64,000 bases of DNA, taken from Sphingomonas sp. EC-HK361 (GTDB taxonomy: Bacteria; Pseudomonadota; Alphaproteobacteria; Sphingomonadales; Sphingomonadaceae). The stretch is taken from the NCBI RefSeq assembly GCF_902498785.1, contig NZ_LR701493.1, positions 667,459 to 731,458 of the forward strand, in the 5' to 3' direction. The notes under the pieces were generated by a model. The model was not told where the DNA came from. It saw only the letters and a list, made by a program, of their open reading frames with translations, and did no database searches. A program made the position numbers and the translations under genes. Shown piece by piece: positions 1-64,000 of this stretch (positions are counted from its first letter, which is position 1; each line of letters opens with the position of its first letter).

Positions 1-243
1 CAGGGCTATTACTACTTCCACCACCTCGGCATGGACCGCGACCTGCGCGAGAATTACCGCGGTCATCCGCATTTCGAGGCGTGTGCGGAATTCTGCGAGA
101 AATACGACCAGTCGGCGTTCGATCCCGGATACGAGAGCGCGAAGCTCGATTTCTTCGTCCCCATGGTCCAGCGCGTCTTCGCGAGGCCGATCAATTCGAT
201 CTACGCAAAAGCGGTTGGCGAAGGGGCGAAGGAGGCGGCCTGA
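1..243 (+). CDS. HD-domain (phosphohydrolase-like) protein, C-terminal fragment
   Basis: The reading frame is open from base 1, so the gene begins outside the window; about 80 C-terminal residues are visible. The segment is rich in aromatic residues and acidic pairs and contains HFEACAEFCEKYDQ followed by SAFDP and DFFVPMVQRVF. This resembles the C-terminus of alphaproteobacterial HD-domain proteins of the PhnZ/inositol-oxygenase-like group, but the metal-binding HD motifs lie upstream and cannot be checked. It is followed by a strong hairpin terminator and faces a TonB receptor gene on the other strand. The family assignment is tentative. Confidence 0.6.
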   Translation, partial: QGYYYFHHLGMDRDLRENYRGHPHFEACAEFCEKYDQSAFDPGYESAKLDFFVPMVQRVFARPINSIYAKAVGEGAKEAA

Positions 244-281
244 CGGGCGCCCATTCTGACGCCGCCGTCCCCGAAAACAAG

Positions 282-320
282 AAGGCCGCCGCTCCGTATT
301 CGGAACGGCGGCCTTTTTTT
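282..320 (+). terminator. Rho-independent terminator between convergent genes
   Basis: A 10-bp perfect stem (282-291 with 306-315, AAGGCCGCCG / CGGCGGCCTT) extends with an imperfect CTCCG/CGGAA section and ends in a run of seven T on the plus strand. It sits 40 bp after the stop of the HD-domain fragment. On the minus strand the stem is followed by TTCTTGTTTTC, so it may also serve the TonB receptor gene ending at 341. Confidence 0.85.
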
Positions 321-340
321 GTGGCCCGTGGGCTACGCGC

Positions 341-3300
341 TTAGAAGGTGAAGCGCGCGCCGATGCGGATCAGGTAGAGCGACTGCGCAGCAAAGATGTT
401 CTTCTCGCGCGGCTCGACGTAGCTCGAGTAACGATACTGGACGCAGGGCTGGGTCGGCGACGTGTTGATCTGCGCCGCCGTTGGCGTCGTTCCAGTCGCG
501 ACCGCCGAGCTAAGGCACTGCACGCGCACTGCGTCGGCCGTGCCCGGGAAGCTTGCCTGGCGGACGCCACCCCAATCCTTGTTCAGCAGATTGGGCAGGT
601 TCTCGATGTCGCCGAAGATCGAAACGCGCGATCCGCCTATGAAGGTCGGCAGTTCCTGCTCGAGGTGGAGGTCGATGCGGGTGAAGGCGCGCGCGCGCGC
701 GATGTTCTTCGCCGCGATCGTCCCGCGATAGTCCTTCAGCTTGCTGTTGTTAATCAGCGTTTCGAGCGACGTCTGGGTCGCCGTGCTGTCGTAGCTGACG
801 ATCGGGTCGGTTGTCCCGGTCGGCACGTAGAGCAGGTAACGGTTGTTGTTCAGGAGCGTGCCGAACACGACCGACCGGTTGGTCGTGTTGTCCTGCATCG
901 TGAAGCTGTACGGACGGCCCGCGCGGGTTTCGCCGAACAGCTGGAACGTGGTCTTGTAGTCGCCGAAGAACGCATGGTCGTAGCCGAGGCTATACTTGAA
1001 CTGCCATGCCGCCTGATCGCTCGACGTGCCATAGGCGGGGAAGTTCGGGTCCGACATCGCCTGGTTGGCGTAGTTGGAGTTGATGGTCGACGAAGTCGCC
1101 GCGGCGACGTCCTTGACGTTCTGGTAGGTGTAGCTGCCGCCCAGCGAAAGACCCCAGTCGAAGGTCTTGTCGAAGCGGACGACCGCGATGTGTGCGCGAC
1201 CCTTCGAGGTGTTCGTCAGCAGGATGTCGTAGTTGTTGTCGGTGGTGATCCGGGTGCCGCCGATCGTCTGGCCGATGGTGACCGCATTGTAGCGCGGGCG
1301 ACCGTCAGGCAGGGTGCCGACGCGTTGCGAACGGATGTCCGTAAAGGCCAGACCCTGGAGCGTGTCGGTGTAGACATAATCCGCGCCGAAATCGATCCCG
1401 AAGAACCGGTAATCAGCCGAGAACGTCGCCTTCAGCACCGACGGAAGGCGGAAGTCCTGGTCAAGCGCACCGGTGCTGCTGAGCGGCAGGGTGGACGCAT
1501 TGTTGACCGCATACTGCTGGACAGAAGCCGGGATCGTCTTGCCGTTCACATTGTTCAGTGCGTCGGTGCAGATGTTCGCCGCTACGCCGCCGGTGCACGT
1601 GTCGGTTGTGCCGTTGCGCGAAATCGTGACGCGGTTCGACAGGATCGTGTTCGAGAAGCTGTTCGACAGATAGATGTCGGGCGAACCGCCGCCGAAGACG
1701 CCGACGCCGCCGCGCAGCTTCAGGTTGCGGGCCGGCTTGTAATCGAAGCTGATGCGCGGCTGGAAGTTGTCGAGGCCCTTGTATGTCTGCGTGTTCGGGA
1801 AGCCGTAGCGGCTGAGGAAATACGGGTTGAGCGTCGGCGTGCTGCGCATCCCGTACAGATCGTAACGGATGCCGTACGTGAAGGTCAGATTGTCGAGGAT
1901 CCGCCAGTCGTCCTGGAAGCCGAAGGTATACTGACTGTATTTGAACTCTGCAGCGGCACCGTCATACTGGCCGTTGAGCGGGCTGGCGTAAATGAGCTGG
2001 CTGGCGCGTCCGGCGTTATAGTCTGCCAGCGAGTCGAAGTAATAGCCACCGGCGCTATACTGCAGGAAGTTGTTCGAGGTCCGGTTTTCAGAGAACTCGC
2101 CGAGCAGCTTGATCTCGTGATCGCCCGCATTGTAGCGCGCGAGCAGCGACCCCGCCCAGGTATCAAAGAACAGCGTGTTCGTCTGGCGGCTGATATCCGG
2201 GCCGTAGAAGACGCGCGGTGTGCCGGTCGAGCAGGCCGAGTTGTTCGACGTGTTGGCGGCTCCCGAAGGAGTCGTCGCGCCGGTGGGATCAAGGCAGACG
2301 CCGAACTGCGCGAAGCCGCGGCCCAGCAGCGGCTCCTGGCCACGCTTCGTGCTGCGATAGATGAACCGGCCTTCGGTCGACAGGTTGTCGGTCCAGTCCG
2401 AGTTCAGCTGGAGAATGCCGGCGCGCAGCAATTCGGTGGTGGCGTAAGCATTGGACTCGAGCCCGAGCGAGGGGCTGCTGCCCGACGCCGTGGTGTTCTG
2501 CAGCGCGGTGAAGGTGTCGTAAGCGTTGACATAGGACAACGACAGACGCTGACCATCCGTAATGTTCCAGTCGATCCGCCCGACGATCTTCTCGTCCTTG
2601 TTGGGGTTGATCGCCAGAACAGTGCCGGGGTTGTAGCCATAACGGCTGTTCGCCGTCGCGACGACGCCCGCCACTGCCGCATCGGTCAGGTTCTGCACGC
2701 CCGACGCCGACGACGGCGAGAACGGCCGCGGGTCGGTGTTCCGCTCGGCCGAAACCATGAAGAACAGCTTGTCCGGGATGATCGGCCCACGCAGCGTCGC
2801 GCCGTAGGTCTCGCTCTTGTATTTCGGCAGGACGAGAGTCGTCGAACCGATTTCCTTGCCCTGAATATCGTCGCGGCTCTGCGAATAGAAACCAGTGCCG
2901 TGGAACGTGTTGTCGCCGGACAGCAGGACGGTATCGATCGCGCCACCCTGGAAACCGCCCTGGCGGATGTCGTAAGGGGCGATCGAGATCGAAACCTGGC
3001 CGATCGCATCGAACGGAATCGGGCCGCGACCGGTCGGGCTCGCATCAGGATTCAGGCCGAAGCTGTCGCCGACCTGCACGCCGTTGATAGTGAACCGGTT
3101 GAAGCGCGGATTGACGCCCGCAAAGCTGACCGCGCGGCTGTTGGTGAGATCGAGCGAAGCGAAGGGGCTGCGACGCTCGATGTCACGAATGTCACGGTTG
3201 ACCGAGGCCACCTTGCGAACGTCGGCCTGTGTCAGCACCGTCTGGGGACCATCGGAGGTCACGCCTGCGCCCTTGATCGACGATGCGGTGACAACGATGT

Positions 3301-3643
3301 CGCCACCCTGCTCGGTCGCTGCCAGCTCGATCGGCAGATCATAGGACTGCTGAACAACGGTATAGATATCGGTGACCGAGGTGTTGCCCTGCGCGCTCGT
3401 CACATCAACGGTGTACGGACCGCCGGCGCGAAGGCCGTTGGCGGTGAAGCCGCCGGTTGCGTCGGTCGTGGTGGTCGATTTCGTGCCCGAAGGGACGTTC
3501 GTGATCGTGACCTGCGCTCCCGCTACCGGCGCACCGTTGGCAGTGACCGAGCCGCGAATCGACGAGGTGGTGTCCTGCGCCATTGCGGCTGCCGGAATCA
3601 CGAGCGCAGCGACGGCCACGCCCAGAAAAAGGTTGTTTCGCAT
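341..3643 (-). CDS. TonB-dependent outer-membrane receptor, Oar-like, with N-terminal carboxypeptidase-regulatory-like domain
   Basis: Outer-membrane beta-barrel receptor of about 1100 residues. A signal peptide ends at about AAAMAQ. A carboxypeptidase-regulatory-like fold follows (about residues 30-110, beginning SIRGSVTANG), then a plug domain (about 120-260, with FTINGVQVGDSFG) and a long barrel ending in the typical aromatic terminus RFTF. The Oar-type layout is common in sphingomonads, and the ligand cannot be read from the sequence. Start choice: the AAGGGG Shine-Dalgarno at 3654-3659 is only about 1 nt before the ATG at 3652 but about 10 nt before the ATG at 3643, so MRNNLFLG is preferred over MKFMRNN. 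There is no neighbouring transporter or regulator gene. Confidence 0.9.
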   Translation of the reverse strand: MRNNLFLGVAVAALVIPAAAMAQDTTSSIRGSVTANGAPVAGAQVTITNVPSGTKSTTTTDATGGFTANGLRAGGPYTVDVTSAQGNTSVTDIYTVVQQSYDLPIELAATEQGGDIVVTASSIKGAGVTSDGPQTVLTQADVRKVASVNRDIRDIERRSPFASLDLTNSRAVSFAGVNPRFNRFTINGVQVGDSFGLNPDASPTGRGPIPFDAIGQVSISIAPYDIRQGGFQGGAIDTVLLSGDNTFHGTGFYSQSRDDIQGKEIGSTTLVLPKYKSETYGATLRGPIIPDKLFFMVSAERNTDPRPFSPSSASGVQNLTDAAVAGVVATANSRYGYNPGTVLAINPNKDEKIVGRIDWNITDGQRLSLSYVNAYDTFTALQNTTASGSSPSLGLESNAYATTELLRAGILQLNSDWTDNLSTEGRFIYRSTKRGQEPLLGRGFAQFGVCLDPTGATTPSGAANTSNNSACSTGTPRVFYGPDISRQTNTLFFDTWAGSLLARYNAGDHEIKLLGEFSENRTSNNFLQYSAGGYYFDSLADYNAGRASQLIYASPLNGQYDGAAAEFKYSQYTFGFQDDWRILDNLTFTYGIRYDLYGMRSTPTLNPYFLSRYGFPNTQTYKGLDNFQPRISFDYKPARNLKLRGGVGVFGGGSPDIYLSNSFSNTILSNRVTISRNGTTDTCTGGVAANICTDALNNVNGKTIPASVQQYAVNNASTLPLSSTGALDQDFRLPSVLKATFSADYRFFGIDFGADYVYTDTLQGLAFTDIRSQRVGTLPDGRPRYNAVTIGQTIGGTRITTDNNYDILLTNTSKGRAHIAVVRFDKTFDWGLSLGGSYTYQNVKDVAAATSSTINSNYANQAMSDPNFPAYGTSSDQAAWQFKYSLGYDHAFFGDYKTTFQLFGETRAGRPYSFTMQDNTTNRSVVFGTLLNNNRYLLYVPTGTTDPIVSYDSTATQTSLETLINNSKLKDYRGTIAAKNIARARAFTRIDLHLEQELPTFIGGSRVSIFGDIENLPNLLNKDWGGVRQASFPGTADAVRVQCLSSAVATGTTPTAAQINTSPTQPCVQYRYSSYVEPREKNIFAAQSLYLIRIGARFTF

Positions 3644-3833
3644 GAATTTCATTCCCCTTGGCGCGACGCGCTACCGGCCGATGACTGATCGGTCCGCCAC
3701 ATGCGCCCCCTGAACGCTGATTATTTCGATTCGATGACAGGTTCCACCGGAGTCTGAATCGCCGATGACTCGGTCATGCCGCGTTGCAAAAAGGCGACAG
3801 TTCGCGCCGCTTTTCGGCCATATTCCTTGATGG

Positions 3834-5927
<2,094 letters not shown>

Positions 5928-5968
5928 CTAGGAGGGGCTGCGACGACGATCAAGAGCGAGGATGGACG

Positions 5969-6820
5969 ATGCGGGCGATCCGGTGGCTGATGGCGATGCT
6001 CGGGCTTGTCCTGGGACTGACGACGCTGGCGGGCGCGGCGTGTGCGCGCGACGCCGCACCGCTTCGGGTGATGACTTTCAACGTCCGCGTCGCGGTTGCC
6101 AGCGACGGCGCGAACGACTGGCCGCACCGCCGCGATCTGTTCGCGCAGACGATCCGCGCCGCCGACCCCGACCTGTTCGGCACGCAGGAGCTGAAGCAGG
6201 AACAGGCCGACGATATCGCCACGCGCCTGCCCGCCTATCGCTGGTTCGGGATCGATCGCCGCGGCGGGAATGGCGACGAGCATATGGGGATCTTCTACCG
6301 CCCGGATCGGCTGAAGGTGATCGAATCGGGCAATTTCTGGCTTTCCGATACGCCCGATGTTCCCGGGAGCATCACCTGGGGTCACCCGCTGCCCCGCATG
6401 GTCACCTGGGCGCTGTTCGAGCGCAAGGACGGCCGTCGTTTCTACCATTTCAACACCCATTTCCCCTACCGCGACGAGGACGAAGCCGCGCGTACGAAGG
6501 GCGCGGCGCTGATCCTGAAGCGGATCGAGGCGCTGCCGAAGGACGTGCCGGTGGTGCTGACTGGCGACTTCAACACGGTCGCGTCGAGCGAGGCGCACAA
6601 GCTGCTTGCCGGTCCGCTGACCGATGCGCGGATTGCGGCACCGCGCAAGGCCGGTCCCGATCCGACCTTCCACGATTTCACTGGCAACGCCGACAAGCGG
6701 ATCGACTGGATCCTTGTCCGCGGCTTCCGCCCAATGTCGGTCGAGACGGTAACGACGCACCGTGGAGCCCTGTATCCGTCTGATCACTTCCCGGTGTTCG
6801 CCACGCTGGCTTGGAAGTAG
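5969..6820 (+). CDS. Secreted endonuclease/exonuclease/phosphatase-family protein
   Basis: A 283-residue protein with an N-terminal signal peptide (hydrophobic MLGLVLGLTTLAGAACA). It carries the metal-dependent DNase I-like fold: LRVMTFNVR near the mature N-terminus, GTQEL with the metal-binding glutamate, FNTHFPYRDEDE, the central TGDFNTVASSE motif, and SDHFPVFATL at the C-terminus. The family includes nucleases, phosphodiesterases and phosphatases, so the substrate is unknown; export to the periplasm is inferred. The ATG at 5969 is chosen because it opens directly into the signal peptide; upstream in-frame sequence is antisense to ligA. Confidence 0.9.
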   Translation: MRAIRWLMAMLGLVLGLTTLAGAACARDAAPLRVMTFNVRVAVASDGANDWPHRRDLFAQTIRAADPDLFGTQELKQEQADDIATRLPAYRWFGIDRRGGNGDEHMGIFYRPDRLKVIESGNFWLSDTPDVPGSITWGHPLPRMVTWALFERKDGRRFYHFNTHFPYRDEDEAARTKGAALILKRIEALPKDVPVVLTGDFNTVASSEAHKLLAGPLTDARIAAPRKAGPDPTFHDFTGNADKRIDWILVRGFRPMSVETVTTHRGALYPSDHFPVFATLAWK

Positions 6821-6856
6821 TTCCCGGCACGCCGCACCGCCATCGGCGCCTGCCGC

Positions 6857-7108
6857 TCAATCCAGGATGTGCGGCAGGTTCCGGTGGATGCCGTCGAGAC
6901 GATCCTCGAAGCCGCCCGCACCATAGTCCTTGCTGTAGCGCCTGATCTTTTCGACCTGCTCGGACGTCAGAACGATTTCGTTCTTTTTCGGGTCGAACGC
7001 CTTTTGAAGGGACCGAAGGAGGCTTTGAAATCCCCCCGACCCGTTGACCGGCCGCATCAGCGCGCTCGCTTCTTCGGCGTTCAATGTCGCATGATAGATC
7101 GACGTCAT
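6857..7108 (-). CDS. Small conserved hypothetical protein
   Basis: An 83-residue polar protein starting MTSIYHATLNAEEA and containing RPVNGSGGFQSLLRSLQ, a lysine-rich DPKKNE segment and RRYSKDYGAGGFEDRL. It has no signal peptide or membrane segment. The frame continues upstream to an ATG at 7186 that overlaps the recN stop, but those 26 extra residues look unconstrained. The ATG at 7108 matches the start of a short alphaproteobacterial protein family of unknown function that I recall. It lies just downstream of recN in the same direction and may be co-transcribed. Confidence 0.65.
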   Translation of the reverse strand: MTSIYHATLNAEEASALMRPVNGSGGFQSLLRSLQKAFDPKKNEIVLTSEQVEKIRRYSKDYGAGGFEDRLDGIHRNLPHILD

Positions 7109-7173
7109 GGGGTTTGCCTGCGTTGCCGAATTTCCGGGCTGTGCTTGTAAGGCCAGGATCAGGGCGTATCGAA

Positions 7174-8838
7174 TCATCCCACCCATAATGGTTCAATCAG
7201 TCGCTCGGCCTGCGCGCGTGCTTCGTCGGTGATCGTCGCGCCCGACAGCATCCGTGCGATCTCCTCGCGGCGCTCGCCATCGCCGAGCGCGCGGACGCCG
7301 GTGCGGGTGACGGTGCCGTCATGGCTCTTGGCGATCAGCAGGTGCGCCGCGCCCCGCGCGGCGACCTGCGGGCTGTGCGTGACCACCAGCAACTGCGTGC
7401 GCTCGGCGAGCCGCGCCAGCCGGTCGCCGATCGCGGAGGCGACCGCGCCGCCGACCCCGCGGTCGATCTCGTCGAACACCATCGTCGTCGCGGAGCCTTC
7501 CTCGGCCAGCGCGACCTTGAGGGCGAGGATGAAGCGCGAGAGTTCGCCGCCGCTTGCGATCTTGATGAGCGGGGCAAAGGGCGCGCCGGGGTTCGTCGCG
7601 ATCTCGAACTCGACGCGGTCCTTGCCTGCGGCGGACCAGTTTTCCTCGCTCGCGGGGGCAACGACGGTGCGGAAGCGTGCGGCGTCGAGCTTGAGCGGTG
7701 CAAGCTCGCCCGCGACCGCTTTGTCGAGACGCGTCGCGGCCGCCTCGCGCGCCGCCGTCAGCGCCGCTGCGGCATCGCCATAACCGCGCTGTGCCTTCGC
7801 AAGCGCCGCACGCAATTGCGCGACGCCGCCTTCGCCGGCATCGAGCCGATCGAGCCGTGTGCGCAGGTCTGCGGCCAGCGCCGCGAGATCGTCGGGCTGA
7901 ACCCGGTGCTTGCGCGCCATGCCGCGCAGGTCGAACAGCCGCGCCTCATCGTCTTCCAGTGCGCGTTCGTCATAGATGAAGGCGGAGCGCGCCTCGCGCA
8001 GCCGGTCCTCGGCCACCGCGCCTTCGATCACCGCGCGGTCGATGGCGGCGAGCGCGTCGGCGAGCGCGGGATGATCGGTAGCGATCCGTTCGAGCACCCG
8101 TGCGGCCTGGCGAAGCTGGGCAAGCCCGCCGTCCGAGCCTTCGAGAAAACCTTCCGTCGCGCGCAGATCGTCGGTGACCTTTTCGGCGCGCTGCATCGCG
8201 CGGCGCTTGTCGGCGAGCGTCTCCTCCTCGCCGGGTTCGGGAGCGAGCCGCTCCAGCTCGGCCACCGCATGTTCCAGCCATTCGCGGTCGCGGGCTGCGG
8301 TTTCGATCTCTGCCTCGGCGGCGGCAAGCGCGCCCTCCGCCGCGCGCAGCGTCGCCCAGGCATCGGCAACGCCGCGTGTATCGATCCGCCCAAACGCGTC
8401 GAGCAGCGCGCGGTGGCCGCGCGGGTTCAGCAGGCCGCGCTCGTCATGCTGGCCGTGGATTTCGACAAGCAGCGCGCCGAGTTCACGCAGCAGCGCCGCC
8501 GAGGCCGGCTGGTCGTTGACGAAGCCGCGGCTGCCGCCATCGGCCTTTACCACGCGGCGCACGATCAGCGGCTCGCCCGCCTCGACCTCCATGGCGCCGT
8601 CGGAGAGAAAGGCGGCGGCCGAGGGTGTCATGTCGAACGTCGCGGTCACGCTTGCCTGCGCGGCGCCGTGCCGGACGAGCGCGCTGTCGCCACGTCCACC
8701 GAGCGCGAGGCCGAGCGCATCGAGCAGGATCGACTTGCCGGCGCCGGTTTCGCCCGTCAGCACACCGAGTCCCGTGGTGAAATCGAGGTCGAGCGCCTCG
8801 ATCAGCACCACGTCGCGGATGGATAGTGCGGTCAGCAT
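7174..8838 (-). CDS. recN: DNA repair protein RecN (SMC-like ATPase)
   Basis: RecN acts in recombinational repair of double-strand breaks. The 554-residue product has the Walker A loop GETGAGKS near residue 33, a long coiled-coil middle rich in alanine, glutamate and arginine (about 150-380), the ABC signature region ASGGELSRFILALK (about residue 425) and Walker B VFDEIDRGVGG. The start MLTALSIRDVVLIE is the family's usual N-terminus, so the further 27 residues open upstream to 8919 are not used. bamD lies upstream in the same direction, separated by a palindromic repeat. Confidence 0.95.
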   Translation of the reverse strand: MLTALSIRDVVLIEALDLDFTTGLGVLTGETGAGKSILLDALGLALGGRGDSALVRHGAAQASVTATFDMTPSAAAFLSDGAMEVEAGEPLIVRRVVKADGGSRGFVNDQPASAALLRELGALLVEIHGQHDERGLLNPRGHRALLDAFGRIDTRGVADAWATLRAAEGALAAAEAEIETAARDREWLEHAVAELERLAPEPGEEETLADKRRAMQRAEKVTDDLRATEGFLEGSDGGLAQLRQAARVLERIATDHPALADALAAIDRAVIEGAVAEDRLREARSAFIYDERALEDDEARLFDLRGMARKHRVQPDDLAALAADLRTRLDRLDAGEGGVAQLRAALAKAQRGYGDAAAALTAAREAAATRLDKAVAGELAPLKLDAARFRTVVAPASEENWSAAGKDRVEFEIATNPGAPFAPLIKIASGGELSRFILALKVALAEEGSATTMVFDEIDRGVGGAVASAIGDRLARLAERTQLLVVTHSPQVAARGAAHLLIAKSHDGTVTRTGVRALGDGERREEIARMLSGATITDEARAQAERLIEPLWVG

Positions 8839-8947
8839 CGCGGCGTCATAGCGGCTTTTCGCGCACGCCGTGACCCCTTTTGTTCCGCGCCCTGCCGGCG
8901 ATCCTCCCGCTTGGAACAAACCGACATTCAGCGGCCGTTCTTAAAAT

Positions 8948-9061
8948 CCTCCCCCGCCAGGGGGAGGTGGGCCGCGCAGCGGCTCGGAGGGGGCGGTAAG
9001 CGATCACGATCGTTTCGTGTCCTCCCCCTCCGTCAGCTTCGCTGCCCCCCTGGCGGGGGGG
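8948..9061. repeat. Intergenic palindromic repeat element
   Basis: Two GC-rich arms (CCTCCCCCGCCAGGGGGAGG and CCTCCCCCTCCG...CCCCCTGGCGGGGGG) form an imperfect inverted repeat of about 115 bp between recN and bamD. Of the elements in this window it is one of several unrelated palindromic families; the layout suggests a mobile palindromic unit that could fold at the RNA level. No coding content. Confidence 0.75.
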
Positions 9062-9084
9062 CCAAGCATGAATGTCGATACGTG

Positions 9085-10116
9085 TTAGTTGCCGGGCGTG
9101 TTGTCGGGTTCGGGCGCGGGCGTGGGTTCCGGCGCAGGCGCGGTGGGGTTGCTCGTCTGGCCGCCGGTCGTCGCGGGCGTCGGCGCGGACGGCGCCTGCG
9201 CTTCGGGGGTCTTGTTCGTGTCGCCGGTATTGTCGGGCAGCACCTCGACCTCGCGGCGCCTGGGCGGTGCGGCTTGCGTCTTGATGTCGATCACCGCCTG
9301 GCCCGGAGCGAGCGGGGCGATCGGCTGGACGGGGTTCTCGCCAAGCAGATCATAGGCGCGCTTGTACCAGAAGGTGCCGGGATAGTTCGCGCCGAGAACG
9401 GCGGCCGACTTCTTCGCCTCCTCGCGCGTGCCGAGCGCCAGATAGGTTTCGGTCAGCCGCATCAGCGCCTCGGGCGCATGGGTGGTCGTCTGGTAATCGT
9501 CGATGACCTTGCGGAAGCGCAGCGTCGCAGCAAGCCACTGGCGGCGGCGTTCGTAGAAGCGGCCGACCTCCATCTCCTTGCCCGCCAGGTGATCGCGCAC
9601 GAGATCGATCTTCAGCCGCGCGTCGGCGGCGTAGCGGGTGTTCGGGTAACGACGGACGAGTTCGCCGAGCGCGTCCTGCGCCTGCTGGGTGATCTTCTGG
9701 TCACGCGTGACGTCGCTGATCTGTTCGTAATAGCACAAAGCGACGAGATAATAGGCATAGGGCGCGTCGCGGCTGCCCGGATGGATCGACAGGAAGCGCT
9801 GCGCGGACTGGATCGCCTGGGTGTAGTCGGTGTTCAGATAATAGCTGAACGCGCCCATCAGCTGCGCGCGACGCGCCCAGACCGAATAGGGGTGCTGGCG
9901 CTCCACCTCGTCGAACAGCGCGGCGGCTTCCTTGTAGCGGTGCTGATCGAGCCGCAGCTTCGCGCTGGAATACAGCGTACCGACATCGCGCGCGACATAG
10001 GGCAGGTCGCCCTTCGAACGATTGCGCGCGCAGCCGGCGATGGGAAGCGCGACGAGCGCGATGAGCGCGAGCGCGAGCGGGCGATGTGCCATGGAGCGGG
10101 TGGGGGTGATACGCAT
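9085..10116 (-). CDS. bamD: Outer-membrane protein assembly factor BamD (lipoprotein)
   Basis: Lipoprotein partner of BamA in inserting beta-barrel proteins into the outer membrane. The 343-residue product has a signal peptide with lipobox LPIAGC and then TPR-like helical repeats of the YfiO family (SSAKLRLDQHRYKEAAALFDEV, QRFLSIHPGS). The last 70 or so residues are a low-complexity proline, alanine, threonine and glutamate tail, longer than in E. coli BamD. The upstream ATG at 10116 is chosen over 10092 because AAGGAG lies about 9 nt ahead of it, and 10092 has no ribosome site. Confidence 0.95.
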   Translation of the reverse strand: MRITPTRSMAHRPLALALIALVALPIAGCARNRSKGDLPYVARDVGTLYSSAKLRLDQHRYKEAAALFDEVERQHPYSVWARRAQLMGAFSYYLNTDYTQAIQSAQRFLSIHPGSRDAPYAYYLVALCYYEQISDVTRDQKITQQAQDALGELVRRYPNTRYAADARLKIDLVRDHLAGKEMEVGRFYERRRQWLAATLRFRKVIDDYQTTTHAPEALMRLTETYLALGTREEAKKSAAVLGANYPGTFWYKRAYDLLGENPVQPIAPLAPGQAVIDIKTQAAPPRRREVEVLPDNTGDTNKTPEAQAPSAPTPATTGGQTSNPTAPAPEPTPAPEPDNTPGN

Positions 10117-10225
10117 CTGTGAGCGCTCCTTAGCGCAAGGCCGCGCCGCCTAACAATCCCTCCCACATGCAACGCGTGCGCATGCTAGGGCGTTCGACGA
10201 CCGGACACTGTTTCGAGGGACGAAC

Positions 10226-11050
10226 ATGACTGCAACCTTGCTGGCCACCAAGCGCGTCGAGAAGCCATGGGGCAGCCATCATCTGTGGCCGGGTTTCCCC
10301 GATCCGGCGCCGGGGGGCGAGAAGATCGGTGAGGTCTGGTTCCAGTCGCCGCATCCGGAAGGGCCCGAGCTGCTCATCAAATATCTCTTCACCAGCGAGA
10401 AACTATCTGTGCAGGATCACCCGTCCGATGCCGAGGCGCAGAAGCGGGGCCTGCCGCGTGGGAAGGACGAATGCTGGCTGATCCTGAAGGCGGAACCCGA
10501 TTCGACGATCGCGATCGGCCCCAAGGCGCCGATGACCGCGGACGAGCTGCGCGAATCGGCGCTCGACGGGTCGATCGAGGACAAGCTCGACTGGAAGCCG
10601 GTGAAGGCGGGCGACTTCTACTATTCGCATTCGGGGGTGATCCACGCGATCGGCAGCGGGCTGACGCTGATCGAGATCCAGCAGAACAGCGACACGACCT
10701 ACCGCCTCTATGATTATGGGCGCCCGCGCGAACTCCACCTCGACGACGGCGTTGCGGTCGCAGAACTAACCCCGTACGTCGCGCCGCCCGCGCCGGGAGA
10801 GGTCGCGGTTGGGCGCACGATTCTGGTCGAGGGGCCGAAATTCGTCCTCGAACGCTGGACCGGCGGCACCCGCGACATTGCGCTGCCCGAGGGGACGCAG
10901 GGCTGGCTGGTGCCGGTGACGGGCAGCGGCACAATCGGCGGCATCGACTTCAAGGCGGGCGAGTGCGTGCTGGTCGAAGGCGAGGAGACGCTGCACGCCC
11001 AGGCGGGGAGCGACTTGCTGTTCGCCTATCCGGGGACGGCACGGATGTAG
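10226..11050 (+). CDS. manA: Class I mannose-6-phosphate isomerase
   Basis: A 274-residue type I phosphomannose isomerase that interconverts mannose 6-phosphate and fructose 6-phosphate. It has the cupin metal site pattern: KLSVQDHPSD, the catalytic GKDECWLIL, YSHSGVIHAIG with a metal-binding histidine, and IEIQQNSDTTYRLYDYGR. It is shorter than the E. coli enzyme, as is usual for the short bacterial form. It is divergent from bamD. A link to the mannosidase operon at 37-41 kb is possible but they are not adjacent. Confidence 0.9.
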   Translation: MTATLLATKRVEKPWGSHHLWPGFPDPAPGGEKIGEVWFQSPHPEGPELLIKYLFTSEKLSVQDHPSDAEAQKRGLPRGKDECWLILKAEPDSTIAIGPKAPMTADELRESALDGSIEDKLDWKPVKAGDFYYSHSGVIHAIGSGLTLIEIQQNSDTTYRLYDYGRPRELHLDDGVAVAELTPYVAPPAPGEVAVGRTILVEGPKFVLERWTGGTRDIALPEGTQGWLVPVTGSGTIGGIDFKAGECVLVEGEETLHAQAGSDLLFAYPGTARM

Positions 11051-11086
11051 CCTGGCCTGTTATCCCCGCCTGCGCAGGGGCGACGG

Positions 11087-11557
11087 TCAAGCATCTATAT
11101 AGATCGCCTCATACCGCACCGGGAAGTTCACCGACCGCGCGATGAAGCACACCCGGTGGATGTCCGCATGGATCGCATCCGCCTTTGCCCTGTCGTTGCC
11201 GGCCGCGAGCGCAATCGTCGGCCGCAGAGTCGCCCCGACATACCGCCCGGCGCCGTCGGGGGTGCTTTCGGCATGACCGACGGGTGTGTCGCGATAGGAA
11301 TGGACGACGATCCCTGCCTCCGACGCGCGGTGGAGATACCAGAGCATGTGACAGGCCGAGAGCGCGGAGAGCAACAGGTCCTCGGGATTGGCGAGCGCCG
11401 GATCGCCGCCGAGCAGCGGGTCGTTTGAGCAATGGATCACGGCGCGGCCCGGCACCGCGATATCCCATGACCGGTCGTAGCCACGATACGACGCTGTTCC
11501 CGTGCCGCGGTTGCCTGTCCAGATGATCGTGCTGATGAAGTCGTGCTGCCTGGCCAC
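11087..11557 (-). CDS. OsmC-family protein (putative organic hydroperoxide reductase)
   Basis: A 156-residue OsmC/Ohr-like protein. The conserved parts are PLLGGDPALANPEDLLLSAL followed by SACHMLWYLH, which holds one of the redox cysteines, and VCFIARSVNFP with the second cysteine near the C-terminus. Members reduce organic peroxides by a cysteine-pair mechanism. No ATG fits; the GTG at 11557 (VARQHDFISTIIWTG) matches the usual family start, whereas the open frame to 11848 overlaps the upstream gene antisense-like and lacks similarity. The ribosome site is weak. Confidence 0.85.
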   Translation of the reverse strand: MARQHDFISTIIWTGNRGTGTASYRGYDRSWDIAVPGRAVIHCSNDPLLGGDPALANPEDLLLSALSACHMLWYLHRASEAGIVVHSYRDTPVGHAESTPDGAGRYVGATLRPTIALAAGNDRAKADAIHADIHRVCFIARSVNFPVRYEAIYIDA

Positions 11558-11597
11558 AGTTTGTCCCAGTAAATGCGCGCGTCGCCCCAGAGGAATG

Positions 11598-11894
11598 TCA
11601 GAGCAGGAAGAACCAGCGTCTCTGATCTTCATTGTGTTTTTCCGGGTGTCTGGTGCAATACCACAGCGGGATCTCATCCGCCGGACGAACGATCGGCTGT
11701 GAATCCCAAGGGCATTTGTCTTCGGCCAACTTATCGAACCAACGTCGCTTCTTCGCATCGTTTCGGTTGGCGATGAAATACCCCAGCGCGAGTCCCGCAG
11801 CCACCAGGCCAAAATCCACTGCGAGCTTTTGAAGCTCGCGCGGTTCACCCTGTCCGGGCATCAGGCTGGGCGCGGGTTCAGGGTCAACGGTCAT
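11598..11894 (-). CDS. Hypothetical protein with one membrane segment
   Basis: A 98-residue protein starting MTVDPEPAPS, with a GGGAG ribosome site 7 nt ahead of the ATG. It has an acidic proline-rich N-terminus, one hydrophobic helix (about residues 28-44, FGLVAAGLALGYFIA), a basic juxtamembrane stretch NRNDAKKRRW and a C-terminal part with two cysteines (CPWDSQ, WYCTRH). It precedes the OsmC gene in the same direction. I do not recognise a family. Confidence 0.6.
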   Translation of the reverse strand: MTVDPEPAPSLMPGQGEPRELQKLAVDFGLVAAGLALGYFIANRNDAKKRRWFDKLAEDKCPWDSQPIVRPADEIPLWYCTRHPEKHNEDQRRWFFLL

Positions 11895-12025
11895 TGGCGT
11901 CTCCCAATCCAGTATGCACGGCAAACACTATGCCGATGATGTCCTGTGCATGCCAGCGCGACGGGCGGCGCGCCCGTTTGAGGACAGCCGGGATTTAACC
12001 ATTCTTGGGTAAGGGTCGCGGCAAC

Positions 12026-13258
12026 ATGCTCCGCGTCCTCACCCTCTCCACGCTATTTCCTGATGCGACCCGGCCCAATTTCGGTGTCTTCGTGGAGCGG
12101 CAGACGCTTGGGCTCGCGGCGCATCCCGACGTCGCGCTGCGCGTCGTCGCGCCGATCGGCCTGCCACCCTGGCCATTGACGCGGCTCGATCGCTTTAGGG
12201 CGCTGGCTGAACTTCCGCATGCGGAGGCGTGGAAGGGGCTTTCCGTCCACCGCCCGCGCTTCACCGCGATGCCACTGACGCATGGCCGCCGCTTCGTCCC
12301 TGCCCTCAACCGCGCGCTGATCCCGCTGCTCGACCGGTTGCGCGACGAAGCGCCTTTCGACGTGATTGATGCGTCCTTCTTCTTCCCTGACGGCCCCGCC
12401 GCGGTCGCGATGAGGCGGCGTTACGGCGTGCCCGTGTCGATCAAGGCGCGCGGCGCCGATATCCACCATTGGGGACATGCGCCGTCGACGGCGCGGCAGG
12501 TGCGCGATGCCGGGCGCGCGGCGGAGGGGTTGCTCGCGGTGTCCGAAACGATGCGCGCGGACATGGCGGCGATCGGTATCCCGGCGGAGCGGGTTCGGGT
12601 GCATCGCACCGGCGTCGATCTGGCGCGGTTCGCACCGTGCGACCGCCTGGCGGGGAAGGCGGCGCTCGGTGTGGACGGGCCGCTGGTCGTGTCGGTCGGG
12701 GCGCTGATCCCGCGCAAGGGGCACGAGATTGTCATCCGCGCGATAGCGGGGCTGCCCGGCGCCACGCTGCTGATCGCTGGCGACGGGCCGGAGCGGGGCA
12801 ATCTCGAATCGCTGATCGCGGCGCTTGGCATCGGCGACCGCGTGCACCTGCTCGGCAGCGTCGCGCACTGTCATCTCCCGCCGCTGCTCGCCGCCGCCGA
12901 CGTGATGGCGCTCGCGTCCTCGTCGGAAGGACTGGCGAATGCCTGGGTCGAGGCGCTGGCGAGCGGGACGCCGGTCGTCATTTCCGACGCAGGCGGCGCG
13001 CGGGAACTGGTGACGGGCGACGACGCGGGCCGGATCGTGGCGCGGACGCCCCACGCGTTTGCGGCGGGCATCGCGGCTATGCTCGCCGCGGCGCCGCCCG
13101 CCGATGCGGTGCGGCGGTTTGCGCAAGATTATACCTGGGAGGCGAATGCCGAGGCGCTGTATACCCATCTTTTGGGGTTGGTCGAAGCCCACAGAAATCA
13201 ATCGTCATCCCCGCGCAGGCGGGGATCCATGCCTCTATCGGGTGGCATACTGGGGTGA
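12026..13258 (+). CDS. GT4-type glycosyltransferase
   Basis: A 410-residue family 4 glycosyltransferase (GT-B fold). The N-terminal domain opens MLRVLTLSTLFPDATRPNFG. The C-terminal domain has VVSVGALIPRKGHEIVIRAI, LIAGDGPERGNLESL and the nucleotide-sugar binding region SSSEGLANAWVEALASGTPVV. The donor and acceptor are not evident. The final ~20 codons (RNQSSSPRRRGSMPL...) come from a palindromic repeat, so the native C-terminus has probably been replaced. The ATG at 12026 has AAGGG about 10 nt ahead, better than the in-frame ATG at 12005. Confidence 0.88.
   Translation: MLRVLTLSTLFPDATRPNFGVFVERQTLGLAAHPDVALRVVAPIGLPPWPLTRLDRFRALAELPHAEAWKGLSVHRPRFTAMPLTHGRRFVPALNRALIPLLDRLRDEAPFDVIDASFFFPDGPAAVAMRRRYGVPVSIKARGADIHHWGHAPSTARQVRDAGRAAEGLLAVSETMRADMAAIGIPAERVRVHRTGVDLARFAPCDRLAGKAALGVDGPLVVSVGALIPRKGHEIVIRAIAGLPGATLLIAGDGPERGNLESLIAALGIGDRVHLLGSVAHCHLPPLLAAADVMALASSSEGLANAWVEALASGTPVVISDAGGARELVTGDDAGRIVARTPHAFAAGIAAMLAAAPPADAVRRFAQDYTWEANAEALYTHLLGLVEAHRNQSSSPRRRGSMPLSGGILG
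13205..13226. repeat. Short palindromic repeat at the 3' end of a glycosyltransferase gene
   Basis: CATCCCCGCGCAGGCGGGGATC forms a compact inverted repeat inside the last codons of the glycosyltransferase. Related GC-rich units are seen near 11060-11085 and at 19871-19921. Confidence 0.6.
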
Positions 13259-13285
13259 CGAGATATATGGGGTGACGAACATCAG

Positions 13286-13660
13286 CTAACCCAGCGGATA
13301 CAGCGCCGCTGCGATCCAGCGGCCTTCGCCGCGCAGGACCGCCCAGGCGCGGGCGGCGGCGCGGCTGTCCATGGCCTCGATCCCAAAGCCGCGGGCTTCC
13401 ACCGCGCGGACAAAGGCGGGGGGCGGGCGGACAAGGCTGGCGCCCGTGCCGATGAGCAGGAATTCGGGCGCGGGATCGAGCGCGAACAGCGGCGCGATAT
13501 CCTCCGCCGTCAGCGCCGCGATCGGCGGCGGCGCCCACGCATCGGCACGCACCGGCGAGATCAGGAGCGCAGGGTAGTAGCCGTCGTCGATGCGGAAGCC
13601 GTTCGGGCCGACCGCGGCGATGATGGGGCCGTCGGTCTTCTCGGCGCGATCCATCCTCAT
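13286..13660 (-). CDS. Mth938-like domain protein (DUF498/NDUFAF3 type)
   Basis: A 124-residue single-domain protein of the Mth938/NDUFAF3 family: GPNGFRIDDGYYPALLISP at the start, then FLLIGTGA and a C-terminal AARAWAVLRGEGRWIAAALYPLG. In alphaproteobacteria it usually lies directly after secF, as here; its biochemical role is not established. A strong AGGAGG sits about 12 nt ahead of the ATG at 13660. Confidence 0.85.
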   Translation of the reverse strand: MRMDRAEKTDGPIIAAVGPNGFRIDDGYYPALLISPVRADAWAPPPIAALTAEDIAPLFALDPAPEFLLIGTGASLVRPPPAFVRAVEARGFGIEAMDSRAAARAWAVLRGEGRWIAAALYPLG

Positions 13661-13700
13661 GACAGGCTCATCCTCCTGAGGCCGCCATGCTCATGCGCGC

Positions 13701-14672
13701 TCAACCCTCCTTCGGGCCGACACGCTCCGCATTGGCGATGCCCTTGACCGGCTTTTTCTCGCCCTCGGGCTGGGCGCGCAGGCCGAGCGTGATGAGCAGC
13801 GAGGACGAGACATAGATCGACGAATAGGTGCCGACGAAAATGCCCAGGATCATCGCCGCGGTGAACCCGCGCAGCACGTGCCCGCCAAGGAACAGCAGCG
13901 CGCCGAGCGCCAGCAGGATCGTCAGCGAGGTCATCACCGTCCGGGGGAGGGTTTCGTTGACCGAGAGGTTGATGATCTCGCGCATCTCCATCTTGCGATA
14001 GCGGCGCATATTCTCGCGGATGCGATCGTCGATGACGATCTTGTCGTTGATCGAATAGCCGATGATGGTCAGCACCGCGGCGACGATGTTGAGGTCGAAT
14101 TCGAACCGCGTGATCGCGAAGAAGCCGAGCGTCATCAGCAGATCGTGGACGATCGCGACGACGGTCGAGACGCCGAACTGCCATTCGAAGCGGAAGATCG
14201 CGAACAGCCCGATGCCGATGATCGCAAGCACCACCGCGAGCACGCCGTTGCGGATGAGCTCGTTCGAGACCTTGCCCGACACGGTCGAATAGCGGCTGAA
14301 CGTCGCGCCGGGGAATTGCTGCGCGAGCGTCGTTTCGACCTTCTTCACCGCGGCGTTGGTCGCGCCTTCGTCGGCACCCTGCTGAATGGGGAGACGGATG
14401 GTCAGCGTCTTGCCGTCGCCGACCGGCTGCAACTGCGCTTCGCCGAGGCCGAGACGATCGACCGCGCTGCGGACCTTGTTCAGGTCGGGCGCTGCGGCGA
14501 ATTTTTCCTCGATCATCAGCCCGCCGACGAAATCGACGCCCATGTTGAGCCCGCGTGCGAATGTGACGCCGACCGCGAGGATGCTGAGAAGGAGTGTCAG
14601 CCCGAACGCGATCCCGCGCAGCCGCACGAAATCGATATTGGTGTTGTCGGGGACGAGCTTCAGGAGTTTCAT
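13701..14672 (-). CDS. secF: Protein translocase subunit SecF
   Basis: Membrane partner of SecD that uses the proton gradient to aid Sec-dependent export. The 323-residue protein has one N-terminal membrane helix (FGLTLLLSILAVGVTFA), a periplasmic domain with GVDFVGGLMIEE, then five helices with GYSINDKIVIDDRIREN and the conserved NLSVNETLPRTVMTS. It is 13 bp downstream of secD in the yajC-secD-secF order. Confidence 0.97.
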   Translation of the reverse strand: MKLLKLVPDNTNIDFVRLRGIAFGLTLLLSILAVGVTFARGLNMGVDFVGGLMIEEKFAAAPDLNKVRSAVDRLGLGEAQLQPVGDGKTLTIRLPIQQGADEGATNAAVKKVETTLAQQFPGATFSRYSTVSGKVSNELIRNGVLAVVLAIIGIGLFAIFRFEWQFGVSTVVAIVHDLLMTLGFFAITRFEFDLNIVAAVLTIIGYSINDKIVIDDRIRENMRRYRKMEMREIINLSVNETLPRTVMTSLTILLALGALLFLGGHVLRGFTAAMILGIFVGTYSSIYVSSSLLITLGLRAQPEGEKKPVKGIANAERVGPKEG

Positions 14673-14685
14673 GGGTCCGCCCGCC

Positions 14686-16290
14686 TCAAATGTTGATCGT
14701 CTTGGGCTTGTTGCGGCGGATCCACAACGCGACCAGCATGCGGGTGAAGGTCACCGCTGTGAACACCGAGGTCGCGATGCCGATGAGCAGCACGACCGCG
14801 AAGCCCTTCACCGGACCCGAGCCGAGCACGAACATGATGATGCCGGAAATGGCGTGGGTCATGTTCGCCTCGAAGATCGTCCGGCTCGCTTCCTTATAGC
14901 CCAACTCGACCGACTGGACGACGCTGCGCCCGCGGTGTCGCTCCTCGCGGATGCGCTCGTTGATCAGCACGTTGGCGTCCACCGCGGTGCCGATCGTCAG
15001 CACGAACCCGGCTATACCCGGCAGCGTCAGCGTCCCGTTGATGAGCGCCAGCACGCCGACGATCACGAAGACGTTGATGACGACCGCGATGTTCGCATAG
15101 ATCCCGAAGCGGCCATAGGTCACGAACATGAACGCGACGACCAGCGCGACCGCGACCGCCGACGCCAGGATGCCCGCGCGAATCGAATCGGCACCGAGAT
15201 CGGGTCCGACGGTCGATTCCTCTACGACCTTAAGCGCGACCGGCAGCTTGCCCGAACGCAGCGCGATCGCGAGCTCGTTGGCGCTCTGCACCGTGAAGCT
15301 GCCGCTGATCGAGGCGCGCCCGCCGAGGATCGGCTCGTTGATGTTGGGCGCCGAGATCACACTGTTGTCGAGGATGATCGCAAACGGCTTGTTCGTGTTC
15401 TCCTGAGTCACCCGCGCGAATTTGCGCCCGCCCTGGCTGTCGAAGGTGATGCCGACCATCGGCGCGTTGGTCTGCGGCTCGAATTCCTGGCGGGCATCGG
15501 TCAGCTGGTCGCCGGTGATGATCGCGGAGCGCTTGACCGCGATGAAGGGGATGCCCGCCGGGTTGGTCGGATAGGGCAGGATCTGGCTGCCGATCGGCGG
15601 CTGGTTCTTGGTCAGCTGTTCCGGCGTCGCGGTCTGGTCGACGAGCTTGAACTCCAGCTTCGCGGTCTTGCCCAGGAGGTCCTTCAGCGCCTGCGGGTTC
15701 TGCAGACCCGGAACCTGGACGACGATGCGGTTGTCGCCCTGGCGCACGATCGTCGGCTCGCGGGTGCCGAGCTCGTCGATGCGGCGGCGCACGACCTCGG
15801 TCGCGTCCTGCATCGCGGTGTCGATCGCCTGCTTGATGCCGGCATCGGTGGGCGTCAGCACGAAGCGGCTGGTGTCGACGACCGCAATGTCCCACTCGCG
15901 CTGCCCGGTCATCCCCGCGCCGCCGCCGGTGATCGACAGCAGTCGCTCGCGCGCCGCATCGACCTGGGAGGGATCGCGCAGCATGAAGGTGAGCTTGCCG
16001 TCGCGGGTCGAGGTTTCGCCGATGTCGATGCGCGGGGTCTGCCGGCGCATCTCGGTCTGCACCTGCTCCTGCATTTGTTGCAGGCGCGTGGTCTTCACGT
16101 CGTTCACATCGGCCTCGAGCAGCAGATAGCTGCCGCCGGCGAGATCGAGGCCGAGGTTGATCTTGGGAACGTGGAAGCCGAGATTATCGGTCAGCCGCCC
16201 GACATAGGGCAGGCTCGGGATCGCAAGCGCGCAGAGCGCCGCAAGAAACGCGACGATCGCGGTGACCTTCCAGCGCGGAAAATCGAGCAT
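14686..16290 (-). CDS. secD: Protein translocase subunit SecD
   Basis: A 534-residue Sec accessory protein. It has an N-terminal helix (VTAIVAFLAALCALAI), a large periplasmic region starting GLDLAGGSYLLLE, and a C-terminal six-helix domain with GTAVDANVLINERIREE and the FEANMTHAISGIIMF segment. It forms a complex with SecF and YajC and starts one base after the yajC stop, so translational coupling is likely. Confidence 0.97.
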   Translation of the reverse strand: MLDFPRWKVTAIVAFLAALCALAIPSLPYVGRLTDNLGFHVPKINLGLDLAGGSYLLLEADVNDVKTTRLQQMQEQVQTEMRRQTPRIDIGETSTRDGKLTFMLRDPSQVDAARERLLSITGGGAGMTGQREWDIAVVDTSRFVLTPTDAGIKQAIDTAMQDATEVVRRRIDELGTREPTIVRQGDNRIVVQVPGLQNPQALKDLLGKTAKLEFKLVDQTATPEQLTKNQPPIGSQILPYPTNPAGIPFIAVKRSAIITGDQLTDARQEFEPQTNAPMVGITFDSQGGRKFARVTQENTNKPFAIILDNSVISAPNINEPILGGRASISGSFTVQSANELAIALRSGKLPVALKVVEESTVGPDLGADSIRAGILASAVAVALVVAFMFVTYGRFGIYANIAVVINVFVIVGVLALINGTLTLPGIAGFVLTIGTAVDANVLINERIREERHRGRSVVQSVELGYKEASRTIFEANMTHAISGIIMFVLGSGPVKGFAVVLLIGIATSVFTAVTFTRMLVALWIRRNKPKTINI

Positions 16291-16291
16291 C

Positions 16292-16630
16292 TCAGTCGTT
16301 CGCCGGTTTCGCGGTCGGGTTCAGCACCTCGGTCAGCGTCGCCTTGACGACGCGGACGCGCGTGTTGGGCGCGATCTCGACCTCGACATACACGTCCTCG
16401 ACCTTCGTCACCTTGCCGACGATGCCGCCCGCGGTAACGACCGAATCGTTCTTCTTCACCGCCGCGACCGCGGTCTGGAGCGCCTTCATCCGGCGCTGCT
16501 GCGGGCGGATCATCAGGAAATAGAAGACGACGAAGACCAGGAAGAGCGGGGCGAGGCTCAGGAACGACGCGATGCCGCTCGACTGGGCCGCACCGTTCGC
16601 GGTCTGGGCAAAGGCTGGGGGAATGAGCAT
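16292..16630 (-). CDS. yajC: Preprotein translocase subunit YajC
   Basis: A 112-residue single-span membrane protein: hydrophobic helix FLSLAPLFLVFVVFYFLMI followed by RPQQRRMKAL and a small KOW-like cytosolic domain (KKNDSVVTAGGIVGKVTKVE). The start MLIPPAFAQ is the usual sphingomonad form. First gene of the yajC-secD-secF-Mth938 operon. Confidence 0.95.
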   Translation of the reverse strand: MLIPPAFAQTANGAAQSSGIASFLSLAPLFLVFVVFYFLMIRPQQRRMKALQTAVAAVKKNDSVVTAGGIVGKVTKVEDVYVEVEIAPNTRVRVVKATLTEVLNPTAKPAND

Positions 16631-16767
16631 CGGTCTCTTTGGCAAGCTCGTAGGCGCGGGTCGGCCGGAAAGCCGCCGCTGGAAGCGTGCGCCGCTACCA
16701 CCGCTTCGCCGCGCGCGCAACGGGTGGGGCGTGCTATGGCGGCGGCGGAACCGCAAGGGAGAAGGCA

Positions 16768-17070
16768 ATGACGATTCTGGTGATGGGCCATATCCGGCTT
16801 GGCAAGGGCGAGGGCGCGAAGGCCGCGCGGCTGCTTGCGGATCATGTCGTGAAGGTGCGGGCCGAGGAGGGTTGCGAGCATTACGCCTTCGGCTTCGACG
16901 TGGCGGACCCCGATGTCTTTTACGTGCAGGAACGGTGGTCCACCCCGGATGCGCTGGCCGCGCACGGCGAGGCGGAGCACCAGAAGGCGTTCGGCCGCGC
17001 GTTGCGCGACCACGCGCCGAGCGAGCGGGTCATCCAGCTGTGGACCGGGGAGCATTGGCGCGACCTGTGA
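16768..17070 (+). CDS. Antibiotic-biosynthesis-monooxygenase-domain (ABM) protein
   Basis: A 100-residue dimeric alpha-beta barrel protein of the ABM/quinol-monooxygenase-like superfamily: [48 protein letters not shown] and HQKAFG. Members are small oxygenases or heme/quinone-binding proteins; the substrate is not evident. A good AAGGGAGAAGG ribosome site precedes the ATG. It is divergent from yajC and upstream of tRNA-Pro. Confidence 0.85.
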
Positions 17071-17150
17071 TCCTCCCGCTTGCATCGCAGAACCGCGCGG
17101 CGTAGAGGCGCGACCCTTGGCAGCCCGTACAAGCGGGCCTGCCATCCGGT

Positions 17151-17227
17151 CGGGGCGTAGCGCAGCCTGGTAGCGCATCACACTGGGGGTGTGGGGGTCG
17201 CAGGTTCGAATCCTGTCGCCCCGACCA
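17151..17227 (+). tRNA. tRNA-Pro (anticodon GGG)
   Basis: A 77-nt cloverleaf: acceptor CGGGGCG pairs with CGCCCCG, the D arm is GCGC AGCCTGGTA GCGC, the anticodon loop CTGGGGG has GGG at positions 34-36, the T arm contains GGTTCGAATCC, and CCA is encoded at 17225-17227. A terminator hairpin follows. Confidence 0.95.
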
Positions 17228-17238
17228 ATGATTTTTCG

Positions 17239-17275
17239 AAAAGCCCGGCGGTCGCGCGCGATTGCCGGGCTTTTT
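17239..17275 (+). terminator. Rho-independent terminator after tRNA-Pro
   Basis: AAAAGCCCGGC (17239-17249) pairs with GCCGGGCTTTTT (17264-17275) around a 14-nt loop and ends in a run of five T. It is symmetric enough to serve the convergent prfC gene as well. Confidence 0.85.
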
Positions 17276-17296
17276 CGTTGCGATCGTCGAAGGGCG

Positions 17297-18823
<1,527 letters not shown>

Positions 18824-18971
18824 GGTGATACTTTCGTTATGCCGGACTCGTGCCGGCATTCACGGTGCCGCTCGGTCATTCGGGGGCGGATATGCGGGAC
18901 GGCAGACCCCGGAACAATGGGGCGCGTCAAAGTCACGTTTGACGGGCGCCCAAGGCCGGGGTGACGCCCCG

Positions 18972-19847
18972 CTAATCGAGCAGCGTCACACGCATGCCGA
19001 TCCGCTTGCTTTCGCCGGGGGGCACCTCGAACACGCCGGGCTTCGCGCGGAAATCGCCGGTATAGCCTTCGGGATCGGCGATGCCGTGCCACGGCTCGAT
19101 GCACACATATCGCGCGCCGGGCTTCGTCCAGATGCCAAGCTTTGGCGTATGGGGAAAGGCGATCGCAAGGTGCGGGCCGGTCTGCGCGCCATAGGTCACG
19201 CGGTCGGAGCGGACGTGATCCCACACGAGCGCGTCATGGTCGAACAGCCCGTCCGCCAGATGCAGCGTGCGACCGTCGAGCGGAGAGGGGACAACCCCGT
19301 CCGCGATCGTGCCGTCGGCAGCGATGGCCTTCAGTGCCTCGGGTTCGTCGGCGTCGAAGACGATGCGATGGTCGCCGCGCGCATGCCCATAAGGTAGCGG
19401 CCAGGAAAAGGCGGGGTGGAAGCCGAAGCTCGCCGGCAGCGGCTCGTCGCCCGGATTGTGGACGGCGGCATCGACGGTCAGGCTGGCGCCCTCGATCGCG
19501 AATGCCAGTTCGAGGCGGAAGGCGAACGGATAAGCGGCGCGGGTTTGCGCGGTATCGCCAAGCGCAAGGACGACATGGCTTGGGCCGCGATCGACGAGGT
19601 CGAACGGCATCCGCCGCGCGAAGCCGTGTTTGGGCATGCGATATGCGGTGCCGTCGATGCGGATCGTGTCCTGAAACGGCGCGCCGACGACCGGGAACAG
19701 GATCGGCGCGCGGCCGGTCCAGAAGGCGGGGTCAGCGTCAGTCATCAACTCGCGGCCGTCGGCGTCCCTTAGAGACGAGAGCTCGGCGCCGAACGGGTTG
19801 ATCGCGGCGGAGAGCTGGTCGGAGGCGATGGTGATCCAGTCGGTCAT
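18972..19847 (-). CDS. Aldose 1-epimerase family protein
   Basis: A 291-residue galactose-mutarotase-like protein: INPFGAELSSLRD at the N-terminus, GFARRMPFDLV, FGFHPAFSWPLP with a catalytic histidine region, and PWHGIADPEGYTGDF with the conserved glutamate nearby. It probably interconverts sugar anomers (aldose or hexose-6-phosphate type). The ATG at 19847 is used; further upstream the frame is repeat DNA. Confidence 0.88.
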   Translation of the reverse strand: MTDWITIASDQLSAAINPFGAELSSLRDADGRELMTDADPAFWTGRAPILFPVVGAPFQDTIRIDGTAYRMPKHGFARRMPFDLVDRGPSHVVLALGDTAQTRAAYPFAFRLELAFAIEGASLTVDAAVHNPGDEPLPASFGFHPAFSWPLPYGHARGDHRIVFDADEPEALKAIAADGTIADGVVPSPLDGRTLHLADGLFDHDALVWDHVRSDRVTYGAQTGPHLAIAFPHTPKLGIWTKPGARYVCIEPWHGIADPEGYTGDFRAKPGVFEVPPGESKRIGMRVTLLD

Positions 19848-19870
19848 TAGCGGCTCACGCTGTGTTGTTG

Positions 19871-19921
19871 TATTCCCGCGGAGGCGGGAACCCAGTCTGG
19901 ATCCCCGCCTTCGCGGGGATA
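19871..19921. repeat. Palindromic repeat between pheT and the epimerase gene
   Basis: Arms TATTCCCGCGGAGGCGGGAA and ATCCCCGCCTTCGCGGGGATA are each self-complementary and complementary to one another, so the unit can fold as one or two hairpins. It is related to the short unit at 13205. Confidence 0.7.
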
Positions 19922-19935
19922 CAAGGAGACAGACT

Positions 19936-22395
19936 TCATGATCGCAGCGCCGCACCAAGCTTGGCTGCCGCCGCGACGACCTTGTCGGCGATCGCCTTCA
20001 GCTCGGCCTCGACGAACGCCTTTTCGCCCGGCTGGAGAATGATCTCGATCGCCATCGATTTGTCGCCGTCACGCTCGAACACGTCGAATACCCGCGCACC
20101 GACGATCGCTGTCTTGTCGGCGCCGCGCACCGCGCGGGTCAGCGCATCGGCGGTGAGGTCGGCGGGCACGGTGAAGGCGAAGTCGCGGCGGACCGGCTGG
20201 AGCGCGGGCGGCGTGTAGGCCGGACGCATGAAGCCTGCCGAGCGCCGGGCGGGGATGGCGTCGAGGTATAGCTCGACCGCGGCGACGTTGCCGTCGAGGT
20301 CGAACGCCTTCAGCGTCGTCGGGTGGAGCATCCCGAACGCGGCGAGCACCGTCTTCGGCCCGAGCCTGAGCGTGCCCGACTGGCCCGGATGCCACGCATC
20401 GCCGGCGTCTCCTCCTTCGGCTTCGCTCAGGACAGGCATCACCTGGAGGTTGTCGACCGGGGCGCCTGCCGCGGCGAGGAGCGCGAGCGCTTCCGCCTTG
20501 GCGTCGAACGCGTCGAAACCCTGCGCCTTGCCCGCCTGCCAGCCACGGGAGCGGCGGTCGCCGGCGAGTACGACGCCAAGCGTCGCACGCTCCGCATCGG
20601 CCAGATAGCGGCGACCGATTTCGAACAGCCGCGTCGCCTGCGCCCCGCGCTTCTGGTTGCGTGCCGTGGCCGAGAGCAGCCCGGCGAGGAGCGACGGGCG
20701 CATGACCTTCAGGTCTTCGCTGATCGGGTTGGCGACGGTCCATGCGCCGCCGCCGAAGGCCGCGGCCTCGGCCTCCGACAGGAAGCTCCATGTCACCGCC
20801 TCGTCCAATCCGCGCGCGGCGGCGGCGCGGCGGACGCGGCGTTCGAGTTTTTGCTCGGCGGTCGCGGTGGGCCTGGCGACGCCGGGTGCGCGCGGAAGGG
20901 GCACGGAGGGGACGGTGTCGATGCCCTCGATGCGGATGACTTCTTCGACCAGATCGGCGGGGCCGTCGATATCGCGGCGCCAGGTGGGCGGGGTGACCTG
21001 CCAACCGTCGGCGACGGTGAAGCCCAGCGATTCGAGGATCGCCTTCTGCCGCTCAGCCGGGATGGCGAGGCCGCCGAGCGTCTCTGCCAGCGCGGGGTCG
21101 TAGGCATACACCCGCTTGCCCAGCGGCGCTTCGCCGGCGCGGGTGATCGCCGAGGGTGTGCCGCCACACAGATCGAGGACGAGCCGCGTCGCGATGGCGA
21201 GGCCGTCATCGAGGAACGCCGGGTCGACGCCGCGTTCGAAGCGCTGGCGCGCGTCGCTGGTGAGCTGGAGCTTCTGGCCGGTGCGCGCGATATGCTCGGG
21301 GTCGAAATACGCGCATTCGATAAGCACGTCGGTGGTGGCTTCGATGACGCCCGAATCCTCGCCGCCCATGATGCCGCCGATATCGTGCACCTGGGCGTCG
21401 TCGGCGATGACGGTCATGGTCTCGTCGAGCGAATAGGTCTTGCCGTTGAGCGCCAGCACCTGTTCGCCCGCCTTTGCCTTGCGCGCGACGAGCGCGCCCG
21501 ACAGCTTCGCGCGGTCGTAGACGTGCAGCGGGCGACCGAGATCGACGGAGACATAGTTGGTGATGTCGACCAGCGCGGAGATCGGCTTCTGGCCGATCGC
21601 GGTCAGCCGGCGCGCCATCCAGTCGGGCGCGGCGCGGTTGGTGACGCCGGCGACGGCCTGCGCGAAAAAGGCGGGGCAGCCTTCGGTGTCGTCGGTGCGG
21701 ACGTCTGGCCCCCCCTCCACCGTTTGCCCTGAGCTTGTCGAAGGGCCGTCCTTCTCTTCGCCGTTCGAAAGAAAGGACGGAGCTTCGACAGGCTCAGCCC
21801 GAACGAAAGGGTCGGTGGGCACTTGGAGCGGCTTGAGCGAGCCGAGCCCCGCCGCGGCGAGATCGCGCGCGATGCCGCGGACGCCCATGCAGTCCTGCCG
21901 GTTGGGGGTGATGCTCACGTCGATCACCGGGTCGTTCAGCCCGGCATAATCGGGGAACGGCGTGCCGACGGGCGCGTCGGCGGGCAGCTCGATGATGCCG
22001 TCATGGCCCTCGCCGATCTCAAGCTCGCGCGCGGAGCACATCATGCCGTTCGATTCGACCCCGCGGATCGCGGCGACTTTCAGTTCGAAGCCGCTGCCGG
22101 GGACATAGGCGCCGGGTGGGCCGAAGACGCCGATCAGCCCCGCGCGGGCGTTGGGCGCGCCGCAGACGACTTGCAGCGGGCCGTCGCCGGCATCGACGGT
22201 GAGGACCTGGAGCTTGTCGGCCTGCGGGTGACGCTCGGCGGTCAGCACCTTCGCGACGGTGAATGCCGCGAGCTTTTCGCCCGGGTTCTCGACACCCTCG
22301 ACCTCCAGCCCGATCCGGGTCAGCGCCGCGACGATCTCGTCGAGCGAGGCGGTGGTGTCGAGGTGGTCCTTGAGCCAGCTAAGCGTGAACTTCAT
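19936..22395 (-). CDS. pheT: Phenylalanine-tRNA ligase beta subunit (with in-frame repeat insertions)
   Basis: Beta subunit of the heterotetrameric PheRS, 819 residues. It has the B1/tRNA-binding EMAP-like region ([10 protein letters not shown]), the B3/B4 editing region ([11 protein letters not shown]), B5 ([22 protein letters not shown]), the catalytic-like core ([15 protein letters not shown]) and the C-terminal anticodon-binding ferredoxin fold. Two insertions derive from palindromic repeat DNA read in frame: about 30 residues around [13 protein letters not shown]...DGPSTSSGQ near residue 200, and a short VLSEAEGG near residue 660. Both fall between conserved blocks, so function is probably kept. 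The ATG at 22395 overlaps the pheS stop (ATGA). Confidence 0.95.
20411..20440. repeat. Short repeat fragment inside pheT
   Basis: CCTTCGGCTTCGCTCAGGACAG, read on the minus strand as VLSEAEGG, resembles one arm of the palindromic element family found at 21719 and 32968. It adds about ten residues between conserved PheT segments. Identification rests on similarity to the arm sequence only. Confidence 0.5.
21719..21806. repeat. Palindromic repeat element inserted in frame in pheT
   Basis: The arms CCCTGAGCTTGTCGAAGGG and GCTTCGACAGGCTCAGCCCG, with flanking CGTCCTT / AAGGACGG, form an imperfect inverted repeat of about 88 bp. The same element, with nearly identical arms, is intergenic at 32968-33050. 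In pheT it is translated without a stop, adding about 30 residues. This parallels the palindromic elements within genes known from Rickettsia. Confidence 0.8.
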
Positions 22396-23465
22396 GCGCC
22401 GACTCCCCCGGACAGCGTGGGTACGTCGAGCGCGGAGAAGCCGTAATGCTTCAGCCAGCGGATATCGCCGTCGAAAAAGGCGCGCAGATCGTCCATCCCG
22501 TATTTCAGCATCGCGAGCCGATCGATCCCGCAGCCGAAGGCGAAACCCTGCCATTCGGTGGGGTCCAGCCCGCAGGCGGCGATGACCTTCGGGTGGACCA
22601 TGCCGGAGCCGAGGACCTCCATCCAGCCTTCCGACCCGCCGATGACGCGCTTGCCCTTCACGACCGAGTAGCCGACATCGACCTCCGCCGAGGGCTCGGT
22701 GAAGGGGAAGTAGCTGGGGCGCAGGCGCAGGACGACGTCGTCGCGCTCGAAGAACGCCTTCAGAAAGGTCTCGAGCGTCCATTTGAGGTGCGCAAGGGTT
22801 ATGCCCTCGTCGATGACGAGGCCTTCGACCTGGTGGAACATCGGCGTGTGCGTGGCGTCCGAGTCGGAGCGATAGGTGCGGCCCGGCGCGATGATGCGGA
22901 TTGGGGGTTTCTGCGCCATCATCGTGCGGATTTGCACGGGACTGGTGTGCGTGCGGAGCACCATCGGCCGCTCATGCTCGCCCGCGAGATAAAAGGTATC
23001 GTGCATCGCCCGCGCTGGGTGCGTCTCGGGAATGTTGAGTGCGGTGAAATTGTGCCAGTCGTCCTCGATCTCGGGACCGGTGGCGACCGCGAAGCCCATG
23101 TCGGCGAAGACTTCGGCGAGTTCGTCCATGACCTGCGAAACGGGGTGGACGGTGCCCATGAGCGGGGCGTCGACCGGCAGCGTCATGTCGAGGCGTTCGG
23201 TCGCGAGCCGCGCGTCGAGCGCAACGGACTCGAGCGCCACCTTCTTCTCCGACAACGCCGCCGTCACCGCCTCGCGCAACCCGTGAATGCGCGGGCCCTG
23301 CGCCTGCCGCTCGTCGGGCGTCATCCCGCCCAGCGTCTTGAGCAGACCGGTCACGCTCCCCGATTTGCCGAGCGCGGCGACGCGGATCGCCTCGATCGCG
23401 TCGGGGGTGCCGGCGTCGTCGATCTGCGCGAGCAGGGTGGTCTTCAGTTGGTCGAGGTCAGCCAT
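22392..23465 (-). CDS. pheS: Phenylalanine-tRNA ligase alpha subunit
   Basis: Catalytic subunit of PheRS, 357 residues, which charges tRNA-Phe. It has an N-terminal coiled-coil region ([13 protein letters not shown]), class II motif 1 ([14 protein letters not shown]), motif 2 ([27 protein letters not shown]) and motif 3 ([17 protein letters not shown]). The start MADLDQLK is the family N-terminus; 18 upstream codons to 23519 are not used. It is coupled to pheT by an ATGA overlap. Confidence 0.97.
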
Positions 23466-23504
23466 GAGTGTCCCGATCGGAATATTCGCTGCCGATACCG
23501 AAAC

Positions 23505-23532
23505 GGGCGCCGGTGGCAAACCACCGACGCCC
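23505..23532 (-). terminator. Hairpin between rplT and pheS (possible terminator or attenuator)
   Basis: GGGCGCCGGTGG and CCACCGACGCCC form a near-perfect 12-bp stem with a CAAA loop. On the minus strand it is followed by only three T (GTTTCGG), so it is a weak intrinsic terminator. It lies 40 bp ahead of the pheS start, a place where attenuation of pheST would fit; no leader peptide with phenylalanine codons was seen. Confidence 0.4.
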
Positions 23533-23557
23533 GCATTTTCGTCTCGCGTCAGGTCGC

Positions 23558-23923
23558 TCAGGCGGCCTGCGGGAGGGCCGCCTTCGCCTGCGCGATGATG
23601 GCGGTAAACGCCTCGCCTTCGTGCATCGCGATATCGGCCAGGACCTTCCGGTCGAGTTCGATGCCCGCCAGCTTCAGTCCATGCATGAACTGCGAATAGG
23701 TCAGTCCCTCGGCGCGGACGCCGGCGTTGATGCGCTGGATCCAGAGACCACGGAAGGTCCGCTTCTTAACCTTGCGGTCGCGATAGGCATATTGCCCCGC
23801 CTTCTCGACCGCCTGACGGGCGACGCGGATCGTGTTCTTGCGACGACCGCGATAGCCCTTGGCCTGTTCCAGGATGTTCTTGTGCTTGGCGCGAGTGGTT
23901 ACGCCCCGCTTGACGCGTGCCAT
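23558..23923 (-). CDS. rplT: 50S ribosomal protein L20
   Basis: A 121-residue ribosomal protein needed for early 50S assembly. It starts [24 protein letters not shown] and has the basic [18 protein letters not shown] helix and the conserved [25 protein letters not shown]. It is 14 bp downstream of rpmI, the usual rpmI-rplT-pheS-pheT order. Confidence 0.98.
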
Positions 23924-23937
23924 ATCTCAGCTCTCCC

Positions 23938-24141
23938 TTACTTCAGGCCGTACGGCGCCCAGGCCTTCACCGTGGCGGTGTCGGCCTTCGACAGCACCTT
24001 GGTGCCGCGATTCTGGCGGATATACTTGGCGTTGTGGCTGATCAGGCGGTGGCGCTTGCCAGCGACGCCGTGCTTCAACAGGCCGGATGCGGTGAGCTTG
24101 AAGCGCTTCTTCACGCCGCTCTTGGTCTTGAGCTTGGGCAT
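23938..24141 (-). CDS. rpmI: 50S ribosomal protein L35
   Basis: A 67-residue basic ribosomal protein: MPKLKTKSGVKKRFKLTASG, then HGVAGKRHRLISHNAK and the C-terminal VKAWAPYGLK. infC, which often precedes rpmI, is absent here. The ATG at 24141 has an AAAGGAAAAAA ribosome site. Confidence 0.97.
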   Translation of the reverse strand: MPKLKTKSGVKKRFKLTASGLLKHGVAGKRHRLISHNAKYIRQNRGTKVLSKADTATVKAWAPYGLK

Positions 24142-24299
24142 TTTTTTCCTTTCATCTGGCGATGCAACGAACGGCCGCGGCAGCCCTTGTGGCCGGGCCG
24201 GTCTTTGACGCATCGCTCTGGCGAAGCGCGCGCCTTAGCGGCGGTGCGGGGAAAAGGCAAATCATCGCTGATCCAGACGGCCTTCGTCCTATGCCCGTT

Positions 24300-24393
24300 T
24301 GCTTCGAGCGGAGATCGAGCCTGTCGAGATCGCAGTCGAGAAGTTCTCGACAGACGCTTCTCGACTTCGCTCGAAGCTGCTCGAACCGAGCGG
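24300..24393. repeat. Complex palindromic repeat upstream of rpmI
   Basis: GTCGAGAAGTTCTCGAC is a perfect palindrome inside a larger unit containing GCTTCGAGCGGAGATCGAGC and GCTTCTCGACTTCGCTCGAAGC, which can fold in several ways. It occupies much of the 272-bp gap 24142-24413. Nothing else recognisable is seen there apart from the presumed rpmI promoter region. Confidence 0.6.
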
Positions 24394-24413
24394 TTAGGGT
24401 AGAGGGGACCAAA

Positions 24414-25220
24414 CTAATGCGCGTGCGGCACGCTCCTCAGCGCCTCCAGAACGTCGTCCGTGCGCGCGGGGTCGCCGATCGCGAGGACGTGGCCGGCGCT
24501 TGCAGCCGTCAGCGGGTCGCCGTCCCAGTCGCACATCCGCCCGCCGGCGCCCTCGACCACCGGCACAAGTGCTGCGAAATCGTAGAGTTGCAGTCCCGAT
24601 TCGCACACGAGATCGAGATGCCCGCTCGCCAGCAGCCCGTAATTGTAGCAATCGCCACCATAGACCGGCCCCTGCCGCGGCGCGCCGCCCGACACCGCGC
24701 CGACCAGCGCCATGAAGTGCGGCACGTCGCCGTCCGCGAAGAGATGCGGGCTGGTGGTCGCGAGCGCCGCGCTTGAGAGTTCGGGGCAGAGCCGCGTGTG
24801 GACTGCCGCGCCGTTGAACGTCGTCGGGCGCCCCGCCGCGCCGACCCAGCGTTCGCGTGAGACAGGCTGGTCGATGATGCCCAGCACCGGCCAGCCATCC
24901 TCGATCAGCGCAATGAGCGTGCCGAAGATCGGGCGGCCGACGGTGAAGCTGCGCGTCCCGTCGATCGGATCGAGCACCCATTGCCGGCCCGTCACGCCGG
25001 GCTTCTCGCCCAGCTCCTCGCCGATGATGCCGTCGGCCGATCGCTCGGCGTCGATGAGGCGGCGCATCGCGGCTTCCGCCTCGCGGTCGGCGAGGGTGAC
25101 GGGGGAACGGTCGGCCTTCAATTCCATCCCGTGGGGTTTGCGGAAATAGCCGCGGATGACGTCGCCCGCCACGTCGGCGAGGCGGTTGGCGAGGGCGATA
25201 TCGGATGGCGAAATGGGCAT
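24414..25220 (-). CDS. hisN: Inositol-monophosphatase-family protein, probably histidinol-phosphatase
   Basis: A 268-residue Mg2+-dependent phosphatase of the IMPase family. Metal site motifs are GEELGEKPG and WVLDPIDGTRSFTVGRP, and a second aspartate lies in QLYDFAALVPVVEGAGG. Family clustering by eye (early VTLADREAE motif, short length) fits the HisN group that removes phosphate from histidinol phosphate, but inositol or other sugar phosphates cannot be excluded. Confidence 0.85.
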   Translation of the reverse strand: MPISPSDIALANRLADVAGDVIRGYFRKPHGMELKADRSPVTLADREAEAAMRRLIDAERSADGIIGEELGEKPGVTGRQWVLDPIDGTRSFTVGRPIFGTLIALIEDGWPVLGIIDQPVSRERWVGAAGRPTTFNGAAVHTRLCPELSSAALATTSPHLFADGDVPHFMALVGAVSGGAPRQGPVYGGDCYNYGLLASGHLDLVCESGLQLYDFAALVPVVEGAGGRMCDWDGDPLTAASAGHVLAIGDPARTDDVLEALRSVPHAH

Positions 25221-25287
25221 GGCGTCCCGCCTATCGCGCCGCGCGCCGATCCGCTAGAAGCGGGGCGACACATAGGAGGGATTTTCC

Positions 25288-25812
25288 ATGCGCCGTCTCG
25301 TCGCCTTTGCCGCTGCTGCCTTGATCGCCGTTCCCGCCGTCGCCGCGCTGGCTCCCGGCGCCACGGCGCCCGACTTCACGACGCGCGGCGCGATTGCCGG
25401 CAAGGTGGTGACGGTGCATCTGGCGGATCAGCTGAAAAAGGGGCCGGTCGTCCTCTATTTCTTCCCGGCGGCCTTCACCGGCGGCTGCAACGCGGAAGCC
25501 CACGCCTTTGCCGAGGCCGTGCCCGATTTCCAGAAGGCGGGCGCGACCGTCATCGGCATGTCGGCGGACCCGGTCGATACGCTGGTGAAGTTCTCGGCGG
25601 AGAAGTGCGCCGGCAAGTTCGCGGTGGCGAGCGCCGGGCCGGCGGTCGTCAAGGGCTATGACGTGGCGCTCGGCCGCCAGCTGGCGGGCCGCGACATCAC
25701 CAGCCGCACCAGCTACGTCATCGCGCGTGACGGCAAGGTCAGCTTCGTGCACAGCGACATGAACCCGGCGGAACACGTCGCGATGACCCTGGCGGCGGTC
25801 CGCAAGCTGTAG
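25288..25812 (+). CDS. Exported peroxiredoxin (AhpC/TSA family)
   Basis: A 174-residue thiol peroxidase with a signal peptide (LVAFAAAALIAVPAVAA). The peroxidatic cysteine lies in FPAAFTGGCNAEAHAF, a variant of the PxxxTxxC motif, and the catalytic arginine is probably in SRTSYVIARDGKV. A second cysteine in FSAEKCAGKF may act as resolving residue. It is likely periplasmic peroxide defence. The ribosome site AGGAGGG precedes the ATG. Confidence 0.88.
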   Translation: MRRLVAFAAAALIAVPAVAALAPGATAPDFTTRGAIAGKVVTVHLADQLKKGPVVLYFFPAAFTGGCNAEAHAFAEAVPDFQKAGATVIGMSADPVDTLVKFSAEKCAGKFAVASAGPAVVKGYDVALGRQLAGRDITSRTSYVIARDGKVSFVHSDMNPAEHVAMTLAAVRKL

Positions 25813-25920
25813 AATCCTCCGATATGACCGGGGTTGGTTATCGCTTGTTAGGGTGCGGCTGCTAACCGTCCGCGGTGTATGGAGGTTTCAGGGTCCGTAC
25901 GGACGGGCTTTGGGGGTGTG

Positions 25921-26985
25921 ATGACGGGCTATAATGTCGCGCGTCCTGCGCGGCCGGAGGATCGGCGGGCTGGCCTGTTCGAACGCGTCGGCGCGTTCCT
26001 GACAGCGCACGGCCTCAGCCCCGATCCCGCCCATTATGCCTTTGCCTATCAGGTCGTCGCGGAACCGCAGGGGCAGTTGGCGCAGGCGGTCGCGGCGATC
26101 ACCGATGGCGGCATCCGATTGAGCCGCGGCGATATCGAGGCGCTTGGCGGCACGGTGCGGGCGGGCGGGGTGCCGGCGCAGGCCGACAATGACGAGGCCG
26201 ATCCCGATGCGCGCGAAGTTCTCGTCGCGCGCGCGCGAGAACAGGTGGACGGCATGGCCACCATCATGGAAAGCGTGGAGGCGGAGGCGCGCGGCTTCGG
26301 GCGCGATCTTGCCGCCAGTGCCGAGGCGATCCGCGCCGCCGGGCAGGCGCCCAGCGTCGCCATCGAGGAGCTTGCGCGGCTGACCGGATCGATGCTGCAG
26401 CGGGTGCACGAAACCGAGCGCCGGCTGGCGGACGCCAATGCCGAGGCGCGGGTGCTGCGCATCCAGCTCGACGAGGCACGCGGAGAGGCGCGCAGCGATC
26501 CGCTGACCGGCCTGTCCAACCGGCTTGGGCTGGAGGAGCGCTACGCCCAGATCGACGACAGCCAGCCATGCTGCTTCGCGATCTGCGACATCGATCACTT
26601 CAAGCTCGTCAACGACCGGTTCGGGCACAATGCCGGCGACCGCGTGCTGCGCGCGATCGCGCGGACGCTTGCCGAGAATTGCGAGGGCCATTTCGTCGCG
26701 CGCCTGGGCGGGGAGGAGTTCGCGGTGCTTTTCCAGGGCGCCGATATCGATACTGCCGCAAAGATCCTCGACGCCGCGCGCGGGACGATCGCCGACAAGC
26801 GCTTCCGCTTGCGCGAAACCGATGCGCCGGTGGGGGTGGTGACGCTGTCCGCGGGGCTCGCCGCGCTGTCCTCCGGTCTTTCGATGGTCGATGCGTGCGC
26901 ACGTGCCGACAGCGCGCTCTATGCCGCCAAGGCCAATGGCCGTGACCGGCTGGAAATCGCGCCGGTAGGTGGCGAGATTTACTGA
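25921..26985 (+). CDS. Diguanylate cyclase (GGDEF domain)
   Basis: A 354-residue soluble protein making cyclic di-GMP. The N-terminal ~180 residues are helical and include a coiled-coil stretch (MLQRVHETERRLADANAEARVLRIQLDE, quoted in part, about 155-185). The GGDEF domain runs from about 190 to 350, with DPLTGLSNRLGL, FAICDIDHFKLVND and the active site ARLGGEEFAVLF (GGEEF, an active form). The RxxD inhibitory site is not obvious. A GGGGGTG ribosome site supports the ATG at 25921 over the one at 25879. Confidence 0.9.
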   Translation: MTGYNVARPARPEDRRAGLFERVGAFLTAHGLSPDPAHYAFAYQVVAEPQGQLAQAVAAITDGGIRLSRGDIEALGGTVRAGGVPAQADNDEADPDAREVLVARAREQVDGMATIMESVEAEARGFGRDLAASAEAIRAAGQAPSVAIEELARLTGSMLQRVHETERRLADANAEARVLRIQLDEARGEARSDPLTGLSNRLGLEERYAQIDDSQPCCFAICDIDHFKLVNDRFGHNAGDRVLRAIARTLAENCEGHFVARLGGEEFAVLFQGADIDTAAKILDAARGTIADKRFRLRETDAPVGVVTLSAGLAALSSGLSMVDACARADSALYAAKANGRDRLEIAPVGGEIY

Positions 26986-27059
26986 AGCTTAGCGGCGCGT
27001 TTTACCAATGTTAATGTCGGCGCGGCATCAAGCCCCTGTAATCCAACGATAACAAAAAT

Positions 27060-27075
27060 TGGCACGAACCCTGCG
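27060..27075 (+). promoter_or_regulatory. Candidate sigma-54 (-24/-12) promoter for small peptide genes
   Basis: TGGCACGAACCCTGCG matches the TGGCACG-N4-TTGCW consensus with the invariant GG and GC in place and two mismatches in the -12 box. It lies about 58 bp ahead of the 35-residue peptide gene at 27134. Unlike the promoters near 46.4-46.8 kb, no GTCCG-N4-CGGAC dyads are seen upstream, so a different activator would be needed. Confidence 0.55.
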
Positions 27076-27133
27076 ATGCACATGGCATCGGGCGGCGGAT
27101 GGTCCACCGTCCGGCATCAAAGGGAAGAAAACC

Positions 27134-27241
27134 ATGTTCCGCCTCGCCAACGCCCAGGCCCAGATCGCCTCGATCTTCGGCGCCGTCGTCTTCGCCGCGC
27201 TGATGATCAGTGCCGCGGTTCCCGTCCTGCCGGTCGCCTGA
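27134..27241 (+). CDS. 35-residue hydrophobic peptide
   Basis: A tiny gene with a GGGAAGAAAACC ribosome site and the product starting MFRLANAQAQ, then one hydrophobic stretch (IASIFGAVVFAALMISA) and a short AVPVLPVA end. It has the features of a single-pass or signal-anchored membrane peptide. It lies behind a sigma-54-like promoter and ahead of a second tiny gene also beginning MFR. The family is unknown to me; the architecture resembles the 47-residue peptide at 46564. Confidence 0.6.
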   Translation: MFRLANAQAQIASIFGAVVFAALMISAAVPVLPVA

Positions 27242-27275
27242 GCGACCGGCTCCATTTTCCGGGAAGGACATCATC

Positions 27276-27362
27276 ATGTTTCGCACCGTCATGATCGGCC
27301 TTTCGGCCTTCGCGACCACCGCGCTTCTGCTTTACGTCGAGGCCGGCGCGACGATTGGCTGA
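27276..27362 (+). CDS. 28-residue hydrophobic peptide
   Basis: Starts MFRTVMIGLSAF, continues with one hydrophobic helix (ATTALLLYV) and ends EAGATIG. A GGGAAGGA ribosome site lies about 8 nt before the ATG. It follows the 35-residue peptide gene by 34 bp and is probably co-transcribed. Function unknown; very short genes can be chance, but the ribosome site and pairing favour a real gene. Confidence 0.5.
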   Translation: MFRTVMIGLSAFATTALLLYVEAGATIG

Positions 27363-27470
27363 GAGGCCTGGATAACAGGCCCAGCGCGCTCGTCGAGCAG
27401 CGCGAAAAAGACGCTGGCGCAGCGCATTGCGCACGCTAAACTCCCGGCCAAAGGGTCGGGGAGAGTATCA

Positions 27471-28934
27471 GTGAAACATCGTCGTTCGATCGCTTCGCTC
27501 GCGCTGATGGCGATGCTCAGCGCCTGCGGCACCGACAGCGGAAGTCTGGGCGGCGCGCCGCAACCGACGCCCACCCCAACCCCCACGCCGACGCCGACGA
27601 CCACCGCGGGATGTTCGCTGCGCGAGCGGCAGAACTGGGTCGCGGCGCAGATGAAGGAATGGTACCTTTTCTACGACACGCTGCCCGCGAATCTCGACCC
27701 GACGCCCTATTCCAGCGTCGATACCTATCTCGACGCGCTGACAGCGACCGCGCGGGCGCAGAACAAGGATCGCTATTTCACGTATCTGACGTCGATCAAG
27801 GCGGAAGACGCCTATTATAACTCCGGCTCCAGCGCCGGTTTCGGCATTCGCTTAGGACTCGATTCGGGCAGCAACCGGCTGTTCGTGATCGAGTCGTTCG
27901 AAGGGGCTCCCGCGCTCAACGCCAATATCGACCGCGGGGCGGAGATCGTCGCGATCGGAACGACCGCGTCGAACGAGCAGACCGTGAGCACGATCATCGC
28001 GAGCCAGGGCTCCGCCGGGCTGACCAACGCGCTCGGTCCCGATACCGCCGGCACCACCCGCGTGCTCAAGATATCGGACGCGAGCGGCACCCGCGACGTG
28101 ACGCTGACCAAGACCGACTTTGCGCTGCTCCCCGTGTCCTCGCGCTACGGTGCGAAGGTGATCGATGACGGCGGGACGAAGGTCGGCTACGTCAACCTGC
28201 GCACCTTCATCAACCCCGCCGACGCACCGCTGCGCAGCGCCTTCGACATGTTCCGTCAGCAGGGCATCACCAAGGTGATCGTCGATTTCCGCTACAATGG
28301 CGGCGGGCTGCTCTCGATCGCGGAGCTGATGGGCGACCTGATGGGGGCGAACCGATCGACCGGCGACGTCTTCGACTATGTCACGTTCCGGCCGGAAAAG
28401 GCGTCGAACAACTCGACTCGCACGTTCAGCCCGCAGTCGCAGTCGATCGCGCCGATGAAGGTCGCGTTCATCGGCACCCGCGGCACCGCGTCCGCCAGCG
28501 AGCTCGTGATGGCGGCGGCGATCCCGTATCTCCACGCCAATGCCGGGCTGATCGGCACCAACACCTATGGCAAGCCGGTCGGCCAGATCGCGCTCGACAA
28601 CACGGCGTGCGACGACCGCCTGCGCGTCATCGCCTTCGCGCTGCAGAACGCCAACCGCCAGGGCGCCTATTATAACGGCCTCGCCGGCACGATGGAGGCG
28701 AGCTGCCAGGCGAACGACGATATCGGCTACCAGCTCGGCGATCCGCGCGAAGCCTCGACGAAAACCGCGCTCGATTACCTCGCCGGGCGCAGCTGCTCGG
28801 CGATCCCGGCGTCGTCGGCCGCGCTCCAGTCCGGCCAGATCGCGGCGGTGCGCTTCAGCCAGCCGGTCGCGCGCGAGATCCTGACGCCGGATCGGCCCAA
28901 TACGCAGCAGCGCGAGGTGCCCGGGCTGTTCTAA
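27471..28934 (+). CDS. S41-family peptidase, lipoprotein
   Basis: A 487-residue periplasmic serine protease of the C-terminal-processing/tricorn-like S41 family. The lipobox MLSACG is followed by a threonine-proline repeat linker (PTPTPTPTPTPTT) that tethers the enzyme to the membrane. A PDZ-like part (GFGIRLGLDSGSNRLFVIESF) precedes the protease core with VDFRYNGGG, the nucleophile region GTASASELVMAA and TYGKPVGQ, where a lysine is expected. It is followed 12 bp later by a TonB-C-terminal-domain gene. Confidence 0.88.
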   Translation: MKHRRSIASLALMAMLSACGTDSGSLGGAPQPTPTPTPTPTPTTTAGCSLRERQNWVAAQMKEWYLFYDTLPANLDPTPYSSVDTYLDALTATARAQNKDRYFTYLTSIKAEDAYYNSGSSAGFGIRLGLDSGSNRLFVIESFEGAPALNANIDRGAEIVAIGTTASNEQTVSTIIASQGSAGLTNALGPDTAGTTRVLKISDASGTRDVTLTKTDFALLPVSSRYGAKVIDDGGTKVGYVNLRTFINPADAPLRSAFDMFRQQGITKVIVDFRYNGGGLLSIAELMGDLMGANRSTGDVFDYVTFRPEKASNNSTRTFSPQSQSIAPMKVAFIGTRGTASASELVMAAAIPYLHANAGLIGTNTYGKPVGQIALDNTACDDRLRVIAFALQNANRQGAYYNGLAGTMEASCQANDDIGYQLGDPREASTKTALDYLAGRSCSAIPASSAALQSGQIAAVRFSQPVAREILTPDRPNTQQREVPGLF

Positions 28935-28946
28935 GGGGGTAAGGCA

Positions 28947-29744
28947 ATGACTGCACTGATCGCGTTTGCGCTGGCGGCGATGGCCGACCCCGCCGCCCTG
29001 TCGCCGAGCGGCAAATGGACCCTCGATTACGGGAAGGACGCGTGCCGCCTGAGCCGGGATTATGGCGAGGGCGACGCGCGGATCACGGCGGTGTTCGAAC
29101 GCGGCGGCACTGGGGAGGGAGCGGCGCTATACTTCATATTGCCGCGCGGCCAGGCCGACATACCGGTGGGCAAGGCGACGATCCGGATCGAGCCGCAGGC
29201 GATCACTCAGCGACCATATTTCGAGATATGGACAGCAAACCCTACACATCCGCATAGGGTATTACGAACTTGGCTTGATGCGGATGACCTGGCGACGCTG
29301 ACGTCGGCGACCGCGCTCAAGATCGATGCGGGGCCGGTAAGGCTGGCCATCGCCCCAAAGGTCACGGCTGCGACCTTGTCGGCGCTTTCGAAATGCAACG
29401 ACGACCTTCTGCAAGGCTGGGGGATGGACCTTACCGAAAGGGACCGGGTGGCCACTCCAGCCCAGCCGACAACCGACAGGGCAGGCTGGATCACGCACAT
29501 GGATTACCCGCAGGAAGCGCTCCGGAAAGGGGAACAGGGAATGGCAACGATTATATGGGAGATCGATGTGGACGGTCGCGTTCGCGGTTGCCACGCAGCG
29601 GTTTCAAGCGGCAGCGCCGCGCTTGACGACGCGTCTTGCCGCGTCGTCACGACGCGTGCACGCTACCGGCCTGCAATCGGTAAGGACGGCAAGCCGATGA
29701 TCACCCATGAATTCAGAAGAGTGAACTGGAGCATTCCCCGATAG
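28947..29744 (+). CDS. Periplasmic protein with C-terminal TonB-like domain
   Basis: A 265-residue protein with a short signal-like N-terminus (MTALIAFALAAMADPAAL). The first ~170 residues have no family I recognise. The last ~80 are a TonB C-terminal-type domain: YPQEALRKGEQGMATIIWEIDVDGRV, the cysteine pair GCHAAVSSGS...DDASC and YRPAIGKDGKPM. It lacks the long proline-rich spanning segment of TonB, so an ancillary role is likely. The codon-usage look of 29.1-29.7 kb is less GC-rich than its neighbours. Confidence 0.75.
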   Translation: MTALIAFALAAMADPAALSPSGKWTLDYGKDACRLSRDYGEGDARITAVFERGGTGEGAALYFILPRGQADIPVGKATIRIEPQAITQRPYFEIWTANPTHPHRVLRTWLDADDLATLTSATALKIDAGPVRLAIAPKVTAATLSALSKCNDDLLQGWGMDLTERDRVATPAQPTTDRAGWITHMDYPQEALRKGEQGMATIIWEIDVDGRVRGCHAAVSSGSAALDDASCRVVTTRARYRPAIGKDGKPMITHEFRRVNWSIPR

Positions 29745-29796
29745 GGATCAACACGTCGGGTGAAAAAAGCCGTGTGACAGCCTCACGGTCATCCGA

Positions 29797-30329
29797 TCAC
29801 GCCCTTTCGCAGAAGCGGATGCGATTACCGAAGGGGTCGTGGACGACCATTTCGGTCCCCCACGGCGCCGGGTTCAGGCCGGGGCGACCATAGCCATAGT
29901 GGCGATCGATCAGTTCGCGCTGGAAATCCGTGATCCCCTGCATCCACACGAAGACCGTCGATCCCGGGCTCGCGTCGCCATGATGTTCCGACAGATGGAG
30001 CGTCAGACCGGCGCGTGCCACCTCCATGTAGAGCTGCATATGCGGTTCGAAGCGGTGCTCGAACTGAATCGTGAAGCCCAGGAACCCGCAATAGAATTCG
30101 CGCGCCTTGGCTTCGTCGAAGCTGCGCAGGACGGGGATGGCCCGATCGAAGGACAGGGCCGCCGGCGCGTCGCCGTCCGGCAGCGTTGCCGCCGCGACGT
30201 TCCAGTCGGCATGGCCGAGCAGGCGCGCCACCAGTTCCAGCGCCGCGGAATGCGAGATGTCGGTGCCCTGATCGCCAGCGTCGCGCGCAGGCGCTTCGCC
30301 CAGGTCTTGGCGTCGGTAATGGTCGTCAT
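29797..30329 (-). pseudogene. Glyoxalase-superfamily (VOC) gene broken by a one-base deletion
   Basis: The first codons (MTTITDAKTWAKRLRATLA, from the ATG at 30329) continue in a different frame from the rest. The remaining product reads DQGTDISHSAALELV and RLLGHADWNVAAATL, then the VOC core (FYCGFLGFTIQFEH, LHLSEHHGD) and VVHDPFGNRIRFCER. Adding one G in CTGGCGATCAGG near 30271-30275 would restore one 178-codon frame. Either the gene is newly inactivated or this is a base-call error; a shorter product from the GTG at 30231 (144 residues) remains possible. Intact members resemble bleomycin-resistance/glyoxalase proteins. Confidence 0.75.
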
Positions 30330-30531
30330 CGTTCCGCGATCCTCTGCACGGGCCGTTTCGCGGACAAACTCGACGCTCGCATTATCGATTCCGCAGCCGG
30401 CCCGGTGGATCGGTGGACGAACCCTGCAATGCTTTCACCATCCCGGAAAACACCGGGACGAGCGGCAGGCAGCATCGGCCTGCGGTCATCCTAACGCGGT
30501 GGCGAAGCGCGGGTCAATCGCCGCAGCTCCC

Positions 30532-32841
30532 TTAGATCGGATGCCCCTCGGTATCGCGCAGGACCTCGCGCCGCCCGACATGATCGGGACGGCCGACGAT
30601 GCCGTCCTTTTCCATGCGCTCAATCAGCCGCGCGGCGGAATTGTAGCCGATGCGCATCTGGCGCTGGAGCCACGACGTCGACGCCTTCTGGCTTTCGCAC
30701 ACGAACTGGATCGCGCGGCGATATTGCTGGTCTTCGGCCGAATCCTCGCCGGTGGGGGAGCCTTCGAGGATGAAGCCGTCCTCGGGCTCCTCGGTGACGC
30801 TGGAGATATAGTCGGGCGTGCCCTGCGCGCGCCAGTGATCGGTGACGGCGCGGACTTCGTCGTCGCTGACGAACGGGCCGTGGACGCGGACGATGCCCTT
30901 GCCGCCGGGCATATAGAGCATGTCGCCCTTGCCGAGCAGCTGCTCGGCCCCCTGTTCGCCCAGGATCGTGCGGCTGTCGATCTTCGAGGTCACATGGAAG
31001 CTGATCCGGGTCGGCAGGTTCGCCTTGATGACGCCGGTGATGACGTCGACCGATGGCCGCTGCGTCGCCATGATGAGGTGGATGCCCGCCGCGCGTGCCT
31101 TTTGCGCGAGGCGCTGGATGAGGAACTCGACCTCCTTGCCGGCGGTCATCATCAGGTCGGCGAGCTCGTCAACGATGACGACGATCTGCGGCAGCGGCTC
31201 GTATTCGAGCTTCTCCTCCTCGTAGATCGGCTGGCCGGTCTCGGCGTTGTAGCCGGTCTGGACCTTGCGGCCGAGCGGCTGTCCCTTGGCCTTCGCGGCG
31301 CGGACCTTTTCGTTGAACGAACCGAGCGAACGGACGCCGACCGAGGACATCGCGCGGTAGCGGTCCTCCATCTGCTCGACCGCCCATTTCAGCGCACGCA
31401 CCGCCTTCGACGGATCTGTGACGACCGGCGATAGCAGGTGCGGAATGTCGTCGTACATGCTCAGTTCGAGCATCTTCGGATCGATCATGATCATCCGGCA
31501 CTGTTCTGGCGTCAGGCGATAGAGCAGCGAGAGAATCATCGCATTGAGCCCGACCGACTTGCCCGAGCCCGTGGTGCCCGCAACGAGCAGGTGGGGCATC
31601 GGCGCGAGATCGGCGATGACCGGATCGCCGGCGATGTTCTTGCCGAGGATGACGGGCAACTGCGCGGCCTGATCGGCGAAGGTCTGGCTGCCGACGAGCT
31701 CGTGCAAACTCACCGTCTCGCGCTTGGCATTGGGCAGCTCGATGCCGATGACGTTGCGCCCGGGGATCGTCGCGACGCGCGCCGAGATCGCCGACATGTT
31801 GCGTGCGATGTCGTCGGCGAGCTGGATGACCCGGCTTGCCTTGATGCCGGGCGCTGGCTCCAGCTCGTACATGGTCACGACCGGGCCGGGGCGAACCTCG
31901 ACGATCGAGCCGCGGACGTTGAAATCGTCGAGCACGCTTTCGAGGAGCCGCGCGTTGCGCTCCAGCGCGGCCTTGTCCACCGTCGCCTTCTGCTGCGGCG
32001 GCGCGGGGGTCAGCAGGTCGAGCGTCGGCAGCTTGTAGCTGTGGCCGAGATCGAAGGACTGCTGCTGCGGTCCCTTCGCCTTGGCGAGGCTCGCGCCCGG
32101 CGCCCGGTCGGCGATGACGGGGGCTGGCTTGGGATCGGGCGCGGGGGCACGCGGGCTCGTCGGGCGGCGCAGGAGCTGGAGCGGCGGCTCTTCGTCCTCG
32201 CCGTCATACGCGTCGTCTGCCGCCATGCGCTGGTCGGTCAGCCGCTCGCGGCGGATACGCCAGGGCCGCTCGAACGCGATCTCGAGGCTGCGCGCCCAGA
32301 TCGCAGCCCCGCTCAGCCCCAGCACGAGCCCGATCCCGCGCGCGCCCCAGACCTGCGCCGCCATATTGTCGATGAATCCGAGCGCCCAATCGACCACGCC
32401 CTTGATACCGAGACCGATGACCCCGCCCCAACCGGCGGGCAGCGCGAGCACCGCCGCATCGGAGACGAACGCGAGCGCGGTCGCCATCAAGGCCACCCCG
32501 ATCACCGCATTGCGCAACATCCGCACCCAGCGCCCCGCGGGCTGATCGCGCCACAGCCTGAGCGCGATGACGGGGGCGACCGGCAGGATGAGCGCGACGA
32601 GCGGGCCGAAGAGGGTGAGCGCGATGTCGCCGAACCATGCGCCGACGGTGCCGACCAGATTGGCCGGTGCCTCGCCCGACGCCGTGTTCAGTGCCGCATC
32701 GCTCGCATGGTAGCTGGCGAGCGCCAGCGTCATCAGCAGCGTGGCCGTGAACAGGACGATCGCGGTCACCAGCGCGCCCGACCTGACTGCTCCCGCCTTT
32801 ACCGTTTCGCGCCACAAGGGCGGCTGCGCCCGGCTCGCCAT
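30532..32841 (-). CDS. ftsK: DNA translocase FtsK
   Basis: A 769-residue cell-division ATPase that moves chromosome dimers and termini through the septum. It has four N-terminal membrane helices (residues ~20-190), a proline-rich linker (PTSPRAPAPDPKPAPV), and the motor domain with Walker A GTTGSGKSVGLNAM, Walker B VVIVDELADLMM, RPSVDVITGVIK and SGID-type sequence. A C-terminal winged-helix gamma domain follows (about 700-769, STSWLQRQMRIGYNSAARLIERME). The ATG at 32841 is preferred over the TTG at 32847. Confidence 0.95.
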   Translation of the reverse strand: MASRAQPPLWRETVKAGAVRSGALVTAIVLFTATLLMTLALASYHASDAALNTASGEAPANLVGTVGAWFGDIALTLFGPLVALILPVAPVIALRLWRDQPAGRWVRMLRNAVIGVALMATALAFVSDAAVLALPAGWGGVIGLGIKGVVDWALGFIDNMAAQVWGARGIGLVLGLSGAAIWARSLEIAFERPWRIRRERLTDQRMAADDAYDGEDEEPPLQLLRRPTSPRAPAPDPKPAPVIADRAPGASLAKAKGPQQQSFDLGHSYKLPTLDLLTPAPPQQKATVDKAALERNARLLESVLDDFNVRGSIVEVRPGPVVTMYELEPAPGIKASRVIQLADDIARNMSAISARVATIPGRNVIGIELPNAKRETVSLHELVGSQTFADQAAQLPVILGKNIAGDPVIADLAPMPHLLVAGTTGSGKSVGLNAMILSLLYRLTPEQCRMIMIDPKMLELSMYDDIPHLLSPVVTDPSKAVRALKWAVEQMEDRYRAMSSVGVRSLGSFNEKVRAAKAKGQPLGRKVQTGYNAETGQPIYEEEKLEYEPLPQIVVIVDELADLMMTAGKEVEFLIQRLAQKARAAGIHLIMATQRPSVDVITGVIKANLPTRISFHVTSKIDSRTILGEQGAEQLLGKGDMLYMPGGKGIVRVHGPFVSDDEVRAVTDHWRAQGTPDYISSVTEEPEDGFILEGSPTGEDSAEDQQYRRAIQFVCESQKASTSWLQRQMRIGYNSAARLIERMEKDGIVGRPDHVGRREVLRDTEGHPI

Positions 32842-32967
32842 CGCCAAAAATCCCCGTGATGCTCGTGAAAATGCCCGGCGGAATCATCCTCTTTCGCGAG
32901 TCCGGCGTCAAGCAGCCGGCGTTGTGATGCGGCGGAGGAGCGGTTAGGACGAAGCATGTCTTGTATT

Positions 32968-33050
32968 CCCCCGTTTGCACTGAGCTTGTCGAAGTGCCGT
33001 TCTTCTTGGGAAGAAGGACGGGGCTTCGACAGGCTCAGCCCGAACGGGGG
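32968..33050. repeat. Intergenic palindromic repeat (same family as in pheT)
   Basis: CCCCCGTTTGCACTGAGCTTGTCGAAGTGCCGTTCTTCTT, of which only parts are quoted at any length elsewhere, mirrors AAGAAGGACGGGGCTTCG and ACAGGCTCAGCCCGAACGGGGG across a short loop. It closes 18 bp before the monooxygenase gene and may lie in its leader RNA. Confidence 0.8.
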
Positions 33051-33067
33051 TAAAGGCGATTGATGGC

Positions 33068-34285
33068 ATGACCCAGGCAGATGTCCTCATCCTCGGCGGC
33101 GGGCTGGTCGGCGCGACGCTCGGCACCGCGCTTGCCGCGCACGGGCTGACCGCGATCATCGTGGATCCTGCCGATCCCGCGGTGACGCTGGCGGCGGGGT
33201 TCGACGGGCGCGCATCGGCCGTGGCGAGCGCGTCGCACCGGATGCTCGATGCGATCGGCGTCGGGCAGGCGCTGGCCAGGCAGGGATGTGCGATCCGGCA
33301 TATCCGGGTCAGCGACGGGCTCGCGCCGGGAAAACTCGACTTCATCCCCGACGACAACGACGGGGCGCTCGGCACGATGTACGAGAACAAGCTGCTGCGC
33401 CGTGTGCTGTACGAGGCGGCGACCACGGCGGCGGGCGTCGATCTGCGCATGAAGACACGCGCCGATACGGTTGTGCGCGATGCGGCGGGCGTCCGCGCCT
33501 CGCTGTCGGACGGGAGCGTCGTTTCGGCACCGCTGCTGATCGCGGCAGAAGGGCGCAATTCGCCGACCCGGGAGGCGGCCGGGATCACGGTCGCGCGCTG
33601 GCAGTATGACCACGCCGCGATCATCGGCGCGTTCCACCACGCGCGCTCCCACGAGAATGTGGCCTACGAGATCTTCTATTCCGCCGGTCCCTTCGCGCTG
33701 TTGCCGCTTCCCGATGATGCGATCGGCCACCGCTCGGCGATCGTCTGGACGGTGAAGGCGGCGGATGCGGCGGGCATGCTCAAGCTCGGCGATCGCGGTT
33801 TTCTGGCCGAGGCCGAAAAGCGGATGGGCGGCTTTCTGGGGGCGCTCAGCCACGCCTCGCCGCGCGCGAGCTATCCGCTGGGGTTCCACCACGCGGCGCA
33901 CATCACGGGCGAGCGCCTCGCGCTGGTCGGCGACGCGGCGCACGGCATCCATCCGATCGCCGGGCAGGGTCTGAACCTGGGGTTCCGCGACGTCGCGACG
34001 CTGGTCGAGGTGCTCGTGGAGGGCAAGCGGCTCGGCCTCGATCTCGGCGACGCGCAGCTTCTCAAGCGCTACGAGCGGTGGCGTGGGCTCGATACCTTCA
34101 TGACCGCCGCGGCGACGGACACGCTGACGCGGCTGTTCGGCGTCCCCGGCCGGACCGCGAGCGCGGTGCGCCGTTTCGGGATTTCCACGGTCGACCGGAT
34201 TGCGCCCCTGAAGGGCCGGTTCATGTCAGAGGCCCGCGGCGAGTCGGGTGATCTGCCGAAGCTGTTGCAGGGAATGACGGCTTAG
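33068..34285 (+). CDS. UbiH/UbiF-type FAD-dependent monooxygenase
   Basis: A 405-residue flavoprotein hydroxylase. It has the FAD-binding GXGXXG-like LILGGGLVGATLG at the N-terminus, the DG region APLLIAAEGRNSPTRE and the second FAD motif RLALVGDAAHGIHPIAGQGLNLGFRDV. The closest group is the ubiquinone-ring hydroxylases (UbiH/F/I/L); which ring position is hydroxylated cannot be told. It stands alone, following a palindromic repeat. Confidence 0.88.
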   Translation: MTQADVLILGGGLVGATLGTALAAHGLTAIIVDPADPAVTLAAGFDGRASAVASASHRMLDAIGVGQALARQGCAIRHIRVSDGLAPGKLDFIPDDNDGALGTMYENKLLRRVLYEAATTAAGVDLRMKTRADTVVRDAAGVRASLSDGSVVSAPLLIAAEGRNSPTREAAGITVARWQYDHAAIIGAFHHARSHENVAYEIFYSAGPFALLPLPDDAIGHRSAIVWTVKAADAAGMLKLGDRGFLAEAEKRMGGFLGALSHASPRASYPLGFHHAAHITGERLALVGDAAHGIHPIAGQGLNLGFRDVATLVEVLVEGKRLGLDLGDAQLLKRYERWRGLDTFMTAAATDTLTRLFGVPGRTASAVRRFGISTVDRIAPLKGRFMSEARGESGDLPKLLQGMTA

Positions 34286-34298
34286 CCACCGAGAAACC

Positions 34299-34403
34299 GT
34301 CACCCCGGACCTGTTCCGGGGTCTACTTATCGGCGAGTGCCGTCCTTTGAGTTCAAGGGATATATTTGCGGCACGGTGGACCCCGGAACAGGTCCGGGGT
34401 GAC
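34299..34403. repeat. Palindromic repeat with perfect 25-bp arms
   Basis: GTCACCCCGGACCTGTTCCG continuing to GGGTC (34299-34323) is exactly mirrored by 34379-34403. The 55 bp between the arms show no feature. It sits between convergent genes (monooxygenase and Trm112) and could act as a bidirectional terminator, but it lacks a T-run. Confidence 0.8.
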
Positions 34404-34412
34404 GAAAAGGCA

Positions 34413-34598
34413 CTAGCTTTTCGCTGCCGCATCCAGCCGCCGCGCTTCCTCCGCCAGCATCACCGGCACCCCGTCGCGGATTGGGTAGGCCAGCCCCGCC
34501 GCCTCCGACACCAGTTCCTGCGCAGCCGCGTCGTAGCGCAGCGGCTCACGCGTGACCGGACAGACCAGCCGTTCGAGGAGCCACGGATCGAGGGTCAT
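34413..34598 (-). CDS. Trm112-family protein
   Basis: A 61-residue zinc-ribbon-like protein: [38 protein letters not shown]. The Trm112/YcaR fold partners methyltransferases in eukaryotes and archaea; the bacterial role is less clear. Only one of the usual cysteines is present, as in many bacterial members. It follows the LON-domain gene by 10 bp and is probably in the same operon. Confidence 0.85.
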
Positions 34599-34608
34599 TG
34601 CCCGACCT

Positions 34609-35229
34609 TCACTGTAACGTCACCCGATCGTCGCCGTCATGGCGGCCGAAGAACTGGAGCAGCTGGACGATCAGGTCGCAGCGCTCGGCGAGCGTCGGCG
34701 CCTCGAGCAGCGCCTGCTTCGCCGCGGAATCGAACGGCGCGATCTGGGCGACGCCGTTGACCAGGCTCATGTCGTCGAGCCGCGTCACCGATTCCCAATC
34801 GACCGCATAGCCCTGCGCATCGGCGAAGCGACGCGCCTCCATCTCCAGCGCGGCGCGCTCGCCGAGCGACAGCGTCTCGTCGCCCGCTCCTGCGACCAGT
34901 TCGGCCTCGACCTGACGAAAGAGCGTCGTGACCTCGAGTTCCCGGACGACGCGAAACAGCGACAGGCCTTCGAGGATCAGGTTGTAGCGGCCGTCGTCAA
35001 GTGCCTCGACTTCCGCGATGCGGCCGACACAGCCCATGTCGAACAGCGGCGGCGCCGCGTTATCGGCGCCTTCCGGGCGCGGCTGGATCATCCCGATCCG
35101 CCGGTCTCGCGCCATCGCGTCGCTCACCATCGCGCGGTAGCGCGGCTCGAAGATGTGCAGCGGCAGGTGCATTCCCGGAAACAGCAGAGCGCCGGAGAGC
35201 GGGAACACCGAAAGGCGCGTCGTCGTCAC
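34609..35229 (-). CDS. LON peptidase substrate-binding-domain protein
   Basis: A 206-residue protein made only of the LON N-terminal domain: [29 protein letters not shown], the GMIQPRPEG loop and [23 protein letters not shown]. There is no AAA+ or protease part. The function is unknown, probably substrate or protein binding. It lies between ybbN-like and Trm112 genes, a frequent order in alphaproteobacteria. Confidence 0.92.
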
Positions 35230-35233
35230 GCGC

Positions 35234-36145
35234 TTATCCGAACAGGATCGCGGACAGGCGCCGGCGCTGCGCGGAGACCCACGGGTCTTCGAGCCCGACG
35301 ACCTCGAACAGCTTCAGCAATTGCTGGCGTGCGGCGCCCTCGTTCCACTCGCGATCGGCTGCGACGATGTGGAGGAAGCCGTCGGCCGCGGCATCGCGGT
35401 TGCCGGCCGCCATCTGCGCATTGGCGAGATCGTAGCGCGCCTGATGGTCGTCGGGATTCTGCGCCACCTTCGCCTCTAGCGGTGACAGGTCCTCGACCGC
35501 CGGCGCGGACCGGGCGAGCGCCAGCGCCGCTGTGGCGCGCTGGATGTCGGGCAGCCTGGCGACATCCTCCGGTAGCGCGGCGATCGCATTTTCCGCGTCG
35601 TCGGTGCGCCCCGCCGCTACCAGCGCGCGGATTCGCCCCGAAAGCACCGCGTGGTGATCGGGTGCCATCTCGGCCAGCTGATCGAAGATCGACAGCGCAC
35701 GCTCGGCATCGCCTGCGCCAAGCACCTGTTCGGCCATCGCGATCAGCGGCTCCAGCTCCGCGTCCTGCGCGGTAGCTTCGCTCTGGATCGGCAGCTGGCG
35801 CAGCAACTGGTCGAGCATCGCTTTCAGCTGCGATTCGGTGCGCGCGCTGGTCAGGTCGCCGACGAGCTGGCCCTGGAACATCGCATAAACGGTCGGGATC
35901 GACTTGATCTGGAATTGCGCGGCGATGAACTGGTTCTTGTCGGTATCGACCTTGGCCAGCACGACGCCCTTGTCGGCATAATCGGCTGCGACCTTTTCCA
36001 GTACCGGCGTCAGCGCCTTGCACGGCCCGCACCATTCCGCCCAGAAATCGATGACGACGAGGCTCGTCATCGAAGGCTCGACGACATCGCGGCGGAAGGT
36101 TTCGACGGCCTCCTTTTCGGCCGGTGACAGTCCAAGGGTAGCCAA
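35234..36145 (-). CDS. Thioredoxin-TPR co-chaperone (YbbN/CnoX type)
   Basis: A 303-residue protein with an N-terminal thioredoxin domain (residues ~12-115, active site FWAEWCGPCKALTP, cis-Pro SIPTVYAMFQG) and C-terminal TPR-like repeats (LSIFDQLAEMAPDHHAVLSG, DDHQARYDLANAQMAAGNRD). Unlike E. coli YbbN, which has SXXC, it keeps both cysteines (CGPC), so it may be redox-active. CnoX proteins hold unfolded clients for GroEL/DnaK. It is the first gene of the ybbN-LON-Trm112 group. Confidence 0.92.
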   Translation of the reverse strand: MATLGLSPAEKEAVETFRRDVVEPSMTSLVVIDFWAEWCGPCKALTPVLEKVAADYADKGVVLAKVDTDKNQFIAAQFQIKSIPTVYAMFQGQLVGDLTSARTESQLKAMLDQLLRQLPIQSEATAQDAELEPLIAMAEQVLGAGDAERALSIFDQLAEMAPDHHAVLSGRIRALVAAGRTDDAENAIAALPEDVARLPDIQRATAALALARSAPAVEDLSPLEAKVAQNPDDHQARYDLANAQMAAGNRDAAADGFLHIVAADREWNEGAARQQLLKLFEVVGLEDPWVSAQRRRLSAILFG

Positions 36146-36325
36146 TGCTTGCTCCAGGTGTTTGCGCGTCGTGTATCTTGCGGGCCTTATGTGGGGGTTG
36201 GGGCGTGGTCGCCAACCCCTTTTGACCGATTGACGGGATTCGCATGTGAAGGGGGTTGCGGGGTATCGGGACCGGTGCTAGTGGCCGCGCCTCACCCGCC
36301 GGGTCCCACCCGGCCAGGCGCCAGA

Positions 36326-36400
36326 GCGGGCGTAGCTCAGGGGTAGAGCACAACCTTGCCAAGGTTGGGGTCGAGGGTTCGAATCCCTTCGCCCGCTCCA
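36326..36400 (+). tRNA. tRNA-Gly (anticodon GCC)
   Basis: A 75-nt cloverleaf: acceptor GCGGGCG pairs with CGCCCGC, the D arm is GCTC AGGGGTA GAGC, the anticodon stem CAACC/GGTTG holds loop TTGCCAA with GCC at 34-36, the T arm is GAGGGTTCGAATCCCTT, and CCA is encoded. Its 3' end is partly repeated at 36546. Confidence 0.95.
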
Positions 36401-36421
36401 ACTGCCGCAGCGATTTAGCTG
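36376..36421. repeat. Direct repeat, copy 1: 3' end of tRNA-Gly plus flank
   Basis: Begins GGTTCGAATCCCTTCGCCCG in the T arm and runs 21 bp beyond the tRNA (ACTGCCGCAGCGATTT). It pairs with the degenerate copy at 36546-36591. Such duplications of a tRNA 3' end are typical of integration sites. Confidence 0.6.
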
Positions 36422-36545
36422 CGTTAAATCGTGCTCAGCGGCAGTTCGGACGGCATCGCCGGCGGTGATGTCCGACGACGTGGCTTTGCCACGTCGGAAC
36501 CCCCGAGTCCTTTGCTGGCGCTACGCCCTGCCGTGCTATGCGCGC

Positions 36546-36591
36546 GGTTCGCATCCCTTCGCTCGCTCCAATGGTCGCAGCGATTTGGCGC
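36546..36591. repeat. Direct repeat, copy 2: degenerate tRNA-Gly 3' end (possible old attachment site)
   Basis: GGTTCGCATCCCTTCGCTCG followed by CTCCAATGGTCGCAGCGATTT matches copy 1 with about seven mismatches, 170 bp downstream. The rest of a tRNA is missing, so it is not a gene. The stretch 36401-36708 contains this repeat and a region of low protein-coding character but no other feature I can name. The glycosidase operon starts just after it. Confidence 0.55.
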
Positions 36592-36708
36592 GGCCGGATT
36601 CGGGCCGGCGCGCGTATGTCGGGCTGGCGTTCAAGTTCTAAAGGTTCGACAATGGCTTCGGTGCCGGCCGGCGATTCCTGTCGCCGACCTATTGGAGTAT
36701 GCGCGACG

Positions 36709-37797
36709 ATGCCGGGAAGTCCCAACAGATTTGACGCGATCGCCCGCAGGATCGTGATCGCGCTCGGCGGCGCGGCGCTGATGTCGCTTTCTCTGGCGGC
36801 GGATGCTGCGAACCCGATCGTACCCGGCTGGTATGCCGATCCCGAAATCCGCATCTTCGATCATCGCTACTGGATCTACCCCACGCTGTCGGACGTATCG
36901 GGCAGGCCTGCGCCGCAGCGTTTCACCCCGGCGCAGGCGGCGGCGCGCAAGGCGTATATGGTCCATCCGTCCTATGCGGCGCAGACCTATCTCGACGCGT
37001 TCTCGTCGCCTGATCTGGTCCATTGGACCAAGCATCCGCGAATCCTCGATATCGCCGATGTGAAGTGGGCGGCCTATGCCGTCTGGGCACCGTCGACGAT
37101 CGAGGTCGGCGGCAGATATTACCTTTTCTTCGGCGCCAACGACATCCAGAGCGATAACCAGACGGGCGGCATCGGCCTCGCCGTTTCGGACAAGCCCGGC
37201 GGCCCGTTCAGGGATGCGCTCGGCAAGCCGCTGATCGCGGCGTTCCACAATGGCGCGCAGCCGATCGATCCGTTCGTCTATCAGGATACCGACGGGCAGG
37301 TGTATCTCTATTATGGCGGCTGGGGTCACTGCAACGTCGTGCGCCTGTCGCGCGACCTGCGCCGCATCGAGCCGTTTGCGGACGGATCGACCTACAAGGA
37401 AATCACGCCGCCCGGCTACACCGAGGGTTCGTTCGTCATCAAGCGGCGCGGCGTCTATTACCTGATGTGGTCGGAAGGGGACTGGACCGGCCCTGAGTAT
37501 CGCGTCGCCTATGCCACGGGCCGGTCACCGCTCGGCCCGTTCACGCCGAAGGGCGTGATCCTCGCCCAGGATTTCCACATCGCGCGCGGTGCGGGGCATC
37601 ATTCCGTCGTGAACGTGCCGGGCACCGACGACTGGTATATCGTCTACCACCGCCGCCCGCTCGGCGACGACAAGGGCGATCACCGCCAGCTCGCGATCGA
37701 TCGCATGACCTTCATCGCCGATGGCAGCATCGCGCCGGTGACGATGACGAAGGCGGGCATCGCGCCGCGCCCGCTGCCGACCGGTAAGAAGGGATGA
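36709..37797 (+). CDS. Glycoside hydrolase family 43 protein, exported
   Basis: A 362-residue five-bladed beta-propeller glycosidase with a signal sequence (IVIALGGAALMSLSLAADAA). The catalytic aspartate is in GWYADPEIRIF with YWIYPT, the pKa-modulating aspartate in IDPFVYQDTDG, and the general acid glutamate in GYTEGSFVIKRRG. GH43 members are mostly arabinofuranosidases or xylosidases, some act on galactans, so its substrate in a mannosidase operon is open. It overlaps the GH92 start by 4 bp. Confidence 0.88.
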   Translation: MPGSPNRFDAIARRIVIALGGAALMSLSLAADAANPIVPGWYADPEIRIFDHRYWIYPTLSDVSGRPAPQRFTPAQAAARKAYMVHPSYAAQTYLDAFSSPDLVHWTKHPRILDIADVKWAAYAVWAPSTIEVGGRYYLFFGANDIQSDNQTGGIGLAVSDKPGGPFRDALGKPLIAAFHNGAQPIDPFVYQDTDGQVYLYYGGWGHCNVVRLSRDLRRIEPFADGSTYKEITPPGYTEGSFVIKRRGVYYLMWSEGDWTGPEYRVAYATGRSPLGPFTPKGVILAQDFHIARGAGHHSVVNVPGTDDWYIVYHRRPLGDDKGDHRQLAIDRMTFIADGSIAPVTMTKAGIAPRPLPTGKKG

Positions 37798-40142
37798 GCG
37801 TGACCAGAACCTTCGCCAATCTGCTTGGCGCGACCGCGCTCGTCACCGCGGCGCTGATCGGACCAGCGGCGCCCGCGCCAGCGCAAGCAGGCGCGAGCGT
37901 GCAGCCGGCATCGGTCGATCTCATCAATCCGCTGATGGGCACCGACAGCGATCACGAGCTGTCCTACGGCAACACCTATCCCGCGGTCGCGGTGCCGTGG
38001 GGGATGAACTTCTGGACGCCCGTCACCGGCAAGATGGGCAGCGGCTGGGGCTACACCTACGACGCGCAGAAGATCAACGGCATCAAGCAGACGCACCAGC
38101 CGAGCCCTTGGATGAACGACTACGCCGCCTTCGCGCTCTTCGCGGAGACGGGGCCGCTGAAGATCAAGGAGGAGGAGCGCGCGAGCTGGTTCAGCCACAA
38201 GGCCGAGGATGCGCGCGCCTATGGCTACAAGGTCTATCTCGCCGATTATGACGTTACGGCCGAGGTCACGCCGACCGCGCGCGCCGCGCAGTTCGCCTTC
38301 ACCTTCCCCAAGAGCGACGACGCGCACATCCTGATCGACGGCCAGGACGGCGGATCGATGGTCAGCATCGATGCGAAGAAGCGGCGCATCACCGGCTATG
38401 TCCGCAACAATCACGGCGGCGTGCCGGACAATTTTCACAACTACTTCGTCGCGCAGTTCGATCACGACTTCACCGTCAGCCGCACCTGGGACGACAATTA
38501 CCAGCTCTCCGCCGACACCAGCCGCGAGGGCGGGCATGTCGGCGCGGTCGTCAGCTTTAAGACGGCGGCGGGCGAGACCGTCCACGTCAAGGTCGCGTCT
38601 TCGTTCATCAGCCCCGAACAGGCGGAGCGCAATCTCGACAGCGAGATCGGCCGCGACAGCTTCGCGCAGACGCAGGCGAAAGCGAAGCAGGCGTGGGAGA
38701 CGGAGCTCTCGCGCGTGAAGGTGGAGGACCCGAGCCTCGACAACCGCCGCACCTTCTATTCGGCGCTCTACCGCATGCTGCAGTTCCCGCGCATGTTCTA
38801 CGAATATGACCGGGCCGGAAAGCCGGTTCACTACAGCCCCTATGACGGCAAGGTCCACGCCGGCTTCCTCTATACCGACAACGGGTTCTGGGACACGTGG
38901 CGCGCGGTCTTCCCCTTCTTCGCGCTGATGTATCCCGAGCGTGACAGCGAGATGATGCAGGGCCTCGTCAACACGGTGAAGGAGGGCGGCTGGCTGCCCG
39001 AATGGGCGAGCCCCGGCTACCGCGACGTGATGATCGGCTCCAATTCGGCGAACATCATCGCCGATGCCTATGCCAATGGCGTGCGCGGGTTCGATGTCGA
39101 GGCGCTCTACGCCGCGATGGTGAAGAACGCGACGACGAGCGCTGGGCGCCCGGTCGACAAGAAGGGCGAGGTTATCGGCGCGGTGGGCCGCGAGGGCGTC
39201 GAATATTACAACCGGCTCGGCTATGTGCCCTATGACGTCGGCATCAACGAGAATGCGGCGCGGACGCTGGAATATGCGACCGCCGATTTCTCGCTGTCAC
39301 GCCTCGCCACGCTGCTCGGCAAGGCCGGGGACGCGAAGCTCTACGGGACGCGCGCGCAGAATTTCCGCAAGCTCTACGACCCCGAAAGTGGCTGGATGCG
39401 TGGTCGCAACAAGGACGGATCGTGGGCGACGCCGTTCAATCCCTACAAATGGGGCGACGCCTTCACCGAAGGCAACGCGCTCCATTACAGCTGGTCGGCG
39501 ATGCAGGACACGCAAGGGCTCATCGACCTGATGGGCGGCGACCGCGCGTTCGTCGACCGGCTGGATTCGATCTTCACGCTGCCGCCGATCTTCGACGACA
39601 GCTATTACGGTTCGGTCATCCACGAGACGCGCGAGATGCAGATCGTGAACATGGGGCAATATGCGCACGGCAACCAGCCGATCCAGCACATGATCTACCT
39701 CTACGACTGGGCCGGCGCGCCGTGGAAGGCGCAGTATCACGTCCGCGACGTGATGAAGCGGCTCTACGCCGCGACGCCCGACGGCTATCCGGGCGACGAG
39801 GATAACGGCCAGACCTCGGCCTGGTATGTCTGGTCCGCGCTTGGCTTCTATCCGGTGACGCCGACGGTTGGCGAATATGCGATCGGCAGCCCGCTGTTCC
39901 GGCGCGTGACGCTGAAGCTGCCCACCGGCAAGAAGCTGGCGATCGAGGCTGAGAACAACAGCGCCGACAATGTCTACATCCAGTCGGTGCGGCTGAACGG
40001 CCGCGCGCATGACAAGACCTTTGTTACCCATGACGCGCTGAAGGAAGGCGGGACGCTGACCTTCGTGATGGGGCCACAGCCCAACAAGAGCTGGGGCAGT
40101 GCCAAGGCCGACGCACCCTTTTCGATGAGCGGCCGCAAATGA
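37794..40142 (+). CDS. Glycoside hydrolase family 92 protein (putative alpha-1,2-mannosidase)
   Basis: A 782-residue exported exo-alpha-mannosidase-type enzyme; GH92 enzymes are calcium-dependent and cut alpha-1,2 (some 1,3/1,4/1,6) mannosides. It has a signal peptide and then the family N-terminal sequence [24 protein letters not shown] (quoted in part), the FDNGFWDTW-like [16 protein letters not shown], and the calcium/catalytic region [22 protein letters not shown] near the C-terminus. Second gene of the GH43-GH92-GH125 operon. Confidence 0.92.
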
Positions 40143-41572
40143 CCCCCAATCGGCGTGACATGATGAAGGGCACCGGCGTGCTCGCGCTCGCGGCGGCGCT
40201 CCCCTCCGCGGCGCGCGCGGCGCCCTTCGTCAGCAAGCGGCCCGCGCCTGCGAACCGGCGCTTCGTCAGCCCCGCAGTGGAACGCGAAATCGCGCGGGTC
40301 AGCCGCAAGATCGCCGATCCCGAACTCGCGTGGATGTTCGAGAATTGCTACCCGAACACGCTCGACACCACGGTCCAGACGGGCACGCTCGACGGCAAGC
40401 CCGACACCTTCGTCCTGACCGGCGATATCGAGGCGATGTGGCTGCGCGACAGCTCCGCGCAGGTCCAGCCCTATATCCATCTGGTCGCCAGGGACGCGAA
40501 GCTCAAGCGCCTGTTCCAGGGTCTGATCCAGCGCCAGGCGCGTTGCATCCTGATCGACCCCTATGCCAACGCCTTCGACCGCGATCCCACCGCGCCGTCG
40601 AAGCTGGAGTGGTCGCAGACCGACAAGACCGACATGAAACCCGGCGTGGCCGAGCGGAAGTGGGAGATCGATTCGCTCTGCTACCCGATGCGGCTGTCTA
40701 ACGAATATTGGCGGCGCACCCGCGACAAGACGCCCTTCGACGATCGCTGGTCGCAGGCGATGAAGCTGGCGGTTGCGACGTTCCGGGTGCAGCAGCGCAA
40801 GGACGGCCGCGGTCCCTATCATTTCCAGCGGCCCGCGCTCGCCCCGACCGACAGCCTGATGCTCGGCGGCTATGGCTGGCCGACGAAGAAGATCGGGCTC
40901 ATCCATTCGATGTTTCGGCCCTCGGACGATGCCTGCCAATATCCCTTCCTGATCCCGTCGAACCTGTTCGCCGTCTCGGTGCTGCGCAAGATCGCGCAGG
41001 TCCACCGCGAGGCGCGCGGCGATGCCGCTGCGGCGACAGAGGCGGAGGCGCTTGCGAGCGAAGTCGAGGCGGCGCTGCGCGCGCATGCTCTGATTATTGA
41101 AGGTCAGGGCGGGCAGGTCTGGGCCTATGAGATCGACGGCTTCGGCAACACGCTGTTCATGGATGACGCGAACGTGCCGAGCCTTTCGGGGCTGCCGATC
41201 ATCGATGTCGTCGATCGGAACGATCCGCTGTTCCGCCGTACCGCGGCGCTCGCGTGGAGTGACCGCAACCCGTATTTCTTCAAGGGCAGCGCGGCGGAAG
41301 GAATCGGCGGGCCGCATATCGGGCTCGACATGATCTGGCCGATGTCGATCATCACCCGCGCGCTCAATGCCGATGACGACGCGACCATCCACCAGTGCCT
41401 CCAATGGCTGAAGGCGACGCATGGCGGCACCGGCTTCATGCACGAAAGCTTCCACAAGGACGATCCATCGAAATTCACGCGGCCGTGGTTCGCCTGGGCC
41501 AACGCGCTGTTCGGGCAGTTGATCGTCGAGATCGCCGACAAGCGCCCTGCTTTGCTGGCGGGGGCGATCTGA
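40139..41572 (+). CDS. Glycoside hydrolase family 125 protein (putative exo-alpha-1,6-mannosidase)
   Basis: A 477-residue (alpha/alpha)6-barrel inverting mannosidase. It has a twin-arginine signal ([18 protein letters not shown]), [17 protein letters not shown] with the catalytic aspartate region, [29 protein letters not shown] and [20 protein letters not shown]. It overlaps GH92 by 4 bp. Together with GH92 it would strip alpha-1,2 and alpha-1,6 mannose from yeast mannan or N-glycans. No transporter or regulator accompanies the operon. Confidence 0.92.
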
Positions 41573-41573
41573 T

Positions 41574-41720
41574 GTGGCGTTCGCCCTCACTCTTCCGGCG
41601 CCCGAGGCGCGTGCCGACAGCCCGCAATCCGGCAAGCCTGCCCCCTCCATCGGCACCGGTGCCCACGGCCACACCTGTCCCGGTGCGACGCTGCCCTTCG
41701 GCATGGTGCAGGTGAGCCCA
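41574..41720 (+). pseudogene. GH92 remnant (N-terminal fragment)
   Basis: A GTG-start frame directly after GH125 encodes a signal-like region (AFALTLPAPEARADS) and then SIGTGAHGHTCPGATLPFGM with VQVSP, which matches the start of a second type of GH92 mature domain (GTGGHGHTYPGATVPFGM in intact members). Similarity stops at 41720 and the following 150 bp read as unrelated sequence up to the exporter operon. It marks a deletion end point of a formerly longer mannosidase cluster. Confidence 0.6.
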
Positions 41721-41863
41721 TGGGGTGGCCCCTGCGGTAATGTTCGAATGGCGGGTGGCGGGTTGTCCTGCGGCAAGCACGCGATTGAAGTAGCGGGGCG
41801 ATTCCGTCGCAGGATCGCCGCGGCCGGCGGCGAGGGAAATGCTGACCGGCCGCGACGAACCGC

Positions 41864-44371
41864 TTATTCGTAACGCAGCGCCTTCACCGGGCTCGTCCGC
41901 GCGACGCGCCAGGCATGTGCCGCGATCGTGGCGACCGCGATCAGGAGCGCGAGCAGCCCAGCCTCGATGAAGGGCACCGGCGTCATCGCGATGCGCTGAT
42001 CGAAGCCGTTGAGCCAGTCGCGCATGATCCACCACGCGATCGGCCAGGCGACGATGTTCGCGACGAGAACCGGGCGGCTGAACTGCCACACCAGCAGCCG
42101 AACGATGTCGCGGGTCCGCGCGCCCAGCACCTTGCGGATGCCGATCTCCTTGGTGCGCCGTTCCGCGGTGAACGCGGCGAGGCCGAACAGCCCGAGGCAC
42201 CCGATCACCACCGCGAGCAAGGCGAACGCGCCGAAGAGCTGCGCGCGGGCGCTGTCGGGCTTGTAGAGATCGCGCACGATGTCATCGACGAAGCGCGCGC
42301 GGAACGGGATGTCGGGCACCATCCGCTTCCAGATGGCTTCGATCTGATCGCGCACCGTCTTGGGTTGTGCGCCCTGGAAGCGGACCATGATCTGGGTCAG
42401 GTTGCTGGTGTCGTAATTGTAGAACATCGGCTGGAGCGGATCGCGCACCGAGCGGTAGCGGACGTCGTTGACGATGCCGACGACGGTCGATGGCACGAGG
42501 CCGTACTGCGTCTCGACGGCGCTGGTCATGATCTGTTTGCCAAGCGCATCGGCGGGGCGTCTGAAGCCGAGGCGTCGCGTCGCTTCTTCGGTCAGGACGA
42601 TGTTGATCCCGCGCGCGACAAGGGCGCGCTGCGATTCCGGTGTCGCCGGAGAGGGGAGTGTCGCGTCGTCCATCGGCCGGCTGCCGGAAAGGTTGCGGCC
42701 GGCGACGATCTTCATGCCCATCGCGTCGAAAAAGCCCTCGTCGATCGCATAGACGCCAAGCGCGATCTGTTCGGCGTGACCGGGCAACTGCACGTCGGTC
42801 ATGGAATTGTGGCCGTTATTGACCGCGATGCTTGTCCGGCCGACCGCCGCGACGCCGGGAACGCGTTTGATCTGGTCGATCATCGCCTCGCTCACGCTCG
42901 CGACCTGGGGGCGCTCCAGCCCGTCGATCTGGATAAGGCCGTCACGCTTGTAGCCGGCATCGACGGAGCGGGCATAGACCGTCTGGGTGTAGACGATCGC
43001 GGTGCAGATGATGAGGCCGATCGATACCGCGAACTGGCCCACGACGAGGATGTTGCGCAGGCGCCCGGAGCCTTCCGCATCGGCAGACGACTTGTTCGCC
43101 TTCAGCACCCGCGCCGGTTCGAAACGCGAGAGGACGAGCGCGGGGTAGATGCCGCCCGCCAGCCCGACGAGCAGGGTTAGCAGGACGACCGGCAGCAACA
43201 CTCCGTCGAGCGCGAAATACCGAATGGCGATCTGTGCATCGAGGAAGGTGTTGACCCAGGGCAGCGCGAGCTCGACCAGCGCAAGCCCGACCAGCGTCGC
43301 GATCGCCGAAATCAGGATCGATTCCCCGATGAACTGGACGATCAATTGCTGCCGCGTTGCGCCGAGCACCTTGCGCAGCGCGACCTCGCGCGCCCGCTGA
43401 GTCGCGCGCGCCGTCGCCAGATTGGTGAAATTGACGCACGCCATGCCGAGGATCAGCAGCGCGATGACCGCGAAGGTGACGATCGCGCGCTTGTCGTTGC
43501 CCGGCCGCTGCGCGCCGTTCTGCGCCTCGCCCAGATGGACGTCCCGGATGTTGACCAGCTTCCAGTCCTGATCGTCGCCGGGGTTCGTGCGCACCCCGCC
43601 GCTGTTCTCGTCGGGGATGTTGCGCTTCTTCCACGCGGCAATGCCTTCATTGACTGTCGCGGCGTCCGCGCCCGAGCGCAGGCGGACCCAATAGCCGCCC
43701 GACTGCCAGCTCCAGCTCGTCAGCGCGCCCGGCGATTTCTGCCAATAGCTCGCCGGATCGAACCGCGCGACCATGCCGAAGCCGAGCGAGGAGTTTTTGG
43801 GCAGATCCTGATACACGCCGGTGACGCGGTAATCGGCCTTGTAGTCTTCGCTGGTCAGCGTGAGCGTCTGGCCGATCGGGTTGGCGGAGCCGAACAGCTG
43901 CGTCGCGGCCTTGCGGCTGAGCGCGAGCGCGTGCGGATCGTCGAGCGCGTGTTTCGGGTCGCCCTGAAGGAAGGGGACGTGGAGCACGTCGAACAGGTTG
44001 CCGTCGACGAAGAGCGCGCCCGGCACCGTGCTCGGCTGGCCGTCCTTGATGACGACGATCGACTGGCTGGTGAAATACACCGCCTTTTCGATCTGGGGGA
44101 AATCCTTGGTGAGCGCCGGGCCGACGACATAGCTCGTCTGCTGGAGCTTCATTTCCTCGCTGCCGCGCGCGTTCGCGCGGTAGTAATCCTGCACCTGGAA
44201 GACCTTGTCGGAGTCGGCGAGCCAGCCGTCATAGCTGAACTCATAGCGCACGAAGCCCAGGATCAGCAGGCACGCGGCGATGCCGAGCGCGAGGCCGATG
44301 ATGTTGATCGCGGCATAGGCCCGGTTCTTGGCCAGCGCGCGCAGGCCAACGGTCAGGTAATTGCGCCACAT
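41864..44371 (-). CDS. MacB/FtsX-like ABC transporter permease (tandem MacB_PCD and FtsX domains)
   Basis: An 835-residue inner-membrane protein with two MacB-type periplasmic domains and two FtsX regions. The first helix is NIIGLALGIAACLLILGFV, the periplasmic part spans ~45-290, a helix group follows with ATARATQRAREVALRKVLGATRQQ, then a second periplasmic part and a second helix group with AAFTAERRTKEIGIRKVLGARTRDI. It ends SPVKALRYE. Family members drive export by mechanotransmission rather than direct transport. SD AAAGGA supports the ATG at 44371. It is last in the adaptor-ATPase-permease operon. Confidence 0.92.
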   Translation of the reverse strand: MWRNYLTVGLRALAKNRAYAAINIIGLALGIAACLLILGFVRYEFSYDGWLADSDKVFQVQDYYRANARGSEEMKLQQTSYVVGPALTKDFPQIEKAVYFTSQSIVVIKDGQPSTVPGALFVDGNLFDVLHVPFLQGDPKHALDDPHALALSRKAATQLFGSANPIGQTLTLTSEDYKADYRVTGVYQDLPKNSSLGFGMVARFDPASYWQKSPGALTSWSWQSGGYWVRLRSGADAATVNEGIAAWKKRNIPDENSGGVRTNPGDDQDWKLVNIRDVHLGEAQNGAQRPGNDKRAIVTFAVIALLILGMACVNFTNLATARATQRAREVALRKVLGATRQQLIVQFIGESILISAIATLVGLALVELALPWVNTFLDAQIAIRYFALDGVLLPVVLLTLLVGLAGGIYPALVLSRFEPARVLKANKSSADAEGSGRLRNILVVGQFAVSIGLIICTAIVYTQTVYARSVDAGYKRDGLIQIDGLERPQVASVSEAMIDQIKRVPGVAAVGRTSIAVNNGHNSMTDVQLPGHAEQIALGVYAIDEGFFDAMGMKIVAGRNLSGSRPMDDATLPSPATPESQRALVARGINIVLTEEATRRLGFRRPADALGKQIMTSAVETQYGLVPSTVVGIVNDVRYRSVRDPLQPMFYNYDTSNLTQIMVRFQGAQPKTVRDQIEAIWKRMVPDIPFRARFVDDIVRDLYKPDSARAQLFGAFALLAVVIGCLGLFGLAAFTAERRTKEIGIRKVLGARTRDIVRLLVWQFSRPVLVANIVAWPIAWWIMRDWLNGFDQRIAMTPVPFIEAGLLALLIAVATIAAHAWRVARTSPVKALRYE

Positions 44372-44385
44372 CGCAAATGATCCTT

Positions 44386-45066
44386 TCACGCAGCCCGCCG
44401 GCGTTCCTGGAGGATCCGTCCGTCGAGCATGTTGACGACGCGGCTCGCATAATCGGCATGCGCCGGGGAATGGGTGACCATGACGATCGTCGAGCCTTCC
44501 GCGTTCAGTTGCTGGAGCATCCGCATCACCTCCTCGCCGTGATTGGTGTCGAGATTGCCGGTCGGCTCATCGGCGAGGATGAGTTTGGGCGCAGCGACGA
44601 GCGCGCGGGCGACCGCGACGCGCTGCTGCTGCCCGCCCGACAACTGGCTCGGCCGGTGGCGCGCGCGGTGAGCGATGCCGACGCGGTCCATCACGTCATC
44701 GGTGCGGCGCTTGCGCTCGGCGGCGGAGACATCGTGATAGAGCAAAGCGAGCTCGACATTCTCGCGCACGCTGAGCTCGTCGATCAGGTTGAAGCTCTGG
44801 AAGATGAAGCCGATATTCGCCTTGCGGAATTCGGCGAGCCTGCCTTCGGTCAGCCCCGCGACCTCGGTGCCGTTGAAGACGTAGGACCCGCTCGACGGGC
44901 TGTCGAGCATGCCCATGAGGTTGAGGAGCGTCGACTTGCCGCAGCCCGACGGCCCCATGATCGCGGCGAATTCACCGTCGGCGATATCGAGATCGATCGC
45001 GTCGAGCGCGGTCGTCTCGATCGTGTCGGTGCGGTAGACCCGCGAGAGCGCGCGCATCTGGAGCAT
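44386..45066 (-). CDS. MacB/LolD-type ABC transporter ATP-binding protein
   Basis: A 226-residue ATPase that powers the adjacent permease. Walker [14 protein letters not shown]-loop [14 protein letters not shown], signature [15 protein letters not shown], Walker [13 protein letters not shown] and the H-loop [11 protein letters not shown] are all intact. It is typical of the MacB/LolD/FtsE group. The start overlaps the adaptor stop (ATGA). Confidence 0.95.
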
Positions 45067-46412
45067 CAATCGTCCTTTCCATTGGCGGAAGCCGCCGTGA
45101 GATCGAGCCGGTCCTTGTCCTCGAAACCGGTATAGGGGGAGGTGATGACTCGCTCGCCGGCGTCCAGCCCGTCGAGCACCTCGATCGTGTCGGGGTTGCG
45201 CCGGCCAAGCCGGACCGGGCGCTTCACCGCGCTCTTGCCGTCGGGCGCGACGACGAACACCCACGCGCCGCCGGTCGTGTTGTAGAAGGCGCCGTTGGGG
45301 ATGAGCCTCGCGGGTGCGGGGTCACCCAGCGTCAGCTTCGCCTGCAGCGTCTGGCCGCGCTGGATGTTCTCCGGCTCGGCGCCGGTGAACTGCAGATCGA
45401 CCTGGAACTGGCCGTTCTGCACCTGCGGGTAGATTTTGGTGACCTTCGCGCCGTAGGTCTTTCCTGCCAGATCGACCCGCGCCTGCTGCCCCACCTGCAC
45501 GCGGCCGAGGTAGAATTCATCGACTCCCGCCTGCAGCTTGTTGCGCCCCGGCGAATCGATCTGGGCGATGCGCTCGCCGGGTTTCAGCGACTGGCCGACC
45601 TGAATGTCGAAGCCGGAGAGTTGCCCCGCGACCGGCGCCCTGAGGTTCAGCGCGTCGAGATTGGCGCGCGCGATGCCGAGCCCGGATTGCAGCGACTGCA
45701 TCGATGCGCGCTGCTGCGACAGCTGGGCTGATTGCAGCCGTTCGTCGGTGTTCTGGCTGCGGCGCAGGGTTTCGAGCTGGCGTTGCTGGAAGGTGAACTG
45801 GTCGGTCGTGTCCTTGAACTGGCGCCCGGCGACGAAGCCCTTGCGCGCGAGCGGCGCCTCCAGCTCATACTGGCGCTTGGCCTTGCTGGTCGCGAGGCCG
45901 GCGTCAAGAATCGCGCGCTCGTTGGCGAGGCGGGTCTGCGCGAGCGCGAGTTCCTGGCTGCGCATGTTGTTGATCTGCTGCTCGACCTCGGTCTGGCGGG
46001 CGAGCGTCGAAAGCTGGAGCTCGGCATTGGAGAGCACCGCGATGAGCTGGCCCTGCTGAAGCATCGCGCCGTCCTCGGCCACGACGCGCTCGACCCGGCC
46101 GCCCTCGATGGAATCGAGATAAACAGTGAGGAGCGGGGTGACGCGCGCGCGCAGCGGGATGAAGTCCTCGAACTGGCCGGTGCGGACGGGGGAAATGGTC
46201 AGCCGGTCACTCGCGACGCTCTGCGTGCCGGCACTCGGGGCGAACCACCAGCAAAGCATCGCAGCGATCAGTGCGGCAGCGGCGGCGAGGGCGATCTTCA
46301 GGCGCGGCGGCATCCGGCGCGTGGCGACGCTGCGGTCCATGCCGCTGCCGGTCACAGCGCCCGTCACCGGCCGGTCCCCGGCGACTTCGTCCTTCATGCG
46401 CACGACGCTCAT
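45066..46412 (-). CDS. Periplasmic adaptor (HlyD/MacA-like) of an ABC efflux system
   Basis: A 448-residue membrane-fusion protein. An N-terminal cytosolic tail precedes one helix (KIALAAAAALIAAMLCWWFA). A lipoyl-like half (GGRVERVVAEDGAMLQQGQLIAVLSNAE), a long coiled-coil hairpin (about 135-250, glutamine-rich LQSAQLSQQRASMQSLQSG, quoted in part) and beta-barrel parts (LRAPVAGQLSGFDIQVGQSLKPGE) follow. It would bridge the permease to an outer-membrane channel; no TolC-like gene is nearby. SD GGAAGGAG is strong. It is first in the operon and lies behind a perfect sigma-54 promoter. Confidence 0.92.
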   Translation of the reverse strand: MSVVRMKDEVAGDRPVTGAVTGSGMDRSVATRRMPPRLKIALAAAAALIAAMLCWWFAPSAGTQSVASDRLTISPVRTGQFEDFIPLRARVTPLLTVYLDSIEGGRVERVVAEDGAMLQQGQLIAVLSNAELQLSTLARQTEVEQQINNMRSQELALAQTRLANERAILDAGLATSKAKRQYELEAPLARKGFVAGRQFKDTTDQFTFQQRQLETLRRSQNTDERLQSAQLSQQRASMQSLQSGLGIARANLDALNLRAPVAGQLSGFDIQVGQSLKPGERIAQIDSPGRNKLQAGVDEFYLGRVQVGQQARVDLAGKTYGAKVTKIYPQVQNGQFQVDLQFTGAEPENIQRGQTLQAKLTLGDPAPARLIPNGAFYNTTGGAWVFVVAPDGKSAVKRPVRLGRRNPDTIEVLDGLDAGERVITSPYTGFEDKDRLDLTAASANGKDD

Positions 46413-46436
46413 CGCTGCTCCTTCCGCCAGGCGATC

Positions 46437-46452
46437 AGCAAGGCCCGTGCCA
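46437..46452 (-). promoter_or_regulatory. Sigma-54 promoter of the exporter operon (perfect consensus)
   Basis: On the minus strand the sequence is TGGCACGGGCCTTGCT, an exact match to TGGCACG-N4-TTGCW with GG and GC at -24/-12 spacing. It lies 24 bp ahead of the adaptor start, so the leader would be short. Exactly 66 bp further upstream lies a pair of dyads that match those in front of the peptide gene. Confidence 0.85.
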
Positions 46453-46518
46453 GCTCCCCTGCCAGCCCCCTGGCCAGCCGGTGCGCGCCTCAGCAGCATC
46501 CTGCGCACCCGCGCGACC

Positions 46519-46552
46519 GTCCGGTTTCGGACACCATTGTTCGAAACCGGAC
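46519..46552. promoter_or_regulatory. Enhancer (UAS) dyad pair A upstream of the exporter promoter
   Basis: GTCCGGTTTCGGAC (46519-46532, perfect 5-4-5 dyad) and GTTCGAAACCGGAC (46539-46552, one mismatch) have centres 20 bp apart, two helical turns. The pair also forms a larger inverted repeat, ACCGTCCGGTTTCG to CGAAACCGGACGGT. The likely ligand is the NtrC-type activator encoded at 46870. Confidence 0.75.
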
Positions 46553-46563
46553 GGTTCCGGCGA

Positions 46564-46707
46564 TCATGCGAGCGCTGCCTGAAGGAAGGCGGGGCCGGCG
46601 ATCGGCGGCGCCGAGGCAGCGACGACGAGGCCGCTGGTCAGCAGGATGGCGGCGAAGGCGCTGAGCGCCTGGAGCGACTTTGCGATAGACGGGACAGAAG
46701 GGGACAT
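46564..46707 (-). CDS. 47-residue hydrophobic (exported or membrane) peptide
   Basis: A short gene below common size cut-offs. The product starts MSPSVPSIAKSLQALSAF, has a single hydrophobic segment (AAILLTSGLVVAASA) and a C-terminal tail APPIAGPAFLQAALA. A GGAG ribosome site lies about 8 nt before the ATG, and a sigma-54 promoter lies 44 bp upstream. The helix with small residues and an ASA end could be a signal peptide or membrane anchor. It lies between the exporter operon and the regulator and runs in the exporter's direction. I know no family; it may be the exporter's cargo or a stress sensor, which is inference. Confidence 0.7.
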   Translation of the reverse strand: MSPSVPSIAKSLQALSAFAAILLTSGLVVAASAPPIAGPAFLQAALA

Positions 46708-46751
46708 CTGGCATCTCCGAAGCCGGCGGGATTGCCGACATGGACCTGCTC

Positions 46752-46767
46752 AGCATTCGCCGTGCCA
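46752..46767 (-). promoter_or_regulatory. Sigma-54 promoter of the 47-residue peptide gene
   Basis: On the minus strand TGGCACGGCGAATGCT matches TGGCACG-N4-TTGCW with one mismatch (ATGCT for TTGCT), with both invariant dinucleotides present. The ATG of the peptide gene is 44 bp downstream. Dyad pair B begins exactly 66 bp upstream, the same distance as at the exporter promoter. Confidence 0.8.
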
Positions 46768-46833
46768 AGTCGCGAAATGCACGAATTTGCGGGTAATTTG
46801 CGGTGCGGGTGGGCAGTGGCACGGAATTTGTTT

Positions 46834-46868
46834 GTCCGTTTCCGCACGCCGACTGTACGGGAACGGAC
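46834..46868. promoter_or_regulatory. Enhancer (UAS) dyad pair B between the peptide gene and its activator gene
   Basis: GTCCGTTTCCGCAC (46834-46847) and GTACGGGAACGGAC (46855-46868) are each one change from the perfect GTCCG-N4-CGGAC dyad and have centres 21 bp apart. The second ends one base before the activator's ATG, so binding could also repress or autoregulate the activator. Confidence 0.75.
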
Positions 46869-46869
46869 A

Positions 46870-48264
46870 ATGGGGAAGACGCCGGACTTCGATCTTTGCG
46901 TCGTGATCGACGACGACGAGGATATCCTGACCGCGGCGCGGCTGCTGCTGCGCGGGCAGTTCGCCGAGGTGCTGGTCGAGCGCGCGCCCGATCAGGCGAT
47001 CGCGGCGCTTGGCGGACGGCTGCCGGACGTGGTGCTGCTCGATGCCAATTTCGCGCGCGGCGCGACGGATGCGGCGGAGGGCTTGGCGTGGCTCGAGAAG
47101 CTGCTCGCGCTCGATCCCGAGATGGTCGTGGTGATGATCACGGCGCATGCCGGGGTGAATGTCGCGGTCGAGGCGATGAAGCGTGGCGCCACCGATTTCG
47201 TGTCCAAGCCGTGGAGCAACGAGCGGCTGCTGGCGACCGTGCGCACGGCAGCGGCGCTGCGCCGCTCCCGCCGCTCGGTCGCGACCGAGCGCGCGCGGGT
47301 CGCGGCGGTCGCCGAGCCGGCGGGCGGTGCCCATCCGCTGATCGGCGATGCGCCGGCGATGGCGCGCATCCACTCGCTCATCGCGCGCGCCGCGCCGACC
47401 CAGGCGAACGTGCTTATCCTGGGCGAGAACGGCACCGGCAAGGAGCTCGTCGCGCGCGCGCTCCACCACCAGTCGCTGCGTGCCGACCAGCCGATGGTGA
47501 CCGTCGATCTCGGCGCGATCGCGACCGAACTCATCGATTCCGAACTGTTCGGCCATGTGAAGGGGGCCTTCACCGACGCCCGCGCCGACCGCATCGGGCG
47601 CATCCAGGCGGCGGACGGCGGCACTTTGTTCCTCGACGAGATCGGCAACCTGCCGCTCCACCTCCAGCCCAAATTGCTGACCGTGCTCGAGCAGCGGCAG
47701 GTCACCCCGGTCGGCGCGAACCGGCCGGTGCCGGTCGATATCCGCGTGATCGCCGCGACCAACATGACGCCGGAGACGATGCGCGACGACCGGCAGTTCC
47801 GGCAGGATCTGCTGTTTCGGCTAAACACGGTCGAGATCGAACTGCCTTCTCTGCGGGACCGGCGCGAGGACGTCCCGGCGCTCGTCGATCATTTCCTCGA
47901 TCTCTACGCCCGCCGCTACAATCGCCCGGTGCCGCAGGTCAGTGCGGCGGCGCGCGCGGCGCTGGTCGCGCATGACTGGCCCGGCAATGTCCGCGCGCTG
48001 CGCCACGCGATCGAGCGCGCGGTGATCCTGGCCGGCGATGCGCCGCTGACGCCGGAGGACTTTCCGCTCACCGCGCGCGGCGCGCGGATCGCGCCCGAGG
48101 CGATCGTGGCGCCGCCCGTGCAGGACATGAACCTCGACCGGGTCGAGCGACGGCTGGTCGAGGCGGCGCTGAAAAAGCACGGCTACAACATTTCGTCCGC
48201 CGCGACCGAGCTCGGCCTCTCGCGCGCCGCGCTCTACCGGCGCATGGAAAAACATGGGCTTTGA
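46870..48264 (+). CDS. NtrC-type sigma-54-dependent response regulator
   Basis: A 464-residue bacterial enhancer-binding protein. A receiver domain (residues ~8-120) has the acidic pocket VVIDDDED, the phospho-acceptor in VVLLDANF, the Thr in VMITAHAG and lysine in FVSKPWS. The AAA+ domain (about 155-390) has Walker A LGENGTGKELVARAL, a GAFTDA loop in place of GAFTGA, and Walker B GGTLFLDEIGNL. A Fis-type helix-turn-helix is at the C-terminus (NISSAATELGLSRAALYRRME). It presumably binds the flanking dyads and activates the two sigma-54 promoters. It overlaps the kinase gene by 11 bp. Confidence 0.93.
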   Translation: MGKTPDFDLCVVIDDDEDILTAARLLLRGQFAEVLVERAPDQAIAALGGRLPDVVLLDANFARGATDAAEGLAWLEKLLALDPEMVVVMITAHAGVNVAVEAMKRGATDFVSKPWSNERLLATVRTAAALRRSRRSVATERARVAAVAEPAGGAHPLIGDAPAMARIHSLIARAAPTQANVLILGENGTGKELVARALHHQSLRADQPMVTVDLGAIATELIDSELFGHVKGAFTDARADRIGRIQAADGGTLFLDEIGNLPLHLQPKLLTVLEQRQVTPVGANRPVPVDIRVIAATNMTPETMRDDRQFRQDLLFRLNTVEIELPSLRDRREDVPALVDHFLDLYARRYNRPVPQVSAAARAALVAHDWPGNVRALRHAIERAVILAGDAPLTPEDFPLTARGARIAPEAIVAPPVQDMNLDRVERRLVEAALKKHGYNISSAATELGLSRAALYRRMEKHGL

Positions 48265-49567
48265 TCGCCGCTTCACGTTGGGGCTGGCGGCGTGGGTCGC
48301 GGCGCTGCTGGTTGTCGCTGCTGGCTTCCTGCTCGCGCTCGCGACACCGGGTCTCGCGGCGGCGCGCCTTGTCGCCGGGCTGCTGGTCGCGGGTGTCGTG
48401 TGGGGATTGTGGCGGCATGTGGCGCGGACCAACCAGATCGTCGCGCGGTTCGTGGAGGCGGTGCGTTTCGGCGACGTGACCGCGCGGTTCGATCGCGGCG
48501 GCGGGGCCGGGTTCGGCGATCTCGGCGCGACCCTCGACGCGGCGATGCGCCACTTGCATGCCGAGCGCGGGCAGGCGGAGCGCGACCTGCGCTATTACGA
48601 GGCGCTGATCGACGACGTGCCGGTCGCGGTCCTGACCGTCGACGCAGCGCGGGGCGTGACCCTTGCCAACAAGGTCGCGCGGCGGCTGTTCGTGCGGCAC
48701 GACGGCGTGCAGCCGGGCGATTTCGCAGTCTATGGGACCAGCTTCGCCCATCGTCTCGCGCAGGATGGCCCGGTCCGGCAAGAGCTGTTGATCCTGCAAT
48801 TCGCCGGCGGGCCGCAGCACGCGATCGTGCGCACGGCAGCGCTGGGGCGGCTGGGGCTGGATGTGCGCGTCGTGACGGTCGAGCCGATGCAGGGCACGCT
48901 CGATACCGTCGAGATGGCGACCCAGACCGATCTCGTGCGCGTGCTCACCCACGAAATCCTCAATTCGCTGACCCCGGTGACGTCGCTCGCCGGCACCGCG
49001 GTCGTGCTGCTGGGCGAAGACCCGCCCGACATCGCCGATGCGCGCGCCGCGGTGCTGACGCTGGCGCGCCGTGCCGAGGGGCTGCGCCATTTCATCGAAA
49101 GCTACCGCGCGGTCGCGCGCGCGCCCGAGGTCCGGCGCCGCGTCTTCGGCGCGCAGCCCTTTGCCGACGAACTCCGGCGGCTGTTCCTCGTCGAATGGCC
49201 GACGCTGCCGCTCACGGTCGATGTGCCGCCCGCCTTGAACCTCGACGCCGATCCCGACCTGATCGCGCAAGTGCTCATCAACCTGCTGCGCAATGCGGCC
49301 CAGGCGACGTATCTGCGCGAGGGGCCTGCCTGGGTGCGTCTCGCGATGACGGCCGAGGGCGACCGGGTCCGAATTGCGGTGGAGGACAGCGGCCCCGGCG
49401 TGCCCGAGGCGCTGCGGCGGGATATCTTCCTCCCCTTCTTCACCACGCGCGCGGAAGGCACCGGCGTCGGCCTCAACCTCGCGCGGCAGATCGTCATCGC
49501 GCATGGCGGCACGATCGAAGTCGGGCAGGGCGCGCAGGGCGGCGCGCTCTTCAGCCTCGTGATCTAG
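48254..49567 (+). CDS. Membrane sensor histidine kinase (NtrY/NtrB-like)
   Basis: A 437-residue kinase, partner of the upstream regulator. Two N-terminal helices (AAWVAALLVVAAGFLLALA and LVAGLLVAGVVWGL) are separated by only a few residues, so there is almost no periplasmic sensor domain; signals are probably sensed in or at the membrane. A HAMP-like and PAS segment (YYEALIDDVPVAVLTVDAA) precedes the phospho-acceptor region VRVLTHEILNSLTPVTSL and the ATPase boxes LLRNAAQAT, EDSGPGVPE and GTGVGLNLARQI. The short input domain fits a kinase that senses envelope damage. Confidence 0.93.
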   Translation: MGFDRRFTLGLAAWVAALLVVAAGFLLALATPGLAAARLVAGLLVAGVVWGLWRHVARTNQIVARFVEAVRFGDVTARFDRGGGAGFGDLGATLDAAMRHLHAERGQAERDLRYYEALIDDVPVAVLTVDAARGVTLANKVARRLFVRHDGVQPGDFAVYGTSFAHRLAQDGPVRQELLILQFAGGPQHAIVRTAALGRLGLDVRVVTVEPMQGTLDTVEMATQTDLVRVLTHEILNSLTPVTSLAGTAVVLLGEDPPDIADARAAVLTLARRAEGLRHFIESYRAVARAPEVRRRVFGAQPFADELRRLFLVEWPTLPLTVDVPPALNLDADPDLIAQVLINLLRNAAQATYLREGPAWVRLAMTAEGDRVRIAVEDSGPGVPEALRRDIFLPFFTTRAEGTGVGLNLARQIVIAHGGTIEVGQGAQGGALFSLVI

Positions 49568-49580
49568 GGCCCGAAAGCGA

Positions 49581-50378
49581 TCAGCGAACGACAAGCTTCG
49601 TGTAGAGATGCCAGGTCGAATAGCCGAGCCAGGGCAGGATGACGGCAAGGCCGATCCCGAGCGGGATCGTGCCGAGCGCAAGCAGCGCCGCGACGCGCAG
49701 GCCCCACCCCGCGACCGGCCAGGGATTGCGGCGTACCGCCTTCAGCGAGGTGCGCACCGCGGTTTCCGCATCGACCGGCTTGTCGACGACCATAGGGAAC
49801 GAGACGACCGAGAAGACGAGCGCCGCGACCGCGAAGGCGAAGCCGGCGAGGTTGCCGGCGACGATCATCGCCCAGCCTTCGGGGGTCGAGAACAGCCGCC
49901 CGAACAGATCGCCGACCCGCATCGGCGCGGTCGCCCCGAAGGTCAGATCGTAGATCGCATAGGCCGCGAAGAGCCAGCCGATGAACAGGACCGCGAGCCC
50001 GAAGGTGAGCATGATGAGCGGCGTGCGGCTGCGGCCGCGCAGCGGATCGAGGAAATGCCACCAGGTGGAATCCTCCCCGTCCTCGCGCCGGCGCGCCAGT
50101 TCGTAGAAGCCGGAGGCGACCGCAGGCCCCGCGATCGAGACGCCGGCGATCAGCGGGAAGAACAGCGGCAGCAGCGGATCGTTGAAGGTGATGACCACCG
50201 CCAGGATACAGATCACCGGATAGAGGAACCCGGCGAAGATCAGGTCGCCGCGCTTGTCGCGAAAATCCTTCCAGCCTTCGGACAGCGCCCATTGCAGGTC
50301 TGCGGTCGTGATCCGGCGCACGTCAGGGAGAACGGCATCTGGCGCCGGAATCGGGGTGGCGTCGACCGTGGTCGTCAT
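49581..50378 (-). CDS. DUF2189-family integral membrane protein
   Basis: A 265-residue protein with about six hydrophobic helices and the DUF2189 pattern: ALSEGWKDFRDKRGDLIFAG, SGFYELARRRE, VVSFPMVVDKPVDAETAVRTSL and a C-terminal LPWLGYSTWHLYTKLV. The function is unknown; relatives often lie near cytochrome oxidase or photosynthesis genes. SD AGGAG fits the ATG at 50378. Convergent with the kinase gene, with 13 bp between the stops. Confidence 0.88.
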   Translation of the reverse strand: MTTTVDATPIPAPDAVLPDVRRITTADLQWALSEGWKDFRDKRGDLIFAGFLYPVICILAVVITFNDPLLPLFFPLIAGVSIAGPAVASGFYELARRREDGEDSTWWHFLDPLRGRSRTPLIMLTFGLAVLFIGWLFAAYAIYDLTFGATAPMRVGDLFGRLFSTPEGWAMIVAGNLAGFAFAVAALVFSVVSFPMVVDKPVDAETAVRTSLKAVRRNPWPVAGWGLRVAALLALGTIPLGIGLAVILPWLGYSTWHLYTKLVVR

Positions 50379-50411
50379 CGCACTCTCCTAGTTTTCCCCG
50401 GCCGGCGCAGA

Positions 50412-50900
50412 TTACACCTCTTTCGGGCGTACTCCAAACGGTCTGTTGAGCTTCACGATCGTCCAGTTGAGCCAGGCGGCAAAGCTGACCCAGGCGAGAT
50501 AGGGCGCGATCAGCCACGCGGCGAGCGGGCTGATCGGCCACAGCCCCACGACGAGCGCGACGAGCGACGCCCAGAGGAAGACGACCTCGATCATCGCCCA
50601 GTCGGGGCGGCGGGCACGGAAGAACAACGGGCTCCATGCGGCGTGAGCGAGCGCGTTGGTCACGAAGAGGATGACGATATCGCGCTGGCTCGTCGCATCG
50701 GGCGCGGCGCGCCAGGCGAGGACTGCGGATGCGGCCGCCATCCCGAGGATCAGCGTCCAGGCCGGGCCGAAAAGCCAGTCGGGCGGCTGCCATGGCGGCT
50801 TGCGCAGGTTTCGATACCAGCCGCCGATCGGGGTCATGAGCCCGCCGAATACGCCGAGGAAGACCGCAACGCCGCCCGCGATCAGGATCGGTTCCCACAT
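50412..50900 (-). CDS. tspO: TspO/MBR family protein (outer-membrane tryptophan-rich sensory protein)
   Basis: A 162-residue five-helix protein rich in tryptophan: GWYRNLRKPPWQPPDWLFGPAWT, a typical TspO loop, WSPLFFRARRPDWAMIEVVFLW and YLAWVSFAAWLNWTIVKLN. TspO binds tetrapyrroles; in Rhodobacter it dampens photosynthesis-gene expression. Its place head-to-head with bchI fits such a role. SD GAGGTGG lies about 6 nt before the ATG at 50900. A 15-bp tandem array begins 10 bp beyond this start. Confidence 0.93.
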   Translation of the reverse strand: MWEPILIAGGVAVFLGVFGGLMTPIGGWYRNLRKPPWQPPDWLFGPAWTLILGMAAASAVLAWRAAPDATSQRDIVILFVTNALAHAAWSPLFFRARRPDWAMIEVVFLWASLVALVVGLWPISPLAAWLIAPYLAWVSFAAWLNWTIVKLNRPFGVRPKEV

Positions 50901-50909
50901 GTTCGTCCA

Positions 50910-50993
50910 CCTCGTCGCCATTGACCTCGTCGCCATTGACCTCGTCGCCATTGACCTCGTCGCCATTGACCTTGTCGCCATTGACCTTGTCGG
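50910..50993. repeat. 15-bp tandem repeat between tspO and bchI
   Basis: Five full copies of CCTCGTCGCCATTGA (the fifth CCTTGTCGCCATTGA) and a partial sixth end at the PpsR-like site. The period is a multiple of three, so both flanking frames stay open: it reads LVAID repeats in the bchI frame and MATRS/VNGDE repeats on the other strand. Copy number is likely to vary between strains. Confidence 0.9.
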
Positions 50994-50994
50994 C

Positions 50995-51012
50995 TGTCCA
51001 GTCCGTGTTACA
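50995..51012. promoter_or_regulatory. PpsR/CrtJ-type repressor site upstream of bchI
   Basis: TGTCCAGTCCGTGTTACA fits TGT-N12-ACA. It is 10 bp ahead of the proposed GTG start of bchI and may control both bchI and tspO. PpsR represses photosynthesis genes in the presence of oxygen or light in related bacteria; no ppsR gene is in this window. Confidence 0.7.
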
Positions 51013-51021
51013 CAACGCGCA

Positions 51022-51987
51022 GTGCGCACGCCATTTCCCTTCTCGGCGATCGTCGGCCAGGACGAGATGAAGCTCGCGCTGCTGATCGCGGCGGTCGATG
51101 CGCGGATCGGCGGGGTCATGGTCTTCGGCGACCGCGGCACGGGCAAGTCCACCGCGGTGCGCGCGCTCGCCGCGCTGCTGCCCGACATCCCGGCGGAGCA
51201 AGCCGGCTATCAGGACGGAACGCCCCGCAAGGGCAAGGTGCCGGTGCCGTTCGTCGATCTGCCTTTGGGCGCGACCGAGGACCGCGTGCTCGGCGCACTC
51301 GATCTGGAGCGCGCGCTGGGTGCGGGCGAAAAGGCGTTCGAGCCGGGGCTGCTCGCGCGTGCCAATGGCGGGTTCCTCTACATCGACGAGATCAACCTGC
51401 TGGAGGATCATATCGTCGATCTCCTGCTCGACGTCGCGGCGTCGGGCGAGAATGTCGTCGAGCGCGAAGGACTCTCGGTGCGCCATCCCGCGCGCTTCGT
51501 ACTGGTCGGCAGCGGCAATCCGGAAGAGGGGGAGTTGCGCCCGCAATTGCTCGACAGGTTCGGGTTGTCGGTCGATGTGCGCACGCCGCAGGACGTCGCG
51601 CAGCGGGTGGAGATTTTGAAACGGTGCGATGCGTATGAGCGCGACGGCGCGGCATTTGCCGCGAAATGGCGGGCGGCGGAACGCAAGACGCTGAAGCGGC
51701 TGGCGCGCGCCAGGTCGGCGATCGACACCGTCGTGGTACCCGATTCGGCGCTGCGCTACGCGACGCGGCTGTGCATGGCGGTCGGCGCTGACGGGTTGCG
51801 CGGCGAGCTGACGCTGATGCGCGCGGCGCGCGCGCTCGCGGCGCTCGACGGGATGGAAACGGTCGCCGAAGCGCAGCTGTCACGCGTTGCGCCGATGGCG
51901 CTGCGTCACCGGCTGCGGCGCAATCCGCTCGACGAGACGGGATCGACCGCACGGATCGAGCGCGCGATGGACGAGCTGGCGGCGTGA
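51022..51987 (+). CDS. bchI: Magnesium chelatase ATPase subunit I
   Basis: A 321-residue AAA+ subunit that powers insertion of Mg2+ into protoporphyrin IX, the first committed step of bacteriochlorophyll synthesis. It starts VRTPFPFSAIVGQDEMKLALL, has Walker A FGDRGTGKSTAV, Walker B GFLYIDEINLL and sensor region LVGSGNPEEGELRPQLLDRFGL. No ATG fits near the conserved N-terminus. The GTG at 51022 is preferred; an in-frame ATG at 50899 would add LVAID repeats and run across the PpsR site. The ribosome site is weak. It overlaps bchD by 4 bp. Confidence 0.93.
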   Translation: MRTPFPFSAIVGQDEMKLALLIAAVDARIGGVMVFGDRGTGKSTAVRALAALLPDIPAEQAGYQDGTPRKGKVPVPFVDLPLGATEDRVLGALDLERALGAGEKAFEPGLLARANGGFLYIDEINLLEDHIVDLLLDVAASGENVVEREGLSVRHPARFVLVGSGNPEEGELRPQLLDRFGLSVDVRTPQDVAQRVEILKRCDAYERDGAAFAAKWRAAERKTLKRLARARSAIDTVVVPDSALRYATRLCMAVGADGLRGELTLMRAARALAALDGMETVAEAQLSRVAPMALRHRLRRNPLDETGSTARIERAMDELAA

Positions 51988-53705
51988 CCGACGCGGGCGA
52001 GGATACGCCCGACGCCTTTACCGATGCCCTGCTGGCGGCGCGGCTGTGCGCGATTGATCCGGGGCTTGGCGGGATGGTGCTGCGCGGCGGCGACAATCTG
52101 CGCGACGTGGTGATCGCAGAGCTGCGCGGCGCATTGCCGGAGCAGGCACCGATGCGCCGCCTGCCGCCGCATGTCGATGACGAGGCGCTGCTCGGTGGGC
52201 TGGACCTAGGCGCGACGCTGGCGAGCGGTCGCGCTGTCGGGCGAGCGGGGCTGCTTGCGGAGGTCGAGGGCGGGCTGATCGTCGCGCCGATGGCCGAACG
52301 AATGCGCGAAGGCACCGCGGCGCGAATCGGCGCGGCGCTGGATGGCGGGGCGCAGTTTCTGACGGTGGCGCTGGATGACGGGCTGGAACCGGACGAGCGT
52401 GTGCCGGCGGGGCTCGCCGATCGGCTCGCGTTTCAGATCGACTTGTCTTTCGTATCCACCCCGGCGGAGGCCGGGGTCCAGTTCGGAAGCGCATGGATAG
52501 AGACGCGGCCGGCGCGGACTCGGACCCCGGCCTTCGCCGGGGTGGCAAAGGTGGGCGGCTTGGAAGCGGCGGCGCCTGTAATCGAATGCATCGCAACCAC
52601 CGCCGCCGCCCTCGGCATCGACTCCGCGCGTGCGCCGCTGTTCGCGCTGCGGGCCGCGCGTGCGGCGGCGGCGCTGGCGGGACGCGCGGCGATTGCCGAT
52701 GCGGATGTCATTCTGGCCGCGCGCCTCGTGCTTGCGCCTCGGGCGACACGCTTCCCGGCCGAGGCCGATCCCGAGGCAACCCCACCGCCGCCCGAACAGG
52801 GTGACGACACGGGAGAAACGAAGGACAATCCCTCGACCGATCCGCTGCCGCTCGACGACATCGTTCTCGCTGCCACGCTTGCGGCGCTTCCCCCGGATGT
52901 GCTGGCGCGGATCGCGGCCGGTCAAGGCCGGCGCGGGGCGGTCAGCCGGGCGCGGGGGGCGGGCGAACGGCGGCGATCGCCGACGCGCGGCCGCCCGGTC
53001 GGGGTGCGCAGCGGCGTGCCGCGAGGCGGACTGCGGCTGAGCCTGATCGACACGCTGCGTGCCGCGGCACCGTGGCAAAAGGTGCGCGGGCGCGAGGGCG
53101 CGCGCATCCTGATCCGACGCGACGACCTGCGCATCCGCCGGTTCGAAACGCGGGCGGAGGCGCTGACGATCTTCGCGGTCGATGCGTCGGGATCGTCGGC
53201 GCTTGCCCGATTGTCGGAAGCGAAGGGTGCGGTCGAGCTGCTGCTGGGCGAAGCCTATGTGAAGCGCGCGCAGGTCGCGCTCCTCGCGTTTCGCGGCGAG
53301 GGCGCGGAGATAGTGCTGCCGCCGACGCGCTCGCTGGCGAGGGCCAGACGCGCGCTCGCCGATCTGCCCGGTGGCGGCGGCACGCCGCTCGCAGCGGGAC
53401 TGGCCGCAGCACAGGCGCTGGCCGAGGATGCCCGTTCGCGCGGACGGACGCCGTTCGTCGTCGTGCTGACCGATGGCCGAGCGAATGTCGCGCTGGGTGG
53501 GTCGCGAAGCGCTGCCGCGACGGACGCCGACGCCGCGGCGCGCGCGATCGGCGCTTCGGGGATCGCTGGCGCCTTTGTCGATATCTCGCCCCGTCCGCGC
53601 GCCGAGGGCGAGGCGCTCGCCGCCGCGATGGGCGCGCGATACCTCGCCTTGCCGCGTGCCGACGCGAGCGCGATGCACGCCGCCATCGCCGCGGTTCGGT
53701 CATGA
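51984..53705 (+). CDS. bchD: Magnesium chelatase subunit D (with an in-frame repeat insertion)
   Basis: A 573-residue partner of BchI. An N-terminal AAA-like part (LGGMVLRGGDNLRDVV, with degenerate nucleotide site, as usual) is followed by a proline/acidic linker (EADPEATPPPPEQGDDTGE) and a C-terminal von Willebrand A domain with MIDAS motif FAVDASGSSALARL, GGGGTPLAAGLAAA and VVLTDGRANVA. About 30 residues near 160-190 (STPAEAGVQFGSAW ... RTPAFAGVAK) come from a palindromic repeat and sit within the AAA-like part. Starts with GTG overlapping the bchI stop (GTGA). Confidence 0.93.
   Translation: MTDAGEDTPDAFTDALLAARLCAIDPGLGGMVLRGGDNLRDVVIAELRGALPEQAPMRRLPPHVDDEALLGGLDLGATLASGRAVGRAGLLAEVEGGLIVAPMAERMREGTAARIGAALDGGAQFLTVALDDGLEPDERVPAGLADRLAFQIDLSFVSTPAEAGVQFGSAWIETRPARTRTPAFAGVAKVGGLEAAAPVIECIATTAAALGIDSARAPLFALRAARAAAALAGRAAIADADVILAARLVLAPRATRFPAEADPEATPPPPEQGDDTGETKDNPSTDPLPLDDIVLAATLAALPPDVLARIAAGQGRRGAVSRARGAGERRRSPTRGRPVGVRSGVPRGGLRLSLIDTLRAAAPWQKVRGREGARILIRRDDLRIRRFETRAEALTIFAVDASGSSALARLSEAKGAVELLLGEAYVKRAQVALLAFRGEGAEIVLPPTRSLARARRALADLPGGGGTPLAAGLAAAQALAEDARSRGRTPFVVVLTDGRANVALGGSRSAAATDADAAARAIGASGIAGAFVDISPRPRAEGEALAAAMGARYLALPRADASAMHAAIAAVRS
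52456..52545. repeat. Palindromic repeat element inserted in frame in bchD
   Basis: Arms CCACCCCGGCGGAGGCCGGG (plus GTCC, 52456-52479) and GGACCCCGGCCTTCGCCGGG (plus GTGG, 52522-52545) are complementary with one mismatch. The 90-bp unit is exactly 30 codons with no stop. It differs from the families in pheT and bchY. Confidence 0.85.
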
Positions 53706-54589
53706 GCCGCGCGCCCGACTGGGCTGTCGAGGGGCGGGACTGGCCCAACCGCGAGGCTAGCCGCTTCGTCACGGTCGGGCGGCTGCGCGTCCATGTGCAG
53801 GTGATGGGGGCCGGCCCCACGATGCTGCTGCTCCACGGCACCGGCTCTGCGACGCACAGCTGGCGCGATCTGGCGCCGTTGCTGGCGGAGCGTTTCACCG
53901 TCGTGGCGCCCGATCTGCCCGGCCACGGCTTCACCCAGGGCCGGCCCGATGGCGGGCTGTCGATGACGGCGATGGCGCGGTCGGTCAGCGATCTGTTGAC
54001 CGAGTTGGCCGTCGCGCCGGACGTCATCGTCGGCCATTCGGCGGGCGCCGCGATCGCCATCCGGATGGTGCTGGACGGCCTCGTGGCGCCACGCGCGATC
54101 GTCGGGCTCGACGCGGCGCTGCTGCCGTTTCCCGGGCTTGCCGCCAAGCTGTTTCCGACGCTCGCGCGGATGCTGTTCGTCAATCCGTTCGCGCCGCACA
54201 TCTTTGCGCAGATCGCGCGCGCGCCGGGGGAGACGGGGCGGTTTCTGAAGCGCAGCACCGGCTCCGCGATCGATGCGCGGGGCGTCGACCTTTACGCGCG
54301 GCTGTTCGCGACGCCGGCGCAGTGTTCGGCGGCGATCACGATGATGGCGGACTGGGACCTCGATACGCTCGCGCGCGATCTGCCCCGGCTGGCCGTGCCG
54401 CTGCTGCTCGCCCACGGGACTGCGGATGCCGCGATCCCGATCGATACCGCGAAGCGCGCAGCAACGCTCGTCCGCGACGGGCGGCTGGCCCCGCTGGAAG
54501 GATTGGGGCATCTGGCGCACGAGGAGCGGCCGGGCGAGGTCGCGGCGCTGATCGCCGATTTCGCGCACGCACGAGGAGTGGCGATATGA
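53702..54589 (+). CDS. bchO: BchO, alpha/beta-hydrolase of the magnesium-chelatase operon
   Basis: A 295-residue alpha/beta-hydrolase found in bchID operons; its exact reaction in bacteriochlorophyll synthesis is unproven. HGTGSATHSWRDLAPLLA forms the oxyanion loop, the nucleophile elbow is VIVGHSAGAAIAI (G-H-S-A-G), the acid is in LAHGTADAAIP and the catalytic histidine in LEGLGHLAHEE. It overlaps bchD (ATGA) and the small membrane gene downstream (ATGA). Confidence 0.92.
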   Translation: MSRAPDWAVEGRDWPNREASRFVTVGRLRVHVQVMGAGPTMLLLHGTGSATHSWRDLAPLLAERFTVVAPDLPGHGFTQGRPDGGLSMTAMARSVSDLLTELAVAPDVIVGHSAGAAIAIRMVLDGLVAPRAIVGLDAALLPFPGLAAKLFPTLARMLFVNPFAPHIFAQIARAPGETGRFLKRSTGSAIDARGVDLYARLFATPAQCSAAITMMADWDLDTLARDLPRLAVPLLLAHGTADAAIPIDTAKRAATLVRDGRLAPLEGLGHLAHEERPGEVAALIADFAHARGVAI

Positions 54590-54771
54590 TCGATCCGAAG
54601 CATTACGGGCTGATCGAGATGGGCTTTACCGGCCTCGTCGTGCTCGGCTTCGCGATCTGGCAGCTCGTTTCCGTCAATCGCGAGATCGGTCGCGACAAGC
54701 GCTCAGAAGATACTACGCGGCATCCGGTAGGGGAGCATCGACTGGACGATCGGGGAGGCGAAGCGCCGTAG
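54586..54771 (+). CDS. Small single-span membrane protein at the end of bchIDO
   Basis: A 61-residue product starting MIDPKHYGLIEMGFTGLVVLG, with one helix (about residues 10-29) and a basic polar tail (SVNREIGRDKRSEDTTRH). It begins ATGA on the bchO stop, so it is translationally coupled. Its last 23 codons overlap the 3' end of crtC on the opposite strand. The helix-plus-basic-tail form recalls small CcmD-like or assembly proteins, but I assign no function. Confidence 0.65.
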   Translation: MIDPKHYGLIEMGFTGLVVLGFAIWQLVSVNREIGRDKRSEDTTRHPVGEHRLDDRGGEAP

Positions 54772-55635
54772 CGACAGCGATTCGTGGACCGCAAAGACGT
54801 CCTCGCCGAACAGCCGCGTCGCGAGCGCCGATCGCGCATAGAAGGGCGCGTCGATCCAGGTCTTTGCCACCCGCGGCACGGTTCCGGCGTCGGCGCGCGT
54901 CCGCCGATCGATCAGCCATCCGGTGCGCGGCAAGCGGACCGCATCGGGCTGAACCATGTCGTGCCAGCGCCCCGTCCGGTCGCACCGCAGCGCAAGGTCG
55001 AACGGCATCCCGTCGGCGCGGACGCCGTCATAGAGCACTGCGACATCATCCTTCAGATGCGCGCGCGACCAGTGCCAGTCACGGAAACCCGCCTCGAGCG
55101 GTTCTTCGCCGAAGTTCGAATCGAAATAGGCGTCGCCCGACCAGCGGACGCCGGGGTGCGTCATCTCGACCTCGATGCGCGCGCGCGGCGCGACCGGATG
55201 CCAGCGGTGGCGAGCGGCGGGATCGAGCAGGAAGGCGGTCGTCGCGATGATCTCCGGATAGACGCGCACCTGTCCGCGCACGCGGTAGGGCAGCGGCGCC
55301 GAAATCTCGTCGAGATCGATCGTCAGGCAGTCGCCGTTCCAGTGCACCGCGCTTGGCCCGACCGCGAAGCTGTCCGCGTCGCGCGCCACCTTGCCGCGCC
55401 CGCGCTCGGTCATCGCCCAGGCGGAGCCGCGCGGGCCGTTCAGCGCCACGTTGATCGCGCAGTGATTCTCCGGATCGCGCCGTCCGCTCAGCTTGTAATA
55501 GGGCGAGAAGACGCTGCCGATGAAGGCGATGATGGTGAGGCCGTGCGCGCCGTCTGCGCTGGTCGCGTCGACATACCACCAGGCGTAACCGTCCGGCTCC
55601 ACCACGACGTCGAAGCGCGGTCCCTGAGCAGGCAC
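54703..55635 (-). CDS. crtC: Hydroxyneurosporene synthase (carotenoid 1,2-hydratase) CrtC
   Basis: Adds water across the C1-C2 double bond of neurosporene/lycopene in the spheroidene pathway. The 310-residue product reads GPRFDVVVEPDGYAWWYVDA, GLTIIAFIGSVFSPYYKLSG, DPENHCAINVALNG, FDSNFGEEPLEAGFRDWHWSRA and ends SMLPYRMPRSIF, as in CrtC. The only start near the conserved N-terminus is the GTG at 55635 (VPAQGPRFD). It overlaps crtD by 148 bp in another frame. Confidence 0.9.
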   Translation of the reverse strand: MPAQGPRFDVVVEPDGYAWWYVDATSADGAHGLTIIAFIGSVFSPYYKLSGRRDPENHCAINVALNGPRGSAWAMTERGRGKVARDADSFAVGPSAVHWNGDCLTIDLDEISAPLPYRVRGQVRVYPEIIATTAFLLDPAARHRWHPVAPRARIEVEMTHPGVRWSGDAYFDSNFGEEPLEAGFRDWHWSRAHLKDDVAVLYDGVRADGMPFDLALRCDRTGRWHDMVQPDAVRLPRTGWLIDRRTRADAGTVPRVAKTWIDAPFYARSALATRLFGEDVFAVHESLSLRRFASPIVQSMLPYRMPRSIF

Positions 55636-57083
55636 GCGGCGGCTAGCCGGCCGGAAAGCGCGGCCATCGGCAGGCCGGCGCCGGGGTGGGTGCTCCCGCC
55701 CGCGCAGTAGAGCCCAGGGATCCGCGTCCGGCTGCCCTGGCGCAGGAAGGACGCCGCCCACCCGTGCGAGGCCCGTCCATAAAGGGCTCCACCCGTCGAG
55801 GGGAACGCCCGCTCGAAATCGTGCGGCGTCGTGAGCATCGTCGGCGCCGCCGGATCGACCGAAAGACCCGCCCGCAAAAGCTGGCCGCGCATCGCTTGCT
55901 CGCATCGATCGATCTCCGCTTGGGGCAGGGGCGCGCCATCGCCGGTGGCGGGCGCGTTGACGAGAATCTGGAGACGTTCGGCGCCGCACGGCGCGCGCCC
56001 GTCCGCGTCGTCGCGGTCCTGCGCGCAGACATAGACGGTCGGCTCGGCAGCCAAGCGCTGGCGAGAGAGCGCGGCGAACTCGGCGGGATAATCGCGCGAA
56101 AAGAAGACGTTGTGGCGCACCAGCGGGAAGCCGTCCGTCCGTGCCTTCGCCAGCCACACCACCGCGCTAAGCGAGCGCTGCCCGGCTTTGGGCGCACGCG
56201 TCGCGCGAACGCCGAGCCTGCCGTCGCCGAGCGCCGCGGGGTCCGCGTTGCAGATCACCGCATCGGCGCGAATCCGCTCGCCGGACACCAGCTCCACCCC
56301 CGCCGTCCGCCCGCGCTCGACCAGGATCCGCGCGACGGGTGCGGTGTAGCGGTAACGCGCGCCGCCACGCCGGCCGAGCGCTTCCACCGCACCCGCGAGC
56401 GCCTGCATGCCGCCGTCGATCAGCCACACGCCCGATGCCTCGGCATGGGCGATCAGCATGAGGGTCGCTGGCGCCTTGAACGGCGACGACCCGCAATAGG
56501 TCGCATAGCGTCCGAACAACTGCCGCAATCGCGGATCGGTGAAGTAGCCGCCGAGCGCCCGCCACATCGACGTGTAAGGGCGCAGCGAGCAATAATCGCG
56601 AAAGCCGGCAGCGCCCATCCGCCAGCCGAGCGTCAGCGGATCGGCTTTCGTATCGTGGAGGAAGGGGCGGTCGAGTGCCTCGAACAGCCGCTTCGCCTCG
56701 GCGCGAAAGGCGCGGTAGCCACGCGCATCGCCAGCGCCGGCGAAATCGCCGATCGCGGCCTCGCTCGCGCGAGCGTCGGCAAACAGATCGAGCCGCGCCG
56801 CACCCCAGGCATGGCGCACGAGCGTCGCCGCCGGCCTCGCGGAAAGGTGATCGGCAAGGCTTGCGTCGCACGCGTCGAAAATCTCCTCGAACACCGATCG
56901 CAGCGTGAAGACCGTCGGCCCGGCGTCGATCGCCGCGCCGTCCACGTCGATTGTCCTCAGCTTTCCGCCCGGCGCGGCCGCCGCCTCGACGACAGTGACG
57001 TCGCAGCCGCGCGCAGCGAGCAGCGCGGCCGACACCAGTCCGCCGATTCCCGCCCCGATGATGATGACGCGATCGCTGGGCAC
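55488..57083 (-). CDS. crtD: Methoxyneurosporene dehydrogenase (carotenoid 3,4-desaturase) CrtD
   Basis: A 531-residue FAD-dependent desaturase. It has VIIIGAGIGGLVSAALLAAR at the N-terminus (nucleotide-binding fold), DAGPTVFTLRSVFEEIF, YATYCGSSPFKAPATLM and the C-terminal carotenoid signature GLYCAGGSTHPGAGLPMAALSG. Conserved sequence ends at about LLRDRAST; the last ~40 residues are read from crtC DNA in another frame and look unconstrained. The GTG at 57083 has GGAGAG about 5 nt upstream. Divergent from crtF across a PpsR-like site. Confidence 0.9.
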   Translation of the reverse strand: MPSDRVIIIGAGIGGLVSAALLAARGCDVTVVEAAAAPGGKLRTIDVDGAAIDAGPTVFTLRSVFEEIFDACDASLADHLSARPAATLVRHAWGAARLDLFADARASEAAIGDFAGAGDARGYRAFRAEAKRLFEALDRPFLHDTKADPLTLGWRMGAAGFRDYCSLRPYTSMWRALGGYFTDPRLRQLFGRYATYCGSSPFKAPATLMLIAHAEASGVWLIDGGMQALAGAVEALGRRGGARYRYTAPVARILVERGRTAGVELVSGERIRADAVICNADPAALGDGRLGVRATRAPKAGQRSLSAVVWLAKARTDGFPLVRHNVFFSRDYPAEFAALSRQRLAAEPTVYVCAQDRDDADGRAPCGAERLQILVNAPATGDGAPLPQAEIDRCEQAMRGQLLRAGLSVDPAAPTMLTTPHDFERAFPSTGGALYGRASHGWAASFLRQGSRTRIPGLYCAGGSTHPGAGLPMAALSGRLAAACLLRDRASTSWWSRTVTPGGMSTRPAQTARTASPSSPSSAASSRPITS

Positions 57084-57114
57084 CCATCTCTCCGTTGACG
57101 GCGATGCTAACACC

Positions 57115-57132
57115 TGTCCAAAGTCTTGGACA
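57115..57132. promoter_or_regulatory. PpsR/CrtJ-type site between crtD and crtF
   Basis: TGTCCAAAGTCTTGGACA is a TGT-N12-ACA site with a perfect six-base inverted repeat (TGTCCA / TGGACA). A further half-site TTTGTCCA lies at 57138-57145. It is 12 bp from crtF and 31 bp from crtD and could control both. Confidence 0.8.
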
Positions 57133-57144
57133 TATGGTTTGTCC

Positions 57145-58254
57145 ATGACTCTCGACGGATGGCGCGCGCGGTGGCTGGCGTTGCGCAATCGCGTGCTGGC
57201 CAGCCCGGCGTTCCAGCGCGGCGCGGCGCGTTTCCCGCTGACCCGCCCGATCGCAAGGCGCAGGGCGAGGGCTTTGTTCGAACTGGTCGCCGGCTTCACC
57301 TATTCGCAGACGCTGTTCGCGTGCGTCACGACCGGGCTCATCGATGCCTTGGCGAATCGGCCGCTCGCGACGAACGAGGTCGCGGCACGCACCGGTTTGC
57401 CCGAACCCGGCGCCGACCGGCTGCTGAAGGCGGCCACCGCGATCGGCGTGGTCGAAAGGGTCGGCGACCGCTGGACGCTCGGCAAGCATGGCGCCGCGCT
57501 GCGCGGCAATCCGGGCATCGCCGCGATGGTCGCGCACCATGCCGCGCTCTACACCGATCTCGCCGACCCGGTGGCGCTGCTGCAACGCGGCGGCGGGGGC
57601 GGCGCGCTGTCACGCTACTGGTCCTACGCCGAGTCGCCCGGCGCCGGCGGCGCAGCGGAGGTCGCCGCCTATTCGCGGCTCATGGCGGCATCGCTGCCGA
57701 TGGTCGCGGAGCAGGCGCTCGCCGCCTATCCCTTTGCCAGACACCGGCGCCTGCTCGACGTTGGGGGCGGCGAGGGGGCGTTCGTGGCGGCGATCGGCGC
57801 GCGGGTGCCGCGATTGTCGCTGGCGCTGTTCGATCTGCCCGCGGTCGCCGCGCGAGCACGCGAGTCGCTCGCCGCCGCCGGTCTGACCGACCGTGCGGTC
57901 ATCCATGAGGGCGATTTCACGCGCGACTCGATCCCGCAGGGATTCGATCTGATCTCGCTCGTCCGCATTCTTCACGATCATGACGACGAAGTCGCGAACG
58001 CCCTCCTGCTTCGCATCCGCGAGGCGCTGCCGCCGGGCGGGCGGTTGCTGATCGTCGAGCCGATGGCGCAGACCCCGGGCGCCGGGCCGGCGGGCGATGC
58101 TTATTTCGGGTTCTATCTGCTTGCGATGGGATCGGGCCGGCCGCGCACGCCGCGCGAGATCATATCGATGCTGCATGGAGCGGGATTTCGCTCAGGTAGG
58201 CCGATTGCAACGGATCTGCCGCTGATTGCGCGGGTCATCGTCGCCGAACGCTAA
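57145..58254 (+). CDS. crtF: Hydroxyneurosporene O-methyltransferase CrtF
   Basis: A 369-residue SAM-dependent O-methyltransferase that methylates the 1-hydroxyl of carotenoids in the spheroidene branch. An N-terminal dimerisation helix-turn domain (FELVAGFTYSQTLFACVTTGLID, quoted in part; TGLPEPGADRLLKAA) precedes the SAM-binding HRRLLDVGGGEGAFVAAIG and the catalytic ISLVRILHDHDD with the histidine, then GGRLLIVEPM. The ATG at 57145 is the only suitable start. Confidence 0.9.
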   Translation: MTLDGWRARWLALRNRVLASPAFQRGAARFPLTRPIARRRARALFELVAGFTYSQTLFACVTTGLIDALANRPLATNEVAARTGLPEPGADRLLKAATAIGVVERVGDRWTLGKHGAALRGNPGIAAMVAHHAALYTDLADPVALLQRGGGGGALSRYWSYAESPGAGGAAEVAAYSRLMAASLPMVAEQALAAYPFARHRRLLDVGGGEGAFVAAIGARVPRLSLALFDLPAVAARARESLAAAGLTDRAVIHEGDFTRDSIPQGFDLISLVRILHDHDDEVANALLLRIREALPPGGRLLIVEPMAQTPGAGPAGDAYFGFYLLAMGSGRPRTPREIISMLHGAGFRSGRPIATDLPLIARVIVAER

Positions 58255-58270
58255 CAAGCGTCTAACCCAT

Positions 58271-58302
58271 TTGACATTCAAAAGTGTCCATATAAGATGA
58301 CA
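58271..58302 (+). promoter_or_regulatory. bchC promoter with overlapping PpsR/CrtJ-type site
   Basis: TTGACA (58271-58276) and TAAGAT (58293-58298), 16 bp apart, look like a sigma-70-type -35/-10 pair. TGTCCATATAAGATGACA (58285-58302) is a TGT-N12-ACA site covering the -10 box, so repressor binding would block polymerase. GACATTCAAAAGTGTC upstream adds another GACA/TGTC dyad. This is probably the promoter of the bchCXYZ-puf operon. Confidence 0.75.
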
Positions 58303-58352
58303 GTGTGAGGATGAGACCCGCGAAGGGCCTCTCGCGAAACCAGGAGGGCGCA

Positions 58353-59279
58353 ATGGACGCGCTGGCGGTCATGCTGGAGGCACCGGAACGCCTTTCGCTG
58401 CGCCCGCTCGCGCTCAATCCGGTCGGCCCCGCCGATCTTGTCGTCGATGTCGCGTGGAGCGGAATCAGCTCGGGCACCGAGAAGCTTTTGTGGTCCGGCC
58501 GCATGCCGAGCTTTCCCGGCATGGGATATCCGCTCGTCCCCGGCTACGAATCGGTGGGCCGGGTCGTCGATGCGGGCGCCGACGCGCGTGGGCGGATCGG
58601 CGAGTGGGTCTTCGTGCCGGGCGCGAATTGCTATGCGACCGCACGCGGGCTTTTCGGCGGAACCGCGCAGCGCGTCGTCCTCGCGGCGGCGCGCGCGATC
58701 CCGATCGACGAGTCGCTCGGGCGCGACGGCATCCTGATGGCGCTCGCGGCGACCGCGCACCACGCGATCGCCGGTGGTCGCGTTCCCGATCTCGTCATCG
58801 GCCACGGCATATTGGGACGGCTGATCGCACGAATCGCGGTCGCGACCGGCGGCGGCGCACCGGTGGTGTGGGAAACCAACCCGGCACGGCGCGATGCATC
58901 GGGCTACGCCGTCATCGATCCGGTCGAAGACGCGCGCCGCGACTATGCCGCGATCTGCGATGCCAGCGGCGCGAGCGATATCCTCGACACCGCCTTCGGC
59001 CGACTCGGCAAGGGCGGCGAAGTCGTGCTGGCGGGGTTCTACGACCGGCTCTCCTTCGCCTTTCCATCCGCCTTCATGCGCGAGGCGCGGGTCCGTATCG
59101 CCGCGGAGTTCACCCCCGCCGACATCACCGCGGTGGTCGAGCTGATCGATATCGGGCTGCTCGAGCTGGACGGGCTGATCAGCCATGCCCGCCCCGCATC
59201 GGAGGCCGAGGACGCCTATCCGCAGGCGTTCACCGACCCCGATTGCCTCAAGATGGTCCTCGACTGGAGACAGATATGA
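58353..59279 (+). CDS. bchC: Bacteriochlorophyllide a dehydrogenase (BchC)
   Basis: A 308-residue zinc-independent medium-chain dehydrogenase-like protein that oxidises the 3-hydroxyethyl group to acetyl late in bacteriochlorophyll a synthesis. It begins MDALAVMLEAPERLSLRPL, has WSGISSGTEKLLWSGRMPSF and PLVPGYESVGRVVDAG, then a Rossmann region VIGHGILGRLIARIAVATGG. AGGAGG is 6 nt ahead of the ATG. It overlaps bchX by 4 bp. Confidence 0.93.
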   Translation: MDALAVMLEAPERLSLRPLALNPVGPADLVVDVAWSGISSGTEKLLWSGRMPSFPGMGYPLVPGYESVGRVVDAGADARGRIGEWVFVPGANCYATARGLFGGTAQRVVLAAARAIPIDESLGRDGILMALAATAHHAIAGGRVPDLVIGHGILGRLIARIAVATGGGAPVVWETNPARRDASGYAVIDPVEDARRDYAAICDASGASDILDTAFGRLGKGGEVVLAGFYDRLSFAFPSAFMREARVRIAAEFTPADITAVVELIDIGLLELDGLISHARPASEAEDAYPQAFTDPDCLKMVLDWRQI

Positions 59280-60259
59280 GCATGCTCGATCCGGGACCGC
59301 TGCGCGAGGAAGCTGCGTGGGAGCCCGAGCCGGTGCCGACCGGGCCGGTGACCAAGGAAACGCAGATCATCGCGATCTACGGCAAGGGTGGGTCGGGCAA
59401 GTCCTTCGCGCTCGCGAACCTCAGCTACATGATGGCGCAGCAAGGCAAGCGCGTGCTGCTCATCGGCTGCGATCCGAAATCGGACACGACGAGCCTGTTG
59501 TTCGGCGGCAAATCGACCCCGACGATTATCGAGACGTCGTCGAAGAAGAAGCTGGCCGGCGAAGAGATCGGCATCGAGGACGTCTGCTTCCAGCGCGACG
59601 GGGTGTTCGCGATGGAGCTGGGCGGCCCCGAGGTCGGCCGCGGTTGCGGCGGGCGCGGGATCATCCACGGGTTCGAGACGCTGGAGAAACTGGGCTTCCA
59701 CGAATGGGGCTTCGACTACGTGCTGCTCGATTTCCTCGGCGACGTGGTGTGCGGCGGCTTCGGCCTGCCGATCGCGCGGGACATGTGCCAGAAGGTCATC
59801 GTCGTCGCCTCCAACGACCTGCAATCGCTCTACGTCGCGAACAACGTCTGCAAGGCGGTCGAATATTTCCGCAAGATGGGCGGCAATGTCGGCGTCGCGG
59901 GGATGATCCTGAACAAGGACGACGGCACCGGCGAAGCGAATGCGTTTGCCGAGGCGGTGGGCATCCCCGTGCTGACCGCGATTCCCGCCAACGAGGACAT
60001 CCGCAAGAAGAGCGCCAACTACCAGATCATCGGCAAGCCCGGCGGGCAATGGGCTTCGCTGTTCGAGGAGCTGGCGGTCAACGTGGCGGAAGCACCGCCG
60101 CTGCGGCCGACGCCGCTCGATCAGGACGGGTTGCTGAACCTGTTCAGTGCGGACGTGACCGGCGCCGATTTCGCGCTGAAGCCTGCGACCCAGGCCGACA
60201 TGCGTGGCGCCGAATATGTCGCCAAGCCGAGTCTCGAAGTGGTGTATGATGCGGCCTGA
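59276..60259 (+). CDS. bchX: Chlorophyllide a reductase iron-sulfur subunit BchX
   Basis: A 327-residue NifH-like ATPase that feeds electrons to BchYZ for reduction of the C7-C8 bond. The P-loop is IYGKGGSGKSFALAN, the switch I region CDPKSDTTSLLFGG, and the 4Fe-4S cysteines are in RGCGGRGII and VVCGGFGLPI. An N-terminal extension of about 30 residues precedes the P-loop, as in other BchX. The start ATGA overlaps the bchC stop. Confidence 0.95.
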   Translation: MSMLDPGPLREEAAWEPEPVPTGPVTKETQIIAIYGKGGSGKSFALANLSYMMAQQGKRVLLIGCDPKSDTTSLLFGGKSTPTIIETSSKKKLAGEEIGIEDVCFQRDGVFAMELGGPEVGRGCGGRGIIHGFETLEKLGFHEWGFDYVLLDFLGDVVCGGFGLPIARDMCQKVIVVASNDLQSLYVANNVCKAVEYFRKMGGNVGVAGMILNKDDGTGEANAFAEAVGIPVLTAIPANEDIRKKSANYQIIGKPGGQWASLFEELAVNVAEAPPLRPTPLDQDGLLNLFSADVTGADFALKPATQADMRGAEYVAKPSLEVVYDAA

Positions 60260-61883
60260 GGCGCCTCTTTCTGTTGCTCCCCTCCCTGGAAGGGAGGGGT
60301 CGGGGGTGGGTAGGCCCGTGGCAAGCGCTGCCGGTGCCCATGATACCAACCCACCCCCAACCCCTCCCTTCCAGGGAGGGGAGCAAAGGAGTCGCGACCG
60401 AATCGAACTGGGCGCGACCGACGGCGCCTGCTCTTCCGGCGACACCCTGCGCGCTGCGGCGATCGAAGCGGGCAAATCCGACATCCTCGATCGCTACGCT
60501 GCCGACTATCCCAAAGGCCCGCACGACCAGCCGCAGTCGATGTGTCCTGCCTTCGGTTCGCTCCGCGTCGGCTTGCGGATGCGGCGCACCGCCACCGTGC
60601 TCTCGGGCTCGGCCTGCTGCGTCTACGGGCTGACCTTCACTTCGCATTTCTACGGCGCGCGGCGCAGCGTGGGCTATGTGCCGTTCAGCTCGGAGACGCT
60701 CGTCACCGGCAAGCTGTTCGAGGATATCAAGGAAGCGGTCGAGGGCCTCGCCGACCCCGCGCTTTACGACACGATCGTCGTGACCAATCTGTGCGTACCG
60801 ACCGCGAGCGGGGTGCCGCTTCAGTTGCTGCCGAATGAAATCAACGGCGTGCGCGTCATCGGCATCGACGTTCCCGGTTTCGGTGTGCCGACCCATGCCG
60901 AGGCAAAGGACGTGCTCGCCGGCGCGATGCTCGCCTATGCGCGCGGCGAGGCCGAGACAGGCCCGGTCGCCGCACCGCAGCTCCGGCCCGATCGGCCGAC
61001 GGTCACGCTGCTGGGCGAGATGTTCCCCGCCGACCCGCCGGGCATCGGCCTGATGCTGGAGCCGCTCGGGCTCGCGGCCGGCCCGGTCGTCCCGACCCGC
61101 GAATGGCGCGAGCTTTACGCCGCGCTCGACTGCGCGGTCGTGGGGGCGATCCATCCTTTTTACACCGCCAGCGTCCGCGAATTCGAGGCGGCGGGGCGGC
61201 AAATCGTGGGTTCGGCGCCGGTCGGCGCGGACGGGACGGCGGCGTGGCTCGACGCGATCGGGGCGGCATGCGGTATCGCTCAGGACAAGGTGGATGTGGC
61301 CAAGAACCGCTTCATCCCCGCGATACGCGGCGCGCTCGCCGCCAAACCCGTGAAGGGGCGGATTACCATCTCGGGCTATGAAGGCTCCGAACTGCTCGTC
61401 GCGCGCCTGCTGATCGAGAGCGGCGCCGACGTGCCCTATGTCGGCACGGCCTGCCCGCGCACGCGCTGGTCGGACGCCGACCGCGAGTGGCTGGAGGCCA
61501 AGGGGTGCCGCGTTCAGTACCGTGCCAGTCTGGAGCAGGATCTGGCGGCGGTCGCGGAGTTCGGCCCCGACCTCGCGATCGGCACGACCCCGGTCGTCCA
61601 GCACGCCAAGGCAAAGGGTATCCCGGCGCTGTATTTCACCAACCTCATCTCGGCGCGGCCGCTGATGGGGCCGGCGGGGGCGGGGAGCCTCGTGATGGTG
61701 GTCAACGCCGCGATGGCCAACAAGGACCGCTTCGACCGGATGACCGCGTTCTTCGAAGGCGTCGGCCGCGAGGACAGCGCCGGCGTGTGGGAAGAGACGC
61801 CGGTCGCGCGTCCGGAATTCAAGGCCAAGTTCGCTGCAAAGCGCATCGCTGCTGCGAAAGCGGAAGAGGCGGTGGGCGTATGA
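60246..61883 (+). CDS. bchY: Chlorophyllide a reductase subunit BchY (N-terminus with in-frame repeat)
   Basis: A 545-residue subunit of chlorophyllide a reductase, NifD-like. The conserved sequence begins around [23 protein letters not shown] and continues [25 protein letters not shown] and [19 protein letters not shown], with the cluster-binding cysteines. The first ~45 residues after MMRPEAPLS are encoded by a palindromic element ([10 protein letters not shown] ... [13 protein letters not shown]), not by BchY sequence. The start overlaps bchX by 14 bp (ATG at 60246 or 60249), as expected for coupled genes. Confidence 0.92.
60274..60386. repeat. Palindromic repeat element inserted in the 5' end of bchY
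   Basis: Arms of 38 bp, TTGCTCCCCTCCCTGGAAGG (continuing to 60311) and its mirror ending CCAGGGAGGGGAGCAA at 60386, match with one mismatch across a 37-bp middle. The whole unit is translated as the BchY N-terminus. A hairpin of this size near the start codon could also shape mRNA stability between bchX and bchY. Confidence 0.85.
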
Positions 61884-61884
61884 C

Positions 61885-61963
61885 TCTTCTTCCCTCCGCG
61901 TCTCCGCGCCTCCGGGTGAGAATCATCTGTTCACGCGGAGGCGCGGAGACGCGGAGAAGAAAG
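61885..61963. repeat. Palindromic repeat element between bchY and bchZ
   Basis: TTCTTCCCTCCGCGTCTCCG (continuing CGCCTCCG) is mirrored by CGGAGGCGCGGAGACGCGGA (continuing GAAGAAAG) around a 21-bp loop. It opens a 112-bp gap between genes that are normally adjacent or overlapping. The bchY stop region GTATGACTCT resembles the bchZ start region GTCATGACCCTC, consistent with insertion at a former overlap. Confidence 0.8.
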
Positions 61964-61995
61964 ATGTCTGCCGCTGGCGCGGCGGGGGTCGCGTC

Positions 61996-63453
61996 ATGAC
62001 CCTCGTCATCGATCACGATCGCGCGGGCGGCTATTGGGGCGCGGTCTACGCCTTTACCGCGATCAAGGGGCTGCAGGTCATCATCGACGGACCCGTGGGG
62101 TGCGAGAACCTGCCGGTCACCTCGGTGCTGCATTATACCGACGCCTTGCCGCCGCATGAGCTGCCGATCGTCGTCACCGGGCTTGGCGAGCAGGAACTCG
62201 GCCGCGACGGGACCGAGGGCGCGATGAAGCGCGCATGGAAGACGCTTGATCCCGATCTGCCCGCAGTCGTCGTGACCGGGTCGATCGCCGAGATGATCGG
62301 CGGCGGGGTGACGCCCGAGGGCACCAACATCGTCCGCTTCCTGCCGCGCACAATCGACGAGGATCAGTGGCAGTCGGCCGACCGCGCGCTGACATGGCTA
62401 TGGACGCAGTTCGGGCCGAAGAAGGTTCTCGCGCCCAAGCCGCTAAAGGATGGGCAGAAGCCGAAGGTCAACATCATCGGGCCGATGTACGGGACGTTCA
62501 ACTGCCCTTCGGACCTGCACGAGATCCGCCGCCTGATCGAGGGGATCGGCGCCGAAGTGAACATGGCGTTCCCGCTGGGCGCGCATCTCGCCGATGTCCG
62601 CAAGCTCGCCGACGCGAGCGTCAACGTCTGCCTGTACCGCGAGTTCGGACGCGGGCTGTGCGAGACCCTGGAGCGGCCGTATTTGCAGGCGCCGATCGGA
62701 CTCGAGAGCACGACGCTGTTCCTGCGCAAGCTGGGCGAGCTGACCGGGCTCGATCCCGAGCCGTTCATCGAGCGCGAGAAGCACACGACGATCAAGCCGC
62801 TCTGGGATCTGTGGCGGTCGGTGACGCAGGACTTTTTCGGCACCGCAAGCTTCGGCATCGTCGCGACCGAAACCTATGCCCGCGGCGTGCGGCATTTTCT
62901 CGAAGACGATATGGGGCTGCCCTGCACGTTCGCCTTCCAGCGGACGGCAGGGATTAAGCCCGACAACCAGGCGATCCGCGATGCGATCCGCGCAACGCCA
63001 CCGCTCGTCCTGTTCGGCAGTTTCAACGAGCGGATGTACATGGCCGAAGCCGGCGGGCGCGGCGTGTATGTGCCCGCAAGCTTCCCCGGCGCGGTGATCC
63101 GCCGCCACACCGGCACGCCGTTCATGGGCTATGCCGGCGCGACCTATCTCGTCCAGGAGGTGTGCAACGCGCTGTTCGACGCGCTCTTCCACATCCTGCC
63201 GCTCGCCGGCCAGCTCGACGCGGTCGAGGCGACGCCGGCGCGGCCAGAATCGACCGGCCAGCGCGCGATCGCGTGGGAGGACGCCGCCAAGTCCGAGCTC
63301 GACGCAGTCGTCGAGCGCGAGCCGGTGCTCGTGCGCATTTCCGCCGCCAAGCGCATCCGCGATGCCGCCGAGCGCGGCGCGCGCCGCGCCGGCGAGCCCG
63401 CCGTCACGGCCGAGCGCCTGGCGCTCGCGATAGCAGAAAGTCGCGTGGCATGA
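61996..63453 (+). CDS. bchZ: Chlorophyllide a reductase subunit BchZ
   Basis: A 485-residue NifK-like partner of BchY. It has [28 protein letters not shown] with a cluster cysteine, [37 protein letters not shown] and [22 protein letters not shown] near the C-terminus. Only the ATG at 61996 gives the normal start [20 protein letters not shown]. It ends in ATGA overlapping a short frame that runs to pufB. Confidence 0.95.
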
Positions 63454-63557
63454 CCGCGCACAACAAATCCCCGCCGGCACGGTGCCTGCGTGGATGCCGC
63501 CAGGGAGCGCGTTCCACGCTCCTGTCCTCTTCGAAGACCATGGAGACGGAGAAATGA
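63450..63557 (+). CDS. Putative 35-residue linking ORF between bchZ and pufB
   Basis: The frame begins ATGA on the bchZ stop and ends on the ATGA that starts pufB. Its product ([19 protein letters not shown], then a serine-rich end with METEK) is basic and not hydrophobic, so it is not a pufQ. A hairpin (GGGAGCG / CGCTCCT, 63503-63523) lies inside. It could be a translational-coupling leader for pufB or a chance frame. Confidence 0.3.
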
Positions 63558-63793
63558 GCGATCTCAGAGACAGAGACGAAAGGATGGGGCCGGGCACGTA
63601 CCTGACCCCGGAAGAAGCCAAGGAATTCCACAAGCTGTTCATGATGAGCTTCATCATCTTCACGGTTGTGGCGATCATCGCGCACTTCCTCGCGTGGCAA
63701 TGGCGGCCGTGGCTGCCGGGTCCGCAGGGCTATGCGATGGTCGAACACGGGCTGAACGTGGCGCAGGCCGCGCTCGGCACCCTCAAGGCATAG
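63554..63793 (+). CDS. pufB: Light-harvesting complex 1 beta chain
   Basis: A 79-residue antenna peptide, longer than the usual ~50 residues because of a C-terminal tail ([18 protein letters not shown]). The bacteriochlorophyll-binding histidine lies in the helix [20 protein letters not shown], with the conserved WRPW. The N-terminal [10 protein letters not shown] holds the conserved histidine of the beta chain. GGAGACGGAGAA precedes the ATG. Followed by pufA 12 bp later. Confidence 0.95.
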
Positions 63794-63805
63794 GAGGACG
63801 GGACC

Positions 63806-63988
63806 ATGTGGCGCATGTGGATGATCTTCGATCCGCGCAGGACGCTGATCGCACTCTTCATCTTCCTGTTCGTGCTGGCATTGCTGATTCACTTCATCCT
63901 GCTCAGCACCGACCGGTTCAACTGGCTCGACGGCCCGAAAACGGCGCCTGCCGCCGTGACGGCCCCGGCCCCCGCACCGGCATCATAG
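63806..63988 (+). CDS. pufA: Light-harvesting complex 1 alpha chain
   Basis: A 60-residue antenna peptide: [20 protein letters not shown], one helix with the chlorophyll-ligating histidine ([20 protein letters not shown]) and an alanine-proline tail. TAGGAGGACGGG gives a strong ribosome site. pufL and pufM would be expected downstream, beyond the window end. Confidence 0.96.
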
Positions 63989-64000
63989 CGGGCGCGTCCG

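Follow-up and report, generated by a model that had tools for sequence, protein, structure and literature searches.

In Escherichia coli, zraP lies divergent from zraSR. BceAB-type systems, which belong to Gram-positive bacteria, use kinases of a loop-less design and an OmpR-type regulator that works without sigma-54, and the transporter itself serves as the sensor. ZraSR-ZraP links an NtrC-type two-component pair and sigma-54 to a small accessory target, ZraP, in envelope stress; it differs from the locus described here in that ZraP is a zinc-linked chaperone and no exporter figures in the regulon reported there (PMC7657598). BceAB pairs a kinase with a transporter of the MacB superfamily, and MacAB-TolC, which combines an adaptor with a MacB_PCD/FtsX permease, is able to export a peptide that Sec has delivered (PMC5985334). 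Small membrane proteins also act in such settings, as MgrB (47 aa) acts on a kinase and AcrZ binds a pump (PMC11539335). Caulobacter urcA is under UzcRS, which responds to U/Zn/Cu (PMC8963506). A 2025 survey claims the first link of sigma-54 to FtsX-like permeases, and "Sphingomon" was not found in its text (PMC12316311). Our literature search returned nothing on the present system among the matches listed.

How does the locus compare? Its use of sigma-54, its adaptor and its duplicated permease set it apart from BceAB, and it differs from MacAB-TolC in having a separate ATPase, a duplicated ADOP/YbbP-like permease, sigma-54 two-component control and a small gene. DarBCD provides the top NCBIfam match of both the ATPase and the adaptor and the second best of the permease, but every one of these matches lies below the curated cut-off, short of equivalog rank. 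The peptide encoded here resembles MgrB and AcrZ in size and setting only. Proteins of the UrcA family (TIGR04433) fill its slot in 12 loci, but the peptide itself has no UrcA match.

Layout and predicted control of the locus

The sequence-only reading had described an exporter operon, a gene for a small hydrophobic peptide and an activator-kinase pair adjoining one another in the window (the whole 64-kb stretch of DNA analysed here), and an open reading frame and profile check found all of these parts where it had put them. The exporter is a three-gene operon on the minus strand, in which the gene for a periplasmic, MacA-like membrane fusion protein, the adaptor (45066..46412), is followed by an ATPase gene whose own ATG overlaps the adaptor TGA in the string TGATG (44386..45066) and by a permease gene with an alternative GTG start at 44389 (41864..44371). 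A gene for a 47-aa single-TM/leader peptide, with a GGAG ribosome-binding site, lies on the same strand (46564..46707). On the plus strand are the genes for an NtrC-type response regulator (46870..48264) and a histidine kinase (48254..49567).

Profile matches identify the exporter as broadly MacAB-like and tripartite, with an MFP adaptor, an FtsX/MacB_PCD permease and an ABC ATPase. The adaptor matches HlyD_3 in Pfam (48.5 bits) and TIGR01730 RND_mfp (133 bits, over the cut-off of 94.9), and MexJ and MacA chains are among its PDB matches. The ATPase is of the MacB/LolD/FtsE type (Pfam ABC_tran, 121.1 bits; LolD and FtsE among its profile matches), and its best NCBIfam match, DarD, scores 270.5 bits, under the cut-off of 375. 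The permease matches MacB_PCD (124.9 bits) and FtsX (98.3 bits) in two stretches each; it is a duplicated, ADOP/YbbP-like permease with two MacB_PCD plus FtsX modules and not a MacB with a fused ATPase. It aligns over nearly its full length to TIGR03434 ADOP, at 357.5 bits (under the cut-off of 622.3), and reaches 43.1 of 966 bits against PRK10535. With its separate ATPase gene and duplicated permease, the exporter falls outside MacAB in the strict sense of a single PCD fused to the ATPase. None of the five large genes of the locus encodes TolC.

The response regulator contains Pfam domains Response_reg, Sigma54_activat and HTH_8 (receiver, sigma-54 AAA+ and Fis HTH). Across 96 regulators, receiver residues D58, T91 and K113 are invariant, and the Walker A and GAFTDA residues are invariant or nearly so. 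Domains and catalytic residues are those of an NtrC-type sigma-54 response regulator, as are the tandem enhancer-like sites predicted upstream of -24/-12 promoters; the best NCBIfam match, PEP-CTERM PrsR (TIGR02915), scores 359 bits, under its cut-off of 502.6. The kinase has the build of an intramembrane-sensing histidine kinase, with two TM helices joined by a very short loop, a weak PAS match (below cut-off) and HATPase_c. At a stricter threshold the window kinase shows one TM segment, its second helix having been read by eye. Where hydropathy separates the two helices, in 53 of 96 kinases (the other 43 are not separated), the loop measures 2–13 aa, which bears out the description of a kinase that barely extends into the periplasm.

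Between the activator and the exporter lie two sigma-54 promoters, both on the minus strand. Promoter 1 (TGGCACGGCGAATGCT, 46752..46767) faces the peptide gene, whose ATG lies 60 nt downstream, and promoter 2 (TGGCACGGGCCTTGCT, 46437..46452) faces the adaptor and exporter. Dyads of the form TGTCCGNNNNCGGACA make up two tandem pairs in the same interval: measured from the pair centre to the first base of the -24 box, pair 1 (TGTCCGTTTCCGCACG / TGTACGGGAACGGACA, 46833..46869) lies 84.0 bp from promoter 1 and pair 2 (CGTCCGGTTTCGGACA / TGTTCGAAACCGGACG, 46518..46553) 83.5 bp from promoter 2. The peptide gene and the exporter each have a promoter and dyad pair of their own in the window, as had been proposed. 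A weaker sigma-54-like site with an imperfect -12 (TGGCACGGAATTTGTT, 46817..46832, plus strand) faces the activator; pair 1 abuts it, covers its expected start site and runs up to the base immediately preceding the activator ATG. In a sigma-54 scan, promoters 1 and 2 were the sole sites scoring at least 19.5 in 64 kb, and 40 dinucleotide shuffles of the window gave 0.57 such sites on average and at most 2; the mere presence of two could be due to chance, and it is their position next to the dyads that carries weight. Pairs 1 and 2 were also the sole dyad pairs in the 64-kb window, and a pair with at least 20/24 matches occurred in 0 of 40 shuffles.

Conservation and targets elsewhere in the genome

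A divergent adaptor was present in 101/101 loci compared at full length, the window among them, in 30/30 and 28/28 loci of two short-flank sets, and in 1/40 non-orthologous activator loci. Two loci of the full-length set are incomplete, L180 (ATPase and permease missing) and L175 (permease missing), and both are short sequence pieces. Among 96 distinct loci, a dyad pair was found in 95 (versus 2/960 shuffles) and two pairs in 69; at least one sigma-54 site scoring at least 18 occurred in 95 (versus 33/960) and a second such site in 47 (versus 0/960). An activator-facing site matching TGGCACGGAATTTGTT occurred in 79 of the 96 (versus 1/960 shuffles) and reads TTGAT in 67. The distance from the dyad centre to the -24 of promoter 1 had a median of 84 bp across relatives. 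This predicted dyad and promoter signal greatly exceeds chance. A small ORF for a TM or exported protein was present in 88 of the 96 loci (L033, L167 and L168 among them read by eye) and absent beside the exporter in 8. A lack of co-conservation of the peptide gene and the dyads, which the sequence-only reading had named as one ground for refutation, was thus not borne out, and its proposal that a single NtrC-type pair acts through dyads and sigma-54 on both the exporter and the peptide gene is supported by the comparison. At the level of sequence, these data show the conservation of an arrangement in which regulator and kinase are divergent from the exporter, with predicted dyads and sigma-54 promoters in between, and they strongly support a wiring in which the regulator would act on these sites.

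The circuit is patchy, occurring in 39/249 family genomes and 83/295 genus genomes. All 15 relatives searched had an rpoN gene, and a dedication of rpoN to this circuit only is rejected, given that each of 15 genomes has 9–17 Sigma54_activat matches.

We scanned the genomes of 50 relatives for off-locus dyad pairs with at most 3 mismatches and found 17 sites, 12 of them with a sigma-54 site scoring at least 19 within about 150 bp; the reversed pattern, used as a control, gave 0 sites in each of the 50 genomes. The 12 targets comprise pcm-tolC (5), a small two-Cys exported protein (4, grouped by eye) and three singletons: a PspC-domain protein (PF04024 over cut-off), an exported aspartyl protease (PF13650 over cut-off) and a 44-aa leader peptide, found behind the same kind of promoter in genome G153, whose locus (L158) lacks the small gene. 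TolC is thus among the targets in just 5/50 genomes scanned. In genomes without the activator, no dyad pair or sigma-54 site was found within 330 bp upstream of pcm (26/26 loci); the pcm check included the five pcm-tolC genomes by choice, and outside them the count was 0/24 genomes. Sequence comparison therefore shows the same predicted dyad and promoter module ahead of pcm-tolC and other exported-protein genes in some relatives. The circuit had been called self-contained, which is only partly right because some relatives carry these further targets.

A dyad pair also precedes a GntR-family gene (PF00392) in four genomes (G348, G480, G507 and G349) with no sigma-54 site of at least 19 near it (best score 18.5, with a poor -24, in G507; G349 judged by site sequence only). 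This gene was set aside as a regulon member, and the dyad motif is therefore not exclusive.

The small gene and its slot

The 47-aa peptide has no NCBIfam or Pfam match; its short relatives occur in L141–L151 (not L147) and L187. Early alignments had suggested that the ORF was a frameshifted strand-type protein, which was set aside since closer relatives have short peptides of its type. That it is a chance ORF was also rejected: 84/84 real regions contain such an ORF versus 15/840 shuffled ones, the 84 having already been picked by the same ORF criterion (unpicked rate 85/96), and two close groups have dN/dS values of 0.10 and 0.28. Judged by these ratios, the close-clade relatives of the window peptide are under purifying selection. 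Selection on the small gene is weak in some clades, with dN/dS at 0.64 over ten window-type peptides, window included, and 0.84 in one clade.

Elsewhere the slot is filled by UrcA or TM-plus-strand proteins, and all 12 UrcA proteins exceed the TIGR04433 cut-off. UrcA occurs in 8/10 loci with a divergent adaptor subfamily versus 4/86 others, an association that is not independent evidence for a linked exporter subfamily swap because most of these loci fall in related lineages on the tree. A profile built from ten window-type peptides gave some of twelve other short peptides good scores, 18.1, 17.0 and 13.1 bits (best of 240 shuffles, 13.4). Eleven locus UrcA leaders scored weakly with it (p was 0.017 against shuffles and 0.06 against 20 paralogous UrcA leaders), and shared ancestry of UrcA leaders and short peptides is suggestive at most.

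Possible roles of the circuit

What is the circuit for? We favour, with a probability of roughly 0.58, an envelope-stress circuit that combines a tripartite pump with a small membrane protein tuning the kinase or the pump; in it, a membrane sensor probably drives expression of an efflux-type pump together with that of a tiny membrane peptide. The signal, the substrate and the role of the peptide that we infer are as follows. The kinase would sense an alteration within, or at, the inner membrane, either a lipid disturbance or an intramembrane partner, and then phosphorylate the regulator. A regulator oligomer on dyad pairs 1 and 2 would open promoters 1 and 2, so that the 47-aa peptide and the adaptor, ATPase and permease are made, and at pair 1 the regulator may also cover its own transcript start, causing negative autoregulation. 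The exporter would dock to a TolC channel and clear the periplasm of an amphiphilic compound or peptide. The 47-aa peptide may stay in the inner membrane as a single-TM protein and tune the kinase or the permease, by analogy with MgrB on PhoQ and AcrZ on AcrB; it could equally be cleaved by signal peptidase.

Such cleavage is the starting point of a plain cargo role, which we consider less likely, indeed unlikely: the peptide would be exported by Sec and trimmed, and the exporter and TolC would secrete the short mature product, a signal or an antimicrobial, in the way that MacAB-TolC handles enterotoxin STII and DarBCD darobactin. MacAB-TolC picks up a peptide in the periplasm after its export by Sec (PMC5985334). 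Peptide and exporter share their regulation, and likely one transcript in the 49/96 loci where no second sigma-54 site was found; the best NCBIfam matches of ATPase and adaptor are darobactin exporter subunits, albeit below cut-off, pcm-tolC joins the regulon in some genomes, and many small proteins read by eye have an AxA-like site and a variable tail, several with P-x-LA ends. However, many of the short proteins have a predicted exported tail of 0 to about 25 aa, and that of L165, 27 aa in all, has none (by eye); conservation is highest in the membrane segment (L146 and L148 share 32 identical aa). Similar exporters can also come with unlike small proteins, as in the window and L003 (adaptor 79%, permease 72%), and no peptide-maturation enzyme is found among the annotated window neighbours (GH92, GH125, DUF2189). 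Because the tail ranges from nothing to about 25 aa and the type of small protein changes, we do not favour the peptide as specific cargo; of the sequence-only interpretation, shared control and the near-loop-less kinase are supported, and the kinase might, as it proposed, sense membrane damage or the peptide itself.

We give still less credence to a role in homeostasis, in which the exporter would be a lipid or lipoprotein handler (LolCDE/YbbAP-like) or a cell-wall regulator and the circuit would maintain envelope composition, efflux of foreign compounds being secondary. The duplicated permease, the separate ATPase with its LolD and FtsE matches and the PspC and UrcA-type targets are consistent with it, as is a survey that links sigma-54 to envelope genes (PMC3162934), but the MacA-like adaptor and the co-regulation of TolC in 5 genomes point to transport across the outer membrane.

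More speculatively, and improbably in our estimate, the small protein might be a sentinel, a membrane-embedded leader read by the loop-less kinase that reports Sec export, signal peptidase or bilayer state and so sets the exporter level; selection would keep the leader/TM, and whatever follows it, be it a UrcA domain, a strand protein or a 0–25-aa tail, would be lost, swapped or grown anew. Least credible is a small ORF devoid of protein function, a translated leader that couples or times adaptor translation and for which any hydrophobic peptide would suffice: its stop lies at most 10 nt from, or overlaps, the adaptor start in 28/85 loci (adaptor start estimated by alignment), and sequence types vary widely with dN/dS up to 0.84, but dN/dS is 0.10–0.28 in close relatives of the window, the adaptor has a second sigma-54 site in 47/96 loci and a known family, UrcA, occupies the slot in others.

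The favoured envelope-stress circuit would be a sphingomonad sigma-54 two-component module, both compact and conserved, whose predicted regulon can include a complete tripartite pump in some genomes and whose locus holds a small membrane-peptide slot with a changing exported part. UrcA proteins gain a regulatory and genetic context. To the link claimed in the 2025 survey (PMC12316311), the locus adds operators, geometry, a kinase, a second promoter and partner genes, and therefore makes the connection between sigma-54 and FtsX-like permeases directly testable. The pairing of a sensor-driven pump with a tiny membrane peptide looks like an undescribed way to cope with envelope trouble.

Organization and predicted promoters of the locus

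The locus consists of five large genes and one small gene. The minus strand encodes a MacA-like adaptor (45066–46412), an ABC ATPase (44386–45066) and a permease carrying MacB_PCD and FtsX modules, two of each (41864–44371), and the plus strand a receiver/AAA+/Fis regulator (46870–48264) and a histidine kinase (48254–49567). Between the exporter genes and the regulator lies a 47-residue ORF (46564–46707, minus strand) with a GGAG ribosome-binding site. The top NCBIfam models were darobactin exporter subunits for the ATPase and adaptor, ADOP for the permease and PrsR for the regulator, all under their curated cut-offs; the general adaptor model TIGR01730 was the sole NCBIfam model shown above its cut-off. 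Solved structures related by sequence included MacB chains (permease) and MexJ and MacA chains (adaptor).

The flanks hold features of their own. A GH92 N-terminal fragment (41574–41870; PF17678, 34.1 bits, just under the cut-off of 34.5, profile positions 4–29 of 236) follows complete GH92 and GH125 genes, stops before the permease end and is probably what is left of a third GH92 gene. Directly behind the kinase gene is a convergent DUF2189 membrane protein gene (PF09955, 49581–50378), and a 15-bp tandem repeat (50909–50992, 5.6 copies, 98% matches) lies within an ORF encoding a magnesium-chelatase domain (PF01078) or just ahead of its start.

Dyads and promoters were predicted from sequence with simple consensus scorers of our own making. 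Scanning the entire window with a fixed consensus found two sigma-54 sites scoring at least 19.5, promoter 1 facing the peptide gene (46752–46767, minus strand) and promoter 2 facing the adaptor (46437–46452, minus strand), and two tandem pairs of TGTCCGNNNNCGGACA (46833–46869 and 46518–46553), all in the regulator-exporter intergenic stretch. In 40 shuffles of the window there were on average 0.57 such sigma-54 sites (maximum 2) and no dyad pairs; since shuffles can reach two promoters, the promoters by themselves are unremarkable and it is their location that is notable. The centre of each pair lies at much the same distance from the first −24 base of its promoter (84.0 and 83.5 bp), and 60 nt separate that base in promoter 1 from the ATG of the peptide ORF. 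A third element, [TC]GGCA[CT][GA]NNNNTTG[AT] (46817–46832, plus strand), points at the activator and, in the window, adjoins the first dyad pair; it was found in 79 of 96 distinct loci (67 with the TTGAT form) versus 1 of 960 shuffled regions. Because its −12 deviates from TTGC and the dyads overlie its expected start, it may be an autorepressed or poised promoter.

Conservation of the circuit

With the regulator as query, a scan of genome contigs found 221 relatives; the 80 best were retained. By record titles, 39 of the first 40 loci (L001–L040) are from sphingomonads; the other, L039, is on a Zixiibacteriota contig with the same divergent layout and a regulator 49% identical, and represents either a distant transfer or contamination. 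Regulator orthologs (E≤1e-120) occurred in 39/249 family genomes and 83/295 genus genomes, so the circuit is patchy; 25 of 84 genus matches were without their own entry among the fetched loci.

The full or near-full set (L001–L040, L141–L200 and the window) comprised 101 loci with 96 distinct regulator genes. A divergent adaptor was present in all 101, and the ATPase or permease was absent solely from short pieces (L175, permease; L180, both). The adaptor was also found in all short-flank loci (30/30 in L083–L112, 28/28 in L113–L140), many of them from genomes already counted. Beside non-orthologous activators (L041–L080 of the first scan, some contigs being short), the exporter occurred once in 40 loci (L044). 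At least one dyad pair was present in 95/96 distinct loci (exception L039) versus 2/960 shuffled regions, and two pairs in 69. Likewise, 95/96 (exception L162) carried at least one sigma-54 site scoring ≥18 versus 33/960 shuffled regions, and 47/96 carried two, versus 0/960. The median pair-to-promoter distance was 84 bp at promoter 1 (n = 86) and 62.5 bp at promoter 2 (n = 47). rpoN was found in all 15 relatives' genomes tested, each with 9–17 Sigma54_activat matches. One genome (G148; L109/L170) has an in-frame TAG inside the regulator reading frame, and another assembly (G529; L191, L192) carries the locus twice, on separate contigs.

Small genes and predicted targets elsewhere

An automatic criterion (start ≤110 nt from promoter 1, 25–135 aa, hydrophobic stretch) retrieved a small ORF in 85/96 loci, that of L179 (35 aa) being doubtful; with UrcA genes missed by the position filter in L033, L167 and L168, the count is 88/96. 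No small gene was found beside the exporter in eight of the 96 (L026, L039, L158, L160, L166, L171, L177, L180). Assigned by eye, with start codons and hence lengths uncertain, the types were UrcA (12/96, all 12 above the TIGR04433 cut-off), short leader-like (27/96, 27–72 aa, window included), the remainder, chiefly TM-plus-strand proteins (48/96, 49–98 aa), and none or doubtful (9/96). These four states require at least 16 changes on the regulator tree, and 0/200 shuffles were as low. Away from its home locus, genome G053 has two more UrcA genes in tandem (L235, L246); both have a TGGCACGCCC(C/T)CTGCA sigma-54 site and no dyad scoring ≥9 within 320 bp.

The window peptide groups with those of its closest relatives (L141–L146 and L148; regulators 79–85%), which are 32–44 aa from starts we chose and share a core like LSxxGAxxATxxLTxASAPPV. 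Their best-kept part is the membrane segment, TM and signal-peptide calls resting on hydropathy and reading by eye. dN/dS was 0.10 for L145/L146/L148 (25 third-position versus 10 other differences) and 0.28 for L141–L144, values that indicate a genuine gene in these close clades. It was 0.64 over ten peptides including the window's, where synonymous change is heavy, and 0.21–0.84 in other clades.

A search of 15 and then 35 genomes for dyad pairs (two spacings, ≤3 mismatches of 24) returned 17 sites besides home loci, the reversed control pattern giving 0 in every genome; 12/17 had a sigma-54 site scoring ≥19 within ~150 bp. In five genomes (G200, G322, G243, G255, G163), dyads and promoter precede pcm and then a TolC-type gene; Pfam confirmed the G255 copies (PCMT, OEP), and a tolC match lies downstream of pcm in 5/5. 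Other candidate targets were a small exported two-Cys protein, grouped by eye and with no Pfam family above cut-off (G300, G281, G507, G239), a PspC-domain protein (G200), an exported aspartyl protease (G270) and, in G153, a leader peptide of 44 aa; the home locus of that genome has no small gene. A GntR-family gene (PF00392) lies behind a dyad pair without a sigma-54 site ≥19 in G348, G480 and G507, read directly, and in G349, judged from the site sequence; the G447 pair had no sigma-54 site ≥18.5 nearby. When pcm loci were checked, with all five pcm-tolC genomes known beforehand, dyad and promoter lay within 330 bp of pcm in 4/30 loci from 29 regulator-bearing genomes (the fifth, G322, further upstream) and in 0/26 loci from genomes without the regulator. 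Excluding the known five left 0/24 regulator-bearing genomes; thus, tolC is an occasional, not constant, member of the predicted regulon.

A possible mechanism

How might the circuit work? The kinase has two TM helices separated by a loop of 2–13 residues in the 53/96 cases where hydropathy resolved the helices, and two helices with a very short loop are the design of intramembrane-sensing kinases. The regulator keeps its phosphorylation site, Walker A and GAFTDA motifs in all or nearly all of the 96. In the literature consulted, the nearest described logic is ZraSR-ZraP for the sigma-54 part (PMC7657598) and BceAB-type systems for the kinase-transporter part (PMC5985334). Among the papers listed by literature searches, none described the sigma-54/exporter/small-gene combination in sphingomonads, as judged from titles and abstract starts. 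A 2025 sigma-54 survey reports a sigma-54 link to FtsX (PMC12316311), and a text search of it found no "Sphingomon".

The main alternative is that the small protein is plain cargo of the exporter, for which STII, described as MacAB-TolC cargo in PMC5985334, is a precedent. Two features weaken it: the small-protein tails are small, variable or missing, and similar exporters are accompanied by different kinds of small protein. The resemblance of the small protein to MgrB, a 47-aa protein acting on PhoQ, and to AcrZ, which binds AcrB (both from PMC11539335), is one of size and setting. We favor a membrane-responsive circuit, in which the kinase would be switched on by membrane disturbance or a membrane partner and the regulator, acting from the dyad pairs, would activate promoters 1 and 2. 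The outcome would be more pump plus a small membrane protein.

Follow-up and report, generated by a model that had tools for sequence, protein, structure and literature searches.

What does an NtrC-type two-component system control when the genes facing it encode an exporter and a tiny hydrophobic peptide? Our window, the whole 64-kb stretch of Sphingomonas sp. EC-HK361 DNA that was analysed, holds such a locus: its activator-kinase pair faces a 47-codon peptide gene and an operon for adaptor, ATPase and permease. Every element that an earlier note on this DNA had named lies where that note placed it (Table 1). On balance we think it likely, from the sequence, that the locus is a sigma-54-dependent envelope-stress module, in which the kinase and activator would switch on peptide and exporter through two dyad pairs, A and B, and the peptide would be a lineage-specific accessory.

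Table 1. Features of the locus, with positions in the 64-kb window
Feature	Position	Strand	Evidence or remark
Permease, FtsX/MacB-type, 835 aa	41864-44371	-	Pfam MacB_PCD 7e-36, FtsX 4e-28
ABC ATPase, 226 aa	44386-45066	-	Pfam ABC_tran 6.7e-35
Periplasmic adaptor (MacA/HlyD type), 448 aa	45066-46412	-	HlyD_3 1.7e-12
Exporter promoter P_exp, TGGCACGGGCCTTGCT	46437-46452	-	perfect -24/-12, 0 mismatches; ~25 bp before adaptor ATG
Dyad B1, CGTCCGGTTTCGGACA as read on + strand	46518-46533	.	motif scan
Dyad B2	46538-46553	.	20 bp from B1; pair B upstream of P_exp
Hydrophobic peptide gene, 47 codons	46564-46707	-	resembles a signal peptide or TM segment standing on its own
Peptide promoter P_pep, TGGCACGGCGAATGCT	46752-46767	-	1 mismatch
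-24/-12 element P_RR, TGGCACGGAATTTGTT	46817-46832	+	1 mismatch; faces activator gene
Dyad A2	46833-46848	.	abuts P_RR directly
Dyad A1	46854-46869	.	perfect match; 21 bp from A2; end adjoins activator ATG (46870)
NtrC-type response regulator (activator), 464 aa	46870-48264	+	Response_reg, Sigma54_activat, HTH_8
Histidine kinase, 437 aa	48254-49567	+	HATPase_c; two TM segments by eye

Sigma-54 elements and tandem dyads

Scanned with the pattern TGGCACGNNNNTTGCW at no more than one mismatch, the 64 kb contain only three sigma-54 elements, all within 46437-46832. At up to two mismatches there are 7 against a shuffle mean of 9.2, so that the total is not above chance; the telling point is the clustering of the best three matches, not the total of 7. 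Both promoters named by the earlier note are among the elements present, and a third, P_RR, had been overlooked. A restriction of sigma-54 promoters to non-regulatory units is not supported, the activator operon having its own -24/-12 element in 67 of 69 nearer loci (the loci are related to each other, and locus counts are not independent). P_RR may be a weak promoter or none at all, since TTGAT usually replaces the canonical -12 TTGC (58 of the 67 loci having the element). Among 20 distant loci, an element of this type reaches the threshold used in only two (L192 and L194).

The dyad pattern TGTNCGNNNNCGNACA, scanned at no more than one mismatch, matches seven times in the window; four matches, including the only perfect one, lie at this locus as two tandem pairs. 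Because shuffled sequence can also reach seven matches (3 of 100 shuffles; average 2.6), the weight rests on pairing and conservation and not on single dyads. Pair A is found in 59 of the 69 nearer loci and pair B in 57, leaving ten without a good A pair and twelve without a good B pair. The offset from P_RR to pair A is zero in 59 of 59 loci with that pair. A sigma-54 element stands ahead of the small open reading frame (ORF) in 68 of 69, a count that includes L039, where the only such element faces the exporter. Peptide gene and dyads are co-conserved in related genomes, in line with the refutation test that the earlier note had set itself. A separate P_exp was seen in 38 of the 69 and not in the other 31; pair B, in those of the 31 that have it, has no P_exp behind it, and its role therefore differs there.

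Spacing between dyads and promoters is also patterned. Distances cluster near 43, 55, 66, 76, 88 and 99 bp for pair A (best period 11.1, R 0.85, for the 47 distances of at most 100 bp) and near 42, 54 and 65 for pair B (best period 11.6, R 0.84), with tested cluster centres that were chosen by eye and that 24 of 5000 random sets equalled. Eleven pair A distances above 100 bp are without clear 11-bp phase.

The pairs accompany the activator across genomes. Pair A occurs in 21 of 26 genomes with the activator (off the locus only in G153) and pair B in 22 of 26, versus 0 of 20 without it for either; in a wider set, a dyad pair at no more than one mismatch occurs in 22 of 40 genomes with the activator (off the locus only in G551) versus 1 of 14 without. 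Genomes were called activator-negative when they gave no match at E 1e-120 or, in other searches, E 1e-105; one such genome, G522, nonetheless has a dyad pair and promoter. A reversed control pattern gave 0 in all three comparisons. The proposal of a sigma-54 circuit that has an activator, dyads and targets of its own is supported.

Conserved core and off-locus targets

In all 20 distant loci the activator-kinase pair faces adaptor, ATPase and permease, and all 20 have a dyad scoring at least 8 of 10, versus 180 of 2000 shuffles. A hydrophobic small ORF fills the slot in 65 of 69 nearer loci versus 3 of 20 distant ones; the two-component system and exporter stand without the peptide in the other 17 and, among the nearer loci, in L026, L145 and L147. 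The peptide therefore cannot be the general signal that the earlier note had allowed it to be, and the core is the two-component system plus the exporter.

Away from the locus, 25 dyad pairs were found by motif alone (fifteen places at 3 mismatches were left out of follow-up). An outward sigma-54 element lies 67-207 bp away in 17 of them, versus 349 of 4000 random anchors, and is missing in eight. Downstream lie MacB/FtsX permeases in five cases (with MacB_PCD and FtsX), small secreted proteins in six and a 35-codon peptide in one. Since such pairs precede unlinked genes, "self-contained" is apt for many genomes but not for all: in some the same dyad pair also stands elsewhere, and the circuit is then not closed.

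The small peptide

The window peptide matches no Pfam, NCBIfam or PHROGs family, and a PHROGs search that also included one small secreted protein gave no match. Its three database homologues (P0004-P0006) are 42 aa long, cover 87% of the query at 83-98% identity, and are similar at the C-terminus. Could the ORF be a short leader without a functional product, the conserved features being the promoter and dyad B? Some conservation does act at the DNA level, as 43 of 56 ORFs extend into dyad B, and an ORF by the same loose criteria arises in 124 of 1320 shuffled downstream sequences and in 7 of 66 cases on the opposite strand. Yet window-type ORFs end before dyad B, the 65 of 69 loci with an ORF far exceed both controls, and the homologues have a similar C-terminus. 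When 41 gapless pairs of related loci are pooled and dyad B is left out, uncorrected pN/pS comes to 0.45 in frame, versus 1.27 and 1.54 for the other two frames, and because of this contrast the small ORF looks coding. Pooled by cluster, the ratio lies at 0.13-0.81 in all 13 clusters, and a few single pairs reach or barely exceed 1. We already held a mere leader to be very improbable, and because of this frame control we consider it slightly more so.

A UrcA-family gene occupies the peptide slot in seven scanned loci, its proteins carrying their own signal-like leaders. UrcA of Caulobacter is described as periplasmic, under regulation through UzcRS and of unknown function (PMC8963506). The window peptide does not match the UrcA family TIGR04433. 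We considered whether it is a truncated UrcA leader and rejected this: an HMM built from six UrcA leaders gave it 2.6 bits, rank 68 among peptides and 277 decoy leaders, a failure of recognition that would also suit a bare leader ORF. The same HMM finds L037 (34 bits), for which alone we keep such an origin as a possibility.

What might the product do? It could be what the exporter carries, either a secreted signal or a bacteriocin-like peptide, and the two-component system would then act as its quorum or immunity switch. Peptide and exporter are adjacent and under the same regulator, the peptide diverges strongly between clades, and the best scores of ATPase and adaptor are to darobactin-export families, though below cutoff. 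This reading nevertheless seems quite improbable to us: exporter and regulation persist in the peptide-less distant loci, UrcA-family proteins with leaders of their own can take the slot, and no maturation enzyme was noticed by eye among the ORFs of 39-52 kb. Moreover, loci L001 and L012 have near-identical peptides, yet a different permease paralogue stands first.

Small membrane proteins and proteins of the ZraP/CpxP type modulate other stress systems by feedback. The peptide could likewise be a membrane modulator of kinase or exporter, the circuit's brake or adaptor, which we regard as possible but doubtful. Its membrane-segment length and co-regulation suit this role, as do the purifying selection on the 32-codon versions of L116 and L118 (pN/pS 0.13) and, in 38 of 69 loci, a promoter distinct from that of the exporter; against it stand the very low sequence conservation between clades and the three nearer loci that lack the peptide but keep the rest. 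Such modulation is partly compatible with an envelope-stress module.

Kinase, activator and exporter

The receiver, Sigma54_activat AAA+ and Fis-type HTH (HTH_8) domains of the activator all exceed Pfam cutoffs. Its loop reads GAFTDA in place of GAFTGA, as in 80 of 90 sequences (window included); GAFTGA occurs in 6. The kinase had been described as almost without a periplasmic part, and we agree: 14 kinase N-termini, read by eye, show two predicted TM segments joined by a loop of ~5 residues and no extracytoplasmic ligand domain.

The permease has two MacB_PCD and two FtsX stretches, an ADOP-like duplicated arrangement, and scores 357 bits against NCBIfam ADOP, below the cutoff of 622. The adaptor passes the RND_mfp cutoff (133 bits, cutoff 94.9) and matches MacA structures at E ~1e-8. 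Adaptor, ATPase and MacB/FtsX permease belong to the same superfamilies as MacAB-TolC and DarBCD. Unlike in MacB, ATPase and permease are separate genes here, and scores against NCBIfam DarB, DarC and DarD all fall below cutoffs (67 of 700, 181 of 450 and 270 of 375 bits, the last being the best NCBIfam match of the ATPase). No TolC-type partner gene is present at the locus.

Might the exporter be a general lipid, lipoprotein or drug pump, its two-component system answering one specific chemical and not envelope state? The MacB/FtsX family is broad, and the ATPase reaches 217 bits against LolD (cutoff 308). We find this unlikely, given a kinase apparently lacking any outward ligand domain and a set of other recognisable targets that are membrane or exported proteins.

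The L001 and L012 permeases are only 47% identical, and activator, adaptor and ATPase 98-99%. Permease swapping between such close relatives was dropped as evidence of diversifying selection, the difference being explained by two tandem permease paralogues whose order differs or of which one is lost.

Proposed mechanism

Returning to the envelope-stress module, we propose a model where the kinase, which has no extracytoplasmic sensory domain, monitors the condition of the membrane, or else of the adjoining exporter, and phosphorylates the activator. The activator would then bind the tandem dyads, A serving the peptide promoter and B the exporter promoter, as conservation, spacing and genome-wide co-occurrence suggest. 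Pair A also covers the DNA just downstream of the P_RR -12 box, and because of this position its occupancy should turn the activator operon down at the same time as it turns the peptide on. Judging by their families, adaptor, ATPase and permease would work with a TolC-type partner to export a cargo that damages the envelope or is a lipid or peptide. The small peptide, exported or membrane-anchored and made at the same time, would be a lineage-specific accessory of the response that probably protects or tunes the membrane complex and is not an obligatory signal. This predicted regulatory code of operator, promoters and spacing is specific enough for direct tests with reporter fusions. One regulator would tie together two orphan groups, the MacB/FtsX permeases and tiny exported proteins, including UrcA-family members.

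Relation to known systems

No description of this locus was found in the open-licence full-text literature, and a two-component system with this regulatory code is not described in the part of it searched. Nearest is a 2025 computational prediction of sigma-54 control of COG0577 and COG1136, MacB/FtsX-type permeases and ATPases; the available part of that source gives COG0577 for gamma-Proteobacteria, Opitutia and Bacteroidia and COG1136 for Opitutia, and contains no activator, dyad or peptide (PMC12316311). The words Sphingomonas and sphingomonad are absent from its text. The XrtA/PEP-CTERM pair PrsK-PrsR was considered and set aside, as both equivalog cutoffs were missed (PrsR 359 of 502.6 bits, PrsK 72 of 300).

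The module is best read as Zra-like in wiring and Bce-like in kinase plus exporter, and as a member of neither. In the promoter layout of ZraPSR, much as predicted here, the gene of a small exported protein adjoins the two-component system and is under the same regulator. The E. coli system shares with ours an NtrC-family response regulator working with sigma-54, and has been linked to envelope integrity (PMC10848872). ZraP, however, is a zinc-responsive periplasmic chaperone, whereas the window peptide consists of hardly more than a membrane segment; the conserved partner in our locus is an ABC exporter, and the kinase is without a periplasmic domain. Both Zra equivalog cutoffs are missed (activator against ZraR, 330 of 760 bits; kinase against ZraS, 82 of 479).

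Bce modules of Gram-positive bacteria (BceAB-BceS) combine a kinase with a short extracellular part, a transporter of FtsX type and an OmpR-type regulator. Like them, our locus sets a kinase without an extracytoplasmic domain, by eye, beside an FtsX-type ABC transporter; in Bce modules the sensor kinase works with the transporter (PMC10314905). Here, by contrast, the regulator is NtrC-type with sigma-54, the adaptor MacA-type and the permease a duplicated MacB type. It is tempting to speculate, though we think it rather unlikely, that this is a Gram-negative sigma-54 counterpart of Bce modules, in which the exporter does the sensing for a domainless kinase and each lineage fills a fast-evolving slot, controlled by the same activator, with different small exported products. 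If the exporter is the sensor, Gram-negative bacteria would have an equivalent of Bce logic, and if the whole counterpart reading is true, UrcA-type proteins would be effectors of an exporter-linked envelope response. The contents of the slot would then range from bare signal-peptide-like microproteins through TM-plus-strand peptides to UrcA proteins.

Gene content and promoter elements

At up to one mismatch, TGGCACGNNNNTTGCW has three matches in 64 kb, every one at this locus; at up to two there are seven, below the shuffle mean of 9.2. Two of the three, facing the exporter (P_exp) and the 47-codon peptide (P_pep), match sigma-54 promoters proposed in an earlier note on this DNA, which missed a third facing the activator gene (P_RR). 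Four dyads of the form TGTNCGNNNNCGNACA also lie here, arranged as pairs A and B, the candidate operators of the NtrC-type activator. Pair A begins exactly where P_RR ends and finishes beside the activator ATG, and this offset is 0 in 59/59 loci having a good pair A. Because of its position, binding at pair A is predicted to hinder the activator's own promoter.

Domain searches find two MacB_PCD and two FtsX stretches in the permease and an adaptor of MacA/HlyD type. The window proteins score under every curated NCBIfam cutoff for darobactin-export, ZraR/ZraS and PrsR/PrsK families. GAFTDA replaces GAFTGA in the activator, as it does in 80 of 90 sequences compared. A single permease was found in the window operon, versus two tandem paralogues in many relatives (L001, L012, L124, L125 and others), where their order varies or one is lost.

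Features of the locus (window positions)
Feature	Position	Strand	Remark
Adaptor, ATPase, permease operon	46412 down to 41864	-	gene content of window
P_exp, sigma-54 element	46437-46452	-	TGGCACGNNNNTTGCW, <=1 mismatch
Dyad pair B	46518-46553		members 20 bp apart
47-codon ORF ahead of exporter genes	46564-46707	-	
P_pep, sigma-54 element	46752-46767	-	TGGCACGNNNNTTGCW, <=1 mismatch
P_RR, third element, facing activator gene	46817-46832	+	TGGCACGNNNNTTGCW, <=1 mismatch
Dyad pair A	46833-46869		members 21 bp apart
NtrC-type activator	46870-48264	+	
Kinase	48254-49567	+	

Conservation of the wiring

A scan of genome contigs found 221 loci. Among the best 80 of these 221, 40 (L001-L040) have all five genes in divergent order, L040 with only partial matches to activator and kinase; L044 has all five in a different order. 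Record titles for L001-L038 and L040 read Sphingomonas, Sphingomonadaceae or Sphingomonadales. L039 comes from a Candidatus Zixiibacteriota MAG; its divergent locus is complete, with a perfect dyad and an activator 49% identical, and may reflect old transfer, common descent or a binning error.

In a genus draw, 53 of 201 genomes carry the activator (E 1e-120). First-scan and genus-draw loci, minus exact duplicates, form a set of 69 that includes the window, L039 and one locus on a cut contig (L129). By our own scoring, P_RR is present in 67/69 loci (its -12 box reading TTGAT in 58 of the 67), an exporter-facing element upstream of the small-ORF position in 68/69, P_exp in 38/69, pair A in 59/69 and pair B in 57/69. 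Among 300 random 400-nt pieces, none held a B-type pair scoring at least 20 of 24 (maximum 17).

Between the end of pair A and the -24 element of P_pep, spacings group around 43, 55, 66, 76, 88 and 99 bp; between pair B and P_exp they group around 42, 54 and 65 bp. The 47 A spacings no longer than 100 bp fit best to a period of 11.1 bp (R 0.85) and the B spacings to 11.6 (R 0.84); these counts are not independent, because the loci are related. The fit of the by-eye cluster centres was equalled by 24/5000 random sets, and the 11 A distances above 100 bp have no clear phase. Contact between activator and promoter on one helix face would predict such periodicity.

Dyad pairs within and beyond the locus

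At up to two mismatches, pair B occurs in 22/26 activator-positive versus 0/20 activator-negative genomes, and pair A in 21/26 (counting G153, where it is solely off-locus) versus 0/20. The 27 genomes carrying 27 of the 40 first-scan loci include 23 with pair B, at one place each save G006 (two). In the order-wide set, at up to one mismatch, a pair is found in 22/40 genomes with the activator (counting G551, solely off-locus) versus 1/14 without. The latter is G522, a possibly incomplete 1.9 Mb genome in which the activator was not found at E 1e-60.

We examined 25 off-locus pairs (L134-L138, L212-L231), comprising all places with up to two mismatches in the main scans and up to one in the order set, with fifteen 3-mismatch places left out. 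An outward sigma-54 element, at a threshold of 13.0 for L134 and L137 and 12.5 for the others, lies 67-207 bp from 17/25 pairs, compared with 349/4000 random anchors (40-260 bp). Some places are orthologous or alike, namely L135/L138, L215/L219, L212/L213, L134/L137 and the permeases of L223, L225 and L226. Behind the element stand MacB_PCD+FtsX permease genes at five pairs (L222-L226), small secreted two-cysteine proteins of 80-95 aa at six (L135, L138, L215, L216, L219, L220), a 35-codon hydrophobic peptide at L136, and, at L228 in G522, pcm with an outer-membrane efflux (TolC-type) gene after it. Four of the six secreted proteins were scanned, and none reaches a Pfam or NCBIfam cutoff. At L214, L218, L227 and L231 the element is present but nothing of these classes was identified behind it, and L134, L137, L212, L213, L217, L221, L229 and L230 have no such element near the pair. 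The earlier picture of a self-contained circuit suits many genomes; in others the same dyad pair also precedes unlinked genes, and the circuit is not always closed.

The small peptide

In 65/69 loci the element is followed by an ORF whose N-terminus is hydrophobic, by loose criteria that 124/1320 shuffled downstream sequences and 7/66 opposite strands also satisfy. L026 lacks P_pep, L145 and L147 lack such an ORF, and L039 is doubtful. Together with the counts for pairs A and B, this supports co-conservation of peptide gene and dyads in related genomes, as the earlier note required of its circuit. The ORFs span 31 to 108 codons and are of three kinds: short and signal-peptide-like (window, L114-L116, L118-L120, L122, L126, with L036 and L152 similar); a TM plus strand-like tail, the 3' end often running into dyad B; and UrcA-family, above the NCBIfam cutoff (L033, L035, L038, L151, L153 and, from the distant set, L192 and L194). 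The ORF overlaps dyad B in 43/56 loci, but most members of the window's group lack this overlap. With dyad B excluded, 13 clusters give uncorrected pN/pS values of 0.13-0.81, highest in the UrcA set; the ratio over 41 gapless pairs is 0.45 in the reading frame versus 1.27 and 1.54 for the other two frames. The window peptide has three database homologues (42 aa, 83-98% match).

The activator was found in 66/246 genomes of an order draw (E 1e-105) and 7/299 of a phylum draw. In twenty distant loci taken from the order-draw matches (L192-L211), activator and kinase face adaptor, ATPase and permease in 20/20, several with a second permease match, and a dyad of at least 8 of 10 is present in 20/20 versus 180/2000 shuffles. 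P_RR, at the threshold used, is found in 2/20 (L192, L194), and a hydrophobic small ORF, by the near-locus criteria, in 3/20 (L192, L194 and, with 33 codons, L193). From the phylum draw, L161 and L162 retain the divergent arrangement, their dyad being a variant; gene order differs in L163 and L164, the latter having no permease match. Because the distant core mostly lacks the peptide, the latter is probably an addition within the Sphingomonas lineage on which the kinase does not depend. The suggestion that the kinase senses the peptide cannot hold in general, as two-component system and exporter occur without such an ORF in 17/20 distant loci.

Proposed mechanism and prior work

Sequence comparison establishes the gene content, conserved elements, operator-activator co-occurrence, spacing and selection on the peptide. 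We propose a model where the activator would activate promoters from pairs A and B, with pair A damping P_RR. The signal may be the state of the envelope or exporter, and the exporter may work with a TolC-type partner. Exporter-coupled sensing is an attractive possibility, given the shape of the kinase and the exporter's place as constant partner.

The portions of PMC12316311 consulted predict sigma-54 control for COG0577 in gamma-Proteobacteria, Opitutia and Bacteroidia and for COG1136 in Opitutia, and term their own sigma-54 link to FtsX-like permeases first evidence. Six transporter terms are absent from the text of PMC3162934. Comparisons with UrcA, ZraPSR and Bce drew on parts of PMC8963506, PMC10848872 and PMC10314905, respectively.

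Beyond the locus, a tandem repeat (15-bp unit, 5.6 copies) lies at 50909-50992. From their translations, we take the adjoining ORFs to be TspO-like and chelatase-like. At 37794-41572, ending just past the exporter operon, are two ORFs that are presumably glycosidase-like, GH92 and GH125.
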